Shown here: positions 1-64,000 of the stretch, piece by piece
How positions within the stretch are numbered: the first letter of the stretch is position 1
Layout of the letters: the number at the start of each line of letters is the position of its first letter
Source of the DNA: Labyrinthula sp. Ha
Taxonomy: Eukaryota; Sar; Bigyra; Labyrinthulida; Labyrinthulaceae
Length of the DNA stretch: 64,000 nt
Assembly (NCBI GenBank): GCA_015227615.1
Contig: JAALGZ010000011.1
Coordinates: 1,240,001 to 1,304,000, forward strand
Direction of reading: 5' to 3'
Made by a program: the position numbers and the translations under genes
Notes under the pieces: model-generated
Told to the model about the DNA's origin: nothing
Seen by the model: only the letters and a program-made list of their open reading frames with translations
Databases searched by the model: none

Positions 1-2
1 GT

Positions 3-491
3 CTGTTTTTTTGCGGGGATTGGTTTGAAGAACCATATTTTTTAATGTCCCCATTTTTGAAAGAGTCTAGTAGAGTAATTGGAAGAGAGAGTGAGGATGT
101 AGATCGAAAGAATGACGGATTAGTTCCGGTTCATCGACAAGCGTGTCCATTTGAAAAAGAAAATGCTACGTACTGTGTAAGAATAGAAAACGGGTTTGAT
201 CAGTTTCAAAGGGGGATCTGGTATTACCAAGATTTTAATCGCTTGGACCACCTGCAAGTTCTTCTTCGAAAACCTGGGTTAGACATTCTTAATGAGCCAT
301 ATATTTTATTCTCTGATCTAGCAGATCGCTTACAGTCTATTTCGAGACAAAATCAAGATTTCCAGGAGAAATCTAAGGTGTTTGATTTTAAGTGGTTCTT
401 TCTGTTTGTTTGCGTGTTTTTATTGATGGCCATGTGCAGTTTGCGAAAGAGGAAGTCTGCAAACCAGACTTTAGAAGAACCTTTGATATAG
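3..491 (+). CDS. C-terminal part of an unidentified single-pass membrane protein (5' end outside window)
   Basis: The frame is open from base 3 to a TAA/TAG-type stop at 491. Residues before the first ATG (base 45) read as ordinary protein, so the gene very probably begins upstream of the window. The visible part is a polar, probably lumenal or extracellular segment with Cys residues. One hydrophobic helix follows near the end (FFLFVCVFLLMAMC) and then a short basic tail ending EEPLI. That layout fits a type I or tail-anchored membrane protein. I recognise no family. It converges on the HECT ligase gene, with about 65 bp between the two stops. The ATG at 45 is an alternative start if the upstream openness is chance. 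Confidence 0.6.
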   Translation: MFFCGDWFEEPYFLMSPFLKESSRVIGRESEDVDRKNDGLVPVHRQACPFEKENATYCVRIENGFDQFQRGIWYYQDFNRLDHLQVLLRKPGLDILNEPYILFSDLADRLQSISRQNQDFQEKSKVFDFKWFFLFVCVFLLMAMCSLRKRKSANQTLEEPLI

Positions 492-556
492 AAAATTTGT
501 ATACAAACTAGACTTAGTAAATGTAAATATCGCCTTATGTACAAATGTTTCATGTT

Positions 557-3500
557 CTAATCAAGTGCAAAGTAATCTTGTCCTTCTTGTATAGCTTGCA
601 GCAGCTTTGATCTTAGTATTGATTTAGAACCATAACTGGGAAGTTTCAAATAAACTAGACAGGTTCCACAAGAGGGTAAAGGCATGCCCTCTCCCTCACC
701 AACAGTACGTTTTACTACTGTTAATTTAGGGTTTATCTGATCCCATCCACCAGGAGGAAGGCGGTTTGTCCCTGTGATAAACTTAAGAAAAAGTTGCTTG
801 TCTCTTGGAGATAAGTTAACCAAGACATCAACTAGATCTAGAATCTCCGGAGAGTCACGTTTATATCCATGTTTTGGGATTATATTTCGCTGCACCTCAT
901 CAAACTTCCAACTTAGAAGATCTGGGCTCGATGAGTTAGTAAATACAAGACGTAGCTCAGCAACCGTAAAAAGCGATAAAGGAGAATGTCGAGTCTTCCT
1001 TTTTCCTGTCTGCAATACCAAATCTATATTCTTTCTGACAACATGCAAATTTTCTTCGACTGAATGAATAAAAACTTCTGATACTAAGCTTTGGAGGTAC
1101 TCCTCTAGATTATTTACTGTAACTGGTTCAGGGTCCTTTCCTTTCAAGTGTTGGGTGTCACCTAGGCGGTATTCCCTGCTCTTCGTATCATACCGAAAAG
1201 ATAAACACAGATTCTTAATTTCTTTCTTAAGTGCCTTTCTATCTTTTTTCTTGCTTCCATGAATCTTTTTTCCTAATTCCTTTTTTCGTATTAACAGAGA
1301 ATAAAGGTACTTCAATGACTGCCATAAAATCGGGTCTAGAGTTCGAAGGCTCAATAACACTCGTATAAAACGTGATCTTTCATTTTTAGTGGACTGAAGT
1401 AGATACAAAAAGGTTTCACTGATGGGAAGATCAACAGAGAGTTTTTTTCTTAAACTCAAGCCAAGAAGTCGACCAGTTGCAACCCAAAAATAACTTTGAT
1501 TCTTGTCATCTAATGGTTCAGGGAAAAGGTGAATCTTTGCATTCTGATTATCAGTTCCACGAAATCCTTTCACTATAACTTCTGAATCTGGGTTAATGAT
1601 CTGTGCTGAAGTGTTAGAGAAGAATTCTGTAGTCGGCCCTAGACCATAACCAGCTTCTCCTTGAAATTGAACCATTAGCTTTCCCAAGCTTTCAAAAGTA
1701 ATACTCTTACCAAAGGCCGTGTACTGCGGGCTACTTTCATTACCAGTTTTGCATGCAAGCAGAAACAAGATTAAACTTTTCAGACTATCTTCGCGAGAAA
1801 CAATTACTCTGCGTTTTCGCTCCAGTGGAATTCTCAAGTCCTCATAAAAGTGATGCGACCTAACAGGTATACCATTGCTTGAGACAACAGATGCCGTTCT
1901 TTGAGGGATGATATGAAGTTGACGCGAGTCGGATCTCGCTATCAAATGGTGACCGGATGATCGTTGGGCTTCTAATCTTTTATTAATAAAGCACTGCAGT
2001 GCATTCAATGCCAGTTGCTTGCCTTTTACGCGCAAGTGAAACATCACTTCTCTCACATTAAAAGGAAGTATAGTTCTGTAGCATTCAAGGTCTTCTTCGC
2101 TTTCTGCATATATAGGTGTCACCTCAGTAGCAAGTAAAAATGGATTGGCAAACTTTCGTAGAAAGTAATGAGTGTCAATGGGCGGTTCAGAAAATATACT
2201 TCCAACATCAAAGGCGTGCTCTAAGTTAGGCTGTAAGGCGGACAGAAGTTGCAGAAATTTAATTGTATGCTTCTTCCCTTTTGCAAATATAGAGTTATAA
2301 CACCGTTCCTTCGACTGTTCTTGTTCTTGTTTTAGATCAAGTATTCGCTCAATAGTCCAAATTGCCCTCTCAACATCAATAACATCTCCGATAAACTTAA
2401 TACCGCTTTTTGAGGAAGGTTTAAACAGGGTGCCAAAAATATCAAAATTATTTTTCAGAATTGTAAATACCTCTGAGTTTATTTTCCTGTTGAGCAATTC
2501 TGATGTGCTGTCCCTGAAAGACGAGTGCCCCAACCTAATCTTTCCTTTAAAGGACTTGTTAAACGTAACTACTGGCTTAATACCAGGCCCAACATAGTTC
2601 ACCTTATGAAACACTTTAAACCTCTCAGTAAACACACCATTCTTGACAATATCTAAACTGAACCATTGCTTCTCGGCATTAATTTCGATAATAAAGCCCA
2701 AGACGTCGTACTCCACGAGTTGAAAAAAGCGTTTCCTTGAAGCACTGTTTGCCGTAGCAGATGTACTTGTTTTCGCCCATAGTTTCTTTCGCCAAATATC
2801 GATAGCAAAGGAAAACATGTCATCGCCAACCCCACACCCTTCGTTGGTGTCACCTTCAAAAGGAAGCATAGCTACCCCAACCTGTGCTAACCCATGCTTC
2901 ACAATTTCAAGTTCAAAATAATACTTACCGGTTTGACTTAGGATGCATTGCTGGAGAGATATACTTGGAAAATTGGTCAATCCTTGGCAAACCGGAGCCG
3001 AATCAAGCTCTTGTACAAACAGATTTCGAACTTCATGATGTACTGTCCGAAACTCATCCCGCTCAATTTTTTGTAAGATATCCACAGTTGAAGTATGGTG
3101 GTTTGCAGAACTACGACGTCTTAGTAAGAGTTCCCTATAATCATCTTCAAGAGACGCATCCTCCATTTCTTCAAGGGCACGCTCAAGCTCTCTAGAATTT
3201 CGACGAAGTGTCACTTCATCTTCATCATCACTTAGTTCACCGTAGCCATCTTCGTCTGAGTAAACTGTATCTGCCTCGTAATTTTCTGCATGCCCTGCAA
3301 TGATTTGTTCCAGGTCAGGACTTTCGCAGGAATCATTTCGGGTGCATTTTAATAAGCGGCACGATCCACTTAGAGAATATATTCTTGAACCCAGTTGAAG
3401 CTGAATAAGGAATTCCTTCAATAACAGAGAATCCAGTTGGAGCTCAAATTCTATGTCGACCCCACTCTTTGTGAAATATGAGGAAATTGAGTTTCTCGTC

Positions 3501-6500
3501 TCTAACCCTTCATATACCGCTTTAAAAATGGTGCAAGAGGAATTATCAGTTTGTTCGTAGAAGTTAAGCCCAAGCTCTATGGGCCACTTAACACTAGTAC
3601 TACTTTTCCTGGGGGTCTTTTCCTTTTGCTGAATGGCTTTCAGGAATGCTTCATCAGAGAGGTCTTGTTTTGTGAAGTCCATCGCTGGGGCAAACGGATC
3701 TGCAAACCTGTAATCATCAGGCAAACCAACATTCAAGAAACTTAGCCTTTCCACGTTGTTTGGCGACGAATAAGACAGCGTAGATGACATATCATCGGCA
3801 CTCATCAATTCCGTATCCTCCATATAAGACAGGCTGTTCTTTACAAGAAGATCACAACTTGTTTCCAGAGCTTTAGACAACGTTTGATGTACAAGGTTTG
3901 GCTCTAGCTCTCTGAAAGTGCAACTTTCCGGAATGGCTTCTTCCTTCGGCCATGTCAGCCTAAAAGAATCAATTCTATCGTGTATCTTTGTAGTGATGAA
4001 ATCACTTCCAACCCTACGCAAAGTTGTTCCAAACAAATCAACTTCTAGATCGTATTCAAATACTTCTTTTGCACCCTCTGCCCTCTCTTCTATAGTTAGA
4101 GCCATGCTTCCTTCATCGTAATATGATGTTTTTTCTTCTGTTTCTTGGTTCCTGCGGCCATAGACTACACTACTAAGTACCTGCGGGGGGATTATGTGAC
4201 AGCTTACAAACACAAAGCCCAGAGATGGCAAAGCTTCCTGATCTTTCTTTTTCTTCTTTGATTTTTTTCGCTTTCGATATCTCTTTTTTATTAATTCTCT
4301 TGCAGTTTCTCTGTTACGGCCAAGATTATATAATGCAGATCTTCCAGGTCTATAGTCCTTTCGAAGCGTGTCAATATTGAATAAGACATAAACTCGCTGG
4401 CCAACTGATAACTCCTTAACTTCATCTCTCCGCAGAGGGAAGCCTCTAAAGCTGCGTCTTAGTTCTTCTGGTGAATCGATATCGGTAAAATCTATGCTAT
4501 TGTAGATTTTCCCTAGATTTAAAGGCTTCAAGTGCTGGTCGCCAAAAATAAGATTTTTGAGCTTCGTATAGATAGAGTCCGATAAATCAACCTTTTCTAC
4601 CTCCTTTAAAGTAAACATTTTTCCTTCCTGAACTTTTTGTACGAACAATTCATCCACTAAGATACTTTCACCAAAGTATTCCGTCAATTCTGCTTCAAGA
4701 TTCTCGCCAACAGTAAGCAGTACATCAGAAGTGTTAGGTTCACCTAAAGGATGAAGTACTACAACAGAGAACATATTTGCACGTTGATTTTGGTTCACCT
4801 TAGACCTTGATATCGTGCTTCTAGAGTTTGAATATGAATAAAGTTTCTTCATGACAACTAGTTTTCGAAACGTACTCACCCCAGATTCAAGATCTTTCAA
4901 CGACAAGACAAATAGTAACGCCCCGATTTCTACCTTCGATAAAAGAGTTTTACACCTATCCATAAACAAGGCCTTGTTTGCAACAATGAAAGAGGGCTGG
5001 AGGCACAGTGTATCTATGTCAAGTACTCTTGGGCTGTTTAGCTCATACTGTAATACATTACGAGTAAAAACGGTGCTGTTAACGTTGAACTGAGTTGGCT
5101 TATATACGGAGTTGACTGCACCTGCAAGACACCAAAGGTCAGCCTGAGGTGGTGTCTTGTTCTCCAATTTAGGAGATACTACCAACACGTCAAAACAGCC
5201 TTTAAACCCATACCTTACAACCTGAGTAGTTGCACCTCCCAGTGTATCAAAAAATAGAACAATTAGTCCATTAAACTCTTTGTTCTGGATATTCTTCAAC
5301 ATGTTGAACTTGTTATGGCAAAGATGGGAATCACCAACAACCCCTAATTCAGGATGAAGTGTGACTTTTTCTAGGATGATACCCTTTATTTTGCCGGTGT
5401 TTTTTTGAAAGTTAATTTTCTTGCCATTGGACGGAACAACATAGGAGTACTTTCCTTCTATTATATCACAAAAAATGGATCCATCCGAGACTACAGAGCT
5501 TTTTCGTTTCTTAAGTCTTTTGCATCTTCCTTTGTTATACAAACTTCCACCTTGGCTTGCAAAAAACGAAAATGGATTGTACCGAAAGGAGTGTCCTAGA
5601 AGGACCTCATCCCCAACTTTAAGGTCATCAATAGATGCATACTTGTCGCCCCCAATAACTGTTTCATTGCTCGCAGTATTTGTGGCAAAAAAATTATCTC
5701 TGTCAAGAGAATTGTACTTAGTTTCTAAATGGGACTTAAAACTCTTCCAAAGAACTTCAGTAACTGTGCTTTTCTCGACTAAGGGTTCTGTACTAACCTT
5801 CATTGAAAACTTCTTAAATTCTTCAATCACAGAAGGGTGATACTTTTCTAGCCCAAAATGTTTTGTTAAAAAGGACAAAGTTTTGTTTGAAGGATGGAAA
5901 TTTAATGTCATACTTTCATGCAGGTAATGAATGTCAGAGAGGTTATTTTGAGAACTCTCCAATTTTGAAATGCTTTTTTCAGATTCACTCCATGCTTCTT
6001 TTAACACATAATAAACATATAAAGATCGAAGTAATTCAACACTGCGATTCTTGTTTGAAGTGGAGCCTGAACTTGATGTGTGCACAGACGGATTTATATC
6101 AGCTTCAAATAAGTAATAAAGTCTATATGTGATCAGCTCATGAAAGTCGTGTATTTCTTTAGAAGCAAGTGACTCGAAAAAACTTACAACAAAAGAATTC
6201 TTAACCAGAGCAGCAACAGTAACTTCAGCTTTTCCGCTACTAGCTTCCACAGCTTCTGAGAATGCTTCTAAAATCTGCCAGACTTGGGCAAACTTTTCTG
6301 TCTCTTCTTCATAAAAGTCAGCAATTAAACGTTTTTCAAATTTAGGTAGTTTTCGTTTCCTACTAAGATTGGGCAAGGGACTTTTATTGAAGTAGTTCTC
6401 AAAAATCAGAGTTTCAGGAAGCTGAAAATCATTTTCAGTTTTATTATTCCTTTGGTTTAATAAGTAAAGTGAAGCCGAGCTTCTAACTCGTTTGCCCTGT

Positions 6501-8617
6501 AGAATATTATACACTCCGTTCCTTCGAAATACATTTTCTACAATAGCACCAGTGCTAAAAGAGTTGTACTTAAACTTCAACAAAGCAAGAACTTCTACAA
6601 ACTTCTTGTATATGAGAGTAAGTGGATTATTTTGTTCTTTGCTCAACTTTTTGATCCCATCGAAGGAAAAAAACATGCGTATAACACGTTCATACTTTCT
6701 AAAATTAGTTTCCGCCAGTTCATTAACTTCAGCTTCCGTAATAAAAAGAACAATTTTAGAAATAATTTCAATGCAAACTAGTTTCACGTCCAAGCTTGGT
6801 TTAGTTTCAAAATAGAATACAGCTAAATGTAGAAAATTCGCACCAAAAGTTGTCAAACTACCCATATTTTCATCAAGATATTTTTTGTATGAAATAGAAT
6901 CTACCGTTTTCCATCCGTCACTGTATTTCTCACTCATGAAATGAGAAAAAACTGCTTTGATCGAATCAGGTGCTTTACTGCAGTCTTCACTTTTTTTAAG
7001 CCCAGAGTTAGCAGCAGCGGAAAACATCTCCGCGCACCTTTGCCTTTTTTCCTGTATCTTTGGATTCTCTATATAACATAAATCACACCTCTGAGATGTT
7101 AAGGGATTTTTAGTATCACAGGATGAACATGTCCACGTAAGAATTTCTGTACTAGGTTTTTTCTGTTTCACTTCCTTACGTTTTTGCTTAATTGAAACCA
7201 AAGTTTGTTTTAAGCTTTTTGTATCAGACATAACCTCTTCGTAAGAAAATGAAGGGACTAAATTATTGATTAACCTGAGAATATTTGAGACTTGTTCACC
7301 TTCTTTATAAATTTTCGCAAATAATTCCCTTGATTTCTCTATTTCGTCTGTCTTCAAAAGACTTCCAAACGAATTTTCCTTAGCCTTCGTTCGATGCAAA
7401 TGTGAGGAAATAATCTCTATGATACCATTTTCAAGCAAATGTTTTACAAGAGAAGGAAAAAAAGGACAAGCCAATGAAAAAACTTTGAGCAACTTTGAAA
7501 CTGTAGTTTCCTCCAAAAGTCCACTTTGAATAAATTCTGTCATTCTTGTAATTGTTTCTTCTTGAAACAAAATATTCAATGCGAAAATTGAAGACGATTT
7601 AAAAATATCAGAGTCTGATTTACGTTTCCGTCCTTCCAACAAGACTAAAAACTGTTCACCCAGGTAACAAAAAATATCCGCAATTTGAGACATAAATGGT
7701 TCGACAAAGCAGCTTGGAGACAGAATTGTCTCCTTCAATGTTTCAAGAGATCTAATTACTTTAGTTGCCACATCAATGTATTTCTTCTCAGCTTCTAGCT
7801 TCTTCTTCCCTGAAATTTTATCGGTAAGAACTTTAACTATTTTACTCGCAATAAAAGTCTTTTGTAGGATTTGACTAAAATTTGCCAAACTTTGTTTTTT
7901 TAAAGATTCATCAAAAAGTTCAAAGAAATAAATATTCGCAATGAAAAGATTTTGACGCAGAATATGATCCCAAACAAACTGAAAAACAGACGAAGAAAGA
8001 AGTTTCATCAATCGTATTATTTCTTCAGCAACTTCAACACTTATAAAATCAGCAGTTAAAAGATGAAAACCAATGGACAGCAGAGAAAAAGGACAAATTT
8101 CCTCATCTCCATCTTTGCTTAAATCCAATTCTAAGGCAGGTGCGCTTCTTTCACTTGAAATAATCAACGTTTGGTTGAAAGCAGATAATGACGTTAAAGG
8201 AACTGAAGTATTAAAAAAACTGGATTTCGGTGTCTTTGATCTTGCTGAAAACTTTGGGATGCAGACAATTAACTTTGCGACACTGGGTTCTATGTCAAGA
8301 ATTGCATTGACCGCCCTAAAACATAGCAGAATAACAGATGAAACTGTCTCTTCTGAGAATAATTCCTGGTTCAATGTTTTTTTTTGCTTCTTTGTATTTT
8401 TTTCAAAGTGAAGATTCTCATTTAGACTCGATCTCTGGTACAGTAGATTTGTTATTGTAGGAACGAGGGTTATTACACGGGAAACTTGAACATTAGGATC
8501 GAGCATGAGGTAATCCAAAAGTTCTAGTAATGTTTCTGACAAGGTTTGCTCAGAAACTTTGTTAGAGCGTAGTGTTTGACCGATGGAGATCAGCTTTTCT
8601 GACAAGCTTTCACTCAT
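557..8617 (-). CDS. Giant HECT-type E3 ubiquitin ligase (TRIP12/UPL3-like C-lobe) with RanBP2 zinc finger and SPRY domain
   Basis: This is a single uninterrupted frame of 2,686 codons starting at an ATG. A HECT ligase takes ubiquitin from an E2 onto a cysteine and passes it to a substrate lysine. The C-terminal ~410 residues are the HECT domain. The last part has the family pattern TGTNRLPPGGW, then LTVVKR, then GTCLVYLKLPSYGS. By alignment with TRIP12/UPL3 the catalytic residue is Cys2653 (codon 659-661), with EGQDYFALD as the tail. A RanBP2-type zinc finger (WTCSSCDTKNP...CDLC) lies near residue 495. A SPRY-like domain spans about 1890-2030, after an acidic stretch near 1795. A lysine-rich run lies near 1460. 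The N-terminal ~450 residues look helical, as armadillo-type repeats do, but I cannot prove that. The zinc-finger and SPRY combination is not that of standard TRIP12, so substrates cannot be inferred. It is one of the largest intronless genes one would expect here. Confidence 0.93.
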   Translation of the reverse strand: MSESLSEKLISIGQTLRSNKVSEQTLSETLLELLDYLMLDPNVQVSRVITLVPTITNLLYQRSSLNENLHFEKNTKKQKKTLNQELFSEETVSSVILLCFRAVNAILDIEPSVAKLIVCIPKFSARSKTPKSSFFNTSVPLTSLSAFNQTLIISSERSAPALELDLSKDGDEEICPFSLLSIGFHLLTADFISVEVAEEIIRLMKLLSSSVFQFVWDHILRQNLFIANIYFFELFDESLKKQSLANFSQILQKTFIASKIVKVLTDKISGKKKLEAEKKYIDVATKVIRSLETLKETILSPSCFVEPFMSQIADIFCYLGEQFLVLLEGRKRKSDSDIFKSSSIFALNILFQEETITRMTEFIQSGLLEETTVSKLLKVFSLACPFFPSLVKHLLENGIIEIISSHLHRTKAKENSFGSLLKTDEIEKSRELFAKIYKEGEQVSNILRLINNLVPSFSYEEVMSDTKSLKQTLVSIKQKRKEVKQKKPSTEILTWTCSSCDTKNPLTSQRCDLCYIENPKIQEKRQRCAEMFSAAANSGLKKSEDCSKAPDSIKAVFSHFMSEKYSDGWKTVDSISYKKYLDENMGSLTTFGANFLHLAVFYFETKPSLDVKLVCIEIISKIVLFITEAEVNELAETNFRKYERVIRMFFSFDGIKKLSKEQNNPLTLIYKKFVEVLALLKFKYNSFSTGAIVENVFRRNGVYNILQGKRVRSSASLYLLNQRNNKTENDFQLPETLIFENYFNKSPLPNLSRKRKLPKFEKRLIADFYEEETEKFAQVWQILEAFSEAVEASSGKAEVTVAALVKNSFVVSFFESLASKEIHDFHELITYRLYYLFEADINPSVHTSSSGSTSNKNRSVELLRSLYVYYVLKEAWSESEKSISKLESSQNNLSDIHYLHESMTLNFHPSNKTLSFLTKHFGLEKYHPSVIEEFKKFSMKVSTEPLVEKSTVTEVLWKSFKSHLETKYNSLDRDNFFATNTASNETVIGGDKYASIDDLKVGDEVLLGHSFRYNPFSFFASQGGSLYNKGRCKRLKKRKSSVVSDGSIFCDIIEGKYSYVVPSNGKKINFQKNTGKIKGIILEKVTLHPELGVVGDSHLCHNKFNMLKNIQNKEFNGLIVLFFDTLGGATTQVVRYGFKGCFDVLVVSPKLENKTPPQADLWCLAGAVNSVYKPTQFNVNSTVFTRNVLQYELNSPRVLDIDTLCLQPSFIVANKALFMDRCKTLLSKVEIGALLFVLSLKDLESGVSTFRKLVVMKKLYSYSNSRSTISRSKVNQNQRANMFSVVVLHPLGEPNTSDVLLTVGENLEAELTEYFGESILVDELFVQKVQEGKMFTLKEVEKVDLSDSIYTKLKNLIFGDQHLKPLNLGKIYNSIDFTDIDSPEELRRSFRGFPLRRDEVKELSVGQRVYVLFNIDTLRKDYRPGRSALYNLGRNRETARELIKKRYRKRKKSKKKKKDQEALPSLGFVFVSCHIIPPQVLSSVVYGRRNQETEEKTSYYDEGSMALTIEERAEGAKEVFEYDLEVDLFGTTLRRVGSDFITTKIHDRIDSFRLTWPKEEAIPESCTFRELEPNLVHQTLSKALETSCDLLVKNSLSYMEDTELMSADDMSSTLSYSSPNNVERLSFLNVGLPDDYRFADPFAPAMDFTKQDLSDEAFLKAIQQKEKTPRKSSTSVKWPIELGLNFYEQTDNSSCTIFKAVYEGLETRNSISSYFTKSGVDIEFELQLDSLLLKEFLIQLQLGSRIYSLSGSCRLLKCTRNDSCESPDLEQIIAGHAENYEADTVYSDEDGYGELSDDEDEVTLRRNSRELERALEEMEDASLEDDYRELLLRRRSSANHHTSTVDILQKIERDEFRTVHHEVRNLFVQELDSAPVCQGLTNFPSISLQQCILSQTGKYYFELEIVKHGLAQVGVAMLPFEGDTNEGCGVGDDMFSFAIDIWRKKLWAKTSTSATANSASRKRFFQLVEYDVLGFIIEINAEKQWFSLDIVKNGVFTERFKVFHKVNYVGPGIKPVVTFNKSFKGKIRLGHSSFRDSTSELLNRKINSEVFTILKNNFDIFGTLFKPSSKSGIKFIGDVIDVERAIWTIERILDLKQEQEQSKERCYNSIFAKGKKHTIKFLQLLSALQPNLEHAFDVGSIFSEPPIDTHYFLRKFANPFLLATEVTPIYAESEEDLECYRTILPFNVREVMFHLRVKGKQLALNALQCFINKRLEAQRSSGHHLIARSDSRQLHIIPQRTASVVSSNGIPVRSHHFYEDLRIPLERKRRVIVSREDSLKSLILFLLACKTGNESSPQYTAFGKSITFESLGKLMVQFQGEAGYGLGPTTEFFSNTSAQIINPDSEVIVKGFRGTDNQNAKIHLFPEPLDDKNQSYFWVATGRLLGLSLRKKLSVDLPISETFLYLLQSTKNERSRFIRVLLSLRTLDPILWQSLKYLYSLLIRKKELGKKIHGSKKKDRKALKKEIKNLCLSFRYDTKSREYRLGDTQHLKGKDPEPVTVNNLEEYLQSLVSEVFIHSVEENLHVVRKNIDLVLQTGKRKTRHSPLSLFTVAELRLVFTNSSSPDLLSWKFDEVQRNIIPKHGYKRDSPEILDLVDVLVNLSPRDKQLFLKFITGTNRLPPGGWDQINPKLTVVKRTVGEGEGMPLPSCGTCLVYLKLPSYGSKSILRSKLLQAIQEGQDYFALD

Positions 8618-11600
8618 GTCTTTTATGCTACACTTAATTATGGGTAGTTTCCATTTAAAGAGATTTTGGGTAGTTTCTCATTCTTTCCAAATTTGGTCTA
8701 CCGGGAAATTTTCTTTGTAGAATGGAAGACAGTATTTCCCTTACATTTTCCTATAAAAGACAATTCAAGTAGTTATATTCTTTGGATTGAAAAATATATT
8801 TGATTGGCTTAAGCTTTATCCTAATTCCCAACCACGATGCCTTAACCTGGTTGACAACCCTAAGCTCTCAGACTAGAATAAAAAAAGTCAAAGCAGAACC
8901 TTGATAAATATGAATATATAATCAGCAAAAAACTTCATGTAGTTTTTATTCATTTAATTTTGTCATAATGTTAATTATTGATGGTTAAACGTCAATAAAA
9001 AGAATGAGAGTATACACTTAATCACAACCTACAGGTCAAACTACAGATACGAACAGCTTATTTAATATATGAGAAAATTTGAAATATTTTTTTGAAACAG
9101 AAATATTAGTGTAAAAACGAATTGTATTATTTATAAGAATTTTAATAACTTAAGGAATAAATTGAAATAATGCTGTTACCTTGCAATAGAGACTTAGAGC
9201 GGACTTGTCCTAGCGCTTTACTTTCAAAAGGAGTGCTGTCCGGCAAATATGTAAGCAGTCAAGAAATTTTTAAGATCTGATATCTATTGCTCAAATTATT
9301 TCTTAGTTATTTATAAGACGAGAATCTAGTGCTAGAGCAGTTTCTTCTCCTTAGAACTTCAGTAAGTAGAAGCCTATCCAATGGCTGGGGCAAAACTGGA
9401 GTATATAGTTAGAGAATCAGGGGTGCCAGTTTCATACCTTAAATTATAATCAATTTGATATTAAGGTATTATCCTTTAATTTTAAATGAAAATGAAAAGC
9501 AATTCCTATCTGGTAACATATTATTGTTAGAATTTCTATACGCTCTTGCACTTTAGTGCAGATGGTTAGAGAGAAACAGAAATAACATCTTATCTCGCTA
9601 TTGTGACAAAATTCCACCTTGCATTATTTATATTTGGCATGTCTTAGTGAAATAAGCTACAGAACCTAACCAATTGCTTGTAATCATTATTTGTCAGTCA
9701 TTCTATTCAAGACCACCTATTGTGATTGGTCACCTAGCCCTGTGACCCACGTGGCCGTGAACTTATCAATGAAAAAAGCAAAAATGAAAACTTTAAAACA
9801 AAAAAAAACAAAAAACTTTGCCTGAGCAATAATAAGAGTTTGAAATGGCTTAAATGATAAATAAATATAAAGCAAAATTACTGGATTTTATCCCGAATGT
9901 CGACACCAAAGATAATGCTACGAGTTGTTGATAATGTTCTAGGCACCTATCTTGATTGGAGTTAGATATTATGCCACAACTTTCAGAAGAGAGACACAAA
10001 GAATTTTTAGTATTAAATAATTAATTTAAATTAGTTGTAATTCAATTATATCTACTAGTAAACTTTGTTCTTTACTGAAAATATAACATTTTATTGAAGG
10101 CTCATGAGTGTGCTATGAGGTGAAGTTAATTCAATACGTTGAGCCAGAAGATAAAACCAATCCAGCTGAGGAAAGATGTCTTTACGAAAAGAAAAAGGGT
10201 CGCTAAAAGGAACCAGGTATCTAACTCCAGTAGACCTAAAATAATTATTATAAGAGCTACCACAAATCGTTCGGTCCTTGATGTTTCTAGAAGTTTCTTG
10301 CCTAGAAGAGAAGTATGAAAAGATAGGTAAGACAAGTGAAACATCAAAGACCCTAACATTAAGACTTTATTTAACACCCAAAATATTTCTTAGAATGATG
10401 CTATTCACTTGAGATATACTTCTAAATACTGCGTAGGGAAGCAAAGATTCAATGGATTAATTTTTCATTAACCACTAAGTACAAAGATAAAAGATTCTTG
10501 CTCTGACTTGATGCAGATCGATAAGGCACATGTCTTTTTATATGATATCTCTCTATAAATGTTTATTATTGTGCCACATATCTTAGCTCAAACTGTGAAT
10601 ATCAGTTGTAGATTAATGGAAGCATAAAAAAAAATAAGTACTACACGTTTTAAGGACATTCGACTAGGATCGCCTGGAGTTATTGTGACAGATGGTTCAC
10701 TTTTCGCTCTAAATCTGCTCAGGTGCTTGGAAAGGTTCATATAAAGTATTTATAGCACCTTGCAACACCCTTTGTAGGGCCAGAAAAGTTATAAGTGATA
10801 GACTCCATTTAGAAGCTCGTGTTGAATTTAAGGGCAACTATCCTCGATTTTTCCCCAATATTGAGAGTTCTGGATGCAACCTTCAAGAATATGATTGAAG
10901 CTTTTTCCAATATTGAACAGCAAAGCTAGCTAAGAACATTAAAAACAGCCAAAATAGTTTGTGCTAGGTACATATTAGAAAAAACACAGTTTACCATACA
11001 TGCAGTCAGTTTTTTTCGATACTTTTTCTTTGGGATCATATTACATATACAACTTTCACAGAAACTAAAGTCCTAGATACTCAATAACCTTGTTGCATAT
11101 AACCGGATGAATTTTTTATTATAACAAATCTAGATTGAAAGGGATGAAGAGCTTCATTGTCTAAGGTAGTGATATTTATGAACAAGTTTATCCTATGCTG
11201 ATTGATTAACCCCAGCGTTTTAATCGAATTCGATAGACACAAGATTAGCTTCGTTTTCGTAAAGAAAGTTAGCGGATTATCTCCACGTTCTCTCATTGGG
11301 AACAAAATCAAATATTTTTGCTATTGCACAAATGCACTCCTCAAACATGGTTGAAAATAATTATATCATGAAGTCATTCTGCATAATTGTGCATCAACCA
11401 TGGGTTACAGCATCTCAGAAAGGTTTTTTTTTTAAGATGAGATTTCCAGGATCATTTACTTTATGAAGTAACAATGGTAGATCTTTGAAGAGTAACAAGT
11501 ATGGAAACCAGTATTCCAAGAGTTTAATGGCAGAGCTCAAAGTTTTGTTCATAAAAAGATCCTTATTAAGCCAACAATCTTAAAATTTGTGTTGTTCATT

Positions 11601-12600
11601 ATATGGAGGAATCTTGCAGAAGAAGCTGTTTCAAGTTAACATGAAGGGTTCACAAGACCTGTACAAAGGTTCTGAGCATTACAGACGACCTCAGAAAAAA
11701 TTATTTTAGAACTGAATACGCTGTCTTCATATATAGCTCAGGATCAACCATAATTTTGAAAAGCAAGAGGAAAATCAGGAGAAGAGGATAAACAGAAGCA
11801 AATCAAAGTCGTCTTAATCTTGGGAGATAGATTAAGCCATCCTAATACACTAATAGTTGAGCAAAAAGTTAAAACTACTCACTAGAAATTTATTTCAAAG
11901 CTTTGTGTATTTGGTTGTTATATTAGTTAATAAATGAAAAAACAAATCAAAACCTAATCCTATGCGCAATGCATGGAGTATCCATTTGTAGTAGAAGAAC
12001 TGGCCAAGGGTTAATCTTTTCACAAAAAGCAAGTTCTAAATCAACGCCGGTAATCATTGAATATGCACCTTTCTGTTATATATGTTTCTTCCTGATCTGA
12101 GTATGTGTCTTTATCTTTTATTTCAGTTCTTGTTTTTTCAACCAGATATAATCCACTTTCATGAAGTAAATAAACTTTGCTTCCTGCTTTCCAAAGCGCC
12201 ATTCATTTTGTAACTTGGATTGGTCTTAGTCATACAGCTTGAAAAATAGTTACAAGGACAGTTCTCGAAACTCTTAAAATTTACTAAGAGCCAGTTTGAG
12301 AACTCTCATTGCCTCTTTAAGCAATTTTCTTTACTCTGCATCCCTGGTCTTTACTGGTGATAAAAAGATTATTTTTTAGCTTAACAATAGGCAATGCTTA
12401 AGGTCTGTTCAGAAAATTCATTGAAAACATACCATCGAGTTTCATCATTAATGTTAAAATAAAAACAAAAAGCTGAAATTAGCTAATAACATAGGTTCTA
12501 TTTCTACTGACAACAGTTTCTAATCAATTTAATCCGCTTAAGCAAATGAACAGATTTTCAGGTAACAAAGAGTGGAGTTAAAACTGTACCACAAAGTACA
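8618..12600. other. 4.0 kb AT-rich intergenic region without a supportable gene
   Basis: The region is AT-rich, with stops in all frames and only short chance-length frames. One hydrophobic 83-codon frame on the minus strand (10126-10377) and a 76-codon frame (11081-11311, minus) have no start context, domain or splice partner I can defend. I see no tRNA, tandem repeat or transposon ends. It probably holds the promoter of the HECT gene (right next to 8617) and the terminator of the metalloprotease gene. Confidence 0.5.
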
Positions 12601-15025
12601 TCAGGCTAGGGAGATTCCCTTCGTCGGTATGTTTGCTTCTTTAACTTCAGGTTCATTCCCTTCAATTTCAGCAGAAGGTGCTCTTTGAACAGGTGGTAAC
12701 TTCTGTCCATCGTAAAATAGTTTTGCCAGTAGTAACACTGCGATAAATATTAGCGCACCAGAAACACGAACAAGTACAAAAAATATAAAATCATAATCTA
12801 CTCCTTCATCTACTTTGGTTGGACTTGGTGTTGGTCCATTTGGAGGAATAAACACCCACTCCTCTGGAGATCTAGTTGGTCCCAAAGTAAAGGGAAAATT
12901 AGTTGGGGGTGCGGATGGAACCTGTGCAAATGGGGATGTAGTGATCGCATTGGACACTAAATTTATTCTCTGTAAATCAAAGATGTAAAACAGTTTTTCT
13001 TCTAGCTCTTGATCCAGTAAATTCGTGGCTTGTGCTATAACCAACCATTCCCCAGTTTCAGCAACTGGGGGTAGGTTTACATTTTGAGTAAAAGTTGAAT
13101 TACTTTGCAGCAGTTTACAAACTTCTTGCTGCCAAGGTAGATCGATAGTGTAGTCTCTAGAATTAAACTCGCTTATATTTGATATCTCCGGAAGAATATT
13201 TTCAGCTACAGAGATACAGATTGTAACCTGAGCCCAGATATCGAAGAGATCACCAGGATTAACTTGGACAGAAATTTGCTCTTCATCTACTTCAATGTTC
13301 GAAATGGAGACCCCGTTAGACTCTACAAAAGTTAAATTTGTATCCCAGAATGAAAAGTATCCATAATTAAAATCTTCATTTTCAACCTCAGTTTCAAAAA
13401 ACTTACGTAAGGTAAACCTAAAAAGCATAGTCTTCTCAATTTGTGGCAAAACTTCAGCTTTCAGATAGTTACTGTCATCAAGTGTTACATCCCCTTGGTA
13501 CAAAATAAAACCTAGATTAGGAAAAAACCGGCTTTGCGATAAGCTAGGTGACCAAGATCTAAGTTGCCCTTCTTCAACATCATCAAAAGCAACAACACCG
13601 GGATCTATTCTATCCCAAGAAAAATAATAATCATTTTCTACATTGACACTTTGATCAAAAACACCACGCAGTTGAAAATTACTTCCAATTGGAATTGTTA
13701 CAAAAGGAATCGCTTGTGCTAGAGGAACCTCTTCAGAAAGCACATCGACTTCTCCACAGTCCAATGTGATTAAATACTCCCTCATATGCTCAAGAATCAG
13801 ATTATTAAAATAGGGATCAGCTAATTCTTGAAGATCATCTTCTCCACAAAGTGAAGCATAACCCATAATGGTGCTTCCAGATCCAGGCTCAACAGCAGAT
13901 ATTCCAGTCACTCGCCCATTAATCTCAGAGCAATCTCGAAATGCATGGCCAGCTCGTACCTGATGACCAATTTCGTGCGCCACAAAATCAACTGCGAATT
14001 TATCTCCTTCAGGAATTGGCAAACCTAAAATTTAAATTAAGAAAAAATATACCTGTAAAGGCATAAGCTTTAGATCTTTCTTTACATAAGGAGGGATATG
14101 CAGCTTCTCCTCCGTTATAAGTTGTTAAACTATGTCCTATGTCGTACAAATCCTCGGTTATATTCAGAGATTCTAGAAAATCAGAAGCAACAGATAAAAT
14201 ATTTCGATTGTTGGGAAGAGTTTCACAGAGAGAATTATTATATATTATATCAAGGCAAATTGCGTCTTGATAATTTTGGATTAAATGAAAAGAAACTCCA
14301 AGTTCCTGTGAATATATAAAATTTACTCGAGTAAGAAGTGTTTGAAGTGCTAAAGACACAGATTCAATTGTGTTTCCGTGATACTGTGAGTACTCTTTGT
14401 TTGCAACAAATACCATTTTATATTTTCTTGAATAAGCAGAAGAAGGACTTGTTTCTTGAGAGGATTGTAAAAGTGATTGGGAGACATCTTCTGGTTGTAG
14501 GAAAAATTCATTGTAGGGATTTTGATTAATAGCGTGTGTTCTTGAACTTGAGGTATACAGAGAGTATAAAGAAGTCAAAGGATCCTTATCAACGAATACA
14601 GAGGTTTCAAAAGGTTTATAAATCGAGGCTGTAAAACCATCTTTGTCCTCGAGATTGAAAAGCAAGACCACCCTTTCGCCGGATAAACATTTCGCGACAA
14701 CTTTCTTCAAGTAGGTTGATAGTGAAGAAGTTTTTCCAGAACAGTTAATTTCTTTCAAGTTTTTTAAGTCTTTATTTTTATGTGGGATCTCCAAAGAAAA
14801 CTGTAGATCCTTTATTTGCAATTCAGACGCAAGTGTTTTCCAAGTTGTCTTTGGTTCAAAATGAAACAACAGCGCTGACGAAGTATCCAGCTGGCGAGAA
14901 AAAATGTTTTGTACATTTCTTGTTGTTTGATTTGATAAGTTCCAAAGCTTCAGGGCATTTAATGGGACGATGATGGTGAAAAAAACGATAATTGTTCCCA
15001 CTAATTTCTTCCTTCTCTTGTTCAT
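12601..15025 (-). CDS. Membrane-anchored reprolysin-type zinc metalloprotease, two exons (28-nt intron)
   Basis: The exons are 14053-15025 and 12601-14024. The intron 14025-14052 (28 nt, GTATAT...TTTTAG) restores one frame of 798 aa and joins ...AYAFTG to LPIPEGD. An N-terminal hydrophobic segment (residues ~9-25) is a signal peptide or anchor. The zinc site HEIGHxxxxxH is complete at residues 341-351. A Met-turn region, EPGSGSTIMGYASLCG, follows with Met378, as in M12B/reprolysin-like metallopeptidases. The rest is a beta-rich ectodomain and then a Pro/Ser/Thr-rich stalk (GPTPSPT). A membrane helix near 743-765 and a short cytoplasmic tail end the protein. It is therefore probably a cell-surface protease acting on extracellular proteins. 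The active-site residues look intact. The substrate is unknown. Confidence 0.88.
14025..14052 (-). other. 28-nt spliceosomal intron in the metalloprotease gene
   Basis: On the minus strand it starts GTATAT and ends TTTTAG, in a T/A-rich stretch. Its length is not a multiple of three. Removing it links the two frames exactly at the conserved segment leading into the HEIGH zinc motif, which is strong evidence that it is spliced. Confidence 0.85.
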
Positions 15026-18000
15026 ATTTCCCGGATATACTAAAACGCAATTTCAAATGCGCAGTAATGCAGCCTTGTGATAAAATTTACTGTGGAAGAA
15101 TCAAGCAGTTAACTATTGCTTTCAACATATTGCCTTTTCGTCGACAAAAATAATTAAACTTTTATATTCATATCATAATTAATTTAGTTTTAATATAATT
15201 TATAAATATATTTATTTATATTGAACAGATATTCATTTTTGAAAGTTTTGTAACTCTAAAATTACAATTACCTTGATATATATGGCATGATTAGGTATCT
15301 AGAGGAAAACTGGTAGGGTGGAATAGAAATAATATATATAGAGTGAATATCTGGTAAAAAATGTCTAAGTGAAATTGAATACATATTCAACCTGTGATTT
15401 CCATAGTTCTGGTTCCAAAAACTCAACCCTGAAATTTCATTTTGCACAACATATCTCTAATGTAATTTTAGCTAACCTTATTGTAGCCTTAGAAATACGG
15501 GGTCTTAAAACAATTACAATTAACTAGAAGAAAATCCTCCCCATAACGCCTAGTATTTTTATTACAGAATATGAGTAGGGTTAATTGCACAGTAGAACTT
15601 TACCTCTTGGTAAGTAGCTACATCATTTAATATAATTCCGTACCCTCTTGCACATAAAAATATGAAGTAAATTTTGCCGTTATAATAAGCGTATTATTTA
15701 TTTATTGTTTTGTGAAATAAATCTCCTGCTTAACAATAATAAATTCTTTTTCATATCTCAGTAAAATAGCGAAATCTAAGTTTTTCTGAAAAAGCTTTGT
15801 AACCTTTTCTATTTTGAACTCCCTTCTAGTGCACATCATGCCTAAATAAAACTAGTTATAAACAGAGATATTTCGTGCAGAATTATGTTTCGTTATTTTA
15901 GATGATTTTATCTACCTTTTACGGCAAGAATTTACCACTTCAATTGAGCGATCCATTTTTCACATAATATTTAGATTTTTGAGAGGAAACTACACCTGAC
16001 CCCTGAGGCATTTGACTTAATATTTCCTATAGTTTTCTTGTATTGCAGATGCTTTTGCCATTCTCACTGTGCAAAATTCAATGATGAACATTTTTTCTTG
16101 AGATTATTTCTCGGTTAATAGTATTATCTGAGCCAAGTTGCGTAGGTATATATCTGTTGGTATAACTATTCTAATAATCTAGTACCAAATTAATTAGGAA
16201 CATATATTTGTTTGCTTTCATATTAGATGAGAGAGAGTTCTAGGATGGTTTGTAGCAGTGAGTGATGAGCATCATCGTTAATAGCCACTAACTCTTTGCC
16301 CATTTTCGTTGAAATTTGTATTTAACATGGATATTAGACAATAATAGATTTTCGGACAACGAGTTACCCGTATTTTCAAGTAGAAGGTGTGTCTGTCAAC
16401 AGACCCATTACTAGATACCTTATATTACCATCACATTAAGGTTTGATTTACTATGTAACCAATATTAAATTTTGTTGGTAGAGCAAGAAATCAAGTATAA
16501 AGAATTTCGTCTAACTTAATCGAATGGCTCTACATGCTTAGCCAGTGTTTGAGGTTAGTCAAATACACAAGTTGATCGGTTTGATTTGACTATATGAAAC
16601 TTGATAAAAAAATTTTCGCTAGACTAACTAAATTCCATCAAATCTAGCTCTTTAGTCCAAATTTTGGTCAAAAGTTATGCTAACTAAGATTCAGATAAAC
16701 GATAATTGTCAGATTTATTCGTGTGCATTTTCCCTATATTTTGAAAGCAACGGAAAGATTCTGCCCGAGCTTGAAGAATTGCTATTTCAACAGCGATACC
16801 TAAATCTATTTCGGAAGAATTAAATATTGGGGTGAGGCTTCATATCTACGTGTTAAATAATTAATGGAAAATAATATAGTTTCGAAGACAAAAAAGAATT
16901 CAAAGGCAAAGTCACATGTTGATATCTTTAATAAGCTAAGTTTTAACGGAGATTGACTGACAAAAAACAACTCGATATTACTTCAGTTTCTTTGCTGAAA
17001 CAGCTTGCTAAGAGTGACACAATAAAACTAGGTATAAAACACAGGAAGCCAAGCTGTTAAAAAGAGAAAATTAGGTCAAGGTAACCGAATAACACGAATG
17101 TAAACTTCTATTAACTTAGTAGATGATATTATCTCCCCTGTCTTCTTTTCATGATCGCTCAACTTATCTTTGAAGCAATCATTACTATCAGATTAAAGTA
17201 TATACTACTTTCTTATGTTCAATGAAGTATGATGTTATGTTTAACTGTAATTTAGTACTATTTACATATTATTTTTAATTTTATTGCTCTAATTTACACC
17301 GGCAGTATGGTTTAGTCATTAAATTCAAGAGTACTTGAAATTTTAAATTATTTAAAAATAGCAGGAAACATATTATAGGTGATTTACCTAATAATAGAGA
17401 TTCTACTTTTGCTTTATACAAGTCAAAGAATTATAGAAAATAGGTATTTCTACATATGAGTGAAAATTTGCGTTCCGTGTCGCAAATCTCCAAGACATAA
17501 GCAGGTTATAATTTAATGCTTAATTTATTAGGAGAGTAGTACTAGCTGTGAGGCAATAGCAATAATTTAAGCTTTACTGCTCATCTTTATCTTTAAATAT
17601 AAAAAATGACCTAATTCAGATTGTAAAACCCAATAACGCTTATTGAGGGTTTTTCGTCCTATCTCTTGTTCCTTTAGACCTGTGCAAACTGAATAATTAA
17701 AAGATAAACAAAGCTAATAAAAGTTTCATTTTTTCCAATTTTTTGATAATTCTTAAACTATAACGTCACCATAATCCAAAGTTTTAGGAATAATAGTACA
17801 TTATTAACAAGGGGAACTATAAAGGGTATATTAATATAAACTAAAAACCTATAAGTAAAGCATATTTCTTTATAGCATATATCAACCAGAAAGAGGAATA
17901 TAATTCATTTATCCTTAAGACGTTTTATGTTTTTATCTACTTGGTGTAGTTAACGCTGCCAAACTAGCAAGTTCAATATTACATTACCAGCAAAATTTAG

Positions 18001-18131
18001 ACGACGTAGACATGAACAAAGAGTCCGCCCCAAGATAATCCCAGCACAACATCTTATCTAATTTATAACTTCTGAAATGTTTCAAACAAAGCAAATCAAA
18101 CTAAGGAAACGTAAAAATCTAATAAAATTAT
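15026..18131. other. 3.1 kb AT-rich intergenic region
   Basis: It lies between the divergent metalloprotease and hydrolase-like genes and so should contain both promoters. It is very AT-rich with no frame of useful length. I see no repeat arrays, RNA genes or recognisable gene remains. Confidence 0.5.
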
Positions 18132-20138
18132 ATGAATACTGTATTGTTATTCTCCACGTTTTGGCTTATTCATACAGTCTTTGGACAATACTTCAAGCAC
18201 ACTGACCTAACCTATGGACCTAACGGTAGAAACAAACTTGATCTCTACATCCCTTCATCAAACACTTACACTGCACCGGTTCCAACAGTTTTATATGTTC
18301 ATGGTGGAAACTGGTCAGCTGGAGATAAATCGGAAGTTGAACTAAACAAGAAGCTTTTGCTATTAACTACGAATGGATTCGCAGTTGCTGCGATAAACTA
18401 TAGATACTCTAGTGAAGCAATTTGGGAAGCACAGTTGAATGATTTTTATAATGCATTGGAATATCTTTCTAGGGAACACATAGCTGAAAGTTATGGTTTA
18501 GACACAGATAACTTTGCCATTTGGGGAGATGGAGCTGGTGGACATATTGGATTAATGGGAAGTTTATCTCCAGGTGCAACTAATAAGCACAATGTAACTA
18601 TTCAGATGATCGTGACGTTCAATGCGCCTACGGATCTCTTTCATCTAAGAACTGATGCTGAATCTGATGGTGTAGATGGATCAGAGCTGAGTCCAGAGGC
18701 AGAAGAAACCTTACTTGGTGTTGAAAGGTCTCTAGAAAATAAACATCTCTTTGATGCAGCAAGTCCAGTAGAAATAATCAATCAAACCGCAACCGATGTT
18801 CTCTTACCTGTTACTGACTTTTTTCTTGCGTTCAGTGAAAATGATAAAATTGTATCTCCTTATCAAACCCCAAAACTCATTGATGCAATTGAACTTCATG
18901 GTGGATGGACTTCCAGAGGTGGAAGATTTGTGCAAGGCGGAGGTCATTCTGGAGAGAAACTTGATGCTGCCGTTGCTGCTGCAGTTGAACAATTATTATA
19001 CATTATTATTGGAGAAGACTTTCGGTATCATTTAGTTTCTGATCTCTCTTATGGAGGAGATGAAAATCAAGTGCTGGATCTCTACCATCGGCCATTTTCA
19101 CTAAGAACTGCTGCTTTCCCGATTATTTTCTATGTGCACGATGGAGATTGGATTAGAGGGGATAAGTCAGAGGTTTTGGATTATAATAGAACTAAAGAAG
19201 CATTGCTTCGAGGATATGCAGTGGCTTCTATTAATATGAGACTAAGTCCTTCTCACACTTATCCTTCCCAACTTGAAGATTTGGTCGCGGCGTATCAATT
19301 ACTAGTCAGCAACAAAGAGGAGTATAATTTAGATGTTGAAAACTTTGCAGTTTGGGGTGAAGGTTCTGGTGCATACCTGGGAGCTATGAGATCTCTTTTG
19401 TCCGCCTTCCATGATCCCGGATTCAAGCCATCAGTTGTAATTTCTTGGTTTGGTTACACAAGTTTAACTACACTCTTGGACGATTTCGAGGATGACCTGA
19501 TAGTTGAACAGCCGCCTTATGTTAAATATATACCTGCTGTTGATCCAGAAAAGGGCAGTCCCATGGAGCAATTCATGGGAGAGTCTTTTACTCCGGAAAA
19601 TGCTGTTAAATTTTGGTTTGGTAGTCCTGTTACAGTAGTTGAATCTTTACCTCAAGATGAAAAAACTGCTGACTTTTTGCTGGTACATGGAACTGAAGAT
19701 GCTGCTGTTTCTCCCTTGCAAACCCTTCGTTTATTCAATGCCTTGAAGGAGAATAACTCTACAGAGAACTTAGTTGTAAGACTCGTTAGAGGAAATGGTC
19801 ATGGAGGAAAAGGCTTCTTCAATGAGACTGTTGTGACTTTGGATTTTATTGATAGGAGCCTCGGTAGAGGTAATTTTAGTTGGGATGATAATAACGATGA
19901 CATTGAGGAAATTTTAACTCATGAATATGATGTTGCAGACGAAGAACCTGTAGATGATGGTACCTCTGCTGACTGCGATGTAAGTATTACAAAAGAGAAA
20001 CTTGTTATTCTGATAATTGTGGTATGTGTTGGTGTTGTGGGCGGTTTGTTGCTTCTTCTCCTAGCACTTCAGAGAATTCAAAGTAAACAAGTTCGTAAGA
20101 ACGACGGCAACGAGATTGTTTTGAAGTCGTCAACTTAA
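18132..20138 (+). CDS. Two-domain alpha/beta-hydrolase (BD-FAE/carboxylesterase-like) surface protein, both nucleophile serines replaced
   Basis: A single-exon frame of 668 aa. It has a signal peptide (residues 1-18), two tandem homologous alpha/beta-hydrolase domains (about 20-295 and 296-580), an acidic linker, a membrane helix (about 622-646) and a basic tail. Each domain starts with the family pattern YVHGGNW / YVHDGDW and GDKSE. Each keeps the late Asp region (SENDKIVSP, GTEDAAVSP) and the His (GGGHSG, H272; GNGHGG, H557). The nucleophile elbow, usually G-E-S-A-G-G, reads WGDGAGGH in domain 1 and WGEGSGAY in domain 2. Glycine therefore stands where the catalytic serine should be (G134, G411). 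It is probably a non-catalytic surface or binding protein, although another residue could have taken over. A decayed relative lies at 25.35-26.2 kb. Confidence 0.85.
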   Translation: MNTVLLFSTFWLIHTVFGQYFKHTDLTYGPNGRNKLDLYIPSSNTYTAPVPTVLYVHGGNWSAGDKSEVELNKKLLLLTTNGFAVAAINYRYSSEAIWEAQLNDFYNALEYLSREHIAESYGLDTDNFAIWGDGAGGHIGLMGSLSPGATNKHNVTIQMIVTFNAPTDLFHLRTDAESDGVDGSELSPEAEETLLGVERSLENKHLFDAASPVEIINQTATDVLLPVTDFFLAFSENDKIVSPYQTPKLIDAIELHGGWTSRGGRFVQGGGHSGEKLDAAVAAAVEQLLYIIIGEDFRYHLVSDLSYGGDENQVLDLYHRPFSLRTAAFPIIFYVHDGDWIRGDKSEVLDYNRTKEALLRGYAVASINMRLSPSHTYPSQLEDLVAAYQLLVSNKEEYNLDVENFAVWGEGSGAYLGAMRSLLSAFHDPGFKPSVVISWFGYTSLTTLLDDFEDDLIVEQPPYVKYIPAVDPEKGSPMEQFMGESFTPENAVKFWFGSPVTVVESLPQDEKTADFLLVHGTEDAAVSPLQTLRLFNALKENNSTENLVVRLVRGNGHGGKGFFNETVVTLDFIDRSLGRGNFSWDDNNDDIEEILTHEYDVADEEPVDDGTSADCDVSITKEKLVILIIVVCVGVVGGLLLLLLALQRIQSKQVRKNDGNEIVLKSST

Positions 20139-22385
20139 TTTTCTTAATCATAACGATATATATATTATTTGCCTAGAATCGGTTTTTATTAGCAGTAGAT
20201 TCCTATTTGCTCAAATCTTGAAGATTTGGTGAAACTTGGCAACTAGAAGAAACGTGGTGTAGTCATTTATCATTGAGATCCAGTGATGTTTACAATATCA
20301 GTTTTTCTTGGAACAATACAAAATTATTTTGTCTTGAATTCTTTCCATTGAGTTGAGGTCTAAGCTTTAAGTTAAGTATTTGGAGAATTAAGGTACCCTA
20401 ACATAGCACAGGAGCAACTTTATTAGTTTCTCTCTATGATATAATCTCGGGTAATGAACCAACAGTTTCTGCTTTAAACATTACTAGCTGGTCACTAAGG
20501 TTGAGATATGGTAGTGTAATATAAAAATATTGCGGGTTACCATTGGCCAGTTCCCTAGGTATTTTTCGATATGAGGCATGAGCAAGATAAATATGCTAAA
20601 AGCAAGAGACTGAGACTGAAAATAAGAAGCGAATCAGTCTGGGTGCTGATATTGATGACATCAATGAGAAGAAATGTGGGCTAAATGTATAATTCAGATA
20701 AATAAGAAGTTTTGGAAGAAATTCCTGACATTATTTCATTCTTGTTGGGGCGAATATATGCTTGTGTACATGGATATTGGTACAATACAGCTAAGCTCAG
20801 ATTACAAGAGAGAGATGGGACACATACCACAGATATCTTGGAGTGATGCCAAGGAGGATGCTTAGATACGTTGGAGAAGGGATTAGTGCTTGTTGTGATA
20901 GTGGGTGCTTTTGCTCATGGGTTATGCTTGTACTTTTTGCTAAGATGAAAAGGGCCTTCGGTACGGAATTTGGTTAGAAAAGGCGTCTATCATGTAGAAC
21001 TAGATGAGACTATGAGCTGTAATGATTAGGGGAATGTCAGCACACACCTGAGGTGGAGTTTGCTGAGACTGTTCTCATATATTATTAAGCTGTTCATAGA
21101 AAAATGAGAAATTAAAACATAGCCCAGACAGGTTAAAGTAAATTAATAATTTATCACCTATGGTATCAATGAAGCTTTTCTGGTTTGGTGTTGCTACATA
21201 TGCCAGTAGCTACATTATCAAAAGTACTTTAAAGAGCTACTGCTATTTATTCGAGATTTATACAGAAAAATTAAATGATTCTTCAAAGAGTATTATACCT
21301 TTGTGCTACTAGTAAGATTGTTCAACTTATTTTATTTGAAGAACTAGATTCCACATTTTAAGATTCTCAGTGAAAAAACTCTGTCAGGTAAAGTCGTTCT
21401 TAACGCGCAGATATCAACCGTGGGATTTTTTGTTGCTCTTGTGAACTGTTTCCTATCAGTTTGATATGTTTGTGACACAATTACACAAAATAAAGAACCA
21501 TAACCACTATTATATGGAGTGCTAGCTACGCTCCCAATGCTGAGAATACGTTCTATTTCTTTGATCATACAGAAGCTACTATATGAAGATCCAAACTCAT
21601 TACCTTAAAGGTGAGATTTGTTGGAAGCTTGCAGAACAAGATGCTTCTATATCTTAAGGAAACACCATCAACTTGCAACAATAGTATTGTATAAGCATTC
21701 AAACCATCTAAAATTTTAAAGAACCTACAGGGCAGGTGAAGCTGATGATCTATTCAGGTAGTGTAGCGAGGTATACCAGAAACTAAAAGCGCCTTCCGCC
21801 ACCATGTTAAGTTTATAGATGTGTAATCAGTTGTTTGATTCAACAGAAACTTTAAGTCAAATAAAATTCCATGCTACACCTTGTGAGCTCAGCTCATATG
21901 CAGGCTCAAAAATGTTTCATGTCATTATCATATGACTCCTACAGAGACTTGTGATATAACTTTGGTTCTGGAACCCCTAACTGGGTGCTATTGTCTTATA
22001 TAGTCATATCAGCTAGATTTATAGACCTTCAATGATTTTATATATTTTCGTCCAATTAAGTTTTAATACACTATCAATTTGTAAAATCTAACTCTAACAT
22101 TGTAACTCTGATATATACACATTAAGGTTTCGCTGAATTTTTAAGAACGAGTATCTAAAAAGTGACATATCGCTGCAGTTTAATTCGTCTCTAAAACACG
22201 ATAATAAGTTATTCAATAAAATATGGGATCTCATCAATGTCATAAACTAAGTTACGAGCTCTGGAATTACTTGAGGGTTTGGACATTTATCAAATGAACG
22301 GAAATGCACCACTGTAGTAAATAATATTGACAATAACCATAGGACATTACCCTGGAGAAGAAAATCTTCCACCTATAGAATAAAC
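20139..22385. other. 2.2 kb AT-rich intergenic region with a possible gene ruin
   Basis: No intact gene. Around 20440-21010 (plus strand) broken frames read like the end of a membrane protein: a short acidic stretch (DIDDINEK, near 20670) and, near 20880-20950, a hydrophobic run (LVLVVIVGAFAHGLCLYFLL) with a basic segment behind a stop. This could be a decayed tandem copy of the hydrolase-like gene's C-terminus, but the match is weak. The rest shows nothing I can name. Confidence 0.3.
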
Positions 22386-22859
22386 ATGAACGAACTGGAG
22401 CTGGATAAGCATCTTTCCTCGAACCAGCTGAACCTCTTGTCAAAGACTTTGAAACTTAATGATAAAAATTTGGATGACGACTCATATAAATTTAAATCTA
22501 ATAAAAACATTATATCAATCCCTGGCCTCGCAGAGGAAATAGATTTAACACCCTCGTTTCATCCAAAAATCTTACGAGAGGATAACAAAGAAGAAGTGAA
22601 GAGAATGTTCACTATTTGGAAACAACATGAGGCTTTATATGGCTTAAACTCGTTCCCAAATGTTTTTTACAAGTTTGTGGAAGAAAACTCAAACAGCTTA
22701 GAAGAGAAGCAAATCCTCTTGCGACCCAGCGAGCTTCGATCAAAGTTACTCAACAAGAAAGCAATTATCATCCAAGCTGCTTTTCGAGGCGCATTGTGCA
22801 GACGAAATACCTTGAAAGAATTTGAAACTGCTCTACGTCAAATAGAAACTCCAGCTTAA
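22386..22859 (+). CDS. Small IQ-motif protein
   Basis: A 157-aa protein starting at an ATG after an AT-rich leader. It is mostly polar and helical. Near the C-terminus (about residues 132-147) it has an IQ motif, AIIIQAAFRGALCRRN, which normally binds calmodulin or a related EF-hand light chain. I see no motor, kinase or other domain, so it may be an adaptor or a ciliary/cytoskeletal protein. That is inference. Its stop lies only 3 bases from the stop of the convergent glutaminyl-tRNA synthetase gene, so the 3' UTRs must overlap. Confidence 0.7.
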   Translation: MNELELDKHLSSNQLNLLSKTLKLNDKNLDDDSYKFKSNKNIISIPGLAEEIDLTPSFHPKILREDNKEEVKRMFTIWKQHEALYGLNSFPNVFYKFVEENSNSLEEKQILLRPSELRSKLLNKKAIIIQAAFRGALCRRNTLKEFETALRQIETPA

Positions 22860-22862
22860 ACC

Positions 22863-25026
22863 TTACTTCCGCAACGTCTTGCTTTCCTTTAGCGGGACTA
22901 TTCTATTAACCACAAGCTTATCTTTTGTAGAATCTTTGTCCATGCAATAATATGCATTTGTTATAAACTGCCAATGTGGCATTTCGGTATCTCCAGTTTC
23001 GACCTTCTGCAGAAACTCCGGATTCAAACAATCTTGCATTTCATCAGCGACACTCTTTTCAACCCAAACTGATTCTTCTACTAAACTGTTAGGGTTTAAG
23101 AGCTCCGTAAAATCAACTCCCTTTGCTTTCGCTGCTTTTTCAGCATGAACTTCAATACCATCAACTTCACAATCAATGAACAAAGGTTCATACTCTCTTG
23201 CTACAAGTTCTACTGCGGTGGAGACATTAACCCAGGCAATGGTACTCACTTTCTTAATCTCCTCATCAACCTTCTCACAAACAATCTCTTTGACAATGCC
23301 ATCTTCTTCCTTCATTTGGATGCACTTAAAGTTAAAACCATATAACAACTTTGCAAATCCGTGGAGTTTAATACCTTTAAAACCCTTCTCTACCTCTTCT
23401 CCAGGACCTCTGATCTTTCTTCTTGGAATATAGACTTCATTCTCGATAACTAATTTTCTAGTACCCTCATCTGGCTTATGCGGAAATTTGGGTAAACTAA
23501 TTTCCACGGTTTCGTTGAGATTCGTAAAAGTCACTTTGATTGGATCTACAACACCAAATCTTCTTTCTGCAACCTCATTCAGTTCCTCTCTAACAAAATG
23601 CTCTAGCAAGCCATACTTAATACAAACCGTATTACTACTCCTCGCAACTCCAATGCTTTCGCAAAATGTATTTATCCCAGTCGCCCCAAAACCACGTCTT
23701 CTCATTCCATCCAAGGTAAGAAGTCGAGGATCATCCCAACCGCTCACTATATTCTCCATGACTAGACGTTTCAATCTTCTCTTACTCATTACATTTCTAC
23801 TTATACTACATCGACTAAATTCCCACGTTTGCGCATGATACATTCCCAGCGCATCAAGAAGCCAATGATATGGTCCACCTATACTCTGTCTGCTTTCAAA
23901 TTCCAAACTACATAGACTATGAGTCACATTTTCTAGCGAATCGACCAGCGCATGGCTATAATCATAGGTAGGGTAGATGCACCAGCTATCCCCTGTTCTG
24001 GGATGTGGCCGCATAATGACCCGATAAGCTGTTTGATCCCACATGTTCGCATTTGGTGAAAGAAGATCCTGCTTCATTCTCAACGTTGCCTCGCCCTCAG
24101 CAAAGCCACCTCTTCTCATTCTTTCAAAAAGAGCCAAACTTTCGTAAATCGATCGATTTCTATATGGAGAAATTGCACCTTTCGGCAAATCTTCATAGGT
24201 CACTTCTTGTTTTGATTCGGAAGCAGCTAAGTTCTTATTAAATTCAACTAAAAGCTCTCTTGATTTTTTTATCTCATCACCAGTCTGATGACATACATAT
24301 GCTTTATCCTTCTGAATTAATTCAATTGCAATCTCGTACAGCTTAGAAAAATAATCGCTTGTGTAAGTCATCTTCATGTACTTATGCTTCAACCATTTAA
24401 CATTTTTTTTTATAGAATCAATATATTCTTGCTTCTCCCCTTGAGGATTTGTATCATCAAATCTCATAATACACTGTCCTTTGTTTCTTTTAGCAGTTCC
24501 AAACGATACGTACATTGCCTTAGCGTGCCCGATATGCAAGTACCCGTTAGGCTCGGGTGGAAATCTAGTTCTCCAGTTCGATCCAGTGGAATTAAGATGT
24601 TTTTTCAAAATTTCAGGCGAATTAACATAGTATCCACCTCGTCCAACGTTTTCTGTAGGTGGCTTAAGTTCTCTTTGCAATGTAGTTGATGACGTTTCTT
24701 CTTTCTCCTCCTCATTTTCTTCCTTTGAAACAGACTTTGCCAGTTTTGTATTATTTTTCTCTTTAATTTTAGGTTTATTGTTATTCTTCTGTTTTTTTAG
24801 TTGCTTTGTAATGTTTTTCTCTAATTTTTGCGCTGACATGTTCTATAAATGAAAAGAAAATAGGAAAATGTACAAGTTCCTTTGCCTTTTCCTTCAGAAA
24901 AGCTTTTCTTTTGGCTGCTAATTCTTTGGCATGATTCAATTCTTCAGGTGTCGGTTGCTGTTTTGTTGTATTTGTTGTTGGAATGAAGGTTTGATAGGCA
25001 ATAAGAATATCTTCTGTGACTGTCAT
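22863..25026 (-). CDS. Glutaminyl-tRNA synthetase, cytosolic type, two exons (31-nt intron)
   Basis: It charges tRNA-Gln with glutamine. The exons are 24874-25026 and 22863-24842, giving 710 aa. The 31-nt intron joins KAKEL to NMSAQ. The class I signature is PPEPNGYLHIGHAKAM, followed by RFDDTNP. The second ATP site is MSKRR (KMSKS equivalent). After it come the SGWDDPRLLTLDGMRRRG helix region and a C-terminal beta-barrel anticodon-binding domain (ending in the region around NRIVPL). The N-terminus is a lysine-rich extension, as in eukaryotic GlnRS, in place of the larger animal N-terminal domain. The start at 25026 is preferred over the internal ATG at 24839 because the first exon splices in frame with consensus sites. 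If the intron were kept, the shorter start at 24839 would still give a working enzyme. Confidence 0.95.
24843..24873 (-). other. 31-nt intron in the glutaminyl-tRNA synthetase gene
   Basis: On the minus strand it runs GTACAT...TTATAG. It is pyrimidine-rich, phase 0, and its length is not a multiple of three. Removing it connects an ATG-initiated 51-codon exon to the main frame. Confidence 0.75.
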
Positions 25027-25350
25027 CCTTTTAATTTTTCAAGATAGTTTTGGGCAATTTCAAACTTTCTCATTGCCACGTCATTAGTGAAACCAACTCA
25101 CTCCTTGCTTCACAAGAACGAACAATAACGAGTAAGAATACTAAATATTAAGGACAATCTATATTGTATATTTTAATAACAATATTTCATTTTAAGTACA
25201 TAAATTCTTTATTATAAAAGGTTTTTAAGCTTATAGTTTGCCAGGAGACAGCGTCAACCGTCAGGGAGCAGCTGCTAAATATGCTTAATAATTTGCCAGA
25301 GAAAAGTACTTCTGAATAAGAATGTTGACAATAGTAAAAGTGTACATGAG

Positions 25351-26160
25351 CTATCTTCTTTTATCTTTTATTTTCTCAACAAATTGTCTTGAATAGATGT
25401 GCTTGCTTTGTTTGATTTCTTCATGTATGAAAACAATCCTGCGTTGATTAAGAAAGACACTAAGAAAAACACCAAGAAGACAAAATCCAGTCATAATCAT
25501 CCCTATAGCTCTTTTGTCCGAGCTTTAATCCTCTAAAGAATATTTTTCTGTCAAATATACTTAAGGTGCTGAATATTATCATCCCATTCAGACTCACTGA
25601 ACCCAAAACTCGATGCAATAAAATCAGGCGTAACTTCGGTGACCGTATGAAACAATATGTTCTCCCTGTTCTACTGGAAGATCCATAAATAAAATTTCTC
25701 TTTCTATTTTTCTGCTTCAGTGCATTAACAACTATAAGGGTCTGCAAAGGAGAAACAACAGAATCTTCCGTTCAATGCACAACCAAGAAATCTGATGAAT
25801 TGAAACTAGCCGGAAAGTTTTCAGTTATATAGAGAATATTTAAAAATCAAAATAGCTTCCATGTCATCAGATTAACTATTTCAAAGTAACTTTCGCCATT
25901 CAACTCCCAAAGGTTGTATGATTCACTGGTATATACTTGACATAACCTGGTTGAGCAGAAACACGAAAGCTTTCAGAATCATCTACCATTGAGTACAGAT
26001 TCAAAAAGGCAAAGCACGAGGAAACAGCTGGTGGATTAAAGCCAACTCTAAGGAAACAGCCTAAAAAGAATCGAAGTGTTCCATTGGGCACCCAAACCCT
26101 TCTTACCAAAAAAAAATCCCGTGTCACATCCATTTGTTTCCATAATGTAAACAATCGATA
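25351..26160 (-). pseudogene. Decayed paralogue of the two-domain hydrolase-like surface protein
   Basis: Read in several frames on the minus strand, this stretch matches the second half of the 18132-20138 gene in order. GFNPPAVSSCFAFLNLYSMVDD corresponds to GFKPSVVISWF...LLDD. QPGYVKYIPV matches QPPYVKYIPA. SDFLVVH-stop-TEDSVVSPLQTL matches ADFLLVHGTEDAAVSPLQTL. TVTEVTPDFIASSFG...EWDDN matches ETVVTLDFIDRSLG...SWDDN. A membrane helix (GFCLLGVFLSVFL) with a basic tail ends at TAG 25351. The frame changes several times, and a TGA at 25772-25774 interrupts the conserved VHGTED motif, so this is a pseudogene. The 5' part upstream of 26160 is weak (a trace to about 26230) and then lost. Confidence 0.75.
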
Positions 26161-26230
26161 ACTGTTCTAGTATAGTGCAAATATCCTACAAGTAGGCCTC
26201 CTACGTTGTTTTGATATGATATCTTCAATT

Positions 26231-29200
26231 CATAGCAGTTACTTTTGCTTTATAGATCCTGAATTCTTTAGGGGGTTAAGGGGTGGCTAATGAGTAGTAC
26301 CCAAAGTCGTAGAAAGTGATGGAGCCCCACCCCGGGACTTTACCACGTAACAGTTTCTGTTGGAGTTGTTGAATGATAAGTTGAAAGCTGTAGCTGCTAT
26401 AGAAGCCTTTACTACTGAAGGTAACACAGGTGCAGCAGACGGAAGTATATCCCCAGGTGTTTTCCACCGTTGAAATGATGGCGATGTATCATTTTGAAAT
26501 AAGGTGGTGAGGACACAGAGGGAGTTAAATCAGTGAAGGAGGAGGAAATGAATGATCAGAAACAGGTAAATAATAGAAGGGGTGGGGTGAAAATAATCTG
26601 AAAACCCAAAAAGGTTTGGACCACTCAGCTTTGTATAGAACACTTAGCAAAGAGAGATTTCCTTGAAGCAGAAAGAAAAACAAACCAACTAATTATACAA
26701 GAGGTTAATCACTAAGCCAGTTGGATTTCATGATATGAAGCAGGTTTAGAACTAGCTTTGATAGGTTGCCTCATTAATACGAGGAAAGATTAATTTAAGT
26801 TTCCAGAAGATTCCAGAGATATTAAGAGTATCAAGGGATAAATATTGTATTCAATTGTTGTTGAACTCAGCTTTTGGTTTAGCTGCCTAATACCGGTTTT
26901 CACTACTAAGATATGAAATGGTTGAATAAGGTGCTGTATAGAAGTTTGACGAGATTTTTAGATATAAAACCATCTTCTATTTTCAGGCACACAGGACAGA
27001 CTAGTATTCCACATGAATTTGTGTACTTCTAATTTTATTTTTAAGAATGGGTAGAAGTACATTACAGTTAATATTTTCTTATTAATTCAGGGTAATTGAC
27101 GCTCTCGAAATATTTGGGTACCAGGAGTATGGGATGATATCCTGTTAGAATAAACTCTTTATTATGCATTCTTTTCCCTTTATATTGGTTCATTATTTGA
27201 ACTGGCTCCTGGGAATCTTTTGTGGAACATTTTTGGGTTAAAGAATCAAGATTAAGAGATATGAAGCACTATGCAAACCGTATTTGGTATATATACCATG
27301 TCTTTTTTTTTGCTGGTGCTAAGAGTTTGAACTAAGAAATAGCAAGTGCTGTGTTAGAAACAAGGCGGTAAGTTAACTTCCATTGCAATAAATTTATTGA
27401 ATTAGTTTAAGACATCAGGGATCTAAGGTCTGTTTTTTTTTCAATAAGATGTTCAGACTTCTAATACACCAAGAGTTATACATCTTAGTGTTGTTTCACA
27501 TCTTGGGCTGAACATTCAATTAACAAACTTTCAATAGTATACAGCCATTCTTTCAGGTGGCTGGATTCCATCTAAGAAAAGAAAACATATTGGAAAATGC
27601 GTTGAACTGATATTTCAATCCTGGAAACTAATCTCAATCTTAATTCTTGTAGAGCTTTTTCGTTGGTAGAAATAATTTACATTGTTGTATGAATAACTAA
27701 AAATAATTCTTTGACCATGGTGGGATATCTTGTAAATATATCTTCATTTATCCTGTGCATTCTTTATTTCCCGAAACATCATAACGAATCTAACAGACAG
27801 TTTATGAAAATTTCAGTTTGATTTTAGCTCTATAAAGTTTTCTGAAAATAATTTCTGATCAATTAGTTTGAAGTTTTAAACAATATTATTTATCCCTAAA
27901 TTGCTTTAAGTTGTTCCCCCCTGTCTCATCGAAAAAGCAGCTAACTTAAAAAAACTAATCTAGAAATAGATTGAAGGGCAACATGAAAAAATAACCGAAA
28001 GTTTTGAATAACTTCATGAAGCCATAAGCATTTTTCTTTATGACAATATACATAGTTTGCCCGTGTATTTTCAATCGAATAAACTGTGGCTGTGACTATG
28101 GAAATACGAATATAATCAAGAAATATCGGAACTAATATGAGGACTTAGTGTGTTACAGTTTCTTCTGGAGATTTATCCTGTCTTCTTTGGAACGGGTTCA
28201 CGTATATACAGTGAAAGAAGCACGAAATAGTATACAGTTAAGCGTACCGATTCCGAAATTATGATACAAAGACTTGGTTTCCAAGGAAAACTTTTTTTAG
28301 TCCTCTAGTTCTGTGTATAATGTGTTAGAATTGATAAACTTTTCCAGTATAACACTTCATATGTGTAATGCTGATCTCACCTTGCACGCACAGACAAAGA
28401 AGATGATCAAATTCTAAAGGGACTTTGAGTATTGATTATTGTTCTAACTTTGACACTAGACCTACGTTAAGAAAATAAATATTTGGTGTGATAGGCTGAT
28501 CCATGGCCGATAGATGTCTATATTTTCTTTACATGTCTAAAGGGAGAAAGACTACTAAGAAAATTGCATATAGCAACTAACAATATGGGTGAAAGTTTCC
28601 ACTAACGATGCATTTAAAGATAACGTGATTTGAACCCCAGTTTCTCCCAACTACTTTTAATTGGACAAAAGCAGAGGTTTCTAATTTTATAACACAACGG
28701 AATTGAAAAATAATAAGACCTAAACCCAACACTGTGTCAAGGAAGTGAAGCCACGTGAGCAGCCGTTCCACTACAATAGCATAATGATATGATGCCTTGT
28801 TGATTATTTTTTAGAGACATCAATTTAAAATAAAAATCAAACCTTTCCCATACGTGGTTCAAGTAAGCATGGAACAGTTTTCCTTGGCAAGAACCAATCA
28901 ATGCTGTCTTCTCCCTATAACATCGCTGGGGATCTTCGTATCCAAGAAGGTTTCATGTTCAACATCACTTATGCTTGATCTTTTCTCTCATATGAGCACA
29001 TATGGAAGTCACAGGTACAGAGCCATAATGACATGCAGTGGTTACTATAGCAAGTTACATTATGGTTTAGTGCTGTATATATTGGGTCTTTCCAAACCAG
29101 TTGCGAATTCTACACTAGAACATATGAGTATTAAAAAAGCAACAGCACATTCTTCACCTTGCACACTCTAAATGCCTAATAAACCACCATGCTGAACTCA

Positions 29201-29836
29201 TTATGAGTATCATACATTATTCTCATCCGTCTACATTACTTTGCTAACTAAAGTTATCCATGACATAGTCTTAGCGACAAATAGTCATCACGCCTGGAAA
29301 CAAGTGAATTTCACTTACAGAAAATCTAAGATTGTATTCATTGATCTCATGTTCCAATATATCTTCTCAGAGGGCAATGGAAACACAGTAAAGACTACTT
29401 CGCCGCAGCTGAACCATATCGCGGGGCCGAGGTGCTTGATCTGAGGATAATTGACATTATATCCTTTTTCATGTGGTTAAGGGTTGTGCAAAGAGTGAAG
29501 AAGAACGTATGCGTGTAAGTTTGGTTATTCTTTAAATAGATAATTTTGTCTATATTAGAGTTATTTGTTTATCTTAATAAGTGCTGGAGGCCAAGTTAAC
29601 CAAGTAGGGCAATATTCAGAATTCTGGGAAATTTCCGATAAGAGGATATAATTATATATAGCCAATGAAATTTGATTCATTCATCTAGAAACCAATCATA
29701 TTACATTGCTGTATGAATAACCATACGGTTGGGGTACTTAATAAAGAGTATATATATCTTATACTATATCTATTAATCCTACCATTGCAACGAAACAAAA
29801 GATAATCGTTAGACCAAAGATTCAGACTTAAATAAA
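26231..29836. other. 3.6 kb AT-rich intergenic region
   Basis: No gene can be supported. Short frames at 26276-26467 (minus), 28577-28771 (minus), 28854-29171 (plus) and 29241-29444 (plus) have no domain or splice logic. A slightly less AT-rich patch at 28.85-29.45 kb may be old coding or repeat remains, but I could not match it to anything. The promoter of the SHMT gene should lie just upstream of 29837. Confidence 0.45.
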
Positions 29837-31313
29837 ATGAGACCACGTGCCTTCCATACAGTCAATGCAACCTTAATTAAGCATAATTTCAATAAATTTT
29901 ATCCTAGTGCTAGATGCTTTGTATACTCTATGCTTTTACTTACTTCCATAGTCCACTCTTCACGATCCCACACTGGAAGAACATGATCCTGAAATGTATG
30001 AGCTCCTCCAAGCAGAGCAGGAGCGTCAAAGAGGTGGATTAGAACTAATCGCGTCAGAAAATTTTACATCTACTGCTGTAATGCAGTGCCTCGGTTCCAG
30101 TCTAACAAACAAGTACGCAGAAGGTTATCCGTCAAAAAGATACTATGGAGGAAATCAAGTTATTGACAAGATCGAGCGGTTGTGTCAAGACCGTGCTTTG
30201 GAAACATACGGGTTAGATAAGAATGAGTGGGCTGTCAATGTTCAGCCTTACTCTGGGAGTCCTGCGAACTTTGGAGTTTATACAGCGATACTAAACCCTC
30301 ATGACAGAATTATGGGGCCTGGATTAGCAGACGGTGGGCACCTGACTCATGGTCACTATACTTTGAATAAAAAAACTGGAGAGAGAAAAAAAATATCTGC
30401 CACTAGTATCTATTTTGAATCTCTGCCCTATCAGGTGGATTCGGAAACTGGATACATGGACTATAAAAGACTTGCTGAAGTAGCAAACGTTTTCAAACCG
30501 AAATTGGTGATTTGTGGAGGATCTGCATACCCAAGGGATTGGGATTATGAGACAATAAGAGAGGTGTGTGACTCAAATGGTTCGTACATGATGACAGACA
30601 TGTCACATTTCTCCGGATTGGTAGCAACAGGAGTAGTTAAATCTCCTTTTGAGTTGAGTGACATCGTCACAACGACGACGCATAAATCTCTGCGAGGGCC
30701 TAGAGCGGGAATGATCTTTTCGAAGCGAGATGAAAGAAAGTTGCCAGATAGGATTGACCAGGCCGTTTTCCCAGGGTTGCAAGGTGGGCCCCATGAGCAC
30801 CAGATCGCTGGAATTGCAACTCAGTTGAAGCAAGTGCAGACTCCGGAGTTCAAAACGTACATCGAACAAGTTGTTTCCAACTCTCGATCTCTAGCGAAAA
30901 AACTTGTGGATTTAGGTTATACATTGGCTACTGGAGGAACCGACACACATCTACTGTTATGGGATTTAAGACCTCAAGGATTGACTGGGAATAAAGTCGA
31001 ATTTGCATGTGATTTGTGCCACATTACGCTGAACAAAAACTCAGTTCCAGGGGATGTTTCGGCATTGAGCCCGGGTGGGGTTAGAATTGGTGCCCCTGCA
31101 ATGACTACAAGACAACTAAAGGAAAACGACTTTGAGAAGGTTGGAGAATTCTTGCACAGAGTTGTCAAAATTTGTTTGAAGGTTCAGGAAAAGTCTGGAA
31201 AGAAAATGGTGGAGTTCAGGAAACACATTGTACACGATGAAGAGTTGAAGCAACTTGCAAATGATGTTAACGCGTTTTCTAAACAGTTTCCCATGCCCGG
31301 TATTTACCATTAG
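29837..31313 (+). CDS. Serine hydroxymethyltransferase, probably mitochondrial, two exons (31-nt intron)
   Basis: A PLP enzyme converting serine and tetrahydrofolate to glycine and methylene-tetrahydrofolate. The exons are 29837-29920 and 29952-31313, giving 481 aa. The first exon supplies a 28-residue leader rich in Arg/Lys and free of acidic residues ([20 protein letters not shown]...). It runs into RCF-STLHD, a typical mitochondrial presequence and cleavage region. The family core is complete: [26 protein letters not shown], and the PLP lysine in [12 protein letters not shown] (Lys273). These are followed by [11 protein letters not shown] and the C-terminal [14 protein letters not shown]. 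Without the first exon the protein would start at the ATG at 29994, just inside the conserved DPEMYELL segment. The longer, spliced start is therefore better. The retrotransposon sits about 200 bp downstream of the stop. Confidence 0.95.
29921..29951 (+). other. 31-nt intron in the SHMT gene
   Basis: It runs GTATAC...CCATAG. It is phase 0 and pyrimidine-rich, and it carries the in-frame TAG that would otherwise separate the presequence exon from the conserved DPEM segment. Its removal gives a continuous leader plus enzyme. Confidence 0.85.
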
Positions 31314-31513
31314 ATTGAGTCTAAAGTGTCTGGTCTAAGCCTTAATCCTGAAATAGAAACTAACGTTGTTGGTTCATTGTATGAAGGTTTTTAAGTAGAG
31401 CTGCCTTATAATATAGTGTCGTCTCAACGAAGTAGGTGCAGAAGGTTCTCATTTCTGTCTGGAAGAGGAATGAATAACTTCTTGGAATAAATCTTTTCAA
31501 CTATGTCGACTAT

Positions 31514-31517
31514 GATC
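31514..31517. repeat. Target-site duplication, left copy (GATC)
   Basis: GATC directly precedes the 5' LTR and again directly follows the 3' LTR at 39466-39469. A 4-bp duplication is consistent with integration of an LTR element. Confidence 0.75.
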
Positions 31518-32281
31518 TGTTGTGGTTTTATGTGAAATATCTTATGGTTTAATGTAGTTGCGATATATGTTTTGTTTCAGCTGTGTCTCAGGTGGTTGAT
31601 TCCAAAAATGCTTGTCTTTGATGTTCTTGATGTTACTAAGAAATAAAGATGTGAAAGAAACTTTGGTAAATGTTGATATACAAGTGAAATTTTGGTATAA
31701 TATGAATTTATGAGATGATACGAAGATATTGTGAAGTTTTTGGTTTATTCTGAAGTGTTTTCGAAGAGTTACAGTTGATTTGGTCAAATCGAGAACCTAA
31801 TTTACAGTCTTTTCTCTTTCGTATTATGTGATAAAATTCGCCCGTGATGAGATGAAAGGGTGGTTTGTTCATTGACGTTTTTCTCCTATGAATTTACATT
31901 TGGTGACATTTGTTGATATAAATTAAAAACGAGATATCGTTAGTTACGATTGAGGGGTGACATGGTCATTTGGGAATTTTGGTATAGGTATTCTGCATAA
32001 TACGGTGTTGGAATTGAGTTGAAATATACAATATTCAGGAAAGTTGAAAGTAGTATTTGACATATATTTTTCCGTTTTTTACTAACTGTTAAGTGATATA
32101 AAAAGAAGAAAAAAAGAGTTTTTTAGTGAATTATAAAAGGAAGTTTATTGAGTTTATATCTAACGCGAAACCCTATTTTATTGGATCTGAGGTCTTTACA
32201 AGGTCCAAGTTGTGTTTGTGATTGGTTTTTTCTTCCGCGGACGTCTTAAGAGTAAATTACAGGAAGACGATAAACGCAATA
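31518..32281 (+). repeat. 5' LTR
   Basis: 764 bp, starting TGTTG and ending CAATA, with these ends forming short imperfect inverted repeats. It is nearly identical to 38702-39465. It should hold the element's promoter and polyadenylation signals. A conserved antisense frame inside it is not considered a gene. Confidence 0.92.
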
Positions 32282-32292
32282 TTGCAATATTG
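32277..32292. other. 16-bp perfect palindrome across the LTR/internal junction
   Basis: CAATATTGCAATATTG is its own reverse complement and spans the last five bases of the 5' LTR and the first eleven internal bases. That is where a minus-strand primer binding site would be expected. I do not recognise a tRNA 3'-end complement here. Confidence 0.7.
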
Positions 32293-32423
32293 TATACTTA
32301 GGGAAGAACCATCATATATTTTTTATTGGGTTTTAAAGAAGGTTTTATTAATAAGCTTACCTGCTATTCAAGATTTACGGCAATTTATTTTTAAGAGAAG
32401 CTACTTTGGAGTGGGAAGTAGAT

Positions 32424-35400
32424 ATGAGTGAAAGAGCTCCTAACATGGCCCAGGTCATGAAAATGTTTGAGGAGATTTTATTGAAGCAACAAGAAGAATC
32501 GCAGAGGAGAATGGAAGCGATGCTAAATAACTTTGCAGGAATGCAACCAGAGATATCTACCTTAGAAAGTTTTACACTCCGTAGCATGGAGAAGTTTATT
32601 TACCAATATGAAAGAATTAACGAAGATCAGCGAAAGTATGTTATGCTGAGGCAGAAATTAGGGAAGCTAGTTTACAAGCAAATGGAATGTTTAGGTTGTT
32701 TGGGTTCTAATGATGAAATAATTAATGCAATCAAGAAGAAGATAGTAAGAGTGAAGGTCGAAGATGCCGGAAGCGCTGAAGGCCTTATTAGGAAACAGGT
32801 CGTTTTTAAGAAGGAGATGGACGAGGAAGAGGCAGTCGAAGTTCTTTTCCAAGAAGTAGAAGAAGTTCTCTCTTTACTACCTCCTGAATCAAGACGGAAG
32901 CCAAGGAAGATCGCTAAGGCTATATTTGATTTGTTACCCAAACACATCTGGGTACGCTATGATGATTTAAATTTGAAACCAGAACTAGAGGAAGCTGATC
33001 GCCAAGAGTTAAAGAAATATATTTTATCGTGCATACCTCCAAGACATGTGAGAAAGGAGTTTAAAGTTTTTTGTGCGGATAAGATTAAATCCACAAAGCA
33101 ACACCCGGTTGCATCGCGGAAGCAGAAGTATGAGATAAAGTCTGCGCAGATGCCGAAAGATCAGGGTCAGTTGCCTAAAGGAAACGAGCTGCTGTGTGAA
33201 CACGACTGGATTTACGGGCACACGCAGAGATTCTGTTATGAAAAGAAGGCAGGAAAGCCTGCACTACCTTATCCTGGTTTAGATGAAATGCAGAGAAGGT
33301 TAGCAAGATATAAAGAAAGGAAGAAGGAGAAGTCGTATGAGATGACCAAGTCTGCGTCGATAAAGAAAGAAGAGGATAAAGTGGAAGATATGGCTAAGGA
33401 GTATTTTGGAAGTAAGATGTTTAGAGCTGTTGGTGGATGTCCAAGTAAGTTTTTTGGTGGAAAGAAGGATACTGAAATAGGAAGTGTGAAACTTAATGAG
33501 GTGAAGAGTGTTATAAATTCATCTAAAGTTCTCCACGACGATGGTTTTTATAAAATAAAAGCGGTGAAGGATAACGCTTTTGTTGATTCATATTTATCTG
33601 GAAAGAAACTTAAATGTTTGTTGGACTCAGGAGCATTTAGAAGTGCACTTAACAGCAAGCATAAGAAGCTATGTGATGGTATTAAGCAGTTGGAAAGGCC
33701 GGTGAGAGTACAGGCCGCGGGGGGTGTTATATACCCCGTACATGAAGTGGGATTTATTGGAAAAATGTGGGTGGAAAGTGATAAACCCGAGTTGGAACCA
33801 CTTGTTTTTGAAGAGGTTGAAGTCCTAATCCTGGAAGTGCCGGAATGGGATGACCTGATAATAGGTAACGACGTGCTGTGTCGTTACGGGTTGGACCCCC
33901 TTAGCGCCATGGAAAGTAAGATGAAGGTTAAGGGGAAGACAAAAACTAGTTTTGCTAAATGGTTTGTTAGCAACGTTGGTGTGGAAGATGAAGCTGCGAG
34001 GGATATTGAGATAAAAGAAATATATCCGAGCAACGAGAAAAACATTCCTCCTCAAGTTTTTGGTTGGGATTGGCCCAACGAGGAGGAGTTTTTAGATATT
34101 GAAAACATTGATTTAGGAGCAGGTGCAGAGGTCACTGATATTGAAAAAGACAATGAAAGAATGAGGAATATTATTCGAGAGAAGTTGGAGAATATACCAG
34201 TGGTCAACTTTGATGATTCTTTAGCGTGGAAACGGAAGTTCACAGGGTTATTTTTGCAACATGCTCAGACCTTTGGGGATTCAAATAGTTATACGAAGCT
34301 GTCGAAGATTACCCCGATAAGATGTGATATAATTGAAGGGGCTCAAGTTGGCGTTCAGAAACAACTACCCCTAGGCCAAGAGCAAGAGGATTTCTTACAC
34401 GCTCGGATCAATCATATGGTTAAAGCTGGTATTATTCAAGTGAATAAAAATCCCACAACAGCAATGAGTGTGCTGGTTGTGCCCAAGAAGGGACCTAAAC
34501 GTTTTAGGTTGGTGGTCGATTTTCGACCTTTAAACAGAGTTACGAAGAAAGTTTCAAATACACTACCAAAAATTGAGCTGCAATTGGATCGCGTGAAAGG
34601 AAATGCGCATTTTTGTGGATTTGACTTACTTTCTGGCTTTGATTATTTAGCTTGCAAAGAGCAAGCTGGTGAGTTTTTCACGTTTACAACCCCATGGGGG
34701 GTATCATATTCTTTCCTAGGGGCACCACAGGGGTGGTGCAATACCCCTAGTTTATTTTCTATGCGCCAAATTGAGGAAGTTTTGATGCCTTCAGGCCTCT
34801 GGCCTAGGAAGGCCATGCAATGGATCGACGACAGTATTATCATGGGGGGTACGATGGAAGAACTCTATGATAATACGTCTAGGTTTTTAACACAAATTCA
34901 GAAGAAGGAATTGCGTTTAAATGTGGAGAAATGTGAGTTGGTAGCAGATAAGTTGACGTTTTGCGGTCGTGAAGTGAATAAGGATGGTTGGAGCTTTGAC
35001 AACAGTTATGCTAAAGGGTTGTTGGAGAGAGTAAAACCTATTTATTTACACGAACTTGCTCAACTTATTTATACCGCGAACTTCATTTCAGCGACTATTC
35101 CGGGGTTCTCAAAAATAAGAAAACTGTTACTTGGGAGTCACAAAATTACAGGTAAAATGAAGAATTTGGAGAGAAGAAGAGTACCCATTGAATGGACTGA
35201 AGAAATGGAGAGGACTTACGAAGAAATGATGCAAGCGTTGAAAGACTCTATGAGTTATTCGCTTGGTTTTTATGATCCAAAAGAAGACGTGTATTTATTC
35301 ACAGATGCAAGTGAAAGATTTTACAGTTTATATATTTCGCAAACTTCTGAGAAGGTTGATAGATTGAATCCATTCCTAAGCAATTTCAGAGTAATTGCTA

Positions 35401-37439
35401 TGAGCTCTGGAAGTTTTGTAGGATCAGCATTGAATTGGCACATTTCGTGCAAAGAATTATTTCCTGTTTTAATGGCAGTCAAGAAGTTTCCGTACTATTT
35501 AAAGTACAATGCTAAAGAGAAAGTGTTATTTACTGACCATAAGAATTTGGTTCAGATATTAAATCCAAGAGAAGCGAAGTTAAAGTCCCATACTTCTAGA
35601 TTAAATCGTTGGGCAATGGAGTTTATGGAATTAAACCTGGTAGCTTGTCATTTAGACGGCTACCAGAATATTCCAGCTGATTGTTTATCGAGGTGGTTGA
35701 ACCCTAAATACCATAAAACTGAAGCTGATTTAGAAGTTATTTGTAAAGCTATTTCTAGAGCTAACAGTCGCGATACAGAGTTAGATTTTTGGAGAGCGGT
35801 TGATATGCTTCATGTCTCACCTAGACATCCAGCAAGTTTGAACCTAGCGGATGTCGGCTGGGAGGTGATTGACGAAGTTTTATTATTTAACCTACAGAAA
35901 AGGGATTTAGGAGAAAGCCTTGAAGAATTGAAGAAAGAAAAGGAAAAAATATTTGTCACAAAGTCTATGATCCCTGTGCTTATTTTACATGCACATATGT
36001 GGTTTAACCATGGATCGAAAGCAAACGAAGTTAAACTGCTGAAGGATAGTTATTATTTTGAAGCAGAAATATGGGCTCTAGTTGTTGAAGCTCATAAGGT
36101 CTTCAGACGACAATGCATGCATTGTCAGAAGCCTAGTTTAGTTGTTCGCCGAACATTTAATATCACCGAATGGGGCAGCCGCTCTGGTGAGGTTTTATTA
36201 GCGGACTTTTTATACATCAACTCAACTGGTTGGATCTTAACACTGGTAGATAGTTTGACTAGGACAACGATATTGAGGTACTGTAAAAAAGCTACAGCCG
36301 ATAACTTGGTCTCCATCCTTTGGGATTGGAATAGTCATTTTCAACTAAGAGATGATTTTATTTTAGTGACCGATAAAGGATCACATTTTACCTCCAACGT
36401 TGTGGAGAAGTTTTTGAGAGAAAGTGGATGTAGCCACAAGTTTACTGCTACATACGTTTCATATACTGCTGGAGCTGTAGAAGTTCAAAATCGGCAGATT
36501 TTAAGACATTTGAGAAGCATAGTAAGCGAGTTCGGTTTAGGCAATAATGGATGGCCGGATGTACTTCCAATGGTCCAGGCCTTCATTAACCAAACTCCGC
36601 TTACTTGTAGAGGTTTACGAATGTCTCCATTGGAGTTAATGATTGGAGTAGAAGGAAAGAATAATAAGTTAGGTAGCGTTTACAAAAACATGGAGAAGAA
36701 GGATTTTCAGAGATTAAAGGAAGCAGCTATTAAGTTGAGAGAAGATCTTCATAAACTTCAGGAAAAGGCTAGTAGTTGTGGTTTAGAATATCGCATGAAA
36801 GCTAACCTCAGAAGAAATGCTAAGTTGACACCCATATTCTTTCGGCCTGGTGAGTTTGTTTGGATGTCGGAGAAGGAAGTAAATTCTGGAAATAAAGACA
36901 AAGTGAAGCCAAGATGGTGTGGTCCCTACCAGATTAGAGAGATGATTAGCGAGCACCTTTACAAGCTGGAAGATTTAAATGGTAATGTCAAGGTTAGACA
37001 TTCCACTTTGTTAATACCGTTTGCGCCAGTTGGGTTTTTACCTAACCCGGCAACTAAGTTAGTTTACCGAATGAACCGTGGTGATTTGGAGGTTGAGAGG
37101 TTTGTAAGATTAATCAAGGATGTTGAAGGAAACCTAAGTTTTGAGGTCAAGTGGCGTGGATTTCCTACAAGTGACAACACGTTTGAACCAGTGACCATTA
37201 TGTTCGAGGATCTTCCTTCACTTGTTAACCAGTTTATTCGTGACAATCCAGGTGTGTTATCGAAAGAGTTGTATCAATATTTGAAAGTAATGTATCCAGA
37301 TGCTTTCGAAGAAGAAGTAAGTGGTAGTTTGAACTCTCTCTATGCTATGAGTGAGAAAGAGGAATCGTCTTATGTTAAGAAATTGATTTATGGGAAGGTT
37401 ATTATAAATGAGTTGGGGCAGTGGAACTATCTTAACTGA
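32424..37439 (+). CDS. LTR retrotransposon gag-pol polyprotein with C-terminal chromodomain
   Basis: One frame of about 1,671 codons from the first ATG after the leader. An N-terminal gag-like region of charged, helical sequence covers about 1-380. The aspartic protease follows (LLDSGA, near residue 400). Reverse transcriptase comes next, with the VVDFRPLN block and the catalytic WIDD near residue 799. RNase H (LFTDAS, TDHKNL) and an integrase with a zinc-binding head and DDE core follow. The chromodomain lies near residues 1557-1610 (FEVKWRGFP...NTFEP). In chromoviruses that module steers integration toward marked chromatin. Gag and pol are in one frame, as in some Ty3-type elements. It is treated as part of the mobile element, not as a host gene. 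Confidence 0.92.
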   Translation: MSERAPNMAQVMKMFEEILLKQQEESQRRMEAMLNNFAGMQPEISTLESFTLRSMEKFIYQYERINEDQRKYVMLRQKLGKLVYKQMECLGCLGSNDEIINAIKKKIVRVKVEDAGSAEGLIRKQVVFKKEMDEEEAVEVLFQEVEEVLSLLPPESRRKPRKIAKAIFDLLPKHIWVRYDDLNLKPELEEADRQELKKYILSCIPPRHVRKEFKVFCADKIKSTKQHPVASRKQKYEIKSAQMPKDQGQLPKGNELLCEHDWIYGHTQRFCYEKKAGKPALPYPGLDEMQRRLARYKERKKEKSYEMTKSASIKKEEDKVEDMAKEYFGSKMFRAVGGCPSKFFGGKKDTEIGSVKLNEVKSVINSSKVLHDDGFYKIKAVKDNAFVDSYLSGKKLKCLLDSGAFRSALNSKHKKLCDGIKQLERPVRVQAAGGVIYPVHEVGFIGKMWVESDKPELEPLVFEEVEVLILEVPEWDDLIIGNDVLCRYGLDPLSAMESKMKVKGKTKTSFAKWFVSNVGVEDEAARDIEIKEIYPSNEKNIPPQVFGWDWPNEEEFLDIENIDLGAGAEVTDIEKDNERMRNIIREKLENIPVVNFDDSLAWKRKFTGLFLQHAQTFGDSNSYTKLSKITPIRCDIIEGAQVGVQKQLPLGQEQEDFLHARINHMVKAGIIQVNKNPTTAMSVLVVPKKGPKRFRLVVDFRPLNRVTKKVSNTLPKIELQLDRVKGNAHFCGFDLLSGFDYLACKEQAGEFFTFTTPWGVSYSFLGAPQGWCNTPSLFSMRQIEEVLMPSGLWPRKAMQWIDDSIIMGGTMEELYDNTSRFLTQIQKKELRLNVEKCELVADKLTFCGREVNKDGWSFDNSYAKGLLERVKPIYLHELAQLIYTANFISATIPGFSKIRKLLLGSHKITGKMKNLERRRVPIEWTEEMERTYEEMMQALKDSMSYSLGFYDPKEDVYLFTDASERFYSLYISQTSEKVDRLNPFLSNFRVIAMSSGSFVGSALNWHISCKELFPVLMAVKKFPYYLKYNAKEKVLFTDHKNLVQILNPREAKLKSHTSRLNRWAMEFMELNLVACHLDGYQNIPADCLSRWLNPKYHKTEADLEVICKAISRANSRDTELDFWRAVDMLHVSPRHPASLNLADVGWEVIDEVLLFNLQKRDLGESLEELKKEKEKIFVTKSMIPVLILHAHMWFNHGSKANEVKLLKDSYYFEAEIWALVVEAHKVFRRQCMHCQKPSLVVRRTFNITEWGSRSGEVLLADFLYINSTGWILTLVDSLTRTTILRYCKKATADNLVSILWDWNSHFQLRDDFILVTDKGSHFTSNVVEKFLRESGCSHKFTATYVSYTAGAVEVQNRQILRHLRSIVSEFGLGNNGWPDVLPMVQAFINQTPLTCRGLRMSPLELMIGVEGKNNKLGSVYKNMEKKDFQRLKEAAIKLREDLHKLQEKASSCGLEYRMKANLRRNAKLTPIFFRPGEFVWMSEKEVNSGNKDKVKPRWCGPYQIREMISEHLYKLEDLNGNVKVRHSTLLIPFAPVGFLPNPATKLVYRMNRGDLEVERFVRLIKDVEGNLSFEVKWRGFPTSDNTFEPVTIMFEDLPSLVNQFIRDNPGVLSKELYQYLKVMYPDAFEEEVSGSLNSLYAMSEKEESSYVKKLIYGKVIINELGQWNYLN

Positions 37440-37460
37440 TCCACCTATGAAGTTGAAGCG

Positions 37461-38678
37461 TTGAGATTTGGTGTTTTGAATCATGGTTTTGGAGATTTTA
37501 TTGCTCTGAAAAAATATGTACCTGGAAAGAATAAGCAACAAGTTTACACGAAGTTGCAGAAACTTGTTGGAAGGCAAAGCCTGAAAGTTTACCATGGGCT
37601 TTATTTAGATGTTGATGTTTTACGAGTTGATAACTTGCGGATGACAGGAGAAGAATATTGTGTAAGAAGAATACCTAGAGATTCAAAGCAAGTTAGGATG
37701 TTTGAGGTTTTGATTAAATGGAAATATGCAGCTCAACATATTAAAAACTTCAAGAAAGCTAAGGAAAAGAAATTGAAAGTGTTTAATTTAACAAATACGG
37801 AGGGAGTTAAGATGATGTTAGAATATGTTAAACAAGAAGATAGTAGTTTGGATGATTGTTTTCCGAAGTTTGTAGGAGGAAAAGAGAGTTTTCTATTATT
37901 TCTGAAACAACTTTGGAGTGATCTAAGAAAGAGAGAAAAAGATATTGAAGGAAAGTTAGAAGAAGTAAAAGAAAGTTTGTGTGAGAATTATATTTTTCCA
38001 ATGAGAAATGCAGAATATGAAGTAAGAAAGTGCGATACACCAAACTTAGTTAAAGTGGATTTTAAGGAATTGAACTGTGTGGCCTATATTTGGAACACAG
38101 AAGGTGTTGGGAGGTTTTACAAAGGTGATGTTAGATGTTTTTTAACTGAAACGCAGAAGAAGTTTGATGTTTTGATTGTAGATCCACCATGGAGAGTGTT
38201 CTCCGGGGATCCTGTTAGAGGACCAGCTGTGTCTTACTCTACTTTATCTGATGATGAGATCTTGAAGTTGAATTTGAAAGCAGTGATGCATAACACCCTC
38301 TGTTGCGTTTGGGTTATTAAAGGAAAGGAAAATATTGTTCAAGAATTATTTCATCGAAACGGAATTCGCATGATGGGACGTTTTATTTGGATAAAAACAA
38401 ATGGACACAATAAAATATTATCCACACTTGGTAACCTTACAATGCGTTGCACGGAGGAGTGCATTTTAGGGGTCAAAGGTGAGCTACCGAAGGTTTTAGT
38501 TACAAGATCATTGGGCAAAGAAATATTATACGGTAAAAGAACTGGTAACGCTCAAAAACCAGTGGAATTATATGAGTTGTTAGAGAACAGTTGTCAGAAG
38601 GAAACTCGTTTTTTGGAACTATTTGGACGGAAAAATAATTTGAGGAAGAATTGGTTCACTGTTGGAAATGAGTTATAG
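37461..38678 (+). CDS. MT-A70-family (METTL3/IME4-like) methyltransferase frame inside the LTR element
   Basis: The second frame of the element, about 405 codons, placed between the chromodomain end and the purine tract. Residues 1-220 are basic and unidentified. The C-terminal ~170 residues are an MT-A70 domain. The catalytic DPPW lies near residue 241 (preceded by FDVLIVD). Then come YSTLSDDEI, a CVWVIKG strand, IWIKTNG, CILGVKGELP, and the late KPVELYELLE...FLELFGRKN with NWFTVGNEL. These blocks match the order in the S-adenosylmethionine-dependent N6-adenine methyltransferase family, which modifies RNA or DNA. There is no obvious initiator at the head of the frame. How it is expressed (read-through or internal initiation, both known in LTR elements) is open, and the start given is only the start of confident coding. 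Confidence 0.85.
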   Translation: MRFGVLNHGFGDFIALKKYVPGKNKQQVYTKLQKLVGRQSLKVYHGLYLDVDVLRVDNLRMTGEEYCVRRIPRDSKQVRMFEVLIKWKYAAQHIKNFKKAKEKKLKVFNLTNTEGVKMMLEYVKQEDSSLDDCFPKFVGGKESFLLFLKQLWSDLRKREKDIEGKLEEVKESLCENYIFPMRNAEYEVRKCDTPNLVKVDFKELNCVAYIWNTEGVGRFYKGDVRCFLTETQKKFDVLIVDPPWRVFSGDPVRGPAVSYSTLSDDEILKLNLKAVMHNTLCCVWVIKGKENIVQELFHRNGIRMMGRFIWIKTNGHNKILSTLGNLTMRCTEECILGVKGELPKVLVTRSLGKEILYGKRTGNAQKPVELYELLENSCQKETRFLELFGRKNNLRKNWFTVGNEL

Positions 38679-38701
38679 TCACCTGATGCTGAAAGGGGCA
38701 G

Positions 38702-39465
38702 TGTTGTGGTTTTATGTGAAATATCTTATGGTTTAATGTAGTTGCGATATATGTTTTGTTTCAGCTGTGTCTCAGGTGGTTGATTCCAAAAATGCTTGTC
38801 TTTGATGTTCTTGATGTTACTAAGAAATAAAGATGTGAAAGAAACTTTGGTAAATGTTGATATACAAGTGAAATTTTGGTATAATATGAATTTATGAGAT
38901 GATACGAAGATATTGTGAAGTTTTTGGTTTATTCTGAAGTGTTTTCGAAGAGTTACAGTTGATTTGGTCAAATCGAGAACCTAATTTACAGTCTTTTCTC
39001 TTTCGTATTATGTGATAAAATTCGCCCGTGATGAGATGAAAGGGTGGTTTGTTCATTGACGTTTTTCTCCTATGAATTTACATTTGGTGACATTTGTTGA
39101 TATAAATTAAAAACGAGATATCGTTAGTTACGATTGAGGGGTGACATGGTCATTTCGGAGTTTTGGTATAGGTATTCTGCATAATACGGTGTTGGAATTG
39201 AGTTGAAATATACAATATTCAGGAAAGTTGAAAGTAGTATTTGACATATATTTTTCCGTTTTTTACTAACTGTTAAGTGATATAAAAAGAAGAAAAAAAG
39301 AGTTTTTTAGTGAATTATAAAAGGAAGTTTATTGAGTTTATATCTAACGCGAAACCCTATTTTATTGGATCTGAGGTCTTTACAAGGTCCAAGTTGTGTT
39401 TGTGATTGGTTTTTTCTTCCGCGGACGTCTTAAGAGTAAATTACAGGAAGACGATAAACGCAATA
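38702..39465 (+). repeat. 3' LTR
   Basis: 764 bp, preceded by the purine-rich tract GAAAGGGGCAG and followed by the GATC target duplication (39466-39469). It differs from the 5' LTR at about two bases by eye. It ends 166 bp before the ATG of the PAT1-like gene, so LTR promoter or polyadenylation activity could reach that gene. Confidence 0.92.
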
Positions 39466-39631
39466 GATCAAAACATCCTTATAGGAGCATATTGCTTTTA
39501 TTGCAATATATAAAAGCTTCCTTCTTGTTTTCTTTAAGAACTTATTGCTTAGACCAAGGAGTTTGCCGATGTATTGGTAGTGCCGGACTAGAGTAATGTA
39601 CCACTGTGTTCCTTCTTCTAAAAGATAAAAC

Positions 39632-40621
39632 ATGGAAGAAGAATCATTGAAAGGCATCTCTGCTCCAGATCTAGGTTCGATTCTCTCCAGTGCCTTGTCA
39701 TTAGACCCTTTAAAACGACCAAGCTCTTTACCTAACCCACCTGAGGAACCAAGTCTAGGTCCCTATTCTCTACATCGCTTCCTTCCAACAGTCCCAAGAG
39801 AAAAACGAACATACCTAAAGCCATCTAAGTACATGACAGGACAAGATATGCTACGACTTATTCAATCTCATCTTCAGTGTGAAATGAATCAAGATACAAC
39901 TTATATTCGTCTTCAAAATCTCAGGTATGCTGAGAATGCTGAGCAGTTCAGGAAAGAAACAAAAACTCTTTCTCAACCAAGAAAATCAAACATTAGAACT
40001 CCAAAGCAACTAATCTCGGCAAATGGTTTATCAAGCGACTCTGAAGAGGATAATATCCCAAAAGCATCAGCAAATAAGTCTCATGACGAGATTTGGAAGC
40101 TTAAGAAAGATATCCGGGATATACATTATATGATGATGGATGGAGATGGGCAGGCTATAACTGAGCTTTTTTCTTCGAAGAGTAAGTTAAGAAGAAGAGT
40201 TGAAGGGCTGGGATGGTTGAGAAGTGGGAGAATTTTATTCAGTAAGATATTTGAGTTCTTTGAAGAAAGCGATGACGATTATGGAATTTTCACCTGGCAA
40301 CTGGTAGAAGTGATTTGCGAGCAGGTTATTTACTTAGTAATTGCTCATCGAGATGAGGTTTTTTTAGCAAATAAAGTAGCCGATGTTTTAAGTAAATCTG
40401 AACTTAGAGGTCTAAGATTAAAAGACGTGAGAAGATTGCTGAGTAAGATTAAAAAGAACGCAGGACTAGATGACGGAAAAAGAAAAGCTTTCTTCTGGAA
40501 ATCTAATGGAGCAAAAGTGCTACAAGCAGTTTTGGATTTAGGTGAGAAGCTGGCCTCAACTGCAGATGAAGATGAAGTAGGGAAGTTTAAAGAGATTGTT
40601 TCTCTCATTACTCTCAAATAG
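39632..40621 (+). CDS. PAT1-like mRNA decapping/deadenylation-linked factor
   Basis: A 329-aa intronless protein. The segment KPSKYMTGQDMLRLIQSHLQ (about 67-86) matches the MT-x-x-E-I...IQ block of PAT1 proteins. The C-terminal half (about 150-325) follows the helical PAT1 C-domain pattern. It shows LRRRVEGLGWLRSGRILFSKIFEFF (the 'KGR-LL' helix), QLVEVICEQVIYLV, LRGLRLKDVRRLLSKI and GAKVLQAVLDLGEKL. PAT1 bridges deadenylated mRNA, the Lsm1-7 ring and the decapping enzyme in P-bodies. This protein is much shorter than animal or plant PAT1 because the Pro/Gln-rich middle is missing. The assignment rests on pattern, not on an alignment. Its native upstream region is now cut by the retrotransposon, whose 3' LTR ends 166 bp before the start. 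Confidence 0.6.
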   Translation: MEEESLKGISAPDLGSILSSALSLDPLKRPSSLPNPPEEPSLGPYSLHRFLPTVPREKRTYLKPSKYMTGQDMLRLIQSHLQCEMNQDTTYIRLQNLRYAENAEQFRKETKTLSQPRKSNIRTPKQLISANGLSSDSEEDNIPKASANKSHDEIWKLKKDIRDIHYMMMDGDGQAITELFSSKSKLRRRVEGLGWLRSGRILFSKIFEFFEESDDDYGIFTWQLVEVICEQVIYLVIAHRDEVFLANKVADVLSKSELRGLRLKDVRRLLSKIKKNAGLDDGKRKAFFWKSNGAKVLQAVLDLGEKLASTADEDEVGKFKEIVSLITLK

Positions 40622-40970
40622 AACCTGAGTTTTGCATCGTTTGCAGGCTTGAGCAAAAGTTGCTTCTTCTCACGATTCAAAGACATACATCCTACATCTA
40701 CGGGTACCCGAAGTTATTAGTAACCCTGTTTTTCTTGGTTACAATCTACTCCCAAGAGCATTAATATCTGCACAGGTTAATTTTCTTCTAGCTGCCCAAC
40801 TGCTCTGTTTTGTTTTTCATTAACCCTTTTGCTCGTTTGCTTTGCTATTCTAGACTTCTGGTTGCAAAAAAAAATGTTCTACAACCCTGAGAAATTTACC
40901 CCAGCGCATTGAGTTTCCAACAGAAGGTTATTTAAAGCTTTGAAGTCTTTTGTGTCGACGTTGTATTTTC
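40622..40970. other. Short intergenic region before the SANT inverted repeat
   Basis: About 350 bp with no gene or repeat visible. It contains the PAT1-like gene's 3' end signals. Confidence 0.5.
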
Positions 40971-41072
40971 AGTGAGGCCAGCTTCAGACTTTTGTTCTGA
41001 AAAGACTTTTTGAACAAGGTATTAGTGAAGAAAAAGTCATATGTTGGCTTCTTTGGTCGTAAAAAAGACTAA

Positions 41073-41117
41073 AGTGGTATATATATATGTATTCCATATC
41101 TGTGAAAGCATTCACAG
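41073..41117 (+). promoter_or_regulatory. TATA-like tract and perfect hairpin upstream of the left SANT-like gene
   Basis: An alternating TA tract (about 41079-41088) is followed by CTGTGAA-AGCA-TTCACAG (41100-41117), a perfect 7-bp stem with a 4-base loop. Both are kept in the other arm. The position, 165-205 bp before the ATG, fits a core promoter plus a possible protein-binding palindrome. The function is inferred. A 70-codon frame (41087-41299) overlaps the gene's ATG by 17 bases and could act as an upstream frame. Confidence 0.35.
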
Positions 41118-41282
41118 CAATGTGTACAATAATTTTGGCTCTAATTGATTGTGTAGCCTATTCTGTACTATTTAGACACCCCCTAAAAAAGACATGTCCT
41201 TTTTGGATATGTTTCAAAAAGACTTTTTACAATTGGGAAACTGAAAACAAAATAAAATATAAACATAATCAAAGAAAAGAAA

Positions 41283-41735
41283 ATGGCAGCAGTATTTAAA
41301 AGACAAAGAGTTCAAGATAAAGTTAATCAGCAGTTAAAAAGACAAAGACGAGAAATAGCTGTACTTAGAAGAGAAGCACAAACTTCAGTTGACTTTACCA
41401 CTGGAAAAGTGAATCTAGAACTTGCTTTAAGAGAGTTTGAAAGAAATTCTCCTGCAGCACCTGGACAATGGTCAAATATTGAAAGAGTTGTTCTTGTTGG
41501 AAATATATATGATCAATTATTCAATAATCCTGTTTTATGTAAAGAAAGTTGGAATATAATTGTACGAAGGTTTCTTAAGCACTGTGATCAGCTAAAGATA
41601 AAAACTTCAAGGACAAGAACTTCTTCAGCAATACAAAGATATTTCAAAGAACTTAAAAAAGAAAATGTAGCAAAAAATCAAACTCTATTTAGAGCACTTC
41701 ATGTCCAGTGGAAACTTCTCAAAGCACTAAACTAA
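41283..41735 (+). CDS. Small SANT/Myb-like DNA-binding domain protein, copy A
   Basis: A 150-aa intronless protein. A basic, coiled N-terminus (KRQRVQDKVNQQLKRQRRE) is followed, from about residue 58, by a trihelical SANT/Myb-like domain: W-SNIERVVLVGNIYDQLF, ESWNIIVRRFLKHC, RTSSAIQRYFKELKKE. The helix pattern and the Trp at the head of helix 1 suggest DNA or chromatin binding. The same domain occurs in the 49419-49940 protein, so this is a local family. Copy B in the opposite arm differs at two residues (L/I and A/V). The length and domain also resemble the accessory Myb-like protein of PIF/Harbinger transposons, but no transposase is seen beside it. Confidence 0.7.
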   Translation: MAAVFKRQRVQDKVNQQLKRQRREIAVLRREAQTSVDFTTGKVNLELALREFERNSPAAPGQWSNIERVVLVGNIYDQLFNNPVLCKESWNIIVRRFLKHCDQLKIKTSRTRTSSAIQRYFKELKKENVAKNQTLFRALHVQWKLLKALN

Positions 41736-41745
41736 CTACGTAATA

Positions 41746-42102
41746 TTAAAGTTAAAATCTATGTCTCGGGAACTGTTTTTTTCTTTTTTCATTACTTTAA
41801 CCTAGTAAAAATTAATGGCAAGCTTAATTTCTAAGTTTCTGAAGAAAAATGTTTTCTTCCTGAATAACTTTATGCATTTTTTTTGTAAAGGGTCGTCATT
41901 ATAGACGTGGTTTTGCCAGATAATGTACTAGAATGAGGATCTTAGCTAGAGAAGACATAGGATGAGAATATTTTCAACTGCCTTTCAGCAGAATTATTTC
42001 AATGATTTAGAAAATTAACAATAGTTGTTATATCGCTACCAATATTTTGAAAATAAGTGGAAAAAATATAAAAGAAATTATGATATAGTTATTTTCTTAC
42101 AG
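41746..42102. other. Spacer between the arms of the SANT inverted repeat
   Basis: About 357 bp of AT-rich sequence unique to this spot. It holds both genes' 3' ends, facing each other. No gene is visible. Confidence 0.6.
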
Positions 42103-42876
42103 AATACGAAGTTAGTTTAGTGCTTTGAGAAGTTTCCACTGGACATGAAGTGCTCTAAATAGAGTTTGATTTTTTGCTACATTTTCTTTTTTAAGTTCTT
42201 TGAAATATCTTTGTATTGCTGAAGAAGTTCTTGTCCTTGAAGTTTTTATCTTTAGCTGATCACAGTGCTTAAGAAACCTTCGTACAATTATATTCCAACT
42301 TTCTTTACATAAAACAGGATTATTGAATAATTGATCATATATATTTCCAACAAGAACAACTCTTTCAATATTTGACCACTGTCCGGGTACTGCAGGAGAA
42401 TTTCTTTCAAACTCTCTTAAAGCAATTTCTAGATTCACTTTTCCAGTGGTAAAGTCAACTGAAGTTTGTGCTTCTCTTCTAAGTACAGCTATTTCTCGTC
42501 TTTGTCTTTTTAACTGCTGATTAACTTTATCTTGAACTCTTTGTCTTTTAAATACTGCTGCCATTTTCTTTTCTTTGATTATGTTTATATTTTATTTTGT
42601 TTTCAGTTTCCCAATTGTAAAAAGTCTTTTTGAAACATATCCAAAAAGGACATGTCTTTTTTAGGGGGTGTCTAAATAGTACAGAATAGGCTATACAATC
42701 AATTAGAGCCAAAATCATTGTACACATTGCTGTGAATGCTTTCACAGATATGGAATACATATATATATACCACTTTAGTCTTGTTTACGACCAAAGAAGC
42801 CAACATATGACTTTTTCTTCACTAATATCTTGTTCAAAAAGTCTTTTCAAAACAAAAGTCTGAAACTGGCCTCACT
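42103..42876 (-). repeat. Right arm of the SANT inverted repeat
   Basis: The reverse-complement partner of 40971-41745, ending at the complement of AGTGAGGCCAG. It keeps the TATA-like tract and the CTGTGAA...TTCACAG hairpin. Differences from the left arm are scattered single bases, so the duplication is recent or the arms are homogenised by gene conversion. Confidence 0.85.
42112..42564 (-). CDS. Small SANT/Myb-like DNA-binding domain protein, copy B
   Basis: A 150-aa intronless protein, identical to copy A except for two conservative changes (NLEIAL for NLELAL; SPAVPG for SPAAPG). The frame is fully open, so both copies appear usable. The two genes converge tail to tail across a 377-bp gap. 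Read-through in both directions would give complementary transcripts that could form double-stranded RNA. The role is presumed DNA binding, as for copy A. Confidence 0.7.
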   Translation of the reverse strand: MAAVFKRQRVQDKVNQQLKRQRREIAVLRREAQTSVDFTTGKVNLEIALREFERNSPAVPGQWSNIERVVLVGNIYDQLFNNPVLCKESWNIIVRRFLKHCDQLKIKTSRTRTSSAIQRYFKELKKENVAKNQTLFRALHVQWKLLKALN

Positions 42877-45800
42877 AAAACTATAGTTGTTGGACTACCA
42901 GCATAAGAAGTTTAGGTTTGTAAGAGGGTGACCAATAATTTCAGTCTTGGAGTTTTTCTAGGTCTTAACTTTATGCTGATAATTTTAGAAGAAAAAAAAG
43001 GCATAAGGAAAGGTGACTGAACTCAATAAGTACGTGAGATTAAGACAAATGAGTGGCTACATCTCTTGCAGTGTAAAGTCTTGACTCCTCTTAGGTTCTT
43101 CTTGCAGAACAGTAAGAGCTCCTAAAGTAATTCATTCTTTGAAAGTAACGTGAAATTTTACCAAAATATTTTTTGTGCCTCAAGGAGGTAGTATGGAGGG
43201 TGTAATTTTGAGCCTTTCACGATGTTGCAAGACCTTGTAGATCAGGGGAAGCAGGTACTTTGAGGTCGTGACTAGTTGATTCCATTGAGTCTTCAGGTAA
43301 GTATCTTTGAGGACTCCGCATAAATGACGATGAGATTTGCAAAAAAAAAAAAATTTTCTGCCGGTATGTGCATGAAAATTATGTTGTGATGAAGCGGCTT
43401 CAAAAAGTAAGTAAATGAACCTAGTACATTTAATGTTCTCTTCTCTATGTTTGAGATATGCACTAAAGGAACATTTATAGTGCTTAGTAAATGGTAATTA
43501 AGATACGAGAGTAAATTCACATGCTGTTTTGTCTCCATGGAAGATATGGTGCACTCTGTTGGTTTACCTCTTTCCCAATTATGTCCACTAGATTTTCAAA
43601 TTCAAAGTTTGAATCCTTAATCAGTAATTTGCATAAACCAACCCCAGGTTTATGTGATTATTTTCGCCTCGCTACCGTCGCAATCATGCGCAACGTATTC
43701 AGGAGTTTTATAGCTTGTGTATGCTTTTATAAAATAAATCGAACATCCTTTTAATAATTTCACCCGCATGAAAGCCATTCTAATATGGCTGACATTTTCT
43801 TCGTCGAAAAAAATATAGAGGTACTGCATAGAAGCTACGGTAGTACTCACCACAAGGAGTTTTTTTGTCTTCAAGAACTGGGAAAATTATAAAATATTTC
43901 CTTCAGTCATTAGTTGTTGCGATAATACCAGGTTTGCCCACAGGGATGAAAAGTAAAGTGCCATATCATTTTACATAGGTTAATAAATACATCTGAGTAT
44001 AATGAACAAATCTCGAGAATAAAATCTCATTGACTACATGCTTGAGTGTAAGATGCTTAAACTTACAGGAGCAGTAAGTGAATCATCTGTGGTAAAGCTG
44101 GTAATTGCTGAACATCTACTTTGAAGCGGTGATGTGGGCTTTTTTTTCATAGTATGCTAAAACAAGATTCATTCCTTCAACTTCAAAAATTGGTGGTGGA
44201 GCAACGAACTTTTGATATATATATTTGTATATCTCGCAGCATACCTAAACCCCACTCAAAATGCTTAATATATACAACAGTAAACTTAACCTAGTACCTT
44301 TAACCTGTTGGAATAAGGTTAACATACCATTGACCCGACCCACTCAGAGTCTAATTTAAGGCTTATGTAGATATTTTGTCCTATACCTGGTTCTTAACCT
44401 ATATTATACCGCAACATGGGCACTCAGAAAATATTGAAAACCCGTTCATTGGATAAACTCGGCGTTCTTGTCCAGAGGCATTCAAAATCGGCTTTCTTGG
44501 CATTCTTTAATGCGATCCTTTGTAACATGTACCACCACAGGGTCAGAAGACATTTCCCCTTTTCTCTATGGTTAGACAGAAAATGGTTTCGAGTAGAACT
44601 TTGCCTCAACCTTAAGCTGGAAACAGCTAGATTCATATGGGAAAGTTTTCTTGTCTATGGATACTGTCACCAATTAAGTGCCAGTAATAAAGTTCTGAAA
44701 ATAAATTGAAGAATGTGAACAAAATAATATTGGTAAATAAGCGAGCAAAATAGATGCCCAAGATGAACGAGAATGTATGAATTGACGGCTGGTGCTCTAT
44801 TCAACCTCAAATAAATATGTTTACCGTGACTTTAGCTCATACAAACATACTCTCAATACCAACTGCATACCAGCACTCTTTAGTCGCCTCTGCGATAAAT
44901 AAACATATCTTGTTCATAGAGTATGGCTGAACATGAGTTATATGAACAGATTTACTTAACTGAAAACAACAAAAACTTGTCTAATCACCAAATTGAAAAG
45001 TGTGCGACTAACTGAACAGAAATTTAAGAGTGCAATGTATGGATACTTTGATGACCATGTTAACTTTAATGAAGAACTGTCGGGTATTCTGAAAAGTAGT
45101 TGGCAAGAGAGAATAACCATATGGAAGCATTTAAAGTATATAGTTTCAGGGAAAATGTGCGAACTCGAATGATACATAAGACCCAACCCAGTTCCAAGAA
45201 AGACTACGGTTCCATTGGTTATATTAAGCCATTGCATAAGTCATATTGTACTGAAACTGCATCTGACGCTGGTGATATTCTACTATTAGAGCCATTATTC
45301 TGTGACAAAGTAGAATATTCGTTTAGAGATGAATATATCGAGCTCTAACCTAGAATATATGCCGACATCTGGTCGGAGAGCCTATTCACCCATGTCCCGA
45401 CCAAAATTTTTCTCTAGTAGCTTACCTGAAGAAAGATTCAATCCTCGTTCCTTTCCCACAGATATCCATGCGAAAATCCTGTTAATCTTAACACACTTAA
45501 AAACTAACAATTCACTCAAAAACGCCCAGTTGATGAACGAAGAAGAGCTAGGAACGCGCTTAGTTATATGTAACCAATGAACATAAGTAGCCAACCGTGC
45601 AAGGAAACGCAGGCACTGAATGCCCGTTATTTACAACATACCTTCAACTAAAGTCGATAGCGATCATAGTTGAAGTGGTTTGACACTTGCAATTAGTTAA
45701 GATCTATACCTCCAGTCAGGCCCTCTATGAAAACGAAAGGGAAATTGATATTCTTAACCCAATCTAGCCTTTAAATCCCAATTCAACTGTACTATATCAG

Positions 45801-47227
45801 CCTTCATAAACTAATTCTAATCCAATTCAAGGTCAATTGGGATAGATAGTAATTCGCTTCTCTGTGCAATCAGTTTGTAAGATACTTAGCATTGAGTATT
45901 AGTCTAGAATTCAATAATATATGTGAAACTTCTCTACAAGATACTTAATTTGTCATCTTGAAGCATATTTATCAAATTTTGGACAGGGTTAGGTAAAAAT
46001 GCCAAAAAACAACCACCTTCATGTTTTGTTATATCTGCTATGAAGCTATATGAGTTACTTGTTTGAGTTGAGTGTTAAATGCAGAAAAAGAGATTCTCTT
46101 AATAAGTTTTGAAAACCTAAGGAACCTGAGAAAAGACATTCCGAAATGCTGGAAGATTCTAAATCCCAATGATGTATTGCTTATTTTCAAAGTGTAAGAC
46201 TCATAAAGTAAGAGATACTTCAGGTTCCACTCAACTTAGTGGATAGATTAGTCGTGTTTTTGCGTTTGGGATCCAAGAATCTGGATCAAAGGCTCAGTAA
46301 TGAGTTGGGTCGGGTGACTTGTCAATCCCTGAAAATAAATTCCTATATATGGGAAGGGTTCCTGTTTTAGCTCCTGGAGATATCTCAGACGGTTTCCTAA
46401 GTAATTTTCAGGCTATTTCTGAGAGAGAACTAAGGAATTTTTGCAGATCTCATTTAGAAAGCATCCATAATGACGCCCCATCAGTTGCAGACTTACCAAT
46501 CTTAGTGGTATACTGCTTCAGTACTGTCCCTTAAGTAGCACTAAGTCTTGTGTCATTTATGCCTTTAAACCTCAGCATTGTTTCGTATTTGTCTTGATTT
46601 CTAAAAAAGCATATTTAAGATGTGCTGGATCCTACGGCCTCGTGATCAAATAGTCCATTCAAAGAGAATAATAGAAAATTTATAAATATTCCCAAAAGTT
46701 ATTTGTTGAGGTTTCAAAAAAAAACTTAATACTTCCTAATAATGGCTGAAGTTGGGTTTAGTTGGTGGGTACTTAGTTCCTCAAAAGGAATCTCTTTAGA
46801 CTACACTTTGGCCTATCAGGTTATTTATCATAGTACTCTGCCGTTGTGTATAGTACGACTACGACGTATTGCTTCCTCTGGTAAAGTGGTGACTTGATTT
46901 ATTTGTACTTCCATTGAACTCGCTGATGGTTTTGCAATAATTTATTTTCGTTGACATATGTGTAATTTTGAAAGATGATTTGAGTCATTATTGGTTTCTT
47001 GAACTCGCACGCTTTACTCAGTTACAATCCAGGTACTCTAGCTGTTTCTGTACCCATTTTGCCTTTATTTAAATAATACGAGCCTCAATGAACCTAGCAA
47101 ACATAGGAGCGTCTTCAGAGATTTGATTCTGCTCTGCCTTTTATTACTTGGAATAAACAAAGTAAAGCCAGAGTCGAATAATCAAGCTAATATAGAATAC
47201 ATCAAACAGATAAGAGGAGTTGAAGAG

Positions 47228-47269
<42 letters not shown>

Positions 47270-49418
47270 AAAAGAGTTACGGCATCTACGTTATTCATTA
47301 TTTACCACCGAACTGAGATTAGCAAAGCTGTTTAATTCGGTAATAGAGAATGTTTAATTGGAAAGAAAAAATTGATATGACCAAAAGTTTCAAAAGGTTT
47401 TAACTTTCAAAATTAACCTAGAACTGTGATAATGTTCAAATTATACTTGGGATTTCCTTATAAAATGCATGATGGAGTATAACTTGTTAACAAGTCATAT
47501 ATTCCAGAAGTAGGTTAGTTGACTAAAATCATTCTTAAAGTGTATGACAGGTTTCGCAAAATGTACTCTTTGGGGAAGCGGTAATCATGGACTGGGAAAC
47601 ATTATGAGAGAAGTAGGTGGATTGCAGATAAATTCCATTGGAACGAGCAATAGACACCGAAAACTGGATGATATAATGTTGATATGCTCACAATTTAATA
47701 ATGCTAGCGTGGGAAGATAACGCAACACCAATGATCAGGGAAGGTGATGCTAAAAAAGGGCAGCAACATGAATACAAGGCATATATAGCCGGGGAGGAGT
47801 ATGGACAGAAACTTTTCATACCATAGAAACAAAGAAATGTGAGGAACCTCTAGAAGCAAACAAAATGAAAAAATTTAAACTATTTAATGGTACTCGGCCA
47901 TGAAGGCAAATTCAAAAATGAAACTCATAACACAGTCAAAACTCACTGAAAGTGACTATGAAATATATATATTTTGCTCTAACTGGATAGAGAGAGAGAG
48001 ACAGAGGGTTGTTGTATCATAAAAATATGACACCGCAGTTGTAGCAACACTTCATTAATGATAAGTTATCACAGCATGTAACGTTGATCTTTGCAACAGA
48101 CCAACTGAGTTTAGACTGAGTCCTTACTTCATCACTAGGTGATAAAAGAGTTATTGGGATTCTGTGTGAAGGGCCGCAGGATTCAAAATTTAAAAGGCAT
48201 TGGATCAGCCATAGATTTAATGAATACTCAGTTATTCTTTGATGTCTGTGGTTTTGTAGTTTTGTACAGGACTGTGCATGGAAGACTCGAGACTTTTGGA
48301 AATTAAAATCTTGAGCTAGTTGTTGAACCAACTTTGTGCGAGCCTCAGCCTTACACTTCCTGTTATAATCCTGTAACTTCTATTGTAAGGTATATTTTAA
48401 AGGAGTATACGTTAAATACCTCCTTACAGGAACCTATTTAACTCAGTTCCTTGTTTGGATCCATGAAAGCTCCTAGGCCTTTGAAATATCAGGTTTCTAG
48501 TTTGAAAGGGCTGCCTTTAACACCAGAGCAATAACACTAACCTGCTCGAAGAATAAGGAAACATGAAACACCTAAACTAAATTAAGCTGAAAGTTTCTTT
48601 TTAGATAACACTCAGTCATATTGGTTAAATCCCGAAGGAGGAATTGCATGCTGATGCCAGGGGTTTTCATGAATGCTGAAATAAGTTGTTGCATCTCTCC
48701 ACTAACAGAAAGTGCTCATAATAAGAAAGGACCAGAATACTAACCAGGTGAGGGAAATTTGCTGAAGATATGGAAATTGATAATTATTACTGGCCTTTTC
48801 CTGCACAACCGCGTTTAAGTTATATATACATGCCTTTCCAAATCTATACTTCTTGCCGATGCCTTCCCTACCCGGCACGAAAAAAACAACGGACAAATAA
48901 GAAGTTGGCTATTTTGAACAAACATTTGTTTTTGTATCACAATTATATTCTGACGGGGACATACATATTGTTTTGACTATATTATATAATTTTTTCTGGA
49001 ACTATTAAATACCCTAAACTTTGAACCAACCAATAGAATGTTTAGAAAAGTCAATAATATATATTATATGCTTCTTATAGTATATAATAAAACAATACAC
49101 CCATAAAAGTAAGTAGCTAGTATAATCATAATAAAGGAGAAAAAAGTCTCCATTAGACAATCAAACAGACAAATTCTCATAATAAATGTATCGACATTTT
49201 TTTATATGTGAAAATTAATATTAGATATAAAATATAACCTGTGTATTTATTTATTTCCACAAGTGGCTATGGAGTACTGTCTTAGTGGGACGTCAAAAAT
49301 TTTGGCAGTTCCCATTGCTTAGTATAGTATAGCGTATGAATACAATTTATTATTTCACCGTTAAAGATATAAAACATAACAAAATCTAAAACGAAAATTA
49401 AAAATAAAAGGACTAAAA
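42877..49418. other. 6.5 kb AT-rich region without an intact gene
   Basis: Only short frames. Those at 44416-44709 (plus), 44956-45237 (minus), 45100-45348 (plus), 45329-45580 (plus) and 46319-46534 (plus) read moderately protein-like but have no domain I recognise and no convincing splice partners. Some may be remains of old genes. A CT microsatellite lies at 47232-47264, and a short GA run lies near 47991. No tRNA or transposon ends seen. Confidence 0.45.
47232..47264 (+). repeat. (CT)n microsatellite
   Basis: About 16 uninterrupted CT units in non-coding sequence. A short open frame through it (Ser-Leu repeats) is an artefact of the repeat. Confidence 0.95.
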
Positions 49419-49940
49419 ATGCAATATGAAAAGTATGTGGAAAGTCTAAACTTGGCTAAGCCTATATTTGAAGTGGAAATGGAAATAGTGCCAAAAGAGG
49501 AAATAGAACTTGAGTTTCAAGACAGTGGTTTTTTTGAGGGGTTGACGGGAAGTTTACGTAGCATGGAAATCGCAAAAACAGAAGTTGAAGAGGAGCCGGA
49601 GGAGTGGGAAGTTGAAAAGCCAGTGAAAACAGGTTTGTTTTCCATGGGAAAGCGTAAGAGAAGGAACTCTAAATTTTGGAGTGAGACTGAACGAGTCGTT
49701 TTGGTGGGAACGGTGTACGATGAGTTATTTAAGTATCCAGTATTAAACCAAAACTCTTGGGAAAAGATAACACCGAAATTTCAAGATCACTGCGATGTAC
49801 TTGGAGTTGAGAGAAACACACAAAGAACCCAATCAGCACTGAAAAGATATTTCAAAGTTATAAAGCAGGAAAATTTGAACCAAAACGGGACGATTTTCGG
49901 TAAATTGTACGACAAGTGGAAAAAATTAAGAACAAAATAA
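49419..49940 (+). CDS. SANT/Myb-like domain protein, diverged relative of the inverted-repeat pair
   Basis: A 173-aa intronless protein with an acidic N-terminal half (many EE/VE runs to about residue 75) and a basic patch (GKRKRRNS). The SANT-like domain follows (about 85-170): FWSETERVVLVGTVYDELF, NSWEKITPKFQDHC, RTQSALKRYFKVIKQE. It aligns along its length with the 41283 and 42112 proteins. The shared pattern is ERVVLVG-YD-LF--PVL---W--I---F--HCD, then R--SA--RYFK--K-EN----T-F. The N-terminus is unrelated: acidic here, basic there. It may be a chromatin or transcription factor. The next gene starts 110 bp downstream on the same strand. Confidence 0.7.
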   Translation: MQYEKYVESLNLAKPIFEVEMEIVPKEEIELEFQDSGFFEGLTGSLRSMEIAKTEVEEEPEEWEVEKPVKTGLFSMGKRKRRNSKFWSETERVVLVGTVYDELFKYPVLNQNSWEKITPKFQDHCDVLGVERNTQRTQSALKRYFKVIKQENLNQNGTIFGKLYDKWKKLRTK

Positions 49941-50049
49941 AAGACTTTTGTGGTGGAAAATTAAATAGAGTCTTTGCTTTGAGTTATAAGGGTGTTTTTT
50001 GTTAACAATAAGATTATCTTTTTATGCGTTAAATTCAACAAAACAAAAC

Positions 50050-51513
50050 ATGGAAGAAATTTTCGAAGCGTTATGGAAGAGTAGATTAGACATACGAATA
50101 AGTCATACAATAATATTTGACAAAGGTATTCCCTTGGTGTGGTATTTTTATTCTACAAAGAAGAAAAGAGTTTTGAAAAAATCTACACAGAAAAGGACCT
50201 TCATTGGAATCAAGGAAGCCCTGAGTAAGCCTCCGACAGGAAGTTCAATATGGGCTATTTTCTACTCTGACTGTGAGAAAATATACGTGAAGGAAAACGA
50301 GTTTGAGGAAGTTGTGAAACAGAGGAAAAATGGAATTTTGCAAAAATTTGTAGAACCGAAACGAGACAAGAAGGACAGGATTTACGCACATTGGACACCA
50401 GCAATGACAAGGCTTAGAAGAGAGCAAAGACTAGGATCTATAATGGAGCTAAAAGGGAATTTAAAACGGTATTACAGCGATTCTGGTTCAGCTAAAGAAG
50501 TTTCAGTCAGTGGAACAGTTCTTCATCATCGAGCTAATTCAATTTTGAGACTGATTGCAACAGCTCTTGAAGCAGAAGTGTTTCAATCTTCCCAGATTGA
50601 GGCAATATTTGTAGTTCTTGAAGAAGACGAAAGAAATAATTTAATCTTAGTTGAAATTGAGAAGATAAAGTCGCAGCACAAACTAATTGAGTTTAAGTTT
50701 TCTGTAGTACCGCTGTTTCCTACTCGTGCTAGATGTGAGTTTTGTGGAAACATGGAAGAAAAAGAACAGTTTGAAAAAGTAAAACAAAAGAATTTAAACC
50801 TATACTTTTACAAGGTAATTCTTCCTATGTGTAAAAAAGTTCAAAGTCAAACAAAAGTTTCTGATGAATCTATTGGAATCTTAGATCTCTCAAAATGCTT
50901 TCCAAATTTGAATAAGGCAGTAGAGACTAGAGGCATGTACAACTACACCCAGGGATTGAGAGATGGTAGTCTCAACTTAAGAGTAATTAAACCAGTAGTT
51001 ACAGATATTGTTTGCTCCTCTTGCTTTGTAGAAATTAGCAAAGTAAGAATTAACGAAATTAGGGGCGGACAGAATAAAGATGTGTCAGAAGAGTATAAGA
51101 AGACATTAAAGCAGGTTAGTCTCATCCGTGAAAGAGAACGAGAAAACAGGATTGACGTTTCAAACACAACACTCACCCCAAAAACAGTTCATGTTCATGC
51201 TGTGCGTAAGAAAACCCTTTCTAAACTAGATGAATTAGCAGAAAACCGACCACCTCTCACTGATTTTAAGATAACACAGAACGTCAAACCCGGGGTAGAT
51301 GATGAAGTCATTGATCCTTTGCTTCAAGAAAAACTTTCTGAAAGAGAGCAGAAATTCTGGTTTTCACTTTTCAAGAAAGGGAAAGCGAGGTCTTTACTGG
51401 CAAAAGCCTTGAGCAATGAAGAACTAGAGATATCCTACAGCAGTCCTTACTTGGAGTCCAAGTCTGCTTCTAAATTAACTAAAAATAGTTCTGCCTCTGG
51501 AGGTTTAATTTGA
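50050..51513 (+). CDS. Unidentified 487-aa protein with two CxxC pairs
   Basis: Starts at the first ATG of an open frame; the frame runs back to 49999 without an ATG. I do not recognise the family. The N-terminal ~130 residues are a mixed alpha/beta segment (GIPLVWYFYST, GSSIWAIFYSD) ending in an AHWTPAMTRLRREQR block. A central part holds CEFCG (near residue 233) and, about 90 residues later, CSSCF. Together they could bind one zinc. The C-terminus is charged with a Ser-rich end. It follows the SANT-like gene in tandem and converges on the PP2C gene with a 137-bp gap. Nothing in it resembles a DDE transposase, so I do not call the pair a transposon. Confidence 0.65.
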   Translation: MEEIFEALWKSRLDIRISHTIIFDKGIPLVWYFYSTKKKRVLKKSTQKRTFIGIKEALSKPPTGSSIWAIFYSDCEKIYVKENEFEEVVKQRKNGILQKFVEPKRDKKDRIYAHWTPAMTRLRREQRLGSIMELKGNLKRYYSDSGSAKEVSVSGTVLHHRANSILRLIATALEAEVFQSSQIEAIFVVLEEDERNNLILVEIEKIKSQHKLIEFKFSVVPLFPTRARCEFCGNMEEKEQFEKVKQKNLNLYFYKVILPMCKKVQSQTKVSDESIGILDLSKCFPNLNKAVETRGMYNYTQGLRDGSLNLRVIKPVVTDIVCSSCFVEISKVRINEIRGGQNKDVSEEYKKTLKQVSLIRERERENRIDVSNTTLTPKTVHVHAVRKKTLSKLDELAENRPPLTDFKITQNVKPGVDDEVIDPLLQEKLSEREQKFWFSLFKKGKARSLLAKALSNEELEISYSSPYLESKSASKLTKNSSASGGLI

Positions 51514-51650
51514 TGCGATATAGATTCTAGAGAGCGTAAGTTAAGCATAATTTTAGCTGGATTCAACCCTCTATAAATACAACCAAGAAAAAACATCTAG
51601 CAAATAGCGAGAACTTGTACATACGCACAAAAGAACATATATCCTTAGAA

Positions 51651-53255
51651 CTAGTTGTCCGGTTTGATCACACAAACTATGCCTGTCATGTTGTCTGCCT
51701 GACTGCCGAAGTGCTGCTTAGCCAACCTAATATTTTCCTCCATCATCTGGTTAGTTAGTGTCTGCGCAGAGTTTCCATCTAAAGTAGTTGCCCACAATGG
51801 TGATGACATTGTCTTTCTGATGATATCTTGATACTTCCAATTATCCCATACTCCATCGCTGCACACTAATAATAATGCAGCACCACTTGCAGATTCTTCC
51901 ACAAGCTTATCAAGATCAAACTCTTGAACTTCTGGGACATATGAAACTCCATATACATGTAAATGAAGATCTCCTAAGGACCTGGTGAACGCTAGCGCAT
52001 CTTGAAATTTAGCTGTAGGCGGGGTTGTAACTAACGTAGCCCATTCACTTCTCACGTTCTTGTAGTAGAACCCATTGGGGCGTGCAATTTCAACGTGTTC
52101 ACTTCCAGATTCAAGTGGTTTGAAAATAGGCGGACACGCATACTTTGGTGTCGTGTGGTAATTTCTATCCAGTACGTCAAAAACAAATCTCAAGCCTAAA
52201 GTTTCAATAGAAAGGAATTAGCTACATTTATCAGAATTTGCAAATTCCTGTTGAACTCGTAGATATTCATCTGGAGCTTCTGGACTGTGCTCTGCAGAGA
52301 GTTCCTTGAACATTGGTGTCCCATTCTTCATTCCACCAAAAAGAGCAGTTGAGTCGCCAACATTCGCAACCAAGACTCTCTTATGGTTGAGAATTACTAC
52401 TACAGTGGCTGTTGTACCACCATGAACATTAGCTTCGGAAATGTATTTTATTTTTGGTTCTTCTTCTAACTTTACCTAAACTCACTAAAGCAGACTATTT
52501 ACCTCAGCCTTTTCGATTTTAGCACTCCGTAGAAAGGTTTGAAATAAACTGCTTCGTTTTCCTCTAGGACTTTTCACGTTTTTTCTAAATGCTCTTGCTC
52601 TGTGTTTCTTAACTAAGAACCCAGCCTCATCTTCGAACACATCCCAATCAGTACTTTCCTCTATTTTTCTCCTGAACCTATCCTTTATTTCCAAATGGGC
52701 ATCTTCAAAAATCCTTTCAAAAACTTTTTTTGGATCCTGCCCAAGTTCTGTTAAAACTTCTTCCTTCAGTAGTTCATTTCTGACAAAATCTCTTGCTACA
52801 ATAGCTGCTAACTCACCCAACTCCCTTCCATGACCATCAAAGACAGCAGCAACTAGATGTTCTTCATTCTTCCCTGTTCGAAAACAACAGCTCTTATCCT
52901 GATTGACACTTCCACCTCCTATATCAGTCGCCTCTCCTGTCAAGATCCTTAACTTCGCCTCGCTTTCCTCCTGTTCATTGTCTGATGATCCACTTTCAGT
53001 TGCAACTTGCTTACCAACTCCTTCTAATTCATTCTCCTTTAGTTTTTCAAGGTCTACGATTTCAGCTTGCTCTCGATCAGCGTCTGCCACATCATTAACA
53101 TCCATGAGCATCTGCTTATCGAAAGTAGATGTCAACTGCCGTTCAAGTTTACCTCTTGGCTCTTCCTCATCAGAATTCTTAACCTGGTTCTCACTATTCT
53201 CGGCTTCTAAAATCATGTTTTTTTTCGCCTGTACTGCACTAGCAACACCCGCCAT
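51651..53255 (-). CDS. PP2C-type Ser/Thr protein phosphatase, three exons (27- and 30-nt introns)
   Basis: The exons are 52503-53255, 52226-52475 and 51651-52195. The introns are 52476-52502 (27 nt, GTAAAT...GTTTAG) and 52196-52225 (30 nt, GTAGCT...CTTTAG). The metal-dependent phosphatase motifs are in order: SVNQDKSCCF, VAAVFDGHGRE, HGGTTATVVVI, LVANVGDSTALF, ALAFTRSLGD, LLLVCSDGVWDN and DNMTGIVCVI. The metal-binding Asp residues are present, so the enzyme looks active. An unusual charged insertion of about 60 residues sits between the first and second halves. The start is uncertain. The ATG at 53255 is the first in frame, but the frame stays open with protein-like sequence to about 53534 without an ATG, so a further upstream exon may exist. 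Confidence 0.9.
52196..52225 (-). other. 30-nt intron 2 of the PP2C gene
   Basis: On the minus strand it runs GTAGCT...CTTTAG. It splits a codon (T|GC, Cys) in NSDK-C-LRFVFD. It contains an in-frame TAA if retained. Confidence 0.85.
52476..52502 (-). other. 27-nt intron 1 of the PP2C gene
   Basis: On the minus strand it runs GTAAAT...GTTTAG, phase 0. Although it is a multiple of three, it carries in-frame stops. Removing it joins EKAE to VKLEEEPK and leads straight into the conserved HGGTTA block. It is the shortest intron in the window. Confidence 0.85.
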
Positions 53256-53537
53256 TTTTTCCTGATTCGTCAAAGTTTCAACTTCTGATGTTAAAATATT
53301 ATCTTCCTGTGTCGCTGTTGATATACCCAAATCTCCAAGTCCTGCACTTTTGGCTTCAGTAAAAGAATCAAAGGACTTATTCGAGCGAAATGAAGTAAGA
53401 GATCGGCGAGAGCTAAATGAAAGAAAAGAAAGACGCTTGATAGGTTTACTTTGCGTACTTTTAATAGTTGTTGTCGCTTTATTATCGGAAGCTTCTTGTT
53501 GAAGCTGTTTTGAGGCTTGAGTTCCAATCTTTCCTTA

Positions 53538-56500
53538 AAAGTCTTTAACTCGGATTTCCCTTTTATGACCCAACTTTTTAGAATATACCTTATTCAATAA
53601 AACTTTTCAAGATTAAGGTATTTTTGGATCTTAATTATGTGTGAGAAACTTTTATTCAAACCAGCGATGTTCAGTTATTCGGTAATTTGTTTTAAATAGC
53701 CTTTCTCTAAAATTTTTAACTTTATCTTGGTTCGATCAAATTATTGACACTAGCTGTACCTACTGCTATTAACAGTACAAAAAGCTTTTAACTTAAGTGT
53801 AAATACTCTCATTATCTAATAAATTTCGCGCAACGGATAGATGTTTAATTTGCGCCACTCCATGCTTTTGGGAAAAGCCCAACAGACATGGGCCGTGTGG
53901 CCCTAGCACCACCTGGTGTGCTGACTTTGCTGAAGAACCAAAGCAGAGTTCGGAAGTGCAAAAGGTAAGGTATTCTTGCTAGCGTAATACATCTATCGAA
54001 TAGCCTTCGACAAGAAGGAGGGGTCGCGGGTGTTGGGGGAATTTAAGTAGCTTCTTTTCATCTTTATAAACATTTTACCTTTTTTTCAAGAATTAAGTGG
54101 TCCTTTTTAGTTTAAGGCTTAACTTTTCTTCTACACTGCAAAATTATTAGTGAGATTACAATTTAGGGGTAATTCAATATTAACCAATGAGGATAAGGAG
54201 ATAAAACGTCTTGATGACTAATGAGTTGTCAACATTAAACCTGGGAACTTCAGTTTTGAAGTTGTTTTCCACGCCTCCTTCTCCAGTTACCAGTCTCATG
54301 ACAAAATTTCTTCCAAATGGAAAGCATCTGCCGTTGTAAACAAACGAAATTTTATAACTTTAAAAAAACTTAAAGAATATTTCAATTAATATTACTTTAT
54401 TCGTAACTATACGGGTCGGTGTTACTTTATACTGAGCAAGATAATCTGGAGACCTTTTGGGTAATGTTAAATTGGGTGTCTTAGGGTACTCTTCAGGCTT
54501 GTAGAATAGAGCAAAATGAATACACTATTACTCAATATTTGCAAGCTAAGTAATTAATTTTACCCTTCTTTAAGTTTTATTATCTGATAAATAGCAATGC
54601 ATTCACTAGATTAGTCTTCCATTACACAAATTTTGAATGATAGTTGATCATTTGGCTACGATAGAATAAATTAAGGAAAATTTTCAAAAACTAAGCGAAT
54701 CATCTAAGAATCAGCAGCACGAAGTATTGGAACATATTTCAATATACACTAATTTAGTATTTTTGTATTTAAGATAGGGTTGATATAAATGATAGTTAAG
54801 CGATCTTACTAAAACAAACCAGAGAATTGCATATCTGAGACCGGGCAGGTATATTTCTACCAGATTTTGCCGCAAGGAAATAGTGATTTGAACATGCCTT
54901 GGATATTTTTGGAGTTGAAGGACTTCATAAATAAGTCTCTTCGGAATTTACTTAATTCTAAAGTCAATTTAAGATTTCCAAGATCAGAGAAAATATATCT
55001 CTTAGCTTGTAGATACAATTGTTACTAATAAGGAAGGTACTTAATTCTAAACAAGATATTTATATAAAATCAAAACTTTTTCAAGAAACAAGTAGATTTT
55101 TTTCAGACAACATCAAAATTTGACTAATAGTTATTATTTTTCTACCACACTCCTTGGTTTACTTTGCTTCTATAATATTTCAACTCAAATTAGTTACTGC
55201 CCAACCATTTTCGTCTTCGTGGAGTCAAAGTCACAGGGATCTTAATTCCCTGTTATTTTAGCTTACATTATGAGCTCAATGAGAACATATTTTGGCTTTT
55301 CATGTGGTTCATTCGAGATTTTAGTTCTTGTATATTTCACAATGTAGTTCCATAGAGAGTAAGGCAAATTTATAATACAAGAATACTCTGAGACCACCAC
55401 TTTGACTTACCTACCACTTAGCTTGTATAAGTACAAACATAGGTATAACATTAAAGTATTCAGAGAATACGAAGTTTATTAGATAATGGGCTCTGCGAGT
55501 TGGAACTTTGCTTGGATTAAGGCTTTTTCATGTTCCATAGAGTATACAGTATCCACCCCTTTCCATTGATGCTGTTTGGTTAGTTACTGGTGATTCAATG
55601 AAGAACTAAGCAAAAGAGATATTCTAGTTCACATATCAGCTATCTAAATAAACCCTTTTATTCTGATTTGAAAATTGGAAATCTTATATTTCTCTAGGTG
55701 AGCTTATATTATTTGAAGTAAGCTTTTGATGAGCCATCGCTGTGCTGTGCAGTGCAGTAGTTAAGTTTTAATTTTATTCGAAGAAACTTAGATGCAAATA
55801 AATAACTTTCCTTCTTCACTACAGTCCTGACAGTGACACTCAGGTTCAATTAGGTGCTTATAGAACACCTGTCCATATGTGTTGGGTATCAAGATTGAGC
55901 CTTTTTACTTGAGTTAATATATCTTCATTAGTTGCTGTGTTGCCCTTTAAACATGTCTATTGTCCGGTCTACTACTATATATTCTGTAACTAGTTGCTAA
56001 CTTTCTTCAATTAACGGAAGGGGGGAAAATGATAGCTAGCATCTTGGAGCACATATAGAAGTCTATAGAGTATAGAGATATATAAACAAATTTAATGGTA
56101 TTGGTCACTCTTAAGTAATATCTCCGTAAATCAACTAAGAAACAGTGCTCAAAATAAATATATAACTTAATTACGGTCATCTAGTAATAAGATAAAAATG
56201 TTGCAAAGTAGAAGGCTAAACCCAGAAAAAATTAAAGATTAAATGAAATTCCATCTTCTGAACAGTCTTTTTTCTTGACAATAAATAGTATTTAAAAACT
56301 TTGGTGGTTCTAAGAGGCCAAAGTAATTACTCTTGGCTAAATTCCAACCTTTAATTTATACAGTTAGAGTTAAATTGATTCTTGAAAACCTGTCAGACAA
56401 AGAGGTTGCTGTAGGGAACTTAAGGAAATAATGCTAGGAATGAATTATTATGATAAAAGTCAGAACGAAGTTTCTGAAAAAATTGTTCCTGAGCTCTACA

Positions 56501-57295
56501 GTATGATTTTTTCTAGTCTTGTTCAATTGATACCTTGTTGTCAACTATAATTCAACTTTTACAATAATGTTTATTTTTCTGATTAATGGGATGAAGCCTG
56601 AAGCTGTTCAGCTATATCAAAGAGCATAATTATATTTCATGACAGATTTTATATTTTCTCTGTATAATTGAAAATAGGTAAAGGTTGCAGTAGGGTGTGA
56701 TACAGCCACATTACAAAAAAAGCAGAAATAAGACCAAATTAAGCCCACATTAAGACTACACAACCTCCTTTAAAAAATTCAATTTGACTTAGTATTTAAA
56801 GTTTTGGTTTTAATTTCTATAAATATTTGTTGCTATAATTCAATTCATTCGCGCTTATGTTATTACATAATCCAACTGACATCTCCAGCGTGCTCCGACA
56901 ACTTTAACCAGTGGTACTATTCAAGTTTAAGCTTTATCTTTCTCCCACCAAATCCTCGAAAATCAACTAATTACAGAGTAACTCTAATAAAAAGAATCTA
57001 TCAGCTTTTGGCTTTTGTTCTATATACCTGGAATATCAACAATGAAGATAACTACTGCCAGTTTTCTAATATTTATAACCGCAGCCTACAAATACCTCCC
57101 TCTAATATTATTGCTCTTTGAGCTAAAATACTAATCTATTCCATCAGCAAAGTAAAGCAGTTCTGAATACACAATCAGAACACATTGGTGCGTTCAACAG
57201 TATTCTTGTTTTATTGGTGTTTTTTTTTACTAAATCAGGATTTTGATCGCCCAAAATTACGGACCGTGTTCTAAATATTTTTACCGTGAACCATT
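53538..57295. other. 3.8 kb intergenic region containing a GC-rich RNA candidate
   Basis: Apart from the structured segment at 53845-53970 and a G-rich stretch at about 54012-54045, this is AT-rich with only short frames. The 105-codon frame at 56804-57121 shows no domain. No repeats or tRNA genes seen. Confidence 0.45.
53845..53970 (+). ncRNA. Candidate structured non-coding RNA, unidentified
   Basis: A sharp GC-rich island in AT-rich DNA that folds into a closed domain of about 114 nt. TTTG/CACT at 53849-53859 pairs with AGTG/CAAA at 53955-53962. Inside are perfect hairpins GGGCC-GTGT-GGCCC (53890-53903), CTTTT-GGG-AAAAG (53865-53877) and CTTTG...CAAAG (53925-53943). A run of seven T follows near 54079, which would suit RNA polymerase III. 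The size fits 5S rRNA or a small nuclear/SRP-type RNA, but I found none of the diagnostic motifs of 5S, U1, U2, U4-U6, SRP or RNase P/MRP. The strand is a guess and the 3' end may lie nearer 54050. Confidence 0.35.
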
Positions 57296-57762
57296 ATGGC
57301 CACAAGGCCCAATACAATGAACATAGAAAACATAATAGACACAGAAACAAAGAGATCTATCTATGGTGGCGGTGTTGTGGGCGGAATTTGCGGGCTAATC
57401 TTCGGTCTACGTACTCTTGTTTTATATGTTATTATCATTTAGTCGATGGAGTAAAAATGAGTGGTTTATCAGCGGACTACAAGCAATTACCCACAAGAAT
57501 TCGTGATCCAAAAGCTTTAAATATAGTCGGAAAACAAATGATCTCAACATCACTTCTTTTTGGAATCTTTTATTCTGTTTACCAGGTATCAAAATACCAA
57601 ATAAAAGATAGAAATATCATAACAGATTATCCAACTTCAATAGCTGCTGCCTCCTTGGTTGCGTGCGTACCTGTCATTGGAACCAAAGTATTTCGAAGAA
57701 ATCTCCCTTACGCAGCAATGCTTGTCGCTTTAGACGTATATAACGGAGGATTTTCAGATTAA
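57296..57762 (+). CDS. Small multi-pass membrane protein, possibly Tim17/22/23-like, two exons (32-nt intron)
   Basis: The exons are 57296-57410 and 57443-57762, giving 144 aa. The first exon gives MATRPNTMNIEN... and a glycine-zipper helix (IYGGGVVGGICGLIFGL) that runs across the splice. Two further hydrophobic segments follow, around STSLLFGIFYSVYQ and AAASLVACVPVIG, with a short C-terminal one at AAMLVALDVYNGG. Glycine-rich helices and this size recall the Tim17/Tim22/Tim23 family of mitochondrial import proteins, but the family's signature is not clear, so the name is tentative. An intron start six bases earlier would also keep frame. The 32-nt choice matches the other introns. The stop lies 6 bp from the stop of the ribokinase gene. 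Confidence 0.6.
57411..57442 (+). other. 32-nt intron in the small membrane-protein gene
   Basis: It runs GTACTC...CATTTAG, phase 1. It connects an ATG-initiated glycine-zipper exon to the downstream frame. Without it the downstream frame would begin with low-quality His/Arg-rich sequence. Confidence 0.75.
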
Positions 57763-57768
57763 ATGTTA

Positions 57769-58782
57769 TTACATAAGAGGAGATAAATACTCATAACTTG
57801 TTTGACAACCTGCATGCTGCACACTCTCTGCCGACACCTGCACAGCTTTCTTCACAGCAACATCAAAAATCAATTCCTCTTTTTCTTGCTGAACTAAACT
57901 CACGGCAAATGCAGCAAGAAAACAATCTCCAGCTCCAGTTGAGTCAATTACATTTTCTACTTTTACACTTGGTACGAAGTCAGAGGTTTCCCCAGAAAGG
58001 TAAAATGCACCTTTGCTACCAAGTGTTACAACAATTGCTTTAATCTGAGTGGAGTTAAGGAGATTTTTGCAAGTAGACAGAAGATTTTGTTCAATTGGCT
58101 TTGTATATTCTACGGAGAGGGAGGTCAAAATTTGTGAGAGCTCCGTTTGGTTTACAACAAGGATGTCAATCAAAGAAAATATCTCACTTGGAAAATCTTG
58201 CATCGGTGACGGGTTGAAGATTGTTTTGATGTTGTTCTCTTTTCCAGCTTTTAATGATTCTAAAGTTGCATCGAAATTAATTTCATTTTGACAGATGAGA
58301 AACTTTGAAGTTAGGAAAGTGTTTGAGCACAAAAAAGATTGTAACTGTTTTTTTGAGACCTTTTGATTTGCGCCTGGAGTTACAACAATGTGATTTTCGC
58401 TTGTTTCATCAACTGTAATTACCGCGACCCCCTAAGGGTGAATTTACACAAAAAACGTACAGTTGAGTTTGAATCATCTCGTTCAATAAAAGATATATCA
58501 ATATTTTTTGCTTTTAAATGCTCCAAGTAGTCCTTTCCAAATGCATCATCTCCGACTCGACTCAAGAGAGCAACTCTTGCGCCTAGAATACTTGCGCAAA
58601 CCGCTTGATTTGCTCCTTTGCCTACAAAGAAAATAAGAGTTAAATGAAATACCTCCAAAACCGGTAGAAAATTCCTTTCCAAATATGGTTTCCCCTGGAG
58701 CTGGAAAACTCTTTACATACGAGAACATATCATAATTACATGAACCTACTACAGAAATATCGGTGGTTTGTTTTTGTTCCAT
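57769..58782 (-). CDS. Ribokinase (PfkB family), three exons (31- and 29-nt introns)
   Basis: The exons are 58653-58782, 58461-58621 and 57769-58431, giving 317 aa. It phosphorylates D-ribose to ribose 5-phosphate using ATP. The first PfkB signature is split by intron 1: VVGSCNYDMFSYVKSFPAPGET, then TGFGG|KGANQA. It continues through VALLSRVGDDAFG and across intron 2 into STGVAVITVDE...NHIVVTPGAN, the ribokinase-specific substrate loop. The catalytic DSTGAGDCFLAAFA (second PfkB signature, with the base Asp) is intact. The length is normal for the family. The introns, 58622-58652 and 58432-58460, both begin GTA and end TAG. The protein has no obvious organelle leader. Confidence 0.93.
58432..58460 (-). 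other. 29-nt intron 2 of the ribokinase gene
   Basis: On the minus strand it runs GTACGT...CCTTAG, phase 0. Removing it joins DSNST to GVAVITVDE, which restores the ribokinase pattern. Confidence 0.85.
58622..58652 (-). other. 31-nt intron 1 of the ribokinase gene
   Basis: On the minus strand it runs GTATTT...TTGTAG, phase 1. It splits the glycine codon of the GGKGANQA motif, so its removal is forced by the conserved sequence. Confidence 0.9.
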
Positions 58783-59634
58783 TTCTTGTACTGTAATGAC
58801 GTCACAAGGAAAAATAATCTATTCGTTAAGAAAGGATAAGAATAAAAATTAACAAATTCATATCAAGTTTGATGTAAAAATAGGATGTAGTTTGTATTTC
58901 TGCTAATATTTATTTTTTTTCAAAGCAATGGGAAGCTAGTATTGTATTTAGTGGATAAGAGGTTGCTGTTTTGTGCTACGTGACTCCAAGGTAACACATG
59001 AAAAGCACAGAAGGAACACAATAAAGGAATTCTTAGAGTTCTTGATGAGTTACCGTATAGCAAATCAACTTTTAGCACATGAATTTCTTTTCAAATTTTA
59101 TTACGTCAAATTCTTTTGTAAGAGATTTTTGCGCTTAGGAAGTGCGAGTCAGTACCAAGTTAACCTGATGTCAACTTCTAGCTTGCGTCCTATAAAAATG
59201 CTTGTTCATTAAAGAGTGAGGCAAACCTTCTAGAGTTTTGTTGAATAATCAAATATGAAAATATAATTCACTAGAAATTTGGAAAGAAGCTGAGTGAATG
59301 ATGTGATCAACTTCGAGGAAATTGACTTCAACACTAATGCGTTAACTCAAATGATAAAACTCCCATCACCGTATCCTCTATCTTAGATATCTATCCACTT
59401 GAGTCTACAACAGAAGATTCTGTTTGTTATATTATACATCCAAGTATGGATATAAGAAATGGTAACGATAGAAAGAAATACTAATAACCTACCTCAAGAA
59501 GCGCCTCTGAAACTTCTTAGTATAACTCCTTGGTTGAAGGTGACTTAAAAGATTAGCACTATGAAGGAAAAAAATAAGAAATTAAAAGAAAATGGTTTGG
59601 AGCAAGCACTTTCTCATCCTTACGCAAAGGATAC
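58783..59634. other. 0.85 kb intergenic region
   Basis: It holds the ribokinase 5' side and the 3' end of the GH17-like gene. A 79-codon frame at 58973-59212 has no recognisable feature. Nothing else seen. Confidence 0.5.
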
Positions 59635-61281
59635 CTAGTATCTGCTATAGTTTGGCGTATATAGTGGGTTAGAATTGTGCAATTCTGTAAATATGCCTGA
59701 TTGAGGGGAAAGCAGTCCTTCATCATCGGATGGGTAAAACTGGTAATGCACAGTAGCCGATGACAGTACACTATTATTGACATACGATGTCTTTAAATCC
59801 TGCACTTGTGAATGAGTTGGGCCAACTGAGCTCAAGCTCAAAGGAGGCCTAGAGTGGGCAGTTGAACCAGCATCAAGGTATCCTATAGATCCAGATGCTG
59901 AAATCCTATCCATCAACGTGCCTTGGTCTTGAGAAATTGACCGCAAATATTTTTTCCTGGTTCTTGTATTTAACTTTGATCGAATTAACAGAACGCACAA
60001 AATAGATGCAAGTAGTAGCAGCCCTCCTGTTGAAGCTAATACTAGGAGATCTGTAGCTTCTTGATCACCTGTTGAGTCACCTTCATTTTCCAAGACTTTG
60101 TTCGGAGAAATTGTTGGACTCAAAGTAGGTATATTGGAGTTGGTAGGGGATTCGGTTGAATTTCCCTTGTGGTCTTGCGTTGGCGAAGAGGTAGGTAAAA
60201 ATTCAGTAGGATTCAAACTAGGAGATCGACTGGGAGCGAAAGAGAAGGCTTCCGGGGAAGATGTTGGTGAAAATGATGGATAGTTCGAAGGCACAAAAGT
60301 TGGTTGGTTTGTAGGTGCGCTAATCTTGAAGTTTCCCTCGCTATCGAAAATTCCAAAAGCATCTTTTTCACCCTCAGAACCCTTCAGTGGTTGATCAACT
60401 AGTTCATGCAGAAAGAGATGATTAAGCAGCCCAGAGGAAGTTTGTTCGTCCAGAGCAAATCGTGCTACATTTGAAAAATATTGGTAGTTATTCTCTGGTG
60501 TAGCAAATTCGTTGCTGCCGAAAGATGGCCATCCCGTTGCGGTAACAACCAACTCCAGATTAAGATTTTCCCTAGCTAACGCTGCTTGGGTCGCTTGCAG
60601 TTGCTGGGTTAACATCTGCATATCTTCTCCAGCAGTAGTTTCCAGTGTAATTGACTCATCATCAAATATTGTATAGAATGGATATGGATTAACTCCAAAT
60701 GCGTCAACTTTGGTCAATACTGAGGAATAGGAAGAAATGAAGTCATTTGAAAACTGACCACTCTCTACAGGAAAACTTACGCTCAAAGTGCCCATACTGC
60801 AAGGAATAATGACAGGTACTTGAGGATAGTTATCTTTCAACACATCTACTGTGGCTTCTACATCCGAAGAACCGAAACCATTTAAAAAGGGTTCATCTCC
60901 AACAACGAATGTTAGAGAGATATCAGGGCGTGTATCGGTAATAGTACTAACTGTGGACTGAAACTCTTCCAAGATTGTTCCTCTAAACCCTGACAACTGA
61001 CTGTTTTGAATACCCAAATAAATTTCCTTTAAATTATCCAGAGAGAGAAAGGACGTAATTAATTCTGTCACAGAAGAATCAAAGTTGAAGAGTCGAAGAG
61101 TATCAACTTTTCCATTGGATTCAAAACCAAGATAGTCTTCTACTGTTCTGAAAAGTTCTTTAGCTTCACCAACACTGACTCCATTATTATTGTTTTCCAA
61201 GTCTACGTTTATACCTAGGCGCCCACCAACAGAGAGTATAAAACAATCGAAAACGAAAAAAAGAATAATATATTTCTGCAT
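59635..61281 (-). CDS. GH17-like (beta-1,3-glucanase-type) surface protein lacking the nucleophile glutamate
   Basis: A 548-aa intronless protein with a signal peptide (1-20), a GH17-type TIM-barrel region (about 21-318), a Ser/Thr/Pro-rich stalk with repeated PSxSPT units (about 321-395), a membrane helix (about 411-433) and a ~115-residue Ser-rich cytoplasmic tail. GH17 signs are the early strand LGINVD, VGDEP with the acid/base position Glu130, FGVNPYPF, the VTATGWPSFG block, and HELVDQPLKG...DAFGIFD near the barrel end. In GH17 enzymes the block reads S/T-E-T-G-W-P and the Glu is the nucleophile. Here it is Ala248 (codon 60538-60540). The protein probably does not hydrolyse glucan by the usual mechanism and may act as a wall-glucan binding or sensing protein. 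That is inference. Confidence 0.82.
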   Translation of the reverse strand: MQKYIILFFVFDCFILSVGGRLGINVDLENNNNGVSVGEAKELFRTVEDYLGFESNGKVDTLRLFNFDSSVTELITSFLSLDNLKEIYLGIQNSQLSGFRGTILEEFQSTVSTITDTRPDISLTFVVGDEPFLNGFGSSDVEATVDVLKDNYPQVPVIIPCSMGTLSVSFPVESGQFSNDFISSYSSVLTKVDAFGVNPYPFYTIFDDESITLETTAGEDMQMLTQQLQATQAALARENLNLELVVTATGWPSFGSNEFATPENNYQYFSNVARFALDEQTSSGLLNHLFLHELVDQPLKGSEGEKDAFGIFDSEGNFKISAPTNQPTFVPSNYPSFSPTSSPEAFSFAPSRSPSLNPTEFLPTSSPTQDHKGNSTESPTNSNIPTLSPTISPNKVLENEGDSTGDQEATDLLVLASTGGLLLLASILCVLLIRSKLNTRTRKKYLRSISQDQGTLMDRISASGSIGYLDAGSTAHSRPPLSLSSVGPTHSQVQDLKTSYVNNSVLSSATVHYQFYPSDDEGLLSPQSGIFTELHNSNPLYTPNYSRY

Positions 61282-64000
61282 GCTTCTCTAACTACACTTC
61301 TGTCTTTTTTCTTTAATGCTGATACGAACGGGAAAGTTCTATTTGAGTTTGCTCCAAGTATTTTCCTGTATCCAGTTGGTGTTCTCAACCTGGTACAGGA
61401 CTTACTACAAGTAGTTGTCTCTAACGAAAGAGTTCTCTTGTAAGATTCTTGGGAAAAGCACTCTCGTTATCTTGTGAGAGAGATATTTAGGCAAGATTGT
61501 TTTCTAGAGTTGTTTCGTTATCTCGTTAAAAATACCTAACCAGAAACCGATCTTTCAATACCAGTACATTTTTCCTTTATTGCAGTTTTCTTAACGTTAT
61601 TTATATTTTTGTTTGTGTAATCAAGAGTGACTGTACAGAAGAATTATATTACGGTAAGTTCCGGGTTATTGATACTGAATCTTATTCAAATAAAGAAGGG
61701 TGTTTTAAGATACAGTGAGTTAAGAATTAAGTATTGAGAATGGCTTTTGTAATATGCCCAAGAGAAAGAGTTGGAGCCCTTTTTTCGAGGATATGTACTT
61801 CCAAGACGACTTTTCATATCTAACTATTCACAAAGTTAAATATAAAAGCAGCCCCAAGAAGTTGTCATGACCAGAATTCAGATATAGTTTCATGGTTCAA
61901 GAAGAGGCAACAACATGTTCTTAGTTTTGAAAGACACACAGGGTAGTGATACATATAGTTTATATAAAGAGGATAAAAGAATCTAGAAGTGGCATCTAGA
62001 TTTATTAGAAAGGAGATCTTGTTTTTTCGGTCTGTTGCGACCGGAATTTGAGATAGAATGTTATGAAAAGAGGAAGCTTCAGCAAGAAGATTGTTTTGTG
62101 TAGAATTAGAGTGCAGTTTATGCTAAATAAACATAAAGAAAGAACATAGGAGTTCTCATATATTTTCATACAAACTTTAGAAAGAAACTATGCTTCCGAG
62201 GATTTGATCTGATGCTTCTTAATGGAATGCAGCTCAGGGCTTGAGTTGAAGCAAAGATTCTGGATTAGTATGCTTTCTTCAGACCAGAAGCAGCTTTGTA
62301 TTGTTATTTCTACTTTGTCAAGATGAGCTGGCTTGGACTGTAATAACATCTCCAAGAGTTTATTTTTAGAATTCATACTGGCTCTTTAACAAGAAACATA
62401 AAGGGTATCTTTCTGTAACCGTTTAAGCCTATGGCAAAGTTTCTTAACATTAAGATTTCTCAATTCAACAGCTTCTCCAACTTGCTGACGCGTTTGGATT
62501 ATGATGGGTCTGCGGTGAAGACAGAGTCCTCGGTTAATGTTGTACAGAACGCAGGTCTCGACAAGAATTTCCTTACTTAACCCATGTTTTATCCTATATA
62601 TTTCCTCCCTTGCCATGTTCCAGGTGCGTACGACGTGTCCCTGCCTCATCTTAAAATTACAACAACTAAACTTTAGAGATTTGATCTATATTTGCCAAAA
62701 TTTCAATGATTGAACGCAGAATCCATTCAGATAAGATAGTTTAAAACTGATTGGGCTTTGGTGCAAAGTTGTTTCTCTGGGTACTTCAAAAAGATACCTA
62801 CAGAGTGATATTGCACGTCCATTAGGTTCTTGATACCGCAGTTTGACTACAAGCACCTGTAAAGTTGAAAAATATGTCAAAAAGAAATAGCACTTGACCC
62901 CATATGGTAAAAATTCCTCATGGATGCATCTTAAAGCTAGCCCCATACCCTGCTCTGTTGTTTTCAAGACACAATCTTAGCAGAAATTTTCAGGATCATT
63001 TTGATTGTTTGTTGTTCTCAAGCAGGGTATGCCCTCGGAGATTGAGGTACCTGAATAGAGATTCATGTCATATACACCTGTGTAGCTTGACAAAAAACTC
63101 CAAAATTGAAACTGTACTTGCCAATGATGCGAATCATATTTTTTAACGCGACAATATTTCTAAATCGCAAACGAAGATGAGCTAATAAGTATCCGTCTAA
63201 ATAGCGTAGGAGATGGCATATATTCAAACTTAGTTCAACCTTCTTCCGGGTCAAATGTTGCTACCTTCTATTATAAGCATATATATTTTTCATTCACACT
63301 TAGGACTCAACTGTACAACCGTGAATGGTTTCCCAAAATTTAACAAACCGAGCAAAACCTTGGTTCGCCCTATGTAGCGTGATTTAATAATCACTACCCC
63401 GAACGGATGCTGAACGGGAGCAGGTAAATTCGCAGTGCAGTAAATGCGCTAAGTAGTACAGCAATGAAGCATTCACTACATGAGCAAGATGAGAAGACTT
63501 GTTTCAAATTAAGGTGATTTTTAGGCTGATAGTACAAGTTTATTGCCCTCGCTACCCAAGTCTTGAACCCTTATCTATAATCGAAAGAGATGGAACTCAA
63601 AATCAAACTAAAAGAGCTTAAAACATTTGACCGGCTTAAATTTAAATGTACACAGTATTTTAACACCGCCGTATGGGTTAGGTATATTTTCTTAATTTTT
63701 TCGGGGGCTTCTCGGATACGTTTTCTTAAACTGTCAAAGTGAAATACTATAAAAAAAATGGATATGAGGCGGCACTGTTTGGATATTAAGAATACGACTG
63801 CTTTCTCTACTCAACTTTTCCGTATGCTTCAACATACAGTCTGGAATTAGTATTATTAATGCTACAAGCCATGGTTTTCCTAGCAACTTCTGCACGGTAT
63901 AAATCCTGCTTAGATTGATGATCTAGGTATGTTCAAATAAATCAAAGCAAACAGTAGTTTTTCATCGAATACATCTTTCAGATTCAAAGATTGTTCCATA
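61282..64000. other. 2.7 kb region at the window end, no intact gene, some coding-like stretches on the minus strand
   Basis: It starts with the GH17-like gene's upstream region. Between about 62188 and 63254 several minus-strand frames (62188-62376 and 62386-62649 in the same phase, 62686-62967, 63063-63254) read more protein-like than chance. They are basic and helical but broken by stops, and I could not link them with credible introns or name a family. They may be a decayed gene or one with more introns than I could resolve. A stem-loop (GTAG-TGATT / AATCA-CG-CTAC on the minus strand) lies near 63378-63402. Confidence 0.35.

Follow-up and report, generated by a model that had tools for sequence, protein, structure and literature searches.

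An LTR retrotransposon with a methyltransferase domain of its own raises the questions of which enzyme this is, how it is joined to the element, and what it may do there. The element lies in the window, by which we mean the whole 64-kb stretch of DNA analysed here. An earlier note on this DNA had described an LTR element of gypsy type, with a chromodomain and an MT-A70 gene, and this description is borne out by the Pfam domains, the LTRs and a GATC target-site duplication.

Element layout and the end of the polyprotein

The element occupies positions 31518-39465 and looks like a complete Ty3/gypsy-type LTR element, with an MT-A70 domain ahead of its 3' LTR. Its two 764-bp LTRs (31518-32281 and 38702-39465; these and all features between them are on the plus strand) are identical at 762 of 764 positions, and 4-bp copies of GATC at 31514-31517 and 39466-39469 form the target-site duplication. 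A polypurine-rich tract, read from the sequence, precedes the 3' LTR at 38691-38701. The gag-pol ORF comprises 1677 codons (32406-37439) and ends at an in-frame TGA. Within it, reverse transcriptase (RT; 34479-34970; PF00078, E 1.1e-17), RNase H (35274-35630; PF17917, E 3.7e-15), the integrase core (rve; 36180-36455; PF00665, E 9.3e-9) and a chromodomain (37089-37238; PF00385, E 2.3e-6) all score above the Pfam cut-offs; an aspartic protease-like stretch (33591-33881; PF13975, E 0.003) is weak and falls under its cut-off. The order RT-RNase H-integrase along this ORF, with the integrase last, is that of the Ty3/gypsy type. The chromodomain, for which a search of solved structures returned HP1/CBX-type chains, sits at the integrase C-terminus, a feature of the chromovirus clade; chromodomain gypsy elements have been described outside the chromoviruses as well (PMC12477816). 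An SHMT gene on the same strand ends about 200 bp upstream of the element. Contamination or an assembly artefact was ruled out by the flanking host genes on a 1.35-Mb contig, the target duplication, and the presence of relatives on many contigs.

The methyltransferase domain lies in a 405-codon frame at 37461-38678. Residues 235-404 (38163-38672) match MT-A70 with E 9e-29 and 101 bits against a Pfam cut-off of 23.9, confirming the domain assignment made earlier, and the DPPW catalytic motif occupies residues 241-244 (38181-38192). The TTG at 37461 is merely the first start that the ORF program allows. The frame continues the reading phase of the gag-pol ORF beyond a single TGA (37437-37439), and a Myb-like domain recognized by profile A4 (described below) starts upstream of this TGA, which falls inside that domain. 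We read the joint in 18 copies (the window, L009-L014, L016-L024, L026 and L028). The 50 codons before the frame are free of stops in 16 of them; the window copy has one stop and L011 has four. The window copy is thus broken at this point, and open copies exist. Furthermore, 31 of the 150 MT-A70 matches scored in the Pfam search of the genome lie, by hand count, in open frames of at least 1700 codons with no stop within the match. What had been taken for a separate 405-codon frame encodes the C-terminal part of the gag-pol polyprotein, which is interrupted in the window copy. A separately captured gene with its own start was ruled out by the shared phase and by the open joint in 16 of 18 copies.

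Type of the enzyme and its p1-like neighbour

We built a profile, A1, from 13 element frames and compared it with known methyltransferases. Positions 199-405 of A1, corresponding to window positions 38055-38675, match MTA1 with E 3.4e-61 (210 bits), ahead of METTL3 (1.3e-37, 133 bits), METTL14 (1e-21, 81 bits), METTL4-like proteins (6.3e-14, 55 bits) and MTA9 (2.6e-5). The nearest solved relatives by profile score are therefore the ciliate MTA1 proteins, 77 bits over METTL3, and the window frame used as a single sequence likewise scored higher against MTA1 (124 bits) than against METTL3 (77 bits). The comparison of catalytic-domain folds does not separate the two, METTL3 being tied with MTA1. 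In the second AlphaFold model pLDDT was 82.5, with residues 1-14 below 50. The Pfam scans found no zinc finger, where METTL3/IME4 enzymes would have CCCH zinc fingers, and in the two frames of the window element they found MT-A70 and no cytosine methylase. With MTA1 this far ahead in profile score (3.4e-61 against 1.3e-37), a METTL3 type was rejected, and the earlier classification as METTL3/IME4-type was not upheld. Of the families compared, MTA1/AMT1, which writes 6mA in eukaryotic DNA, is the nearest to the element enzyme by profile.

The catalytic motif is well kept. In an alignment of 13 rows, some of them near-copies, the D and the first P of DPPW are present in 13/13, and the second P and the W in 12/13 each. 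We matched the contact residues of MTA1, taken from PMC9852454, to positions in the elements: the counterparts of R357 (13/13), N360 (12/13) and E371 (10/13) are largely kept, followed by D182 (8/13), S332 (6/13) and N370 (5/13). Departures from DPPW are DPPY in L028, DPAW in L036, DPHW in L022, and GPPW in L021 and P0003. DPAW and DPPY perhaps mark whole families with altered or no activity. The modules with an altered motif (L021, L022, L028, L036 and P0003) are otherwise well kept.

A tree of 31 methyltransferase domains, drawn with few references and less than the full set of six MT-A70 families, placed 15 of the 17 element rows in a group with the ciliate MTA1 proteins and L117, a standalone frame from the same genome. 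The fork joining the elements, MTA1 and L117 is labelled 87/79 and is not starred, and the element branch is labelled 91/90. L036 and P0012 fall outside this group, and the METTL3-like and bacterial rows stand apart. The element label requires two changes on the tree, so the tree does not by itself give one origin.

The N-terminal half of the frame gives a different match. A1 positions 1-195 match p1 positions 33-240 (E 5.6e-15), and profile A4, made from the N-terminal part of 11 sequences, matches p1 23-219 over its positions 18-201, with E 8e-19 to 9.6e-19 for three p1 sequences; the best Myb protein other than p1 reaches E 2.6e-4. A fold search with this part placed two p1 chains on top (E 6e-4 and 2.9e-3), though with rmsd of 11.6 and 13.5. 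The p1-like region, at approximately 37431-38045 by profiles A4 and A1, combines a Myb-like fold with the QSL..GL..D extension found in p1. In another family, L036, p1 (E 3.2e-16) and MTA1 (E 8e-38) matches occur within a single frame, and across the genome 131 p1-like matches were found among the best 150 of 245 candidates. These profile matches identify the N-terminal half of the frame as p1-like, p1 being the DNA-binding subunit of the 6mA writer complex. The earlier description of the frame thus stands for its MT-A70 half and had missed the p1-like half. Neither an MTA9 nor a p2 part was recognized in the element chain.

In L036 (179-1903), P0011 and P0012, a stretch resembling a retroviral-type aspartic protease, below the Pfam cut-offs, lies between the p1 and methyltransferase parts, which might mean a relocated protease or a module that can be released by cleavage.

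Distribution, selection and co-inheritance

The frame is not confined to the window copy, and its presence in other copies of the family, raised as a question by the earlier note, is clear: a search of its own genome gave 119 matches at E <= 1e-3, more than expected by chance. All of the best 150 of 354 candidates passed the Pfam MT-A70 cut-off (150/150), most of them near an RT, and merging the methyltransferase lists gave at least 186 loci. The 150 RT matches listed correspond to 148 loci, of which 127 are followed on the same strand, within 7 kb, by a methyltransferase (122/148 before two further methyltransferase searches). At control positions, with the first methyltransferase list, a methyltransferase was found upstream of 6/148 RT loci and on the other strand at 1/148. 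The remaining 21 of the 148 listed RT loci have no downstream methyltransferase, and for 4 of the 21 the contig starts no more than 4.5 kb away on the methyltransferase side. Conversely, 63 of the 186 methyltransferase loci have no RT among the RT matches listed. L118, from a family without detected RT, has MT-A70, with a p1-like stretch seen by eye only.

We read 27 loci in full, picked for having a methyltransferase match. RT is present in 27/27 and a chromodomain in 26/27, with RT identity to the window ranging from 29 to 100%. LTR identity is at least 98.5% in 16 of 24 listed pairs (L025, a nested repeat, was left out), and by visual reading 11 of the 24 other LTR pairs have a 4-bp duplication exactly at the reported ends. 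The window element is a copy of a large, diverse gypsy-type chromodomain group with a p1 and AMT1 module ending its polyprotein. The 1756-codon element frames of L030 and L031, on contigs C2 and C37 (the latter 16.9 kb long), are identical and share their 3' flank; this duplicate is perhaps the other haplotype.

Between two subfamilies, represented by the window and L014, dN/dS was 0.06 for the methyltransferase and 0.11 for the p1 part, compared with 0.03 for RT, 0.03 for RNase H and 0.05 for integrase; synonymous sites are saturated in more distant pairs. Ratios near 1, each on a handful of changes, were obtained for the p1 part in window-L012 (0.93) and L019-L020 (0.72) and for the methyltransferase in L032-L033 (0.74). 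Among 9 elements, methyltransferase distances correlate with those of integrase (r = 0.97) and RNase H (0.98), with 0 of 2000 permutations as high. The corresponding values for the p1 part in 7 elements are 0.94 and 0.92, with 1 and 2 of 2000 permutations as high. Methyltransferase and p1 distances track those of integrase and RNase H, showing that the module travelled with pol. The module is under purifying selection, conserved across subfamilies and co-inherited with pol. The earlier proposal that the gene is kept by selection holds on these grounds; the near-identical LTRs to which it had appealed only date the insertion.

The same genome contains relatives outside the elements. L117 (994-1974) is a standalone AMT1-like frame (MTA1 E 3.7e-73, METTL3 E 8.9e-36), so a 6mA writer of the host itself probably exists. 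A p1-like match at G000:C1:1284458-1284859, in a 384-codon frame with no methyltransferase nearby among the loci listed, is a possible host p1.

In the protein database, the window frame found 8 relatives and the profile 38, the profile search having scored only the 7996 candidates with the most common words. Locus G000:C117 of the window's genome has a 100% identical counterpart in the EukProt protein P0002, which indicates that EukProt includes this organism, or a very close one, in a further assembly or annotation. Region 1215-1756 of the 1756-aa element frame returned one protein, also from EukProt and identical over that region. The search for the same layout elsewhere, proposed earlier, yielded one metagenome protein, P0012 (832 aa, on a 3990-base contig), with an integrase C-terminal domain, a chromodomain below cut-off, Myb and MT-A70; by these domain matches it has the layout of the window element in a different source. 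Other relatives were viewed by their domain lists. On viral contigs, the best 80 of 280 relatives of A1 each match only from residue 204 on, and the best of them, L037, looks from its ORFs like a phage. A scan for the p1 part gave 25 pattern-matching stretches with no relative among them. A match was found in 51 phage records, in none of them over 80% of the query, and the 10 records listed match from residue 222 on.

Possible roles of the module

Of the four subunits known for the 6mA writer complex of eukaryotic DNA, two are united in the element chain. Robust 6mA is found in species with AMT1, where it lies at ApT on the downstream side of transcription starts, and AMT1 is the only family with which p1 and p2 co-occur (PMC12695648). 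A group of elements carrying an AMT1 relative with its p1 partner suggests that elements can mark DNA with a signal of active genes. The explanation we favour, at roughly even chances, is that the polyprotein with its p1 and AMT1 module marks the element's own DNA with 6mA. The writer would reach the element's double-stranded cDNA or a new insertion as part of the polyprotein or of a fragment set free from the polyprotein, and p1 and the chromodomain would hold it there on DNA and chromatin. The module, paired with itself or assisted by host AMT6/7 and p2, would then put 6mA on ApT sites, and host AMT1 could keep up the symmetric ApT mark. Since 6mA at ApT is linked to transcription and can be maintained by host AMT1, a new copy would from the outset resemble an active gene in its 5' region and be less easily silenced. 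More tentatively, and short of even chances, an LTR lineage may have taken over AMT1 with its p1 reader arm and may use it to place on its own DNA a permissive mark maintained by the host, mimicking active-gene chromatin. We count against the marking explanation that no MTA9 or p2 part was recognized in the chain and that the element has no ApT signature, counts of ApT, TpA and VATB having given no signal.

The same module might serve targeting, with the p1-methyltransferase part on the integrase chain binding 6mA-rich linker DNA of the host or hemimethylated ApT and steering insertion beside active genes. Targeting domains of other elements sit behind the integrase or chromodomain, and here the module is fused in frame behind both, in a copy located about 200 bp downstream of the SHMT gene. 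However, one gene-adjacent insertion is no statistic, and DPPW and the SAM-contact residues are largely retained, beyond what DNA binding alone would need; we consider targeting rather unlikely. The retained catalytic residues in most aligned elements also speak against a competitive role, in which the module would titrate host AMT6/7 and p2 and so weaken host 6mA, although the altered DPPW of several families would fit a dominant-negative role there. To our knowledge no 6mA-sensitive nuclease is known in such hosts, which counts against the related idea that 6mA shields the cDNA from a host nuclease. Proposed functions of retrotransposon methylases include cDNA protection (PMC5890265) and antiviral defence (PMC6338049), and we regard protection or competition as quite unlikely here.

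A METTL3-type enzyme acting on element RNA through m6A would share the MT-A70 fold, and the tie between the METTL3 and MTA1 catalytic domains in the fold comparison is compatible with it. Yet MTA1 leads METTL3 in both profile and single-sequence searches, METTL3 offers no counterpart for the p1 part and the Pfam scans found no zinc finger, which together make RNA methylation very unlikely. Host sequence is known to be trapped in chimaeric elements, and the 21 of 148 listed RT loci without a detected downstream methyltransferase, 4 of them near a contig start, could be taken to mean that the module is a roleless passenger picked up once by recombination. The between-subfamily dN/dS of 0.06 (methyltransferase) and 0.11 (p1 part), and retention of the module where RT identity to the window is only 29-42%, leave that reading with a negligible probability.

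Methylase-bearing retrotransposons are known. SymbioLINE-Dnmt, SymbioDIRS-Dnmt3 and KnitGypsy-Dnmt3, one of them gypsy-type, are retrotransposons with a captured DNA methyltransferase and, like the present group, have many copies and purifying selection on the enzyme; they carry cytosine (5mC) methyltransferases, whereas the window element has an adenine enzyme of the MT-A70/AMT1 class, fused behind integrase and chromodomain and joined to a p1-like subunit (PMC5890265). DIRS elements do combine a retroelement with an N6-adenine methylase, but theirs is a bacterial-like Dam-type enzyme accompanied by a tyrosine recombinase, in place of the MT-A70/AMT1 type, direct LTRs and rve integrase found here (PMC5890265, PMC6338049). 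The ciliate MTA1c complex (MTA1-MTA9-p1-p2; 7f4l, 7yi8, 9u9e) shares the catalytic domain class and the p1-type DNA-binding subunit; it is a host complex of four separate proteins, whereas the element has p1 and MTA1 parts in one chain ending a polyprotein (PMC9852454). Algal Sola transposons join a ParB-like domain to an N4C/N6A methylase (PMC12477816), and the bdelloid N4CMT-chromodomain protein joins a DNA amino-methylase to a chromatin-binding domain (PMC8885841). Both resemble the element in linking an amino-methylase to a DNA- or chromatin-binding domain, but Sola is a DNA transposon and N4CMT a host gene, and both methylases are bacterial-type, outside any LTR polyprotein. In the open-licence papers of PubMed Central we found no report of an LTR polyprotein that includes p1 and an enzyme of the AMT1 type. 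What appears new is a captured adenine writer with its DNA-binding subunit in one chain.

According to a 2025 survey covering 231 eukaryotic genomes and transcriptomes, the MT-A70 families stayed relatively static after early duplications (PMC12695648). The 150 of 150 candidates over the cut-off (the best 150 of 354), most of them near an RT, are a strong exception to this view, and mimicry by elements through 6mA, if true, would also contradict it. The mark of the adenine writer captured here goes with transcription, and a permissive 6mA would, if true, have the opposite sign to the repressive 5mC of DNMT-bearing elements. A natural single-chain p1-MTA1 is useful for learning which subunits the writer requires. 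Open, altered (DPAW, DPPY, GPPW) and missing modules coexist in this genome, which offers a direct test of whether 6mA alone keeps insertions active.

Two minor features concern the element and its surroundings. The TGG start expected at the tRNA primer site is absent in the window element, L030 and L032, and a tRNA scan of the 64-kb window found none. Short palindromes (TTGCAATATTG, TTGTTTAAACAA, TTGAAGCTTCAA) take the primer-site position, at 32282-32300 in the window and within the end of the 5' LTR in L030 and L032; it could be asked whether these elements prime themselves or dimerize there. Near the element, an 802-bp inverted repeat (40964-41765 and 42082-42883) has arms 97% complementary and 316 nt apart. 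Each arm holds a 150-aa ORF, and the ORF at 49419-49940 encodes a relative with 49% identity over 86 residues; these ORFs form a lineage-specific small family adjoining the element.
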